Assembly: GCA_000442015.1 (NCBI GenBank)
Contig: KE561122.1
Span: 1 to 42,538 of the forward strand
Length of the DNA stretch: 42,538 nucleotides
Direction of reading: 5' to 3'
Source: Rozella allomycis CSF55
Lineage: Eukaryota; Rozellomycota
Each line of letters opens with the position of its first letter. Within the stretch, counting starts at the first letter, position 1. The notes under the pieces were generated by a model. It did no database searches. It had not been told where the DNA came from and was given only the letters and a program-made list of their open reading frames with translations. The translations under genes and the position numbers were made by a program. Shown one piece after another: positions 1-42,538 of the stretch.

Positions 1-1964
1 ATTGAAAGAAATTCAACTTCTCTAATCAAAGATTCCAACAATAGAAATCCTTTATCACTAATTGTTGAATCTTTATTAGAAATTGCTAAAAGTGTAAAAT
101 ATTCCAATTCTTCAAAATATTCAATTTCAATTTCAAAATTTCTTTCAATTTTTTCTGTTTCTATTAATAAATATCTTTCATTCACCAACTCCAATATTGT
201 CTCAATTAAAAATTCATCAATCTCAAATTTTGTAAATTTACAAATAATTTCTAATCTATTTTTAGAAACAAGAAATTTCATTACTGAAGTGTTTCTGAAA
301 AATCTTTATTCCAAATTAAAACATTCTTGGAACAAAATAACACTTTAATACAATTAACAGCTGGCTTATAAAATATCTCATGTTTAGCCAATTTGATTAT
401 TTCATAAATAAATGATGAATCTATTTTAGCTCTCAATGCCCCAGTCTCATTCTAATTGAAATAATCATGAATAGTTTACATAATAAATCAAATGTGGATC
501 TGATTGATATAATTCAAAAATATCTAATAAAACTTCAACTTGATTTTGATAATCAATCTTCTTTTTAAAATTTGTCAATGAATAATAAAATATAATTCGT
601 AATGGCGATGCCATGTATTCATACAGTGCAATCGACGTCGAATTCACCAAGTTTCTGCAACTCTTCACAAGAATTTGTCTGAATACATTATTCGAACTCT
701 CACTTATGGCTATTGGTACAATATTCCTCTTCACAAACGGCGCATTAAACTTGAACGCTGATGACACAAACTCTTGCATCAAACTTTTATCTCCTTCAGA
801 ACTCAAATTCAAATAATTCTTTTCTGGATTAAATATTTTTTCCTAGATTTCTTTTCAATTCATTCTCTTACCGTCAATGTAGGCAAAATATTCTCCATTA
901 TTGGCCCAAGCGGAGACCACGTTGAAAATATAAGCGATGATGCTCTTAGCATGTCAATATACGATTTCAATGCACACTCTTTATTAGACTTTGAATTAGT
1001 CGCTTTATTCAACCCTTTCAAAAATATTTCCTTTAAACATTTATCAAATTCGTTACAAATTCCTTTTTCGATTCAGATAAACTAACAGGCAAACAAATCA
1101 ATAAAGACGATAGAAATGGCCAATATTGATGTCTCTTTTTAGAATTCACAGACGCATCCAAAAATACTTCAAATGTCTCCAACGCATCTCTTTTATTTAT
1201 CCTATCATTTTTACTTTTAAAATCTTCCTGGTTCTCATAGAGTTTACTAAACTCTTCTGGATAGTTCTTTATCCAATTCCAAATCGCCCTCTTCAAACTA
1301 ATGGCAAGCCACAACAAGCCACTCTTTCTCATCTTTTGCGAATACACAATCACTATCTCTAAAAATGCTTCCAATTTCATCCTATCAAATTTCACTTGCG
1401 AAATTATATGGACTCCCCATATTTCTTCAGTTTCATCTGAATGCACCAATTTGGAAACACACTGCAACGACCCTTGGATCTTTTCAATAACAACATTGTA
1501 ATTCATCACACTCAAATAAAATATACATTGACCAGCATATAATCTTATTGTAGAATGCAACGAATGACTGCCATTCAATCTTGGAAACACATCACACACA
1601 TCATTCAAAATGGATTTAGCACAATCATCCCCAATATAATGAACTCCCATCTTTTGCGCATTCATCAAACTGGAACTCGATAATTTCATCAATAATATTT
1701 CAGATTCCAATAACTGGTTATACAACACCTCATTATCAGCAAGCGTTACGGTAATTTGCACATTCAACTGTGAAAGCAAATTATTCAACGCCAACAAACA
1801 ATCTTCAAGATTCTCACCACAAATCCTCAAAAACAAACCAACATCATGCTTAAACTGCACAGAACTTTCAACCTTTGATATACTCTCCTTGCAATTAACA
1901 GGAAGCTACATTAACCCAAACAAAAAACACATACATGCTGCGCTATCTTGTTAATAGCTTGCAT
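1..1964 (-). CDS. NF1: Neurofibromin/IRA-type RasGAP, N-terminal part (runs off the left edge)
   Basis: Six exons: 1964-1935, 1905-1057, 1030-872, 842-480, 451-285, 255-1, with introns of 29, 26, 29, 28 and 29 nt. The product is the N-terminal ~600 residues of a neurofibromin-like protein. The clearest matches to human NF1 are the stretch around KRAIWNWIKNYPEEFSKLYE (NF1 has EKAFWNWVENYPDEF) followed by SKKRHQYWPFLSSLLI, and later TEKIFNPEKNYL (NF1 DLKNLLFNPSKPF). The first exon MQAINKIAQH-LPV matches the VQAVVSRFDEQLPI start of NF1. Neurofibromins switch off Ras by GTP hydrolysis; the catalytic GAP domain lies farther along and is outside the window. The 1056-1031 intron ends in AAG; a one-base indel in the A-run just before it would also restore the frame. 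The start is 40 bp from the divergent APC10 start. Family assignment is firm. Confidence 0.85.
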
Positions 1965-2004
1965 AAACAGCCTTCTCGAATCGTGCCCTGGTGACATAAA
2001 GGAC

Positions 2005-2776
2005 ATGCAATCAGTAATTTCGATTCCGAAATTTACTAAACACCATTCAAGAAGGATGACAGAAAATGACGAATATGACAATAATACAGTCGATGAAACA
2101 GCAACCGATATTCAGCAAAATCAAGATGATTATAATCTGGATCTCTTGACTTTTCGTGATATTGGGGATCAGGCGCATTGGATGCTGAGTTCAAGGAAAA
2201 TGGGGTTCGGTGTGGAAAATTTACGCGATGATCAGGTTGAAACGTTTTGGCAGTCGGATGGCAATCAACCTCATTTAATCAATATCATGTTTTCAAGAAA
2301 AACTTCGGTTTATGTAATTAGTATATTGTATACTAATACATAGGCGCTGGCAGTATATTTAGATTACAGACAAGATGAAAGTTATACGCCGCAAAAGATA
2401 CTTATTAGGGCCGGTTATACATACCATGATTTACAAGTACTTTAGAATGGATAGTATGATTAGGATGTATGCCAAAAGGAACTTAATGAGCCATGCGGTT
2501 GGACATTATTCCCGTTAAGTGATGATGAACAGTAAACATTTATCGCTTTTAGAAAAAGAATCGTTCAAATCCACCTCATACAAGTTGTGATACTCANTTC
2601 ACCTCATTCAAGTTGTGATACTCACAAACCATCAGAACGGAAGAGACTCCCACATTCGACTGTTAAAAGTACTTGTACCCCGAAAACAGAATTTTGGTAA
2701 TGATGACGAGGACTCCAAAAGTGAACAGATAACTAGAAAATACGAAGAAAGTCAATTTTATTCCATTATCAGATAA
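2005..2776 (+). CDS. APC10: Anaphase-promoting complex subunit 10 (DOC domain)
   Basis: Exons 2005-2313, 2344-2436, 2464-2531 and 2553-2776, with introns of 30, 27 and 21 nt. The core is a DOC1 domain: GFGVENLRDDQVETFWQSDG, QPHLINIMFSRKT, DESYTP, then LTNHQNGRDSHIRLLKV. APC10 is the processivity and D-box co-receptor subunit of the APC/C ubiquitin ligase. The protein ends in Ile-Arg, the IR tail that in the family docks on TPR subunits. The last exon contains an assembly joint: N at 2597 lies between two nearly identical 25-bp copies. Dropping N, TT and the second copy (28 nt) gives 222 codons and an unbroken family match; as written the sequence is frameshifted. The start could instead be the ATG at 2056; the region before the DOC domain is acidic and poorly conserved. 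Confidence 0.9.
2572..2624. repeat. Assembly joint: 25-bp duplicate around a single N
   Basis: Bases 2572-2596 and 2600-2624 are the same 25 bp with one mismatch, separated by N (2597) and TT. The duplication breaks the APC10 frame and removing one copy restores it. This looks like two contig ends that overlap but were joined by a one-base gap, not a biological repeat. Confidence 0.9.
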
Positions 2777-2823
2777 CCATCATTTTAACACTGAGTGCTC
2801 TGATATTATACAAAAATAAATTA

Positions 2824-3421
2824 TCATACAGTTTTTGATTGTAGAATTAAAGCGACAATTAAACCATATAGACCCAACACTTCAGCAAAAATGAGCATCA
2901 AGACCATTGCCACGTAAACTCGAGATTCTTTAGCAAAATTTCTAACAGAGGAATCTCCCACAATTCCAACAGTCCAGCCTGCTGCAACACCTGATAATCC
3001 TACACTGAGACCAGCTCCTAAATGGGCAGCACCAGATTGAAGAGAATAATTTTGATTTGGCATTACAAACATTAACAAAACATTTCTTTACTTGATCCGG
3101 TAATAAGAACTGCCACAACTAGCCCATAAATACCGATAATACCAGCCATAACAACTGGAATTAACGATCGCATTATTAATTGAGGTTTAAACGTACCCAT
3201 ACCAGCAATACCGATACCTAATATGGTCAAAACATTATTTACATACCTTTTAATAAAAGTTATTTTCGTTACCTGATTTAGCTGTGCCATAGGCCGCACC
3301 TAACGCTAAATACAAATAAAGAACACTGTTTACCACAAAATATCATTGCAAAGGTTGCACCAGCAAAACCAAAAAATGGTGCATAGGGTGGACAGCGTTC
3401 TGTATATTCAAACACATCCAT
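2824..3421 (-). CDS. VMA3: V-type H+-ATPase proteolipid subunit c
   Basis: Exons 3421-3334, 3305-3273, 3217-3092 and 3062-2824 give 161 aa, the usual length. The order is CPPYAPFFG (TM1), [29 protein letters not shown] (TM2), [16 protein letters not shown] (TM3), [17 protein letters not shown] (TM4). The glutamate of FAEVLGLYG is the proton-carrying residue. The protein forms the membrane rotor ring of the vacuolar ATPase. The introns are odd. The first is an ordinary 28 nt. The second interval, 3272-3218, is 55 nt and contains an AG|GT that splits it into 26 and 29 nt. The third junction has no usable AG: the conserved frame is restored only by removing 29 nt (3091-3063) that start GTAAAG and end TAA. 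A base error or a frameshift are the alternatives there. Confidence 0.88.
3063..3091 (-). other. Candidate GT...AA intron in V-ATPase c
   Basis: Upstream frame ([14 protein letters not shown]) and downstream frame ([17 protein letters not shown]) are both fixed by homology. No AG lies between the GTAAAG donor and the second frame in a position that works. Removing 29 nt ending TTTGTAA joins the frames with a loop of normal length. Confidence 0.45.
3218..3272 (-). other. Apparent back-to-back introns (26 + 29 nt)
   Basis: The 55 nt removed between AKS and GIGIAGMG of V-ATPase c read as GT...AAG (3272-3247) directly followed by GT...TAG (3246-3218). Each half has the length and ends of a normal intron in this window. 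It could also be a single 55-nt intron. Confidence 0.5.
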
Positions 3422-3612
3422 TGCAAAGGCTTTGTATATAGAACTGAAACGTGGCTTGACTTGATGGCTGTGGACTCAAGTGTAAGGGTTCCAACATTTT
3501 TTAATTAAAATCTCTTTTACAATCAATACTAGATCTTCCATGTAATTGGGATAATTGGTGATCATAGGTCTCGAGTTGCTTTGCCACACATTAGCCACTC
3601 TTTTTTGTGGAT

Positions 3613-3856
3613 ATGAATCCCCAGAATAACGTCACCGTAAGAGTGATTTTAACAAAATTAAACAGTATCACTCGTATCCAAAATATAACACTGCAACTGA
3701 ACAGAACGGGAACTTGTATAACCGACAAGCAGGCACTGTCCCGAATCTACCGGTCACTTACACAGATTACGTATATCCAAGTAAGCTATATTATTGATTA
3801 ATTAAATAGCTCACGCTAAGGCGAAAAAGGAAAAGAAAGAAGACAATACATGTTTA
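3613..3856 (+). CDS. Small basic protein, unrecognised
   Basis: ATG at 3613, one 29-nt intron (3782-3810, GTAAGC...TAG), then a short exon ending at TAG 3854-3856; about 71 aa. The C-terminus is strongly basic (LTLRRKRKRKKTIHV) and could be a nuclear or nucleolar signal. The well-formed intron of typical length, with an open frame on both sides, argues for a real gene. I recognise no family. The upstream 3422-3612 stretch may hold its promoter or a further 5' exon; I could not resolve one. Confidence 0.4.
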
Positions 3857-3954
3857 GGAATGTAAGACGCGTAAATAAAACTAAGAAAAGATTGGCGGGC
3901 GCTTTGTGCTTTATTTGCATAGCAGGAACAGCCGCTATTGGGGGCAAGAAATAG
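3850..3954 (+). CDS. Possible 34-aa single-pass membrane peptide
   Basis: A 34-codon ATG ORF: a basic N-terminus (MFRNVRRVNKTKKR) followed by a hydrophobic stretch (LAGALCFICIAGTAAIGG). It overlaps the stop of the preceding small ORF in another frame. The layout resembles tiny mitochondrial or ER membrane subunits, but there is no family match and it may be chance. It sits just before the 3' end of the convergent 6-phosphogluconolactonase gene. Confidence 0.25.
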   Translation: MFRNVRRVNKTKKRLAGALCFICIAGTAAIGGKK

Positions 3955-3994
3955 AATTTTGAAATTTATCAGAACCAGTGTAACAATGAGTGGA

Positions 3995-4799
3995 TTATTT
4001 AATAAAATTGTCTTTATAATTAATCAATGAGGCTGCATCAATATCCAAAAGCCAAGTACTATTTGAATTAATTTCACTAACGATTCCCGCTGGATATTTC
4101 ATTTTCTGGTCTTTTTTAAAAATGTCTTCAATAACCTTATTCTTTGAAGCACCGGTGACCAGAAAAACAACATTCTCACACATTTTTAATGCATTCAAAG
4201 TCAGGGTTATTCTTTTTGGTGGAGGCTTTGGTGAATTTTCTACATAGTCAAGAAATTCAACGCTTCGAAGAATATCATGGTCAGGAAACAGTGAGCAAGT
4301 ATGTCCGTCAGGCCCCATACCTTAATGATAAAAATGTACTTGCAATACCTAACAATGCACAATCAATTATAAGACTTGAACCGGTACATGGCAAGCCTAA
4401 CTCCTTCCATGTTTCCCTCATTTGCCCATAATAGTTTTCGCAAACCTTTTTCGTGTCGTTTAAAAATTCACTATTTATTTTAATGAATCTAAAGGGCTTT
4501 ATATTTGTGGATCCAAAAAGTTCCTGAAAGTAAAATGACTCTTAATGTTTTACGTTATCAATTAATTTTGCATTCGAGTCATCACTATCATTTTCTACAC
4601 ATCTTTCATCTGCCAATAAAATGATCCACTTGGAAAAGTTTTCCTTGTTAACGTTTTTCAACAACAAGGGCAAAGACCCACCAGATATTGCTATAGTAAA
4701 GTAATTTGATTTTTCTAAAGCCTTAGTTTCTAGCTCTTTTAAAATTATTGCTACTCTCTCACAAATCCCTTCTTTCCCTGAAAACACCTCCAATTTCAT
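3995..4799 (-). CDS. PGL: 6-phosphogluconolactonase
   Basis: Exons 4799-4554, 4523-4349 and 4320-3995 (introns 30 and 28 nt, the latter ending AAG) give 248 aa, typical of the family. Hallmarks: ISGGSLP near residue 40, ADERCV, and GMGPDGHTCSLFPDH near residue 140, then SPKPPPKRITLTL. It hydrolyses 6-phosphoglucono-delta-lactone in the oxidative pentose phosphate pathway, in the cytosol. The start at 4799 (MKLEVFSGKEG) gives the standard N-terminus; reading farther upstream in frame passes only a GTG before a stop. It is convergent with the small ORFs on its left and diverges from the CYSTM gene on its right. Confidence 0.9.
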
Positions 4800-4880
4800 A
4801 AAATCTTGATCAGCCACTGGCCACCATTTGAACTATTTTTAGCCGATTCAAATTGGCCAAACTTATAGATTTAAGTCTAA

Positions 4881-4955
4881 ATGAGAATTGTTGGAGTTGA
4901 TTCAGAAAATACGATGCCTATTAATAGAAAATGTCATTCGATGGTGGCTAAGTAA
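4881..4955 (+). promoter_or_regulatory. Candidate upstream ORF overlapping the CYSTM start (TAATG)
   Basis: An ATG ORF of 24 codons ends in TAA at 4953-4955. The last A is the A of the CYSTM-protein ATG (4955-4957), giving a TAATG stop/start overlap. If it lies in the 5' leader, ribosomes would have to leak past or reinitiate, so it could restrain translation. It may also be chance. Confidence 0.3.
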
Positions 4956-5424
4956 TGTCGGCACCACCATTTAATCCAGAGCACCAGGCATATCCAGTAA
5001 ACATTATAAACTCTCATAAATAGCCGGGACAGAATTATCCTTATCCACCGCCGTCTCAACCACCGCAAAATTATCCTGCTCACCCATATCCTGGGCCTCC
5101 TCAGCCGTATACAGGCTATCCACCACAACCAGGATATAATGGACAACCACCGTATCCACCTCAACAAGGTTATCCTGGTCAAGCACCGTATCCACCGCAA
5201 CAAGGCTATCCAGGACAATATCCCCCGCCAATGGGCGGTTATCCGCGTAATTTATTGAAAATTAAATGAATATAGAGGGACCAAGACCAGTTGTTGTACA
5301 AGCTCCAGCTAATTCGCAGAAGAGTGACGACGGATGTCTTACATTGTAAGTTAAATAGGTTACTTAAATAATTAGTATCATGGGTGCATTATGCTGTTGC
5401 TGTCTAATGAATGCTGTGGACTAA
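4955..5424 (+). CDS. XYPPX-repeat protein with C-terminal CYSTM module
   Basis: Exons 4955-4996, 5024-5246, 5276-5345 and 5376-5424 (introns 27, 29 and 30 nt) give 127 aa. The middle is built of Pro/Tyr/Gln/Gly repeats of the types YPPQ, GYPG and PYPP. The end reads [20 protein letters not shown], a CYSTM module: a short membrane-associated segment with clustered cysteines, probably palmitoylated. Related fungal and plant proteins are tail-anchored at the plasma membrane and often linked to stress responses; that role is family knowledge, not visible here. The repeats make the minus strand look falsely open with Trp/Arg-rich frames. The stop is 72 bp from the convergent stop of the ASH-repeat gene. 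Confidence 0.8.
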
Positions 5425-5496
5425 ATTTCTTATTAATACATACATAATAAACATAAATTTTGCTGTGCAATTTAATGCAGAAAAGAGATTTCTTTA

Positions 5497-8400
5497 TTAT
5501 TCGATAAACTTTAGTAGATTTGAGGCTTCTTTGATGTTTTCAGTAGACATTTTGATGAGTGCTCTGGGTAATAAAGTAAATGGCCTTATGAATTTATCTC
5601 TTTCAATATCATTTTCATGGAGAGAAGTGACAATTGTTCTAATTGCACACTCATATAAACCTATATGATTGCCTTGAAAAAATAACGAAAGGCTCTTTGT
5701 TTCATTAGGCTTGAGATCTATGGCTAAATCACTTAAGCTATAGTTTTTTTCCTGCTGCTCTAAATTCATAGAAACATGAACGGCTATGGCGGAAGTATTT
5801 TGTATTGCTATATTTTTCTTCTTATTTATTAATTGGCCTTCCATTTCCTGAATCAATGTTCCGACTATTAGATGATGAGCAATTTCTTCGTCTTCAACTA
5901 GACCCAAGCCTGGCGTCAAAGATTTAATGAATTGTATAGGCGAGCCATTGAAACTAACTTGGAACAAAATTTTTATCGAATATCCCTCAAAATCGCATAT
6001 TATGGAAGACAAATACAATCCAGGCGTCAGTGAATGAACCTTGACTTCAATGGGAAGAATTCCATAACTTTCAATACATTTTTCATGTTTAATGGAAACA
6101 TTCAAAAATTGGTCGCATAAAACTTTAGTCTTTACAGCTGAAGATAGAATAGAAAGATTCTCTACATTGACAACAATAGTTTGTGATTCTCCTATCTTTA
6201 GAGGGCTAAAGAAAAGGACATGGCTTGCATCGTGATCAGTAAAATCTGTTCTTGGATAAATAATCCTATCAATAGGATCTTCACTTGACACATTACAAGA
6301 AAACCCAAGGCTGTGGCCTTTCATTAAAACAAAAGTTTTTTCCTTCTTGCCTCCATATTCACATTCTATATTATAATCGACATCAACATCTGATTTTAGC
6401 GGTTTTGTTAAAACTTCAATTTCTTTGCATTCTCCCGGCTGCAACCAACCATTAAATTGAGGTATCTGAACATTGGTTATTTTTTCATTATTTTTAGATC
6501 TCAAGTGATAAAAGGTTTTATACATCCTGCAATTTCTAAGCACTATCTTGTCCTTTGAAGTATAATTAACAAAGCAATTTGATATAGTGGATTCACTTTT
6601 GGTAAATTCAATTAATTCATTCAAGCATTCGGCTCTAATTTCGGTAATGTAAATTTTGTTAGCTAGTCTAGGGAGCAGAGAACAGGGCTCCTCGTTTAGA
6701 ACATTGAATCTCAAAAAACATCTTAACCTACATTCCATTATGGGAATCACTGTGACTGAAATATTTATTTCTTCGCCTGGCTGTAATGATATCGCATCTT
6801 TTTCGTAAAGAACAAATGCGTTGGGAAGCAAAACTCTAGGAAAACAATCTATTGTAGCCAGATCATAATGTCTAAAGTCAAATGGATCCAAAATATTCAA
6901 AGACTCGTCAACTTGCATTTGATGACTTATTCTAGCCTTTATAAGGATGTTTCCGCAGTTCCTTATTTGCACCTGTTCGATATGTTTGGAAAAAGGCTTT
7001 ATTAGACCCAAATCTAACAAATGATTGCTAAATTCTAAAGAAATATGATTCGAGACTTTTTTCTGATACAAAAAACACTCCCCAGAATCCTTTATTAGGA
7101 ACTGAGTATTTAATGGTCCGCATGTATGTTGATATGTGATTTCCCTGTTTTTGTTTGAAACACAAGATCCTCTAACAATTAGTTCCAAATGAGTATCTTC
7201 GTTGACTGGCACTTTTGAAAGCTGAGACAAGAAAGATTTAATAAAAAGTGTGCAAGAGAATTCATGAAATCGAGGAGATGTTGGGCTGTACTTTGCAACA
7301 AACGTAATCTTACCGTTCGGTGGGAATTCGACATTGGATGGAGATACAGAAAATACAGAATGACATTGTTGAGCTATAGTGGACACATCTTTTTCTTTGA
7401 CTTCCCAATATGTTTGAATAGCAAAAGAATTTTGATTGATAACCGAAAATTCAAATTGTCGAGTTTCATTAGCGAAAACATCTTTCATATCTTTGACCAA
7501 TATTGAACTGGAATTCTCAAAGCAAAATCTTTTATACTCGGCCATTCCTTCCAGAGAAAAATGAAATATTTTAAGAGTATCACTTATTACAGAAAATGAA
7601 TGTTTAATAGCCCCTTCTTGCTCTGGTTTGATGTCCACGCAGATGACGATTTCTTTGTCCTTTTCAAGTTCAAATTTTTCAGGGTGCACAATAATAGTTT
7701 CATGAAATAGGGCATTCAGTTTGGAACCAGCAGCAAAATTTAATGTACTGGAATCAAATGAATCCAAATTGATATGATCTGGGAAAATTTGGAATTTGGA
7801 ATTGCCTTGGATATTTTTTAACTTCATTTGTACGCGCTTTTTGTGATTAACTAAGCTGCCACCAATACTAATTAGTCTGTTGGATAAACTTTTGCCTTCA
7901 TAAATCAATTCTGGATCCATGTTTTGTGTAATGATGGGAACAATGTATTCTTTGCCTGAACTTAGCTGACACTTTATATCATATTCGTTTTTAAAACAAT
8001 TTACGGGCTTGAAATATATATTCAGGTCTAAAGATAACCCGGGCGCAAGATTAATATCATTATTCAGATTAGCGTTTTCACATACAATTTTAACTACATT
8101 GGCTTGAGGAAATTTAATTCTAAACTTTAAGATTTCTTTGGAACCATTTTTAAGATTTAATTTCCTAACGTATGTTTCATTTGGAACATAATCTGTAAAA
8201 TTGACGGATTCGGGCTTCACAATCAAAATTTCAGCCTTTTCCTTAATTTTTGTTTGAGCTTCATGTATGCTTATTATTTGAGTGTCAGAATATTCTTCAT
8301 ACTTTTTCAAATTGTTGACAGGTTTGACATGTGAATACTTTTTCTTGGGAATGATTTGTGTAGAATCTTCAATTGGCGCTAACGGATTTATGTAAAGAAC

Positions 8401-8877
8401 CTTCTTTGCGTCATCAATTGTGAAATAATCATTTAGATCAATATTTTCCGATTTTTTAGTTGTTAATAAAGAATTCAAAGCATCAATGATGTCTTGTTGA
8501 CCATTTTTAGTTATAATATCGTCTAAATTATTTTGAATGGTGTTAAAGATGGATTCGCATTCTTGATAGCATTCGTTATATTCCTGAAGAATTTTTGCCC
8601 TTTTATTTTTTCCTTGTTCCACAATGCCCCTAATTTTATCCATACTTTCCTTTATCATTTTTTCATCGTCTTCCAAGTTGAACTTTAAGGAATCATTACT
8701 AATAGATTTTGCTTTTTTCAAATCATTTTCTGTCTTATTTTTATTCAATGAATGTTTTCTCTTTTCCGTTGAAACTGATGTTTTTGGTCGATTATCTTCA
8801 ATCTTTGGCAAAGAGTTTTGTGCATTTTCAAATATGAGATTAAATTCTTTTATGGCATCTGTGAATATTTTCTCCAT
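5497..8877 (-). CDS. ASH/MSP-domain axonemal protein (hydin/CFAP type)
   Basis: A single 1,126-codon exon, unusual in this intron-rich neighbourhood. Residues ~1-180 are charged and partly coiled-coil, with a Lys-rich patch near 50. From ~210 onward come repeated beta-rich segments of the ASH (ASPM, SPD-2, Hydin)/MSP type: VNFTDYVPNETYVRKLNLKNG, LAPGLSLDLNIYFKPV, VEFPPNGKITFVAKYSP, LQPGEEINISVTVIP, LQPGECKEIEV, LKIGESQTIVVNVEN. Alternating hydrophobic strands with a Pro-Gly or Asn-Gly turn before V/I-rich strands are the signature. Proteins of this build (hydin, CFAP74, CFAP221, DLEC1) sit on central-pair or other axonemal structures. N-terminal coil plus later ASH repeats recalls CFAP74, but I cannot assign the orthologue. 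Its start is 41 bp from the divergent ATAT1 start, so two ciliary genes share one promoter region. Confidence 0.7.
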   Translation of the reverse strand: MEKIFTDAIKEFNLIFENAQNSLPKIEDNRPKTSVSTEKRKHSLNKNKTENDLKKAKSISNDSLKFNLEDDEKMIKESMDKIRGIVEQGKNKRAKILQEYNECYQECESIFNTIQNNLDDIITKNGQQDIIDALNSLLTTKKSENIDLNDYFTIDDAKKVLYINPLAPIEDSTQIIPKKKYSHVKPVNNLKKYEEYSDTQIISIHEAQTKIKEKAEILIVKPESVNFTDYVPNETYVRKLNLKNGSKEILKFRIKFPQANVVKIVCENANLNNDINLAPGLSLDLNIYFKPVNCFKNEYDIKCQLSSGKEYIVPIITQNMDPELIYEGKSLSNRLISIGGSLVNHKKRVQMKLKNIQGNSKFQIFPDHINLDSFDSSTLNFAAGSKLNALFHETIIVHPEKFELEKDKEIVICVDIKPEQEGAIKHSFSVISDTLKIFHFSLEGMAEYKRFCFENSSSILVKDMKDVFANETRQFEFSVINQNSFAIQTYWEVKEKDVSTIAQQCHSVFSVSPSNVEFPPNGKITFVAKYSPTSPRFHEFSCTLFIKSFLSQLSKVPVNEDTHLELIVRGSCVSNKNREITYQHTCGPLNTQFLIKDSGECFLYQKKVSNHISLEFSNHLLDLGLIKPFSKHIEQVQIRNCGNILIKARISHQMQVDESLNILDPFDFRHYDLATIDCFPRVLLPNAFVLYEKDAISLQPGEEINISVTVIPIMECRLRCFLRFNVLNEEPCSLLPRLANKIYITEIRAECLNELIEFTKSESTISNCFVNYTSKDKIVLRNCRMYKTFYHLRSKNNEKITNVQIPQFNGWLQPGECKEIEVLTKPLKSDVDVDYNIECEYGGKKEKTFVLMKGHSLGFSCNVSSEDPIDRIIYPRTDFTDHDASHVLFFSPLKIGESQTIVVNVENLSILSSAVKTKVLCDQFLNVSIKHEKCIESYGILPIEVKVHSLTPGLYLSSIICDFEGYSIKILFQVSFNGSPIQFIKSLTPGLGLVEDEEIAHHLIVGTLIQEMEGQLINKKKNIAIQNTSAIAVHVSMNLEQQEKNYSLSDLAIDLKPNETKSLSLFFQGNHIGLYECAIRTIVTSLHENDIERDKFIRPFTLLPRALIKMSTENIKEASNLLKFIE

Positions 8878-8918
8878 TCAGCTTTTGGTTTCTAGGTCCA
8901 ACTAAAAACAACATAAAA

Positions 8919-10305
8919 ATGGAATTTCATTTTGACGTTACACAAGTTCTCAAACGACCAATAAGTGTTCTTTCGTATGAAAATGATATAAGGATACTAG
9001 AAAAAGTGCCTTCTCGAAAGTAATAGAATAAATTTGACTTTAATTGATATTATTTAGAGCAAATTCAAGAAATTGTAGATGAACTTGGGTACGCATCATC
9101 AAAGGTTATTAATATTGTCATGAAAAATCAAGGCCCAAAAATTAAAGTATCCGATTACCACGTATCACAAAATAAGAGAAAATACTGACCAGAGACTATA
9201 CATTATCAGAGATGAATTTCCGGAAGAAGTTGACAAGGATGATAATTACTATGTACACATGATGAATGCGACTATAAAAGCTAAAGCGAATGATAATGAT
9301 GTGCAACCTGCAGCGGAAATATTCAAAGGTTGCATGAAGGAACTACAAAGAGCTGAATATCATCAAGCAAGCGCCGTATCAAAACTTTTATCTCAGCTTC
9401 CTGGTATAAATAATAACCAGAGATCATCCATTGTTGCCAACAATGTGTCTACAGAAAAATTGTCGGAAACTGGACCAAGAAAGAATATAATACATGGTTT
9501 TTTAAAAGTGGGGACAAAAGTTTTGTTTATATCGGTAAATAACATTCATGATATCTATAGGATGATCAGGGTAGACAACATCAAATCCAGCCACTATGTC
9601 TTTTGGATATATATATTCATGAAAACAGTCAAAGGAAGGGATTCGGGAAGAAACTTTTTGATCACATGCTCATGGTAAGAAGTGTGTTTTAACTGCAAAT
9701 GATGGAAGGAGTTCAACCCTACAAACTGGCATATGATAAACCGTCGGAGAAGATGCTGTCATTTCTTTCAAAGCACTACAATTTGAAGAGTTATCTACCT
9801 CAAGCAAATAATTTTGTTGTATTTAGGGATTACGGATTGAGTTATATGAATTTTGTGTTGAGAAGGGAACCGGCAAGGAAAATGGTTCTGACTGGATCTA
9901 AATTGAATAGCCGGGTAGCTGTCAAAAATATGAAAGTTATGAGTAAAAGCCCGACGAAAAATGTAAATGTATATGTGTGGAGTGATGAAGAGTGTGAATT
10001 CAGAATCTAGTAATCAAGATTTAAGGGCATTGTCACCATTAAAGAATCCCAACTATTTGACAGGAAAATCAGAAGGAAAGTCTAGTTTTTCAACTCTTCT
10101 TGAAGAAGATGATATTAAAAAATCGAGTGGACTGCTTTCTAGTCAAAGTCAGTCTACTGTCAGATCTTCTGTTTCACATTTGCCTGCATTAAGTTTTGGA
10201 TCTAGGGATATTTTGAATGATAAGAGAAAGACTCCATCTACTCCTAAAGAAAAGTATGGACGATTGACTCCATTATTATCAGCAAAGAATAAACGACACT
10301 TTTAA
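8919..10305 (+). CDS. ATAT1: Alpha-tubulin N-acetyltransferase (MEC-17/ATAT1)
   Basis: Exon 1 starts MEFHFDV...ISVL like human MEFPFDV...ITVL; then QIQEIVDELGYASSK (human QIMTIIDELGKASAK), LYIIRDE, GFLKVGTKVLFI, PLCLLDIYIHENSQRKGFGKK and YDKPSEKMLSFLSKHYNL, PQANNFVVF. It acetylates Lys40 of alpha-tubulin inside stable, mainly axonemal, microtubules. QRKGFGKK is the acetyl-CoA loop; the catalytic Asp of IDRPS is kept (YDKPS) and its Arg neighbour is Lys. Introns: 9162-9192 (31), 9535-9560 (26), 9963-9990 (28). The exon 1/2 join near 9020-9060 does not resolve with simple splice sites. The join at 9675-9698 needs a 24-nt GT...CAA intron. Between LYIIRDE and GFLKVG lies an insertion of roughly 85 residues absent from animal enzymes. 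The C-terminal tail is Ser/Lys-rich. Confidence 0.88.
9675..9698 (+). other. Candidate GT...AA intron in ATAT1
   Basis: After FGKKLFDHMLM the frame hits a stop, and the conserved continuation (EGVQPYKLAYDKPS) is in another frame. From the GTAAGA donor no AG gives the right phase; removing 24 nt ending CTGCAA does. A sequence error is the main alternative. Confidence 0.4.
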
Positions 10306-10334
10306 TATTAAAAATAATTGAGAGGAAATGTTTA

Positions 10335-12187
10335 TTATAATTTTGTGACAAAAATTTCGTCAAAAGGTTTTTCTTGATGCGCTTTGATTAACCCTTTGGA
10401 ACCAAAGGCCAAAATTTCGTAAAATGCAGTGGCGGCACTCTTTTTATTCTAAACTATTACAGTAGAGAATGAATTACCTTTTCAACAACTAGAGATGAGA
10501 ATGGAACGGTCTCATTTTGGGATATTTCAGTATTCAGAATTTCATTAACAATATCTTTTCTTTGATTGTAAATTGATTCTTCTTCCTCTTGAAGTTGAGT
10601 ATTCTGAGTAGCTTGACTAAAGATAGATTGAGAAACACTTGGAATCTCAAGATTAGGAACCTGAATTTCATCATTTGGAAAAATTGGTTCATTTATTGCA
10701 GGAAATTCATCAAATCCGCCTAAATCATCGTTAAAATTTGGAATGTTTTCGTTGTGATTTTCATTAATTGGAATGTTTAAATCTATTTCAAAATTTTCTT
10801 TTTCAAATTTCTCTTTTTCATGATTTTCTTTTAGTTCATTTTCTTTCGATTCAAAATTGTCGATTCCCCTAGAAGAAATTTCAGATTCTCTAATTTCTTT
10901 CATTGCTTCTAAATTCTTTTTTAAAGTTTCTTCAATAGTTTGAGTTAATTTATCGTTTAATTCAAAATCTAAAGATGAATAAAAAACATTTGAAGAATTA
11001 AAATTGTTTAATTTGATTGTTATTGGATTAATTGATATTAAATTTAACTTTTAAACTAATTGAATTAAACTTTACTGGCGTTCTAATTGATTTTGTGTTA
11101 CTTTGAAATTTTTTGAAATCTGCAGCTGAAAGTTGTAAAGGTCCAGATTCTTCCATTTTTCTTTTTCTTTGCGAATTCTGACTTTTATTTTGAGAAGATT
11201 TGGGTTTCGCACTTGATGGAAAATTTGTCTCAAAAAATTCATGAGAATTTTCTAAATTTCTTTTCTTTAAATAATCTCACCTTTCAAATTTAATGATAAT
11301 CTTTTAGTCGGAGTAGCTTGAAGGTTCTCTAGTGTATTGTTTTCAACTTCCATTGGAATCAAAGGAATTCTATCAATTACATTCATGATCTTTACTCTGC
11401 ATTATCCATTGGAATTTCCATTGGTGTTTCCATGTCCATATAATTATCATCAAATGGAAGAATTGGTTCAACTGATAACTGTGTAGCTTGGCTTTGGCGA
11501 CGACCTTCTTCAATCTCATCAACAACATCCATTTTGCTTTCTTCTCTTCCAATCATACTAACATCAGAAAAGCCATTCGATACAATGGTCTCCCTACGTG
11601 CCACTTCAACTTCCACTTGATCACTTAAGGGATCAAATTCAAGTGCATCATCCTCAAACGCAAATGCAAAGGGCTCGACAAAACTCACTCTTCTTCTAGT
11701 CTCTTCTGTTATTACAAAATTAGAATTCCTTTATTTTAGTTAATTAATTCTTTAATTACTCTAATAGTTGCCCAAGAACATTTTGGGCTCTATTTTCATG
11801 GTCATCAAGGACCGACAAAAAGGAATCAAAAGATTCTACATCCAAGTTAAATGATGACGGTTTAAATGCCTTTTATAAATCTACATTTTCATTACAAGCT
11901 TGATTTTCATAAACGCGTCATTACAATCATCCAATAAATATTTCGTTTTCCTCCAATATATTTTAACAACACCAAGTAATAAATGTCCAGATATTCTCAA
12001 TGCCACAGGTCCAACAGACTCCTTCAAAATTTCATCTAAATTAATAGCACCATCTACACATACCAACACTCGCCTCTATATCCGTCTGTGTAATTTGCTG
12101 TTTAGAAAGCTTCCTATCCCAGTGCGCTGCTAGCCATATGCTGGAAAGAGCCCCCTTTTTCGTCAAAATCGAATCAGAATAAAACAT
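10335..12187 (-). CDS. RAD21: Cohesin kleisin subunit RAD21/SCC1
   Basis: Eight exons: 12187-12064, 12035-11896, 11869-11760, 11728-11396, 11369-11281, 11251-11076, 11047-10478, 10448-10335; introns 26-31 nt; 551 aa. The N-terminal domain opens MFYSDSILTKKGALSSIWLA, then HWDRKLSKQQI, VALRISGHLLLGVVKIYWRK, YLLDDCNDAFMKIK. The C-terminal winged helix reads NKKSAATAFYEILAFGSKG. These ends close the cohesin ring on SMC3 and SMC1. The middle is acidic and disordered. DEIEEGRRQ at about residue 165 fits the separase cleavage pattern (yeast Scc1 SVEQGRR). A Lys/Arg patch (NSQRKRKMEE) may be nuclear-import related. It ends 29 bp from the convergent ATAT1 stop and starts 29 bp after the MOB stop on the same strand. 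Confidence 0.93.
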
Positions 12188-12216
12188 GAAATTTACGAAA
12201 ACCTAAAGGACCTTTA

Positions 12217-12905
12217 TTACTTTTTCTCCAATATCGACAGTTCTATCCATGCATCTATTAATTCCTGTAAAGGAGAAAAATCTCTTCTTTCAAGAATATC
12301 AAATTCAAGTCCAAAATATAAAAAGTGGGATGTCAAGGTATTTAAATGGGAATCCAGGTCCAAATTTACATAGTCTTCAAAATGGAAATTATAAAGATGA
12401 CATATAATACGAAACATGAATTTGAAAAACGTCCTTATAATTGCTTCAAAATCTTTGTCAAACTCCACACCTTGGATTCCCACGCACAAATATTGTTACC
12501 CATCTTTGTTGGAAAAACTCTTTCATCATCAATTATTGCAAGCATCCATTCAAATGCCAATTCGGTGTATTGTTTTGCTGATACTTTGCTCGCTACCTTT
12601 TTAACAGGGTCAGTCCAAAGGCATTCAGACCTATGAAACCAATTTCCAAAAAATTACCCAATCGAATCCATCATTGGATTATGTGAGCACACTTCTCGAA
12701 TAACTTCGCAAAATTCTTTCAAATTCATGCAAAAATCAAATGCGTGGATAGCAAGCCATTCATTTTTATCAACGTATTTGGGCAATGACACAATTTTCTT
12801 CATATTTCCAGCAACTAATTTTGATTCCAAATACTTCTTTTCCAAATAAAGCGGTTTAATGTCATTATTAGACTTTTTTGATTTGAATTTGTTAAAGAAG
12901 GACAT
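12217..12905 (-). CDS. MOB1: MOB-family kinase activator
   Basis: Exons 12905-12658, 12630-12500 and 12470-12217 (introns 27 and 29 nt) give 210 aa, the usual MOB length. Matches: VDKNEWLAIHAFDFCMNLKEFC, KVSAKQYTELAFEWM, DDERVFPTKMG, then HLYNFHFEDYVNL...LNTLTSHFLYFGLEF and DFSPLQELID. MOB proteins bind and activate NDR/LATS-type kinases in mitotic exit, septation or Hippo-like pathways. Candidate zinc ligands are two Cys in FCEVIREVC and two His in HLYNFH; the Cys spacing is longer than in MOB1 (FCTEESC). The 27-nt first intron is a multiple of three and holds an in-frame TAA, so it could be mistaken for a nonsense codon. Which MOB subfamily is not certain. Its ATG is only 13 bp from the ATG of the divergent gene at 12919. 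Confidence 0.88.
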
Positions 12906-12918
12906 GGGAAATTTCTAA

Positions 12919-14139
12919 ATGACCGAAAAACGGAAAAAGCTCAATTTTAATGACCTGATTACAAGAAAAAGACTACAGAGGCCTGAATTTAACACTTTGA
13001 TAGATGTAAATTCGAACTTGAAGTTTGAAATCCCGAAACCAAATGAAAGAGAATTAGACCATTCAAAAGAGGAAAAATTAAATGAAAATAATGCAAAAAT
13101 TAATGTTGTATTTAAGCCTAAAGATTCAGATTTGCTTATCATGAAAGATAACTTTTCTCTTTTGGATTCCAGACTGTTTTATAGGATTAGAAGAATATCA
13201 TCGAAACAAAAAGAGAAATTGATCGGGAAATGTAAAGAATTAAGTTATTTGACATTACAGTAATAGAAAACAGGCACGTCGAGGAGGTGGGCTTGATTAA
13301 CAGTGAATTGAGATCATTTTTATCAGAACCTGATAATTTTATTAGCCTGGAGGATATAGAAAATCTGTTGAATTCTTTTGGATATCAGCATAAAGTCATA
13401 CAAATTCAAGATCGAGTTGTCTATGATTTCAAAATGAACTTGTCTAATTTCTGGTCAATATTTTCTTCAAATTTTGAGCCAAAGTAATTTCATGTGTAGG
13501 ATGAAATAGATTAAAATATTATTCAAACGAGGATAGACTGAAATTACTTAGGATATGTATCACATGCGTTCAAGATGAATTATTGGTTACAATGACAGCA
13601 TCATTCCTGATACCAATCAGATGCATCCTTGTTAATGACAATTCCGGAGAGATAAGGAAGAAAATCACTGATGATATTATCATTGGTCCCAAAGATTTTA
13701 TTTTCAAGTTTTTGAGCCTCCTTCCCGTTGAGTTGAATGATTTCAAATATCAAATTTGTAGCACATATTTAAATCATACAGAAGCGTTAGACATAATTGG
13801 CTTGGATTTGATTAGGTGGCTATTAAATGCCATCGATGAAAATTTCTCGATAAATGCGGCGAACGCGATATTTTTTAGCCATCTATTGTGGTATGTTTGC
13901 CTTTCTCAGGACATACAATCGGTAATTTCAAATTAATTTCTTTACAGGGTGATTTTAATGACATCATTAAAGTACTGAGAGATTTAGAACATCGGATTCC
14001 TAATAGCACACTCGAAGAAACTAACGGGACTCAAGTATTGCAGATATTTGCTATTGATTATTAGATTAAGGAAAATGTCATGAGAATTAAAAGCTATCTT
14101 AACTGTAAATATGGAACAAAAGTAAAAACTTTCGAATAA
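12919..14139 (+). CDS. Unrecognised helical protein, possibly NSE6/SLF2-like
   Basis: Exons 12919-13231, 13261-13483, 13510-13921, 13948-14034 and 14065-14139, introns 29, 26, 26 and 30 nt, 369 aa. The N-terminal ~60 residues are basic and hydrophilic (MTEKRKKLNFNDLITRKR). The rest looks like an all-alpha fold: runs such as LKLLRICITCVQDELLV, DFIFKFLSLLPVELNDF, IIGLDLIRWLLNAID. The last intron contains an in-frame TAG that would otherwise end the protein early. A basic tail followed by a helical domain with the FLSLLPVE type of motif recalls the CANIN domain of NSE6/SLF2 (SMC5/6 loaders), but this is a weak impression only. It shares a 13-bp divergent start region with MOB. Confidence 0.6.
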
Positions 14140-14210
14140 ACAATAATTTATGTCATTTTTTTAATGAGAAGGCCCTTTGTATTTTGGAAAATTCCTGAAA
14201 ATCCAGATCA

Positions 14211-15042
14211 ATGCCCTCATGTAATGATTGTCTAGATGAGGAACTTATAAATCTGGACGAAATTAACGACTTTTCACTTATTATGGATGAAAAATATCTG
14301 TTTATTGACGAAACAGATGTTGCAATACAAAGGCAGCATCGTAACAGTCTTTCAGATATGGATGATATTACTTTGGAAAAAAGCGATTTATGTAAAATAT
14401 TTTAAAAAATAATTAAAAAGTAATAGACGATATAGATATTCCTTTCAATTCGATATGCTTGAACGAATCTTTTTCTTTGGATTGTGAATCATCACTTTTT
14501 TCTAAATCATTAGAAATAGACAAAATTGAAAATGGTAAATTGCTCCCCAGGGATACAAAAGTAATCGATCCAATGTTCTTTCTCTTTAGGGTCTTATGGC
14601 GGAAGACAAAACTGCCAAAGAAACCCCGAACTCGAAGAAATTATCTGATACCGATAATATTAAAAAAGAAGGTTTCGTTGACCATAGCGGTCTTATTTTA
14701 GACGTGCAAAAACTCACTGCAGAATCCGCGCGCAACTCTAATACTAAAGGCAAGCCTTCAAACCCTGAATCATTATGCAAAGGAATACCAATTGGTTCAA
14801 AAACACAACCTCCAGTTGCCAGTCGCCTTAAGGCTCCCATACCGATCGTATCATTGTATATACCGCTTCAATAGGATGAGTTCGAATTGATAGATAGTAT
14901 TTTAACAACAACTCCAGTCAAAAATTTAAGAAATTTATCATCATCTCCATCTTTAAATCAGGGCCCACGAGTAACAATCCTTTTGGATAAAATGAAAAAA
15001 ACTAAAGCCAACGACAAACAATCATCAAATTCAGCGATGTAA
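14211..15042 (+). CDS. Hydrophilic, probably disordered protein, unrecognised
   Basis: Exons 14211-14391, 14421-14560, 14590-14847 and 14875-15042 with introns 29, 29 and 27 nt; 248 aa. The first half is acidic with short repeats of D/E and Leu (CLDEELINLDEINDFS, SDMDDIT), the second half Ser/Lys/Pro-rich (AETPNSKKLS-like and SRLKAPIPI). No domain is visible. An alternative start at ATG 14164 (MRRPFVFWKIPENPDQ...) would join in frame if a 20-nt GT...AG intron (beginning after CPH, ending GATGAG) is real. All four exons keep frame, so the gene is likely expressed even though its function is unknown. Confidence 0.6.
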
Positions 15043-15589
15043 CATAATAAAAATTTAATATAAATGATTTGTTCAAAATTGAATGCGTGCATCGATGTAT
15101 TCCTACTAAAATTCCGTGAGCTTCTGAAAAACAACCTTTACGTAGCAAAACATAGGAAACATGCTATTTTTGCATATTGCATCGTACATTTCTTCCGATA
15201 TCTTACTGGGAGAAATCATAAACCACCCATCTGGAGAATAGAAAAATGTAGAAATCCATAATGCTACACAGAATAGAATCATGCAAGAAAAACATGGCTT
15301 CAAGGATACTAAATGTGAAATAGTCAAGATAATTATAAATAAAGGAGGAACACTTGTCGGTCTATGAAGTATCGTAAAGATTAGGGTAGATATGCAAGCC
15401 ATGGCGGAATTCAACGCCGGAAAATTCGGGATTTGCGCAACAAAAGTTTACCCAAAAATAGATATGCTATACATTTCTACTTTAAGGCGAAATATAACGC
15501 GTGTCATGCTTTCTTTGAATTACAATTGCAGCGAGAACTTTGACATCAAAAAACGTTAGTATTTATTTGTTTATGGTTCTATTTGTTGC
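15043..15589. other. Unresolved stretch, possible small membrane-protein gene
   Basis: No confident gene. On the minus strand an ORF from about 15414 to 15106 encodes three hydrophobic segments (STLIFTILHR, PPLFIIILTISHLVSL, FSCMILFCVALWISTFF), and upstream in the same frame lies MTRVIFRLKVEMYSISIFG, separated by a GT-starting stretch without a usable AG. On the plus strand 15402-15557 is an ATG ORF of 51 codons (MAEFNAGKFGICATKVYP...) and an open stretch at ~15253-15368 (...EKHGFKDTKCEIVKIIINKG). The hydrophobic minus frame could be the shadow of a hydrophilic plus-strand gene or the reverse; I cannot decide. Confidence 0.3.
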
Positions 15590-16082
15590 TTATTGATATG
15601 TAGACTGTAGATTTTGCTTCAATCTTTCATTTTCTTCTCTTAAATTTTTAATTACATTATTCTGCTCGAGTATTGTCAATTCCAATTGTGATAGAGTCAA
15701 CTTAATGAGGTCTATTTCCACTGTCGCAGATACCAGAAGCATATTCAAAGATTCGATTTCGTCAATTTCTGTTTCCGATGATCTTGGTGCAGAAAACAAT
15801 GGCGACCTAGCCGTAATTGGACTTGTAGTTGAAATATATTGCTGTCTATTTTGTCACAAAATCAAAATAATACTTTTTTGTAAACACGTACGAGCTATTC
15901 ATGGAAAAAGATCTTGACTTTGGTGTAAACTGGGTAACTTTATCAAACGACCTTCTAAGTGGAGTTCGTGGCTGTCTGTTTTCTATACTGGCATTGAATG
16001 GATTATTTTCCCGTATCGTCTTTTGAATTGAATGCATAATGATTACTTGTATCCGGGCTGGTCGAGCGTCATTTTCTTCCAT
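15590..16082 (-). CDS. Small coiled-coil protein, unrecognised
   Basis: Exons 16082-15874 and 15845-15590 with a 28-nt intron (GTATTA...TAG) give 154 aa. The N-terminal half is basic and Ser/Thr-Pro-rich (RQPRTPLRRSFDKVTQF, TTSPITARSP), with several S/T-P sites that cyclin-dependent kinases could use. The C-terminal ~60 residues form a leucine heptad coiled coil (SLNMLLVSATVEIDLIKLTL, then NNVIKNLREENERLKQ). Such small proteins often act at centrosomes, kinetochores or spindle poles, but nothing here proves that. It diverges from eIF2 gamma with 116 bp between starts. Confidence 0.6.
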
Positions 16083-16198
16083 AAAAGATATTTCGAATAC
16101 ACTCCAAAATTTTGATTTTAAAACATATTATAAGGCCATACGGAACAAAATCTAATCGTTCAAAAAATCCTCTAAGATTTAACCCCTGTTGGAAAAGC

Positions 16199-17762
16199 AT
16201 GAAAAAGCACGTCACGGAAGCACTTGAAGAAGAAGATATTATATCTGCGATTTCCAATTTGACTTTGGAAAAATTAAGTCCTCTTGAACACGATATTATT
16301 CGCCGTCAGGCAACGATCAACATAGGTACCATTGGCCATGTAGCACACGGAAAATCTACAATTGTGAAAGCTATTTCAGGCGTTCATGTAAGGGAATATT
16401 ATATTTGTTTTTCTAGACAGTTAGGTTTAAGAGTGAAATGGTCAGAAATATTACTATAAAATTAGGATACGCAAACGCCAAGGTAAGTGTCGCCTTATTT
16501 GATTGTTAGATTTACAAATGTCCAAAATGTAAAGAACCTGACTGTTACAAATCTTTCAAATCAAGCGAGCAGGATGAACCACCTTGCCCAAACTGCCAAT
16601 CACCAATGAATTTGGTCCGACATGTATCTTTTGTTGATTGTCCTGGACACGACGTACTTATGGCTACTATGTTGAACGGTGCTGCTGTAAATGGTTTAAT
16701 CTATTTTAAATAGGTTATGGACGCTGCATTGTTATTGATTGCTGCTAACGAAAAGTGTCCTCAACCACAAACGGCTGAGCATTTAGCTGCTGTTGAGATT
16801 ATGAGACTTGATAATATTATCATATTACAAAATAAAATTGACTTGGTTAGAGAGTCTGACGCGCTTAAACAACATCAAGATATTAGAAAATATGTTCAAG
16901 GAACGTCAGCATGTAATTCGCCAATTATTCCTGTCTCTGGACAGCTCAAATACAACATAGAATACGTTTGTGAACATATTGTCAAAAACATCCCAGCGCC
17001 TTTAAGGGACTTCACTTCTACCCCAAGAATGATCATTATTCGTTCTTTTGACGTTAATAAGCCTGGTACAGAAGTGCAAGACTTGAAGGGTGGTGTTGCT
17101 GGTGGAAGTATTTTGCAAGGTGTTTTGAAGGTCGGTGATTTGATTGAAATTAGACCACCAAGAGTTGTCCATGAAGAAGGAACATTAAAGTACAAATGTC
17201 TTATTAAATTTATTAGATTCGTGTCTTATTTTTCAAGAATACTTTCATTAAACGCTGAAAATAACCATCTTCCTTTTGCAATTCCAGGAGGACTTATTGG
17301 TGTTGGAACTCACATTGATCCTTCATTATGTCGAGGCGATTTACTTGTAGGAAAAGTTTTAGGACATGTTGGAACACTTCCCGAAGTTTATTCGTCAATT
17401 GAAATTGAGTTCAGATTATTCGTTTCCCTTCTTGGGGTTCGAAATGAACGCGGTCGCGAAGAAAGGGTCAAGGATCTTGATAGAAACGAAAACTTATTAT
17501 GTAATATTGGATCCACTGCTACTGGAGGATGTGTAGAACAAGTTATTAGAGGTGGAAGACAAGGATCACGCGCCAGAATATTGTTGCAAGTACCAGCATG
17601 CGCCACCCTCGGTGACAAAGTAGCTCTATCTCGTCGTATCGACAATCACTGGCGGTAAACACAATTGCTTTTTCATTATCAAGACTAATCGGTTACGGTA
17701 CAATTCAAGGCGGAGTAACTATCGAGAGATCAAATATGTTTGGTGGTGCACCAACGTCCTAA
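16199..17762 (+). CDS. EIF2S3: Translation initiation factor eIF2 subunit gamma
   Basis: Exons 16199-16387, 16417-16482, 16510-16686, 16714-17654 and 17684-17762; introns 29, 27, 27 and 29 nt; 483 aa. GTPase motifs: GHVAHGKST (G1), VDCPGHD (G3), NKID (G4). A zinc ribbon CPKC...CPNC sits between G1 and G3. Then [38 protein letters not shown]. It forms the GTP/Met-tRNAi ternary complex that loads the 40S subunit. The stretch [20 protein letters not shown] is about nine residues longer than in human; no intron of proper form is visible there, so it is read as an insertion. Confidence 0.96.
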
Positions 17763-17882
17763 ATAAATCTTGCACTTTATTTAAGCGTTTAGTAATATTA
17801 TGTTATAAAAAGTTGCTATTTTTGTTTAAATTAGTGGCTTTCTTAGCTTCAGACCCTGGTCATTCAAAAAAGAAAAACCGAA

Positions 17883-18666
17883 ATGACAAAGGATTTCTCA
17901 ATCGACCACCGTAAGATAAATTTCGAAATTTTACTTTTTAGAAGATTATAGCGACTTAATTAGCGCATCACCAGGAGGTCAAAAAGCAGCAAAAATTCGT
18001 AAGAGACTTCAGTTTCGTTTCAACGCTCGTGACGATATTTGCCTTCTACGCCTAGTTCTTGAATCCTTTCCCTATAACGCCCCACACGGTTTTAAGATGA
18101 TGGCATGGAATGAAATAGCAAACAAACTCAGAACAGACTTTGAAATGGAAGTTGATGGAAAAAGATGCAAGGAAAGAACTGATTTGATGTTTGAGCAGTT
18201 TATGAAAGGAGATAGAGAAAATTTGCACAGAAAAAGCACTGAGGAAGAAGTGATGGAAAAAGAATCACTCTTACAACAGCTCAAACTTATGATGGACGAA
18301 CTCCAAGTGGGAAAGAAGCGCTCTGGATACGTTAGAAAATCAGAACCAACTCATTCACAAGATTTACATGATCAACACCTGCAAGAATTATTGGGAACTG
18401 CTTCAAATGACCCAACAAAGGATTTGCAGTTGGAGGTTGAGATGAAGCATGCAGCTCAAATGAATGAAGCATACATGAAAGAACAAATGAATTTCCACGC
18501 CGCATGTATGCAAGGAAAGCCCGAAGATTATTTGAGTCAATCAATGTTGATGTGGAAACAAGAAGAGTTGAGATTAGAGATCCAGCAATTGGAAAATCTT
18601 ATTTTGATGAAAAAACGCCATTTGACAAGTCTTTTGCAAGCTATATCGGTTAAACCCCAACAATAA
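17883..18666 (+). CDS. Myb/SANT-like DNA-binding protein with coiled coils
   Basis: Exons 17883-17910 and 17942-18666 with a 31-nt intron; 250 aa. After ~40 residues comes a SANT/trihelix-like segment: DDICLLRLVLESFPYNAPHG, AWNEIANKLRTD, VDGKRCKERTDLMFEQF. Regularly spaced Leu/Trp residues and the R-C-x-x-R helix are typical of a group of Myb-like proteins common in chytrid-type fungi and oomycetes. The rest is acidic/Gln-rich with two predicted coiled coils (TEEEVMEKESLLQQLKLM and EELRLEIQQLENLILMKKR). It is likely a nuclear transcription or chromatin factor; its target is unknown. It follows eIF2 gamma by 120 bp on the same strand. Confidence 0.7.
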
Positions 18667-18778
18667 TACTCTTTAATAAAATTTTATTTCATTCGTTCTA
18701 TTTTTGAAGTCCGGTTTCCAAAATTATCTTTAGTGTCTATTTATTTTGAAACCCTCCAGGTAGAATTTAAAGTTTCGT

Positions 18779-19980
18779 ATGTGGAATTGGATAGATTCTC
18801 TTGACTGGAATGAATCATCTGCACCAAATTATTCCATTCTCTTTTCCAAGTCGACTACCACGAAATCTAAAATACGAGCCTTTATGGCAGACATATTCAC
18901 ACCATATCCTAAAGTAATTATGCAGGCGTATAATAATAATTAGAACGACGAAAGCATTGTATCCCAAATCTACTACGCTATTGAAGATTGCAAAGAGTCC
19001 TTAAGATTAAGTGGGGAAAGACAAAAATACCAACATGAATTGTTACAGTTTCTTTTGAATTTGATTACTATATTTTGCAAAGACTCTAAATGTTCTCTTT
19101 CCCTTGATGTTGGTTACAGAAACAAGTTTATGGAGAGCGTTACAAAGGGATTTTTCGAGCATGAAAAAGATTTGTATAAAGAAAGATATTATCATGGTAA
19201 TTTTGAATATTTTGTCATCAACTAGAATGTACCATCACAAGTGCCGTCAAAATCTATAATGGAAACGTCACCCCGAAAACAGACGAAATCCTTAAAACTC
19301 AAGCCAAAATTCTTGTTGAAAGCATTTATGACTTGTGTCGATTATTTACAAAGAAGGCGTTGATAAATCAAGGTACGTCGAATGAACTTGAAAGTTATCT
19401 TTGCGAATTTAACAGAGCCTATATTGTATACGAAGAGAATTTCTTGATGCAGCATTTACAACCATTTGTTACTCTGAAAATAGAAAGCAAATGTGTTGTC
19501 GAAAAACATCAGATTATCCTTCTGTCTCTCTTTGAAGGCCTGCGGATGTCCATTGAGTCTGGTTTAATTAAGCCAGATGATGTTGAATCATTTGATCCTT
19601 CCGTGATATTCAATTTACCTAAGCTGAGCGTAATATATCTGACGCATCATAATTTCTTAGGCGATGTACTGAATATTGATATTGAGGAGATAAACAGACA
19701 GTATATTTTACTCAAAGAGATCTTAATGCAGAAAGGCGTAAATGAAGTTATTTCAAACATATTAAATCCAGATGACCAGCCTGATGATGTGAATGTAACA
19801 AAATCTATTAGTTATATCACTTCCGTCCTAAAAATTGCATACTCATCATCAGTATTGGACGATTTAATTAGAATTACGTTAAAAACATACGAAAGAGAGT
19901 TTTATTCCAAATCAGATACCAAAAGAAATTCAATAATCCAGAGATTGTTAGTTGAATTTGTTCAAGATGTACTGTTTTAA
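18779..19980 (+). CDS. LST2/ZFYVE28-like protein lacking a FYVE finger
   Basis: Exons 18779-18913, 18944-19196 and 19226-19980 with introns of 30 and 29 nt; 380 aa. The strongest match to the N-terminal domain of lateral signalling target protein 2 is CEFNRAYIVYEENFL followed by ESGLIKPDDVESFDPSVIFN and LPKLSVIYL (human FAEFELSYVSAMVP; DFGYLTQDMIDDYEPALMFS; IPRLAIV). In animals LST2 is an endosomal regulator of EGF-receptor signalling whose C-terminal FYVE zinc finger binds PI3P. Here the protein stops after the helical domain and no FYVE motif follows before the next gene, so this is a short form; a membrane role is inferred only. Confidence 0.65.
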
Positions 19981-20035
19981 GCAAATAAAATATAGTTTGT
20001 CAAATATTGATTTCGTAAATAATTTAAAGCCAAAC

Positions 20036-20287
20036 ATGAAAACAATAATCATGTATTTATCAGCCGTAATTGCGTATGACTGCTTCAACATTTCTTGCAA
20101 TGATTCAATTTGTACATCGACAATCTATTCAAAAGAATTAATAGCAGAATGCTGCCCTTTCTTATGCGACTGTCGAAAATATCCTTGTAATGACGGGAAA
20201 AAGTGCGCAAATGTTGCAGTTTGCATAAAGGAACCATGTGACGCAGAAAGTTTCATGTGCGTCGATGAAACAGAAAAGTATCAATAA
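20036..20287 (+). CDS. Small cysteine-rich, probably secreted protein
   Basis: A single 83-codon exon. The N-terminus MKTIIMYLSAVIAYD is a plausible though short signal peptide. The remaining ~68 residues hold 12 cysteines (CFNISC, SIC, ECCPFLCDC, YPC, KKC, VC, EPC, FMC), an even number suited to six disulfides, with CxC and CC spacing. No known domain is evident. Such compact Cys-rich secreted proteins are typical of effectors, toxin-like inhibitors or wall proteins, but function is unknown. It lies 55 bp after the LST2-like stop and 29 bp from the convergent RasGAP-fold stop. Confidence 0.55.
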   Translation: MKTIIMYLSAVIAYDCFNISCNDSICTSTIYSKELIAECCPFLCDCRKYPCNDGKKCANVAVCIKEPCDAESFMCVDETEKYQ

Positions 20288-20316
20288 ATTTTGTTAACAA
20301 TCATACCAATGGAACT

Positions 20317-22570
20317 TTATTGACCAAAAACGACAGCCTTTAAGATTTTTCTAATTCCTAGCAATACTTTGGGCCGCTTTTTATAATCATAGAAGCAATT
20401 TACTGTTCCATCGATAGACAAATCATCTGTACGAATATTAGATATGACATCACTATGATGTGCAGTGAAGAAGCTCTTGAGTTCACCAATATCTAAATTT
20501 TCAGTGGATGCAAAGTTTAAACACTTTTTGCTTTCTTTAATGTCTAATTGAACTAAAAGTTTAGTTATAAAATCTAATTTCTTATTTAGTTCTGCTCTAT
20601 ATTTCTCTAGTCCGTGATCAAAAGATTTATTTAAAGCCAACGCCTTATTAGAGACATAAACTCTCACTACTTCAATTAATTTATGTATTTGGTTAAATGT
20701 GTCTACAACGTAACCTTCTTGTTTGGCTTATAAATGAAAAATCACAATAACTACCTTGTTGAGTGTAAGGATAAGCCAGAATGGCATCACATAGTAAATC
20801 TTTTAAAATAACTTTCTTTACAAGAGCATCACCTAAATTTGCTTTGAAAGAATTCGCGACTTCAGAAGTAATTTTCAGTGCGTCAAGAATATTACTTTGA
20901 ACAAAAAGTCGCGTAATGGATTACCTGCATATTAACACTGTATTGGTTCCAATTGAGTCTAAAATATTGGATGTGTAGATTATAAGAGATGATGGCTTAA
21001 CTTGAATATCGCCTATAAAATTGTCCTTTTTTAAACAAACTACCCTGTTTATAGATTGTTTCAAAGATTGGATGAATAATTGATTTTAGAAATATTTGAA
21101 GGCAGTTGTCTGACAAGTATTTAAATAAAGTGATAGTAAGGCTTTTGCTGCTCAGAATATTCCTCCATGAAAGTTCTTTATAGGTTCTTAATTGAACTTA
21201 CCCAATTCAAATGATAAAATTTCCATTAAGAGATCGTTCAATTTTGAATATGAAAGAAATACTTTCATGATATTTTGGATGACTAACTGTCGGTTTGAAA
21301 ATGGCACCTTTGTCAGGGTCAAAAATACAGGTTTTAGTATTGAAGGCCTTGAATTTATAAAAATCTTTTCTTGCATTGAAAGAAAAGTTACATTTATAAT
21401 GAAGGTATCTTCTATCGACTCTTTTGGCCAGCTAGATAACAGAAATTTAGTCTTTTCAATTGAGAATGTCAAAGATACCGATTCTTTGTCTTTTATTCGT
21501 TTCACAGCTGGAAAGAGGCAATAATAAAGTAATTGTGAAAGATCATCGATGAATTCCAAGTTTTGTTTGCCTATTGCTTTCACAATATTAAAGGTTTGGT
21601 TCCAAACCTCATTTATTGAAAATTCCATTAAATTTTACCACATTTTTCATTATTCATGAACAGCTTCATTTCTTCGTATGTCCATGCCAACTTCCCCTCT
21701 TCCAAACGAAATAATTGATTGGAATCGAAAATCGCTAGCAATTTAACAACAGAAAAGTACTCAAAGAGAATTTCAGCAAAATTCCAATCTTTTATATAAT
21801 TTTCACCTTCTATTATTATTCTATTGACCTTTTCAATGGAAATACAGTTGAATTCATGCATTGCAAGCTTTGGTAAAGTTATCTTTTGAATGTGTTGATC
21901 ATTTTTGATAATAAATTTGTATATTATTCTAACTAAGGTATTTTTTTGGTCATTCGTCAAATTCATGTTTTTTAAAACACTGACATTCTCGTCCAGATTC
22001 ATTATAAGCCTCTTTACACTTTCAGACATCTCCATTGATATATTAACATAATACAACTTTTGTGATCCGTTAGTTATGTCGGGGTCTTTGTTTCCTACCA
22101 CTTCATTTCCTTCAAGGCTACAATTTGATAAACACAAAATGTTGTCAATGTCATTTTCTTCATTCCTATACGGTGAAGCCTTATTTTATTTATTCTTGTG
22201 AAGAAATTACGGGATATTCAAATGTATGCGGCTTTATGAAACTGTTATTCTCTACTGTTTGTCTCATGTTCTCTCTTGTAATAATTTCCTCTTGCATGAT
22301 TTCTAAATTTTTAGTTAATAAAGATGGTGATGGGATTCGATACACGGGCTTAATATCATTGTAATGGACTTCTTTTTGGACTTCGCTTTCTATCATATCA
22401 AAATTCAATAACACTATGGCGTCCCTTTCTTGTTCTAAATGGTCTTTATTTGACACCGCTAATTTATTTTTATTCGGAATGATATTGACGCGCTCTTTAG
22501 GTTTACTGTCAACATCAACAGGAATATTCTCGTGCAACTGAGCATGCCTATCCCATACCAAACAGATCAT
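20317..22570 (-). CDS. Divergent RasGAP-fold protein
   Basis: Seven exons: 22570-22211, 22179-21639, 21612-21202, 21175-21044, 21012-20925, 20894-20755, 20726-20317; 693 aa. The C-terminal third follows the RasGAP domain: LNDLLMEILSFELELSWRN, then SSKSLTITLFKYLSDNCLQ, LKSIIHPIFETIYKQ, ILDALKITSEVAN and NKALALNKSFDHGLEKY at the end. SWRN lies where RasGAPs have LFR, so the arginine finger may be kept, but the later FLR-F-x-xPA motif is not recognisable (LLCDAILAYP). It is therefore a degenerate or non-catalytic GAP fold, or an IQGAP-type scaffold. The N-terminal 300 residues are unlike anything I know. Exons 2 and 3 join only through a 26-nt GT...TAA interval (21638-21613); otherwise they would be two ORFs overlapping as TAATG. 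Confidence 0.6.
21613..21638 (-). other. Candidate GT...AA intron in the RasGAP-fold gene
   Basis: Removal of 26 nt (GTAAAA...AATAA) joins NEKC to DEVWNQTF in frame and makes the total CDS an exact multiple of three (694 codons). No AG in range gives the right phase. The rival reading is two cistrons sharing TAATG at 21630-21626. Confidence 0.4.
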
Positions 22571-22723
22571 TACAATTTTGATAAATCATGATATGTTTTG
22601 AGTCTTGATTTATCCCATGCAGCTTTATCCAAACTCATTGTTTGTTTACATTTCAATTTTGGTAAAAATGATGTTTATTTTGGCTGCGCCCACATATACC
22701 AAACCTCACAACATCAGATTTTC

Positions 22724-23110
22724 ATGACATCTCTTGAACCAATAGAAACGAAAACATTTACAGAGAGCGAAAATGCTTCATTTGAAGAAATTAAGCAAAG
22801 CTCCTCGACACTTTCAAGATATCCTACCCCCGCAGTTGGGCTAACTCAAACATTGAGAGCTTTAAATGAAAGAAGAATTTCATCCAAAATATCAAGCTTA
22901 ACATTTTGCCATTTCTGTGAGTGCTTTGTTCAATCAGTGGTTAGAAAAACCCTTAGTGGAGCCAATTGGCTACTCTCTGCGGTTCTTGCTCCTCTATGCA
23001 TGTGTTGTTTTGGATTCAGAATTAAAAAATTAAAGAAAATTGAACATTTTTGCCCTACATGTGGAGTACGACTAGGTGTTTATTCAAAAAAGAAATCAAA
23101 GTTAGCTTGA
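22724..23110 (+). CDS. LITAF-domain membrane protein 1
   Basis: Single exon, 128 aa from the first in-frame ATG. An N-terminal Ser/Thr/Glu-rich tail precedes a LITAF domain: FCHFCECF (first CxxC knuckle), a hydrophobic hairpin ANWLLSAVLAPLCMCCFGF, then KKIEHFCPTCGVRLG (second CxxC). LITAF proteins lie on the cytosolic face of late endosomes/lysosomes, with the two knuckles binding one zinc and the hydrophobic part dipping into the membrane. The frame is open upstream to about 22598 but without ATG. It diverges from the RasGAP-fold gene (153 bp) and lies upstream of PUF60. Confidence 0.8.
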   Translation: MTSLEPIETKTFTESENASFEEIKQSSSTLSRYPTPAVGLTQTLRALNERRISSKISSLTFCHFCECFVQSVVRKTLSGANWLLSAVLAPLCMCCFGFRIKKLKKIEHFCPTCGVRLGVYSKKKSKLA

Positions 23111-23387
23111 TCTGATGATCTCCAAAAATACACCAAGAGTTACATACATTAATATCAGACACATTAATAAAAAACATTCCAAAACCCTTAGATATGATGA
23201 TTATTTGCTCTCGAGTTTAGAACGTTTTGTATTTAGTATTTCACCCTACTGGCTGCTTCAAATTTCATTAGCTTGTTTTAAAATGTAATAAAATATCATT
23301 AAGTTAGCATGACATATAATTGATGTTCTTTTCAAGTAGATTGAATTTTGGTTTGAAATTCACGAAATCGATTTTCTACGAATTTAA

Positions 23388-24615
23388 ATGGCTGCAGAAC
23401 TTCCACCTTTGTCTAGAGAGCAACATGAAAGACTTGCACGAGCCAAAAAGTTTGCTGCCGAACAAAACCCTTATGTAAAAATTAAGTTGAAAATAGAGCA
23501 TAGATTCTTCGGCAAAAAGTTGAGCGAACATCACACGCGCATCAAACAATGATGCAGCATCAAATATCAATTTTGAGCAGAGTATATATTGGTAATATAA
23601 TGCTTGATACACCAGAGCATCTTATAAAAGAAAAGTTCGAGTCTTTCGGTAATAGTCTCTGGTGACATAAAGTAGGTTATGTTAGAGCAGTTTCGACAGG
23701 AATAGATACTACTTCGACTATGAAGAATAAGGGATATGCATTTGTTGAATTTGAAGCTGCCGAGGGTGCGTACCTGGCATGTGAAATGACAAATGGAACA
23801 GATTTTATGGGTCGACCTATCAAGGTAGGAAGGCCGAACAATTTCCCATTAGATCTTCCCAAAGGTATTCATCGACCTTATACTTTTTAAGGTGTTCCTA
23901 AACCTTCCCCTACCAGAGTATACATTGCCAATGTTCACGACATGATAACTGAAGATGACATTTATGCTATTTTCGAACCACTTGGAACTATTAAAAAGCA
24001 TGTCCTCGCCGCAAATATTAATACAAAAAAGCACAAAACTTATGGTTTTGTTGATTTTGTCAAGGAATCTTCTGCAAAAGCAGCTATCAATCATTTGAAT
24101 GGATCCATTTTGGCTGGAAAGCCTCTTAGAGTTTATAAAAATATGGTAGGCACTGAATTACCTCCTGGAATGTCGACATTACCAAAGGAAGTCAAAGAAG
24201 TTCAAAGGGTTTATATTCCGCGAGGAGTTTTGCGAGCTGCACAATCCCTAGCAAAAAATATTGATCAAGATGCTGATGCTAGCGGAAACGTAAAACCCAG
24301 GATAGTCATGCTTGAGAATATGATTACCGAAGAGCCGGACCGTGAATTGGAAGAGGAAATTAAACTAGAATGCAAGAAATTTGGAAGTCTAGAAAATGTA
24401 AAATTCAGTAAATTTAAAACATCTTATCGCATATTCCTGGAATATGTTGATCATGAAAGTATAGTTTTCATCTTTCTAACAAAGGTGCGAAGAAAGCTCA
24501 AGAGGCATTGAATGGCAGATTCTTTGGAGGACAACAAATAGTTGCATCATTTTACTCACTGAAAGCATACAAGGAAGATTACTTAGAAGGTGAAAGTCTT
24601 GAAAACCCTCAATGA
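23388..24615 (+). CDS. PUF60: Poly(U)-binding splicing factor PUF60
   Basis: Exons 23388-23474, 23504-23648, 23676-23864, 23892-24458 and 24485-24615 (introns 29, 27, 27, 26 nt); 372 aa. PPLSREQHERLARAKKFAAEQ matches the PUF60 start. RRM1 runs RVYIGNIMLDTPEHLIKEKF...GYAFVEFEAAEGA, RRM2 RVYIANVHDMITEDDIYAIF...KTYGFVDF, and the last is a UHM (IVMLENMITEEPDRELEEEI ... NGRFFGGQQ) with its R-F-F loop. PUF60 helps U2AF define the polypyrimidine tract/branch region at 3' splice sites, of interest in a genome whose introns leave almost no room for such a tract. The Ala-rich linker of animal PUF60 is reduced to a short segment. Confidence 0.92.
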
Positions 24616-24665
24616 ATAAAATTTCAACTTAGTAATAATGTACGACCCCGGTTATTCGATAGTTT

Positions 24666-25078
24666 ATGAAAAATCCAGATTTAGCTTCAGCACCTCCTCC
24701 TCCATACCAAATATATCCTGAAGCATCTATCCCTCCGGGTCCTATGCAAGCAGTACCAATCCCAATTCCTCAATTACACTTTGATGAATTTCCCCCAGGA
24801 CCAATTCAAGTATTATACGCTTAAATAAATTCTATAGGTGGTCTGCCCCTATTGTTATGCAACAGTGATGACCGAAATTGAACATCAATCGGGAACTTGT
24901 ACGTACTTTTGGTGTATAGGACTGGTAATGATATATATCTGAATATCAAAAGTGGGTTGTCACCGCTATTTGTTGTTGCATTCCCTTTTTACTGAACTCC
25001 TGCAAGGATAGAGCACACAAATGCCCCAACTGTCACAAGGTTCTAGGGATGTATTATCGACAAAGAGATTGTTGCTGA
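24666..25078 (+). CDS. LITAF: LITAF-domain membrane protein 2 (PPxY)
   Basis: Exons 24666-24809, 24838-24924 and 24953-25078 (introns 28 and 28 nt); 118 aa. The N-terminal region is Pro-rich with SAPPPPYQIYPE, a PPxY motif of the kind by which human LITAF recruits NEDD4-family ubiquitin ligases. The domain reads VVCPYCYATVMTEIEHQSG, CTYFWCIGLWVVTAICCCIP, DRAHKCPNCHKVLGMYYR. Both CxxC knuckles and the membrane hairpin are present, so this is the better LITAF match of the two. It starts 50 bp after the PUF60 stop on the same strand; the two LITAF genes flank PUF60 and differ strongly in sequence. Confidence 0.88.
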
Positions 25079-25125
25079 ATGTAAAATAAACTCAATTGAC
25101 TGTTAAACAATATTTTGAATTTTTC

Positions 25126-25149
25126 ATGAGTGGCAAAGTCGGAGGATGA
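25126..25149 (+). promoter_or_regulatory. Candidate 7-codon upstream ORF overlapping the nibrin start
   Basis: ATG 25126 opens MSGKVGG and stops at TGA 25147-25149, which overlaps the nibrin ATG (25146-25148) as ATGA. If it is in the leader, it would impose leaky scanning or reinitiation. It may be chance. Confidence 0.3.
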
Positions 25150-26706
25150 AGATTCTAAAATCCCTCGACGGAGATACCACTTTTTTATTACCCAACACAT
25201 CTGTTACTGTAGGGAGAAAAGGTAATAAATGCTTTGTTTAAGGTTACAGAGGATTGTCATATTGTTTTACGCAATGACCCGTCCATCTCTAGACTTCACT
25301 GTACTATTTCAATGGTTGAAGGAGGAATAATTTTAAAAGATCATTCCACATATGGAATAGCTCTAAATGGAATGAAGACTAAAGAAGGGATGTTAAAATA
25401 TAATGAGATTGTACAATTTGGAGTTTACGAAAACAAATTCAAACTTGAAGAAATAAATGTCACCATTTGTCTAAGTGGGATGAAGTCTGAAGAAAAAAAG
25501 CGGACCATTAACATGTGCAACCAAATAGGAATTAACATCAGTGATGAAATTGATAAGAATACAAAATATTTAATAATGAATGAAGTGAAAATCACAGAAA
25601 AGTTGATCCTGGCATTGATTAATTCTTGTGTTGTGACCAATTCATCATTCATTGAGAAAATCCATTCAAACGGATTAGATGAACAAGGGAAAATAAAGAG
25701 TGACTTTTGTTTTCCAGATGCCAACAAGTATAGATATTTGTGTTAATTTAGTAGCTTTAAACCAGTAATACCTGGTAACGTTACCTTTGATTTGTCGCCG
25801 TCGCCTGAGCGAAGGACTTTATTCCAAGGATGCAAATTTGTCATTTCAGATGCAAGTCAAGTAAATTATCGAGTCATTATTAATAAGATGCAAAGATTAA
25901 AGAGAATAATTGAAGCTGCTAGTGGGCAAGCACTTTCAAAGTCCACTTCTGACTATCAAGAGATTTTCATTAAACCGCCAATGAAAAAGAATGTCCACGC
26001 TAATGAAAACTGCATTGAAGAAGAAGATATTTCATTAGCAATAATTAGAAAATCATTCAGCAAATTAAAAAGATGCAATACAATGCCAATAAATAAACCC
26101 GCCCCAACTTCAATCAAGAGGCTGAAAACTATGCCTGTTATTAGCCCGATTTCTAAAGACAACGATTTTAAAAAACCCAGAGACATCGTAGCTAACTTGG
26201 AAGAGCCTAAGCAAAATTATAACGAATCACAAAAAGAGTTAGTTAAACCCATCAATAAAAAGAATGAGACGATTAAAAAGAATGAGTTTGTCCTTCTTGA
26301 GTCCAATGATATAATTGAAATAGAGGCTCCAAGCAGCCTAGGATATCTGTCACACTTTAACAAAAAACCAGAATCACCTAAAAGAAAACCAAAGCTGAAA
26401 GTAGAGTTTGATCAAGATTCAATGGAGATTGAAAATAAAGATATCTCACCATTGGATAATCAATTGAAACAATTGGACAATCAAATGACAAACGTAGCAC
26501 AAGTTGAATCAATCCCAGTCACCCCTGCTCCAATTACAGATCAAATAACGCCAGAAAGGCATACCATTTCCAAAAAGTAATTTGCATAACTTTGAATGTT
26601 TAGAAAAGTTTACCAAGACACTCACAATGTTATTTATAAGAGCCTTGTAATTACTCCATACAACCCCAACCTATTAAATTCCAAGAAATTCAATAAAGTA
26701 TATTAG
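25146..26706 (+). CDS. NBN: Nibrin (NBS1), MRN complex subunit
   Basis: Exons 25146-25221, 25250-25727, 25752-26576 and 26604-26706 with introns of 28, 24 and 27 nt; 493 aa. The FHA domain is clear: VGRKEDCHIVLRNDPSISRL, HCTISM, STYGIALNG, YNEIVQFGVYENKFKLE. A BRCT region follows (NQIGINISDEIDKNTKYLIM), then FQGCKFVISDA (second BRCT-like start). The middle is disordered and Lys/Ser-rich. Near the C-terminus, NSKKFNKVY resembles the KKF-type MRE11-binding motif. NBS1 links MRE11-RAD50 and ATM at double-strand breaks. The second intron is 24 nt, a multiple of three, and hides an in-frame TAA. It ends 61 bp from the convergent DRG1 stop. Confidence 0.88.
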
Positions 26707-26767
26707 AGCATTAAAATCGTTAAAATGTTAAATATATTATATATCATATATTTTTATTGAAATGAAT

Positions 26768-28006
26768 TTATTTTTTAACAATTTGAACAACATCTTCATC
26801 GTGCAGACAATGATCCAATCCTACTTTCTGTGGATTATGTTTAACTGATGATCCCCAAACCAATGCACTAATTTTATTATTAAACCATTTTGTACTATTT
26901 AAACTCCTTGATCAATGAGCGATGAATTGCATCACAAAAATCTTTAACCGTTCCAGCAGAAGACTTTAAAACAACTGGCGCGCTATAATCTGGAACTTGA
27001 CCTTTGGGCTTTGTATAACTATTTTTATTCAAAGCTATTGATTACATTCTTAAAAGACTCAAATATTGCCATGCCTTTTCTAACAATTCATCAAAGTTCC
27101 ATTCATGGTTGGCAGAAATTGGAACACAATGAGGAATCTTGTATAGAATATCTAATTCCTGAATAGAAATTGAATCAATCTTGTTTAAAACATAAACGCA
27201 AGGAATGTAGACTCTATTTCCTTCAATAACATCAATAAGATCGTCTTCCGTAGCATCGCAACGAATTTGAACATCAGCACTAGAAATACGATATTCAGAT
27301 AGAATCGCTTTCACAGTGTCTAAATCCAAGTGGGTCAAAGGAACAGTGCTTGTCATATTAATACCTCCCTTGTCCTTTCTACGAAAAACGATATTTGGAG
27401 GCTCTTTATTCAATCTTATTCCGAATCCTTCCAATTCTTTTTCAATAATTCTTTTATGTTGTAGCGATTTCAAAACATCAAGAACAATAAAAATTAATGA
27501 ACATGTTCTCGCAACGGCAATAACTTGTTTACCACGACCTTTACCGTCTTTGGCTCCTTCAATAATCCCTGGCAAATCAAGAATCTTATTCATAATTTGA
27601 AAGTCTCCATACTTGAATTTGAGCACCACGATATTGAATAACACCTGGTACGGTTGTTAAAGTGGTAAATTCATACGCAGCAACTTCTGAAAATGTGCCG
27701 GTAAGTTTGCTCATCAAAGTACTTTTTCCAACTAGATCTCACGACTATTTAACTAGGTACCAGATGGAAATCCTATAAATCCTACTCTAGCGATACCAGT
27801 TTTCGCAACATCAAAACCTTCACCAGTGGCACCGCCTCCTCCTTTTGGTGTTAATAATTCTCTTCGAAGTTTGGCCAGTTTTGCTTTAAGTTGACCAAGA
27901 TGGTAAGAAGTGGCCTTATTTTTTTGAGTACGAGCCATCTACATTTTTAAAATCGTGATTTAAATACTTCATTTTCAATTTCTTTGATTTTTTCAATTAC
28001 CGACAT
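26768..28006 (-). CDS. DRG1: Developmentally regulated GTP-binding protein DRG1
   Basis: Exons 28006-27968, 27938-27761, 27731-27613, 27584-27046, 27018-26896 and 26867-26768; introns 29, 29, 28, 27 and 28 nt; 365 aa against 367 in human. [20 protein letters not shown] and PKGGGG precede the Obg-type GTPase: GFPSVGKST (G1), [17 protein letters not shown] (G3), NKID (G4), with the S5D2L-type insert and a TGS domain ([27 protein letters not shown]). DRG1 binds ribosomes with DFRP/RWDD1-type partners and helps resolve stalled translation. Near-complete identity blocks make this certain. Confidence 0.97.
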
Positions 28007-28137
28007 TTTTAAACAAAAAGTAAAAGTTGGACCCTTGTTTTAGAAAAATCCAAGATGCCACTTGACAAGAGTTTAAAGTAAATGACAAAATGGTTGAGAA
28101 TACTTTTTAAACAATGGTAAGGAATATGTTTTATTGA

Positions 28138-31100
28138 TTATTGACAAATGAAATGGGTTCTTCTTTTGATCCAATGCTTCACAGGAACATCAGAATTAAC
28201 AAGAAAAAAGATACCAACGAGATCCTTTTTAAAAGCAAGACTTGAAAGAAATTCATATCCAAATCCAAAATCGAATTGATGATATTCTTGATACCCAATA
28301 CCAATTGAAGGTTGATCGAGAGAAGACCAGAAAAGGGGACATTTAAATTTCGTGTGAATTCTTTTTGATAGATTCTGATTCTGATTTGTTAATTTCACTT
28401 TTTGGGTGGAAAACTTTTGTGGATTTACAACTGGTTGAATCCAAATCTATTTAATTAATAAAAGTTGGTTACGCAAGGAATTTTGCAATTGAATTCATTT
28501 GATTTGGCGTCTCTCATGTTGCCTCTGCCGAAATCCCAAACAGCGTTTCTTAATGATAAACCACAAATGTAGTATCCTTTGGTGGCTATTGTATTTTGTT
28601 TGGTGGATAAAATATTCGCTTCGAATTCCAGTAACTCCATAGGCTCTTTAGATTGCGTTGAATGATCTTTTAAGAATGCTATTTAAACATAGTGTAGTAA
28701 ATTACCTGCCAAGAGAGGCTCAGGGTGAATCATTTTAGAAAAATCGTGAACAATTGGCCATTCGAAGCCCTGGTGTTTTTGATTGTACCATTCATTAACG
28801 TATTCTAATCTACTGACGAAATTAGCAATCCAAGATGAAAAAGAAAACCAAATATTGCTAGCGAATGGAAAATCACTTTTTAGGAAATTTGGGAAATTGT
28901 CAGAATTAACAGAGTCAACAAATTGATTGATTTTATTTGAAAAGGGAGTGAAAGATCTGATTGATTGTAAAGTTTGTTCTATAATTTCTATTAGTAATTT
29001 TAAGCAAGAGTGATATTTAGTGTAATTGGAATAAATGATAGAATCCGTGCTAGAAGAGATTGTAAATTCAACATTCTTTTGAATGATGCAAGCGCTCAAC
29101 TTTGCAAGCCATTCTTGTAAAATTGGAACGACTTTTTGAACTTTTGATTCAAATAGAATATTAAAGTTTGTTTTTTGAACTGGCAGGATAATTGATAGTA
29201 AATGTAAATATTTAGAAGAGTTTAGAGCATCTAGAGCAGATGAAGCGACTTCTTGTAATCCAATTAAATTTGGAGAGAGTTTTTCAGGTAATTTTTCTAG
29301 AGCGATTTTGATTGTTGAATAATCTTGAGCAGAAATTAGAGAATGATAAAATTCAATTAGAGGATTGAAAGAGATTAAATCGTCTGAAGAATCTTTTTCA
29401 TCCCATTCAGAGGAAATGATTTCAGAGATGAACATTTGAAGAATTTTGAAATCTGATTGTTCAACAATTTTGGAAAAGACAACTTGAAAGATTGGAGAGA
29501 GAGAATCTCTTACTAATTTTATTGCTTGACCTTTTTGATATTTAGATTGTTGGCTGTTGATTGAATCATTTGATGAATTTAAAGCTTCTTCTTCAAAATC
29601 AATTTCTTTTGAATAAAGTTGAATTATTTCTCTTATTCTTTGAATCATTAAAATTAAATCATTCAAAGTAAAGTTATAATCTCTACTAAATCCATAAAAC
29701 TTGAATTGATTTCTTTCAATTAACACAACTAGAAGCAGAAATGATTGAACTAGAATCTAAATAAACAAAAACTAGTTACTTTACCTTTTTCATTACAAAT
29801 TTATTTTGTGAAATTGCATTAGTTAAATGAGAATGAATAAATTCATATAAAAATGAAACTTTTTGTTTAAAACTCAAATGAGAAATTTCCAAAATAGTGA
29901 AATTGCATTTTTCAAATATTTCAACAGAAAAATTAACACTTGCTTTATAATCACAAGACATTAATAACTTAAAATTTGATTTTACTTTTAATGAATCAAC
30001 AATTGCTAAAACTTTATTAATCAAGTCAATGGATTCATGAATATCTTGAAGATACAACCATTTCCCTTTCTCAATGCAATCCATTAATGTTTCATTTAAA
30101 GATTTAAATTCAGTAAATTTAGAAATTAAAACAGATTGAACAATATTCCCCTTTTCATTCTTTTCAGCAATTATTTTCAACGTTTGATAAACATCAATGT
30201 CATTTCTAGTAATAAATAGAAATTGATTTGTTGATGAAATATTTTCATAAATTTTATCAACAAGAGAAAATGATGAATTTTTATTAATGTCACAATTAAT
30301 TCCCTTCAATTCATCCCCTAGTGGAAATTCATTGATAATACTGAAAATTGCCTTTTTGAAACATTCAGGTTTAATTATTCTCAAAACAATCAATTTTTCC
30401 AATTTATTTAAATTTTGATTCGACTTGCCTGGAAAGATACAATTCTCTGAATCCTTGTTACATTGTAATTCTTCCCAACTAGTTTCTTCAATTGGAGTTG
30501 TAGCCTTGTTGGCGTATTTGCTAAACTCTGCAACCAATTTACTAAATTTCTGTAGTTGGCCAAGATGACAAATAGATTCCCATGATTTCTTATCAAGCCA
30601 TGATGCAGCTGGATTCGGTGGTATTTCATTACAAATTACTTCTTTGCATTTTCCATATAACAGAAATTCCCAGTATTCAGATGGAATATTTTCATTTGAA
30701 GATTTAATAGAAATATAAAACATCAAAAGATTAAAAATGGAATATTCAAGCTTAGAATTCAAATCTTTTAATATAAATAAACTAAACTGTTTAAACCAAT
30801 TAGCATCAACTTCATTTGTGAAATTTCTGAAATATTCCAGAAAATTATTTAGATTGAATTTATAGCAAGAATGAATATTTTGTAATTTATTTAATAGTAA
30901 ATAGAATTCAGCAGCAGATTGAAAAATATTTCTCTTCTTTTCAGATCCAGAGAGTTTAAAGAATTCTTTCTTCATGCTTGTTAATTGAATGACTTTTTTG
31001 CGATAATTTTCTTCATAGTGAGCTAAATTGTAAGAAGTTTCAGTGAATTGAGATTTGTCAACATCGCATAGACCAACTTGTCTTAATCTTTCTTCGCGCT

Positions 31101-34100
31101 TTAAATTTTGTTCAAAGTTTATCATTTCAACATACAGATTGGTGTATTCAGTTTTAGCTTGCAAAGAAGATTTGTTTAAATGTTCATTGAATAGTAAATG
31201 AGAAAGATTCTTTTTATTGAAATCTAAAAATAGAATTGAAATTCTTTCGTCTTTGATAAAATCATTTGGAATGGAATTTGAATAAAAGATAGAAATTGGT
31301 CTGAATCCAACTCTTTTTCTTAATAATTCATTGTTGTAGAAATTGTTTATTAAATTTGAATTTATTAATAGCAATTCAGATGGTTTCAAAAGAACATGTA
31401 AATCTTTTAAATCATTTGAAGTTAAATTGTTTAATGGAGAATCTAGACCAAACATTGATAGAAAATGATACAAGCCACAATGGGGGTCTAGAACAAGAAT
31501 TGGTTTAACAGATTTAATGTAAATCAAGATATTTTCTAATAAATCCAAATCAAATTCAACAGTTAAAGTTTTCTGAAATAGATTAACTTTGTAATCTTTC
31601 AAGAGTAGAGAAAGAATAAAATCTAGTGGATCAATGATTAAATTCAATTCATTAAAGATTAAATTTAATTTTTCTCTTATTTGAATTCTAGAGAATGAAT
31701 TGAATTGACCAAATAGAACAATAATTGATTCAACGTATAAAGAATTTGAGAGACAACGAGACAAGAGTTGATTTTTATCTTCAAGTGAATCTTTCCATCT
31801 TTTTATTAAAGAAATTAATTTTTCTGAATTGCTTAAAGTTTCTTGATATATTTTTTCAGTTTCATTTATATTTTCTTTAATTAAATTTTTTCTTTTTAAT
31901 AGATCATCTAAATCTTTTGTTAGATTAGATTTCTTAATTTCTAGAGAATTTATTCTATTTTTTTCATCTTGAATTGAATTGTTTATTTTTTGAATATTTT
32001 TTTCTTGAATTAATAAATCATCATGAATCTTTGAATTGTCAAACAAAGTACATTGAAAATTATAAATAGAAATAATCCAATCTCTCAAACAATTAAATTC
32101 TTCAATAAATTCAACTTGAACGCTACTTTTAAAAAATTCATATTCAAAAATTGAATTAAATTTATTTTTATCATTCTCATTCAAAGTAAAATTTAAAATT
32201 CTTTCATAGAGATTAATTTTATTATTTTCATTAAAGAAAAAACTTAAAAATGAGATTAATGATCTAACATTGGAATTTAATGAATTATTTAAATCTATCC
32301 ATTTTTCAAAACTAATAACTTTCTTTACATTTTTAAATTCATTCATAACAATTATAGATTGAGAATTTATCTTTTTATTGTAATTATCTTTATCAATTTG
32401 ATAATTTTCTAATAATTTATTTAACGAAATTTCCAACTTTTGTTTTCTGATTTCAACTTCTTTTAAATTATCTCTAACAAGATCAATTTGTTTTAAAATT
32501 TCATTTCCTCCAATTGTTATTTCATTAAATTCATTTTGTAGATTTGATAATTGTAATTTTAAATTTGATAAATGTTTTTCACAATCTGTTGCTTTAATTA
32601 AAGATTTCTCAATCATTTCAATTTCTTTTTCAATTGGAATGGAAAATTCTCTATAAATCTCCAATGTTTGAACTTGGAAATTTACTAAATAATCTTCAGA
32701 AATTCCAAATTGAAAAGCTAAATTTTGTTTTAATTAGATTTCAATTACCAACTTGTTTCAACTTTTCATAAAATATGGAAACTAGATATATTTCTTCATC
32801 ATTCACTTGATACTTAGGTTGAATATTTCTCTCCAAATAAATAACCCTGGAATTAATCAGAAAATTCTCTAATGTTTTTGGCTCCAAACAATTCACAAAA
32901 TGAACATTATTTCTAAATTGTTCATTCAACAATTTCATTCCTTTGATTTCAATTCAATTCAATCATTTTACCTTGTTCAATTGGAATTTGTTTATTAGTT
33001 GAAAATGTCTTTATTGCATTTTCTGTTAAATCAGATTCCAATATTTCTGTTATTTCACTTCCAGATAAAAATTTATCAATCATTTCATTCTCTTCTTCAA
33101 CATACACACAAAATTTATTATTAAATGATTTATAAACTATCGAATCAAAACATGAAAACAACACATCAAACGTTAAACCAGAAATATCACTCTTTTGATG
33201 TAAACTATTTTTATCACGCTTATTATTTTGTTCACGATTTTCATTGTTATTGACATCTGCAAGTAATTCTTCTCCACTCATCCCATTCAATTCTTCACCT
33301 ATATTCACTTCCCCATTCTTCACTTCTCCATTCTTCACTTCCCCATTCTTCACTTCACTTTTCAACTCTTTCTCAACTATATCTCTCACATCATTCTCAA
33401 CTCTTTTCAATTCAATTTGACAGATATCACACGCTTTTCCAACACACTCAAAAAAATAATCACAATCCAATTCAACCACCGTAACATTACAAGGGTCAGT
33501 CACCAGCGAATTACAAATATTAAAAACATCCACAGCATTTTCAATACTCAAATCAGGATGATAATTAACAATCTCAGTCACAGAATAGTATTCCCTCTTG
33601 ATCAATATACTATGCGAATATTGATACAAGTAAATAGTTGACTGCCACTCTTGCAACACACTCGTTGGAATATTCAAGTTTTTGCAAAATATATCAATTA
33701 TTTTGTTCTTTTCATTCGTTTGGAATAAAATTCTGTCGAGTAAATCTATAAAGAAAGATTTAATGAAAATATCGTCCAGATTGGAACATAGCTTCAGGGT
33801 TGTATTCAAACTACATAAAACATCATTGAAATTAAATGAATAATACAGATTGTTGTTGAAACAATAAGCATTGGTAGAAACTAGTGAGAATATTTGTAAT
33901 ACACATTGAATCATAAAGTCTATCAAGTCATGGTCATTTGGAAAACTTTTATACAATTTCAATTTTAATCTTTTAGAAAGTGTTGAATTTACATCATCGT
34001 GCATGTTAATTATTATTGAATGCGTTGAATTCAAAAAGTCTAATTCTTCACATGTTGCATTTGTGAAATTTACAAAAATTAAATCTGATTCAACGCTCTT

Positions 34101-37100
34101 TATTCTATTGTCATCAATGATAGTTTTATTATTAATAAACGGAATGATATTATCATCAATCGTTCCATGTATATTCAAAATGGAATTCTTTTCAAAGAAT
34201 ACAGATTTAGCTCCAATGGATGAAGCCTTTTGAATAACAATATCAGACAGTGAATCTAAACATGTATAATCATCATCATTTGAATACACCTGTTGCTCTT
34301 TATTATACTTTGCATGTGATACTTTAATTGGTATAGACTTACACTTGAGTGCTTTGATAACCTGTTCAGCCAATACAAAAGATTCAGGACCAATAAGAAC
34401 AATTCGACTACCGCTTCCTTTTAAAATTCTAGACAGATAAATCAACTTTGAAAAGTCATTAAATTCACTTTGAAAATCATCAACTTCATTAAACTGAGAA
34501 TGATCAGTTTCTCTCTTTTCATTAAACAATGCCCAATCATTTATAGTTTCATCATAGAAAATATCAAAAACAGTAGAATCATCTCTTGGAAGACAGGGGA
34601 ACAGATTATTCCAATCAATAACTGAATCAATTCTAATTAAATTTCTTTCATGGTACAATGTTTTGAAACCTTTATCGAATATTCTGTTTCTTGTATAATC
34701 AACCCTTGCACCGAATGACCATATAATGGAAAATAGACAATTAGCGATTATCCATTTTTTCTGTTCGTTAATTGTTAATCTTTCATAGTTTTTGCCAATG
34801 TTGTTGCAGAGAGATGCGAAAATTGATTTAAATTGAATGAGAACAGAGTTTTGACAGAAATTTGATAAGCCAAGTTTAGAAGAGGAAATCAAGTCATCCA
34901 CTTGACTCAAGAGAATGTTTATTAGTTTATTGCTAAAGTTTGAATTGTCTAGAAGAATTTGATTGGAGTTTATTAGAAAATTTATTATTGAAGATTTGAA
35001 GTTTGATTGATGAATGAATAGCCAAGGAGACTCAAAGTGTTTGGTTAGAGAATCTACATCAGATAAAGAAGTAATGGATGGTAACATTGAATCATTAATA
35101 CAGTCATCAATCAAACTGAAAACCAGTTCATTATCTTGAATTTCAAATACTAATTTAATTCTCTTCTTTGATATAAATGATTTAATCTTTTTGAAAGAAT
35201 TTGCATTAAATTTTCCAGAAATATGAAAGATACAATCAGAGTCTCCCAAATCAATTAAAAGAGAATTTATTATTTCAATAATATTGTGAACCCATGGAAT
35301 TTCTGTAATTGTATTTAATGTTTGTTTTATCAATGTTGATTTAAAAGAAAATGGTTCACCAAAAACAAAAGAAATTGAATTATTTGTTACTAGTCTTTTT
35401 ATTTCACTTGAGTAATCCATTTTAGTTTCATTGAATAAAGTTTCATTGATAGAATTTGAATACAATTCATTAAAAATATTTAAAGATTTCTCAATATTTG
35501 AAATTGATACTTTTGATTGTAAGAAATCTTTTAGAGAAGAAAAAATTAAAGAATTTTCATCAAGATTTTGATTTTTATTTGTGATTATTTTACTTGTTAA
35601 TTCAAAAAGAAAAAATCTATTTATAGAAACAGAATTTTTCAAAATAAAATGAAAAGAAATTAATTTTCTAGAAATTGAAAAACTATTTTTAAATCCATTA
35701 ATTTTCAAGATCATTTCAATTAGATTAAAATAATCTAGATCTGAAAAATTTAAAATTCTTAGAAAATTGTTAAATGAAGGATCTATAGATTGATCTATTT
35801 CTTCTTGATGTAAAATTATTGCGTGATCTAGAGAATATTTAAATGTTTCATTTTGGAATTTTATAGAATCTGATCTATTTAAATTTGCCATTGATAAAAT
35901 CTTTTTCAACGCCAACAATGAATCTGAATTTTTATTCAAAACATCATAATTAGAGTTATGCTTGAGAGAATTGTAATTTAAATCATTAGAGTTTATATTA
36001 GAAAATATACCTTTGATAACTAACCATTCCTTTAACATTAATGAACCTTGTTATACCGATAACAAATGAATTTACCTAACATTAATGTTTATTGCTTTGA
36101 TTACCTTTGATGTAATGCATGAAATTGTCACTCTTGTGGTTTAAATCTAAATAGATAATAGATCTTCCAGTAACAAGTGATAATTCATTCAACAAAATTT
36201 CTGTTAAATAATTTGTAAAGAATTACCATTTCCTTTGAATACAAACAATGAATTTTCATGAATAGATTCAAATAGATCAATAGATGATTTTTTAAAAGAA
36301 AATAGATTTGGAACAATTTTAATCATCTGATTTCCATATTTAATTTGATTAATTCCAACTTTTACATAAATTTCATTTTGATCTGTTGAATACACTTTAA
36401 TCATTGTTAACCATTCTTGTTCGATATACCCTTTATTCAACAAAATGTGAATAAATGTTTCAACTAGATCCAAATTATATTCAATCAATGAAATCAACAA
36501 TTGATATTTGATACTTAAAGTTGAAATGGTTGAAGTAGCTGAAATGGAAGATTCATTCAACTCTACACTTTTACTACCTTCACCTCTACTATTAATTCTT
36601 TCAATTTCTTCTTGAAGGGATTCTCTTTCTTTTTGTAATCTTCTCTTGAATTCTTTAAATGAATTGATATTCTTATTCAACATTAATTGTTCATACTCTC
36701 TTGTTATTAAGAAATTAAAAGACAAATAAATCATTTGATAAGAAAATTTAATAATCCAACTTCCAAACCCTTTCTCTTTACATTCAACAATCACTCCAAC
36801 AGATTCTCTCTTTATATTATCTTTAATACATTCATCTAATCTATTAATTAAATCAACTAGATTATATTCAAACACTATTGGTAATTTAAATTCAAAATAT
36901 TCAAAACTAATTATTCCTGTTACTATAAATAAATCACTCGTCAAGCCACTTTGACCTTTCAAGGGTAACAAATAAGATTTATCTTCAAATTTATTTGATT
37001 TCAGAAATTCTAAATATTCTTCTTTTATTTTACAAACAACAATTCTACAATCAAAAGGAAAACATCCATTCAAATCAACCAAATAGAAAGTTTCATTCAA

Positions 37101-40100
37101 TCTAACAAATCTATCTTTTGCTCCTTGAAATGAAATTATTCTTCCACACAAATTCATTATTTCTTCATCTTCTTGAAATATCAATCTTGGACATTTCTTT
37201 TTCATCTCTTGAATAAACCCATGCATTTTATTATTCAAACTTTTAGCTTTATTCAACGTTTCTTCAATATTAGAAAATATATCTTGATTTTGAATAAACA
37301 CCAAACAATTCCCAACCCTTGTTAAAATATCAAAATATGAATTATAAAGTTTTTCAATCAAATTAAATTCATTCCTTATTTTATCTCTTTCTCTCTCACT
37401 CTCCATTTGATAATAAAATACACTAAATAGATTAGGAAATATATTGGAAATTTCAATCAAATTCATCAAGATATTCTCAGATCTTATCAATTTAATATTC
37501 AACTGACTCAAACTCATTTCTCTACAACTAAATATCAATGAATTCAAAAGCAAAAGAATTTCACTAGAATTTTCAATACAAATTATCGATTTGTTCTTAT
37601 TAGAACTTTCTTGCTTGTTCAGATTATTAATGGATCCTTTAAGATTATTTACACTCTTCTTGAGTTTTCTACTTTCATCCAACTTTGATTCCCCTCTCAT
37701 TTCATTTACTTGTTTAAACTCTATTGTCATATTTCTTAACTTTGCTTTAACAATGTCAGCCTCTTCTTGTATTCTAGCTTCCATTGTTGCCATATCACTC
37801 AGTTCTACAATCATAGATCTCTGCAAGTCTAAATTCAATTCTATCAACTCTGCCAACGTCAATGTCTTTATTTTATTCACAGTCAAGTTCAACTGGCTCT
37901 TTAACAAGTTCCAATGCTTGTCTCTCAACTTTTCATTTCTCAATCCTCTAATCAAAAACAAATATCTAGCAAAGTTTTCAACTTTAATTCCAACAATTTT
38001 TAACGTCTTGTCCGGTCTTTTCACTTGTAATTCTCTAGCTTCAACTTCATCCAACGTCTTGCGAAAATTTCTAATCTTGCTTTCTATTTCTTCTATCGAA
38101 AGATAATAAAATAGCGATTGCAACCATTTTGGTATACTTTGCATCACATCACTCACTAAATTCCAAACAATCTCCAAAAATAGAAAAGTATTCAGGAAAT
38201 CTTCCAATTCATCAAAATTGGTTTTATCCATTTCTAAATATTCCTCCCTCTCATTAACAATCTTAATGCTCTCATATACTTTATCATATCGCTCTCGTAT
38301 TTTATTAACAATCATCGCCATAAATTCATACTTGCCAACTTCATCACAGGGAATCACATACTCCAAAATCTCTCGTTTAAAATCATTTAAACTTGATTTA
38401 ATAAACTCTTTATCAATCTCCAACTTTTTCATCAAATCTCTGCGAAAACTCTCCACATTGTCTTTTGCTACAGAATACAACATGCCAACCTTTTGTGGCC
38501 ACTTGAATACTTTCCAATACAATTCATTCAATTCCTTGTTCATTTCAAGAGAATTATTTTCAAAAATATCATAAATCATTTTAATCTCGTTGAATTCTTC
38601 TTTTAATACATCCACACTCTCATTGCTATATTTATCCACATTGGTTTTTAACATTTTCCATTCTTTACTCTCTCTAGGCAAAATATCCATCCCTTTATAC
38701 ACATTTGAATAATACTCATCCATTTTCATACAAATACCATGCATTCTGCTTGACATCTTTTTGATTATAAAATCCAACACTGCTTGGCACTTTTTGATCA
38801 ACATCTTTTTAATTTTAAAACAATCAACTTGCAAGGGAGCCATACTAACAGTATCACTGCTCAAGTATAAAATTTTCGTTCTTGCCTTTGAGTACCTCTG
38901 GGCCATTGCATCCAATTCTGTCAACTTTAAATTGTCCTCCTTTATCTCATATTCCAAAATAAACTCAAATTCCTTGTATTCACTCAACATTTGCTTGACT
39001 TTCGGATAACAACTTTTTAACACTTTCAATAGTTCATCGGAACCTTTGCTCATGAATNATCGGAACCTTTGCTCATGAAATCCTCGATTTCTTCTTCTTT
39101 AAAAGGCTTCAGGTAATTTACGCTTAACCCTATGTGATTAAACATTACATTTTCTATATTCATCACACATTCTCTGCAACTCTCCAATGGTAAATGAAAT
39201 AACTTTATCAAAGAATGCTCCAAGGCTGCAAAAGTGGGCTTTAAAACTATAGAAGAGAAGGATTTTTCGCCTTTATTCATTCCGTCTGTTATCCCCTTTT
39301 CTGGCTCACGACTTTGTATCACACCAATTGTAACTGTAAATAGAACAGGAACACTTTTCCCCTCTGATAATGAACTAATAAATGTATGCACATTATCTAA
39401 TGATAGATCAGAGTCACTCAAACTAACATTCCCCTCTTTAATCTCGGTTCTAATCATCATTAACGACAAAAAATAATTGGCCGAACGCATTATCAATGTT
39501 CTTACTTGAGTCTCAAACACAAAATTTAATAGCCTCAAATAATTCTTCAAACGACTATTCTCAAACGCCCTAACGCTTTTTGGATTCAAATCAAACGCTG
39601 TATTCAACTTCGCATAGATGATTTCCAATATACTTCTTGGCCATTTCAGACTCAACTTGCTTTGTATGCTCTGTGCATGCATCGTCAATTTTTCTTCCAA
39701 ATAATAAAATGACACTGGAAAATTGTTAATCTTGAAATAGAAAGTTTCCTGTAAAAATATTTCCTCAAAACATTTTATTATTGAGACTGTCGCCTTTTGT
39801 ACATCTGAATTAGATAAAAACATGTGAGAGGAAATTTCATGTGACACTTTGTTGAACTGAGATACCAAGTATTCTTTAAATTTTGGCTCTTTGACTTGCA
39901 AGTTGTCAGCGGCTATCACAGCGAATTTGCTTATATTTTCAACTTTGCTTTTCTTTTTCTCCTGGCGTCGATCATTCTCACTCTTCTTCATGCTAAAAAT
40001 ATTATCAATCTCACATTCATAAAAACATTCTCTCAATATTTCTTTCCCTCTTTCTGTCAATCTTTTCACACCAATCCTCTCTTTAATCCCCTTTTTCATA

Positions 40101-41319
40101 TTCTCAGAAATGGTGCAATATCCTTGATCAGGTTGTTTATCTATTTCTTGAAGTAGTTCCATTTCAGCAACGAATTGGTCGCGCAATTTGCTAGCGTTTT
40201 CCAATCTTTTATAGAACAAATCCCTGTTATCGTGCTCAAAAAATAAATTTAATCTTTTAGCACTCTTGATTACACTTGAATTAGTCCACTGTATTTTGAA
40301 AAGCTGGCTGTTCTTGTCATATCCTAGCACCTTACATGGGTACCATTCCCAACTTCCACTTCCATTTCTATGGTCAAAATATCTATTACTTTAATGGTAA
40401 ATAATTACCTAGAAAATGCTAATATACCATCCTCACCATTTTCAAGGGCATCTGACAGGACTTTGACTGGATCAATAAGTTCTTGTTCTGGATCATCGAA
40501 TAAATCTATAGAAACATCTTTTATCTTTATTTCAGACTCACGAAAGATGGATGACTTAATATTCAGCTTTGCTAAAAATTCTTTCTCTGTCTTGGCCTTG
40601 TACTCCGGAATATCCACAACTCCCGCCAACTGTATGTCATAATTCATACTATCTGAACAATCCTTTTCATGTATCATTTTTTTAACGTCCATAGAAAGGG
40701 GAGGAGCTGGGGGAACAATCGTATTTGCATTTCCCATTTTTGAAGTGATGTAATCATCAATAGATTCAAAATCGGTTATCATTCGTAAACTACTCTCTAT
40801 CTTGTTTGTGATTAATATTATACCTTCTTTATTTGACACGAATGCTGTTGATGGGCGTTGCTTCATTAGTAATGATTCCGCCTTTCTTAAGACATGGCTT
40901 TTGGGTACACGACTAGAATAAGGTCGGCCCTTAAATTTGAGTAAAGGCTTATTATTATTGGATTTTTCATCTCGATTATCGGATAATTTATCAGAGCATA
41001 TATCATGAACAAATCCAAGAGCATATGTACTTGATGATTGAAACGTGCTTCTCCAACCTTCCTTATTTTTTGTCCTGGCTTCTATTGCGGTTGATGGTCT
41101 CTTTTTCTTTCCCAGATACTCTTTTTCCACCATATTCAATGCGTTTTCCCAAGCGCTGGAATCAAATGTGACAACTCCCCGTGTAAATGAAGTTGCGGGC
41201 CTAGATTTCTGAGAGGTTTTATCTTGGGCCTTATTTTTTTCTTCCGACTTTGTCATTCTTGACATTAAATGTTTGTTTACATCCTCCAGAAGTGGAACAT
41301 AAATTGCCTGTCCTGGCAA
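28138..41319 (-). CDS. Giant dynein heavy chain with degenerate AAA+ ATP sites (DNHD1-like?)
   Basis: Exons: ~41319-40409, 40382-36227, 36200-36105, 36046-32972, 32940-32749, 32717-29785, 29756-28706, 28678-28473, 28446-28138; 4,283 codons from ATG 41265 after dropping the assembly duplicate at 39036-39079. Tail: RYFDHRNGSGSWEWYPCK, VLGYD. Linker: LAELIELNLDLQ, CPRLIF. AAA1 Walker A place reads FVFKGNGEILLNEL, with no K-S/T; the Walker B place is WLVIKGIFSNIN, with no D-E. AAA2 reads FVFGEPFSFKST (only one Gly lost); AAA3 VLIGPESFVLAEQ (no Lys). The AAA4 region is low complexity. Stalk and microtubule-binding tip (CLRDWIISIYNF) and C-terminus (GYYICGLSLRNAVWDFG, VKHWIKRRTHFICQ) are kept. This looks like a non-hydrolysing axonemal dynein-like protein, as in animal DNHD1. 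The true 5' end is unclear: the ETYLPGQAIYVPL stretch before ATG 41265 seems to be coding. Confidence 0.75.
33301..33360. repeat. 15-bp tandem repeat in the dynein AAA4 region
   Basis: About three and a half near-perfect copies of a 15-bp unit (plus strand TTCACTTCCCCATTC) encode repeated EVKNG in the product. They lie in an acidic, Asn/Lys-rich insertion about where the AAA4 nucleotide site should be. Confidence 0.85.
36047..36104 (-). other. Apparent back-to-back introns (29 + 29 nt) in the dynein gene
   Basis: Between NFMHYIK and SLMLKEWLV the frame is restored by removing 58 nt. The stretch splits at its exact middle into GT...TAG (36104-36076) and GT...AAG (36075-36047), each 29 nt, with no exon between. 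Confidence 0.5.
39036..39079. repeat. Assembly joint: 21-bp duplicate around a single N
   Basis: Bases 39036-39056 and 39059-39079 are the same 21 bp, separated by T and N (39058). Removing one copy and TN (23 nt) restores a continuous dynein frame (EEIEDFMSKGSDELLKVLK) and makes the CDS an exact multiple of three. This is an overlapping-contig artefact. Confidence 0.92.
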
Positions 41320-41459
41320 ATATGTTTCTTAATAGCCATTAAGTCAGACGAAAGTATTTTTAAATAAAATTTATAGAAATATTTATTTATGCAAGAGCTA
41401 AAATGGTTAATTATTTGCGTATACATTAAGTTAGGTATCTTCCAAAGATGAACACTAAG

Positions 41460-42358
41460 TTATTTTTCTTTAATTAAATATACCATTATTTCAAGAAAGC
41501 AATTATGAGAATTAAAGGGTACCATAAATTGAATTGACAACGTCCCTTGTTCACTGAAAGTAATAGCAATCTTATTGGCTAAAGTGGCAATTTTATTGCA
41601 GTATGAAGCGAGATTAGTAAAATAGTACCAACTTAGCTACATAAAACTTTGCTTACCTTTGCTCAAACCTTGCCGGTACTATCACTCCATCAATATGTGG
41701 ACACGATCGACGAATTTCAATCTTTTGAAGCAACGATATACTCTTACTTTAGTTGAGCCAGATGGTCCTATACCTTCTAGAGTAAGCGAGATATCTCCTG
41801 GTGAGAGGATAAATGTGAGTATGTCAGTGTTGACAGGAATTTCACTGATCAATTTTTTAAACCAATCCGCCTATGTAGCTTTTATAAGTCTATGTACTTT
41901 ACAAACAATTCGGCAATAATTATCAGGACGTTCTATGTCAAAATCAATATCATTTTCGTCAAAAGTGCATAGGTCTGCTGAACAGACACAATGATCGTAC
42001 TCGCATCTATTTACAATCAATAAATTCTTTACGATAAGAATACATCCGATCCGGGTCCTCTCCAGCCCATCCTGAAAGCCCCTAGAGATAGAACTCCCAT
42101 AGATTCGTAAAATAATGTCAGATTGCAACAAAATTTATTTTCGCATTCTTCTCCGTTGTAAAAGTATTCATCGAACAAGTTATCTTCCAGAAAGACATTC
42201 AATACAAACGAATTAGATAATTTGGTGGACAGTTGAAGTCCTCTTTCATTGCAACGGAACGTAAGTACATCATGTTTTGTTTTAGTTTGAATGGATTTTA
42301 AGATTGATATGAGAGGTTTAGATTTGTTCAAAGAAGCAAGAAATACCAAATCCTCCAT
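41460..42358 (-). CDS. RAD1: Checkpoint clamp subunit RAD1 (9-1-1 complex)
   Basis: Exons 42358-42033, 42006-41898, 41870-41748, 41721-41657 and 41631-41460 with introns of 26, 27, 26 and 25 nt; 264 aa, close to the human 282. The start LVFLASLNKSKPLISILKSI, CNLTLFYESMGVLS, and GPGSDVFLSCEYD follow the two PCNA-like halves of RAD1. The later half has TFILSPGDISLTLEGIG and CNKIATLANKIAITFSEQG, LSIQFMVPF. RAD1 pairs with RAD9 and HUS1 in the ring clamp loaded at DNA damage to activate ATR. It lies on the same strand as, and about 140-195 bp upstream of, the dynein start, and its own start is about 142 bp downstream of the tRNA 3' end. Confidence 0.88.
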
Positions 42359-42484
42359 TTTAGCGAAATTTCAAAAATTGGGATGGGTAGGTGTGTTAAA
42401 CTATTTTAAATATAAAAAAATATTAATATCACTTTAAAAAATATCATCGTAAAATTAAGAGGTTGTTGGGCTTAAAGTGTTCTT

Positions 42485-42497
42485 AAAAAGTCAAAAA
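42485..42497 (-). terminator. Pol III T-tract downstream of the tRNA
   Basis: Just past the tRNA 3' end (42501), the minus strand reads two runs of five Ts (42497-42493 and 42489-42485), a typical RNA polymerase III stop. Confidence 0.55.
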
Positions 42498-42500
42498 CAA

Positions 42501-42538
42501 CTCTCCCACTGAGAATCGAACTCAGATTGTTGGATTCA
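42501..42538 (-). tRNA. tRNA, 3' half only (window edge)
   Basis: Minus strand: the T arm is perfect, stem CTGAG, loop TTCGATT, stem CTCAG (42525-42509), followed by a 7-nt acceptor strand TGGGAGA and discriminator G at 42501. The part before it (TGAATCCAACAAT) fits a short variable loop and the 3' side of the anticodon arm, so class I. The anticodon is cut by the edge; if the anticodon stem ends TCCAA, the anticodon ends in TG (Gln- or His-like), which is a guess. The 3' CCA is not encoded, as expected of a eukaryotic nuclear gene. Confidence 0.8.

Follow-up and report, generated by a model that had tools for sequence, protein, structure and literature searches.

The window analysed here, a stretch of 42,538 nucleotides from Rozella allomycis CSF55, contains on its minus strand a gene for a dynein heavy chain, with its start side at 41328 and its stop codon ending at 28138. 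The following features were assigned.

28138..41328, minus strand: whole gene model in 10 pieces, with 4,304 sense codons and the stop
40383-40408, 36201-36226, 36047-36104, 32941-32971, 32718-32748, 29757-29784, 28679-28705 and 28447-28472, minus strand: eight introns of 26-58 nt (splice model)
40058..40382, minus strand: tail domain W-x-W..C..Y....F.I.W...KRLNL.F..D...F..R (sequence comparison)
39036..39058, no strand: probable contig-join artefact, a 22-bp duplication around one N
37143..38204, minus strand: DHC_N2, linker region (Pfam, 83-86 bits)
36166..36248, minus strand: AAA1 Walker A position, interrupted by an intron and reading LFVFKGNEILLNELSLVTG, without GK
35994..36020, minus strand: AAA1 Walker B position, VIKGIFSNI in place of CFDEFNRI
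35334..35360, minus strand: AAA2 P-loop remnant GEPFSFKST, with Walker B and SPATVSR lost downstream
34362..34391, minus strand: AAA3 P-loop position, GPESFVLAEQ, without Lys
33282..33358, minus strand: short tandem repeat (VKNGE) inside a degenerate AAA4 (sequence)
31744..32673, minus strand: predicted stalk, two long helices at about 32332-32670 and about 31747-32115 with a tip of about 72 residues
29905..30228, minus strand: AAA6, Dynein_heavy D6 domain (Pfam, 33.9 bits)
28467..29150, minus strand: Dynein_C C-terminal domain (60 bits across the intron, 28.8 bits in a single exon)

Codon 22 (41265) is the first ATG in frame, and counted from there the splice model gives the 4,283-codon heavy chain frame claimed in the first-pass annotation. 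The feature that it had drawn up to 41319 is indeed a dynein heavy chain, but no ATG opens the frame at that position, and the 5' end of the gene model is provisional. The frame had also been described as unbroken over 12.8 kb. It was found to contain no stop in 4,304 codons, but only when the 23 nt at 39036-39058 (the overlap duplication and the N) were omitted from the model. This duplication is probably a contig-join artefact, and the reading frames on either side of it match up exactly. At this composition, a length of 4,304 codons would be expected to contain about 388 stops (log10 P of zero about -176), and the other two frames of the spliced gene contain 408 and 572. With the exception of the N of the contig join (39058), no marks of a pseudogene, namely stops, frameshifts or damaged splice sites, were identified in the spliced gene. 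A codon-score gene finder, whose training set consisted in part of the coding sequence of this gene, returned a span of 41328-28158 with seven of the eight introns identical to those of the splice model; for the eighth the donor was the same and the acceptor different, and the N was spanned with two spurious introns.

The domains of a dynein heavy chain were identified in the expected order, with the linker DHC_N2 followed by the AAA lid, D6/AAA6 and the C-terminal domain; AAA_6 (16 bits) and AAA_lid_11 (30 bits) remained below their Pfam cut-offs. Among the parts previously listed as kept, the tail, linker, AAA6 and C-terminal domain are recognisable and a stalk hairpin is predicted, but the microtubule-binding tip is not recognised by Pfam or by a stalk profile. 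No Pfam stalk match was obtained in the predicted protein, hhalign gave no usable alignment of the stalk, and with the stalk profile CC2 scored 9 bits and CC1 only -0.8 bits. In an AlphaFold2 model of the stalk, built on a single sequence, a pLDDT of at least 90 was reached by 116 of 310 residues, and residues 108-192 stayed below 50; a helical tip of low confidence is predicted at the microtubule-binding position. In a Foldseek search with this model, ranks 1-7 went to chains of heavy-chain size from dynein or axoneme entries (TMq 0.31-0.72). Two further stalk alignments had poor coverage or fit, and no folding was based on them. The stalk length is excluded from the evidence, since the methods disagree: hand-read landmarks give about 318 residues, compared to 319-320 in 36 of 36 intact chains, while the automatic alignment gives 345 and the profile implies a shorter stretch. 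By sequence, the C-terminal exon matched no dynein in the PDB. Alignments of exons to full-length proteins spread the exon across wrong domains and were left out of the analysis.

The AAA ring was reported earlier to lack the Walker A Lys and the Walker B Asp-Glu in AAA1 and the P-loop Lys in AAA3, and to carry a repeat insertion in AAA4. All of this was confirmed, the sensor-I loop of AAA1 being gone as well and no site being recognisable in AAA4. AAA2, in contrast, cannot be called near-intact, as had been proposed: the Gly before the Lys is replaced by Phe, the Walker B sequence FDGPVD reads FEIQDN, and SPATVSR is missing. GEPFSFKST retains a Lys-Ser pair, the only P-loop Lys and hydroxyl residue left in the ring, and GxxxxGK[ST] does not occur anywhere in the predicted protein. 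As judged from the motifs, AAA1, AAA3 and AAA4 have lost ATP binding and hydrolysis, and the same very probably holds for AAA2. For comparison, all but one of 40 heavy chains from the database retain GK[TS] and FDEFN in AAA1; the exception, P0034, is without the entire AAA1 stretch (312 columns) and is elsewhere 78% identical to P0004, so that the missing stretch is probably a gap in its gene model. No eroded AAA1 was seen among these 40 relatives. Modelling of the 1,033-residue AAA exon by AlphaFold2, together with 13 fragments of heavy chains from the same genome, reached a pLDDT of 42.8. The earlier description of a dead motor retained as a full-length frame is thus well supported by the open frame, the missing motifs and the stop statistics.

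The tail domain is common to the Chlamydomonas chain 8glv_JG, to 9y6s_6k and 9e5c_6a, and to oomycete and Tritrichomonas heavy chains. At E<=10, the tail exon matched only three chains in the PDB, 8glv_JG (48 bits), 9y6s_6k (46) and 9e5c_6a (37), and no mammalian chain. Of these, 9y6s_6k is deposited under the name 'IDAa heavy chain', and 8glv_JG is presumably Chlamydomonas DHC6, which we also take to be the heavy chain of IDAa, the single-headed inner-arm dynein a. The other exons gave a less uniform picture. For the linker exon the PDB matches were headed by 8glv_JG (83 bits) and included 8glv_Kg (71), DNAH1 (67) and DHC2 (59), with the IDAa-labelled 9y6s_6k tenth of 18 (50 bits) and 9e5c_6a twelfth (46). 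In the PDB, the AAA5-AAA6 exon scored highest with DNAH12 (50 bits); with the AAA6 exon 8glv_JG scored only 16 bits, and 9y6s_6k was absent among the matches listed. The gene belongs among the single-headed inner-arm dyneins; that it is a member of the IDAa-type class is probable, but not proven, because the linker alone fails to favour the IDAa-labelled chains. When the tail of the oomycete heavy chain P0001 was searched against the Rozella genome, one place was found, which is this gene (E 2.5e-10); with the gene's own tail, one extra place at chance level appeared on C32 (E 0.08), and a search using the tail region alone among 31 candidates gave no match. By these comparisons it is the only gene found in the Rozella genome with the conserved IDAa-type tail domain.

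In a tree of 27 rows, the gene was sister to P0002, a metagenomic heavy chain, with a support of 93/96 on an unstarred branch, and its own branch was the longest in the tree (4.69 changes per column). P0002 retains all four P-loop motifs examined, including that of AAA1. Its best PDB match is DNAH7 (2,019), followed by 8glv_JG (1,966), and it matches 9e5c_6a and 9y6s_6k with scores 224-243 bits higher than 9e5c_6b. AU tests rejected a placement of the gene with DNAH6 (p 0.0005), DNAH3 (p 0.0008), DNAH7 (p 0.0009) and four presumed two-headed chains (p 0.0015), but did not reject DNAH1 (p 0.06) or a position with the oomycete clade (p 0.21). The tree places the gene beside a catalytically intact chain. 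The loss of the motifs looks specific to the gene's own long branch, because the AAA1 motifs are kept in P0002 and P0001 and no erosion is seen in any of the 40 relatives from the database. On the same observations, the earlier suggestion that a non-motile axonemal dynein of old origin exists outside animals is not supported, and an old separate dead class was ranked below a degenerate IDAa-type chain because the nearest relatives retain intact motifs.

The reading that we favour, with moderate confidence, is a heavy chain of IDAa type, specific to this lineage and catalytically dead, that is kept for docking and structure. The gene product would be expressed in the flagellum, where its tail may dock with actin and a DNALI1-type chain close to radial spoke 1, at the position of inner arm a. 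Ring and stalk would then form a passive arm without a power stroke, acting between doublets as a spacer, an elastic cross-bridge or an assembly scaffold. Among the single-headed arms of Leishmania, IDAa is described as the one whose heavy chain can be lost with the mildest swimming defect (PMC12637542).

The tail domain and the order of the parts are like those of IDAa chains such as 9y6s_6k, and the length is 4,283-4,304 residues, compared to 4,246-4,511 in IDAa-type chains. The gene itself has no catalytic site, an unrecognisable tip and a local identity to its relatives of only 17-31%. DNAH12 is an active motor. The likeness to the mammalian single-headed inner arms DNAH12 and DNAH7 lies in the AAA5-AAA6 exon, whereas placement with DNAH7 is rejected and the DNAH7/12-type chain of this genome is a different one, C175. 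In mammalian axonemes, the heavy chain of IDAa has been assigned as DNAH12 (PMC11779644). The oomycete P0001 shares the tail domain with the gene, but has kept its P-loop motifs at AAA1-AAA4, as has P0002.

It is also conceivable, though unlikely, that an IDAa-type chain is losing its function and heading towards a pseudogene, with the open frame as recent inertia. The AAA4 repeat expansion, the extreme divergence and the absence of the AAA1 motifs found in 39 of the 40 relatives from the database would fit such a decay, as would a drift towards AT (GC3 of 0.105 for the stalk and 0.227 for AAA1-4). The coding GC is 0.281 in the linker, 0.268 in AAA1-4, 0.194 in the stalk and 0.252 in AAA5-6. 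Low GC alone is no proof of relaxed constraint, however, since C39, an intact chain, is also AT-rich (GC 0.26-0.32). The tail, with a coding GC of 0.351, resembles intact axonemal chains (0.325-0.413) and keeps the residues of its class. There has been time for the catalytic sites to erode, and identity is down to 17-31%, yet the 4,304 codons are free of stops and frameshifts except at the contig join, the eight introns retain usable splice sites, and AAA6 and the C-terminal domain are still recognisable. A database search found no ortholog close enough for dN/dS, the best match scoring 96 bits over 2,301 residues. Judged indirectly, from the sequence features, the gene is likely under selection.

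DNHD1 of animals has lost its motor motifs. It is dynein-heavy-chain-like and an orphan gene linked to sperm flagella, and the parallel drawn here is an analogy. DNHD1 has been called an orphan 'ghost gene' with mutations affecting sperm flagella (PMC8754002, PMC9916431), and its status as a ghost gene or a functional protein is given as disputed (PMC8754002). That the Rozella gene and DNHD1 are orthologous members of an old, separate non-motile class kept in both lineages appears improbable to us: the sperm-flagellar link and the lack of a mammalian tail match in the PDB, which might hide an animal counterpart, would be in its favour, but the nearest relatives have intact motifs, and by the branching (unstarred) the motifs were lost once the gene had separated from P0002. 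Moreover, no row named DNHD1 was found among 33 and 12 database matches, nor among the PDB matches listed for the tail, linker, AAA5-AAA6 and C-terminal exons. That both genes are remnants of one ancestral IDAa class, which would have been a non-motile structural arm since early opisthokonts, is a speculation to which we give little credence; if true, a motorless dynein arm would be a normal component of some flagella.

It is similarly doubtful that the protein is a regulatory dynein that responds to nucleotide without being a motor, with AAA2 still binding ATP through its FKST P-loop. AAA2 alone retains a P-loop Lys and hydroxyl residue, but its Phe in place of Gly and the loss of Walker B and SPATVSR argue against binding, and the AAA1 pocket, described as the main hydrolysis site that powers linker and stalk motion (PMC4879348), is gone. 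That an assembly or prediction artefact fuses two genes or conceals an intact AAA1, as the first-pass annotation had considered for misassembled exons, is hardly credible: there is one probable contig-join duplication with an N, and another heavy chain in the Rozella genome seems divided among contigs, but the join is in the tail region, some 2.8 kb away from AAA1, with flanking frames that meet, the only other N in the window is at 2597, and near the AAA1 introns no GxxGxGK can be read in any of the three frames of the coding strand.

Dynein arms are regarded as motors. The favoured reading, a dead IDAa-type chain, suggests that a flagellar motor has turned into a passive structural arm in Rozella. 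If such a chain can fill an inner-arm slot, arms must have docking, spacing or elastic roles as well, which would be separately selectable, and a testable prediction for beat mechanics follows, with the arm present and the power stroke missing. It would also be a non-animal parallel to DNHD1; among the matches listed, titles and abstract openings of the literature named no motor-dead axonemal dynein outside animals.

Other inner-arm types identified in the Rozella genome are DNAH1 (C29), DNAH6 (C97), DNAH7/12 (C175) and a DNAH3-like chain (C132). Going by BLAST, C140, C27, C132A and C132B would be of two-headed type, and C30 and C39 would be cytoplasmic. A gene for a DNALI1-type light chain (PF10211) is present on C20 (161 bits). 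In addition, C212 carries a fragment with part of an AAA1, and C10 a weak AAA_7 match.

On the minus strand of the window, one dynein heavy chain is coded from 41328 to 28138. Its 4,304 sense codons come from six long frames and shorter exons, joined in the splice model across GT..AG introns 26-58 nt long. Codon 22 is the first in-frame ATG, and counting from it reproduced the 4,283 codons claimed in the first-pass annotation; since the frame has no opening ATG, the 5' exon is unsettled. The frame contains no stop, as had been claimed, versus about 388 expected by chance, provided that one copy of a 22-bp stretch is omitted. Two copies flank a single N at 39058, as would be seen in a contig-overlap join, and the omission restores the frame. 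A codon-usage gene finder, run without protein alignments and trained partly on the gene's own sequence, gave a similar span (41328-28158) and agreed on seven of eight introns; it chose a different acceptor for the intron at 40408 and spanned the N with two spurious introns. Three further features were identified in the window:

5497-8877, minus strand: CFAP65/HYDIN-like Ig-repeat ORF (1,126 aa) encoding a flagellar component
27042-27656, minus strand: GTPase with MMR_HSR1 and MMR_HSR1_Xtn, downstream of the dynein gene and presumably DRG-type
42029-42370, minus strand: Rad1-like ORF, upstream of the dynein gene

The motifs of the motor ring were aligned with those of 13 of 40 database heavy chains. 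In AAA1, the P-loop position reads LFVFKGNEILLNEL and the Walker B position VIKGIFSNI, versus GPAGTGK and FDEFN in all 13 chains, so that the claimed loss of both Walker motifs was confirmed. By motif count, both are present in 39 of the 40 chains; the remaining record, P0034, misses the entire AAA1 stretch and is elsewhere 78% identical to P0004. The same alignment showed that the sensor-I loop TMNPGYAGR is lost, that the AAA3 P-loop has no Lys, and that no P-loop is recognisable in AAA4, in which a VKNGE repeat sits; the AAA3 loss and the AAA4 insertion had both been described before. AAA2, previously regarded as near-intact, retains only GEPFSFKST, with Walker B and SPATVSR lost. A second alignment, with the genome's own heavy chains, gave the same result for the AAA2 P-loop and for AAA3. 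Because AAA1 is described as the main hydrolysis site, whose closure drives linker and stalk (PMC4879348), a power stroke by this protein would not be expected. In the aligned Tritrichomonas chain P0003, the AAA2 and AAA3 loops are worn and AAA1 is intact, and this chain is perhaps an intermediate state of motif loss.

Among the domains reported as kept, linker and C-terminal domain were identified by Pfam and the stalk hairpin is predicted, but the microtubule-binding tip is unrecognisable by sequence, using either Pfam or a stalk profile. Scores were 83 bits for DHC_N2, 43 for the AAA lid, 34 for Dynein_heavy, 30 for AAA_lid_11 (just below cut-off), 16 for AAA_6 (below cut-off), and 29 for Dynein_C in one exon or 60 read across the intron; at E<=0.001, the gene was absent from the AAA_6 and AAA_7 genome searches. 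AlphaFold2, applied to the stalk alone with single-sequence input, predicted helices at 2-114 and 187-309, with pLDDT 90 reached by 116 of 310 residues and tip residues 108-192 under 50. Foldseek with this model gave E<=0.001 for 6 of 389 matches. The first seven matches, at TMq 0.31-0.72 and rmsd 5.6-13.5, came from dynein or axoneme entries and had the size of heavy chains; isolated dynein stalks appeared at ranks 12, 17 and 21, mixed with other coiled coils. Since long hairpins look alike, this ranking is support, not proof, for a dynein-type hairpin.

The coding GC of the tail is 0.351 (intact axonemal heavy chains of the genome, 0.325-0.413), followed by 0.281 in the linker, 0.268 in AAA1-4, 0.194 in the stalk, 0.252 in AAA5-6 and 0.318 in the C-terminal part. 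Low GC alone is weak evidence, because the chain on contig C39, taken for a cytoplasmic type, is also AT-rich (0.26-0.32) with an intact AAA1 loop. The intact frame together with the heavily eroded motifs argues for retention of the gene under relaxed constraint on the motor. A database search with residues 300-2600 matched 33 of 6,386 candidates (best 96 bits), and two further searches for relatives matched 0 of 31 and 12 of 223.

In the PDB at E<=10, the tail exon matched three chains, 8glv_JG from Chlamydomonas, 9y6s_6k, named 'IDAa heavy chain' (single-headed inner-arm dynein a), and 9e5c_6a, and no mammalian chain. The tail domain of the oomycete chain P0001 matched exactly one place in the 9.97-Mb genome, the window gene, whose own tail found one extra place, on contig C32, at chance level (E 0.08). 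P0001 itself best matches 8glv_JG (3,652 bits), narrowly above DNAH7 (3,639). The tail domain is also shared by P0003. With the linker exon, 8glv_JG came first (83 bits), then 8glv_Kg (71) and DNAH1 (67); 9y6s_6k and 9e5c_6a were 10th and 12th of 18, which argues against a firm IDAa assignment. The AAA5-AAA6 exon preferred DNAH12 (50 bits; 8glv_JG 16), and IDAa of mammalian axonemes is given as DNAH12 (PMC11779644).

A 27-row tree comprised the window gene, 18 of the 40 database proteins and eight other heavy-chain loci of the genome, with C30, C39 and the pieces on C82 and C212 omitted. The sister of the window gene, metagenomic P0002 (support 93/96), retains the P-loop motifs of AAA1-AAA4; its best PDB rows are DNAH7 (2,019) and 8glv_JG (1,966), and 9e5c_6a (1,853) and 9y6s_6k (1,834) score well over 9e5c_6b (1,611). 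In AU tests of groupings picked after inspection of the tree, placement with DNAH6, DNAH3, DNAH7 or four presumed two-headed chains was rejected (p 0.0005-0.0015), but not with DNAH1 (p 0.06) or the oomycete clade (p 0.21). Since the window gene forms the longest branch, its exact class, IDAa-type, is probable, not proven.

The product is most likely a passive arm of the IDAa type. If the gene is expressed, the tail would dock near radial spoke 1 with a DNALI1-type chain and actin, and linker, ring and stalk would project as a stiff or elastic structure. The genome carries a PF10211 (DNALI1-type) light chain. DHC6 and p28 are listed among the components of Chlamydomonas dynein a (PMC10605206), and in Leishmania the radial spoke 1 base is reported as the IDAa site (PMC12637542). 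Because loss of the Leishmania IDAa heavy chain gave the mildest swimming defect among the single-headed arms and increased the wavelengths per flagellum (PMC12637542), this slot may tolerate motor loss. The protein should work unlike every active axonemal dynein, and its likeness to DNHD1 is one of kind, an analogy; the gene is best classified within a known inner-arm class, as a putative variant that has lost catalysis.

A genome search with DHC_N2 gave 17 rows, corresponding to 11 heavy-chain loci including the window gene. Linker and tail searches identified DNAH1-like (contig C29), DNAH6-like (C97) and DNAH7/12-like (C175) genes. A DNAH3-like gene has its tail and linker on C132 (L014, C132:242663-246562), and a matching motor half lies at the very end of C82 (L007, C82:54812-58035); the gene is either split by the assembly or truly broken. 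The best PDB row of the C132 part is 9fqr_Xx, a dynein-length chain labelled otherwise, followed by DNAH7 (320), DNAH12 (312) and DNAH3 (292). In the tree, it clusters with a Chytriomyces chain named DNAH3 (100/100). It shares 45% identity with this chain and 47% with one from Globomyces, and the closest animal chains reach 31-32%, which suggests that the genome comes from a zoosporic fungus or a close relative. Many introns predicted in heavy-chain genes among loci L001-L055 are unusually short, at 26-31 nt.
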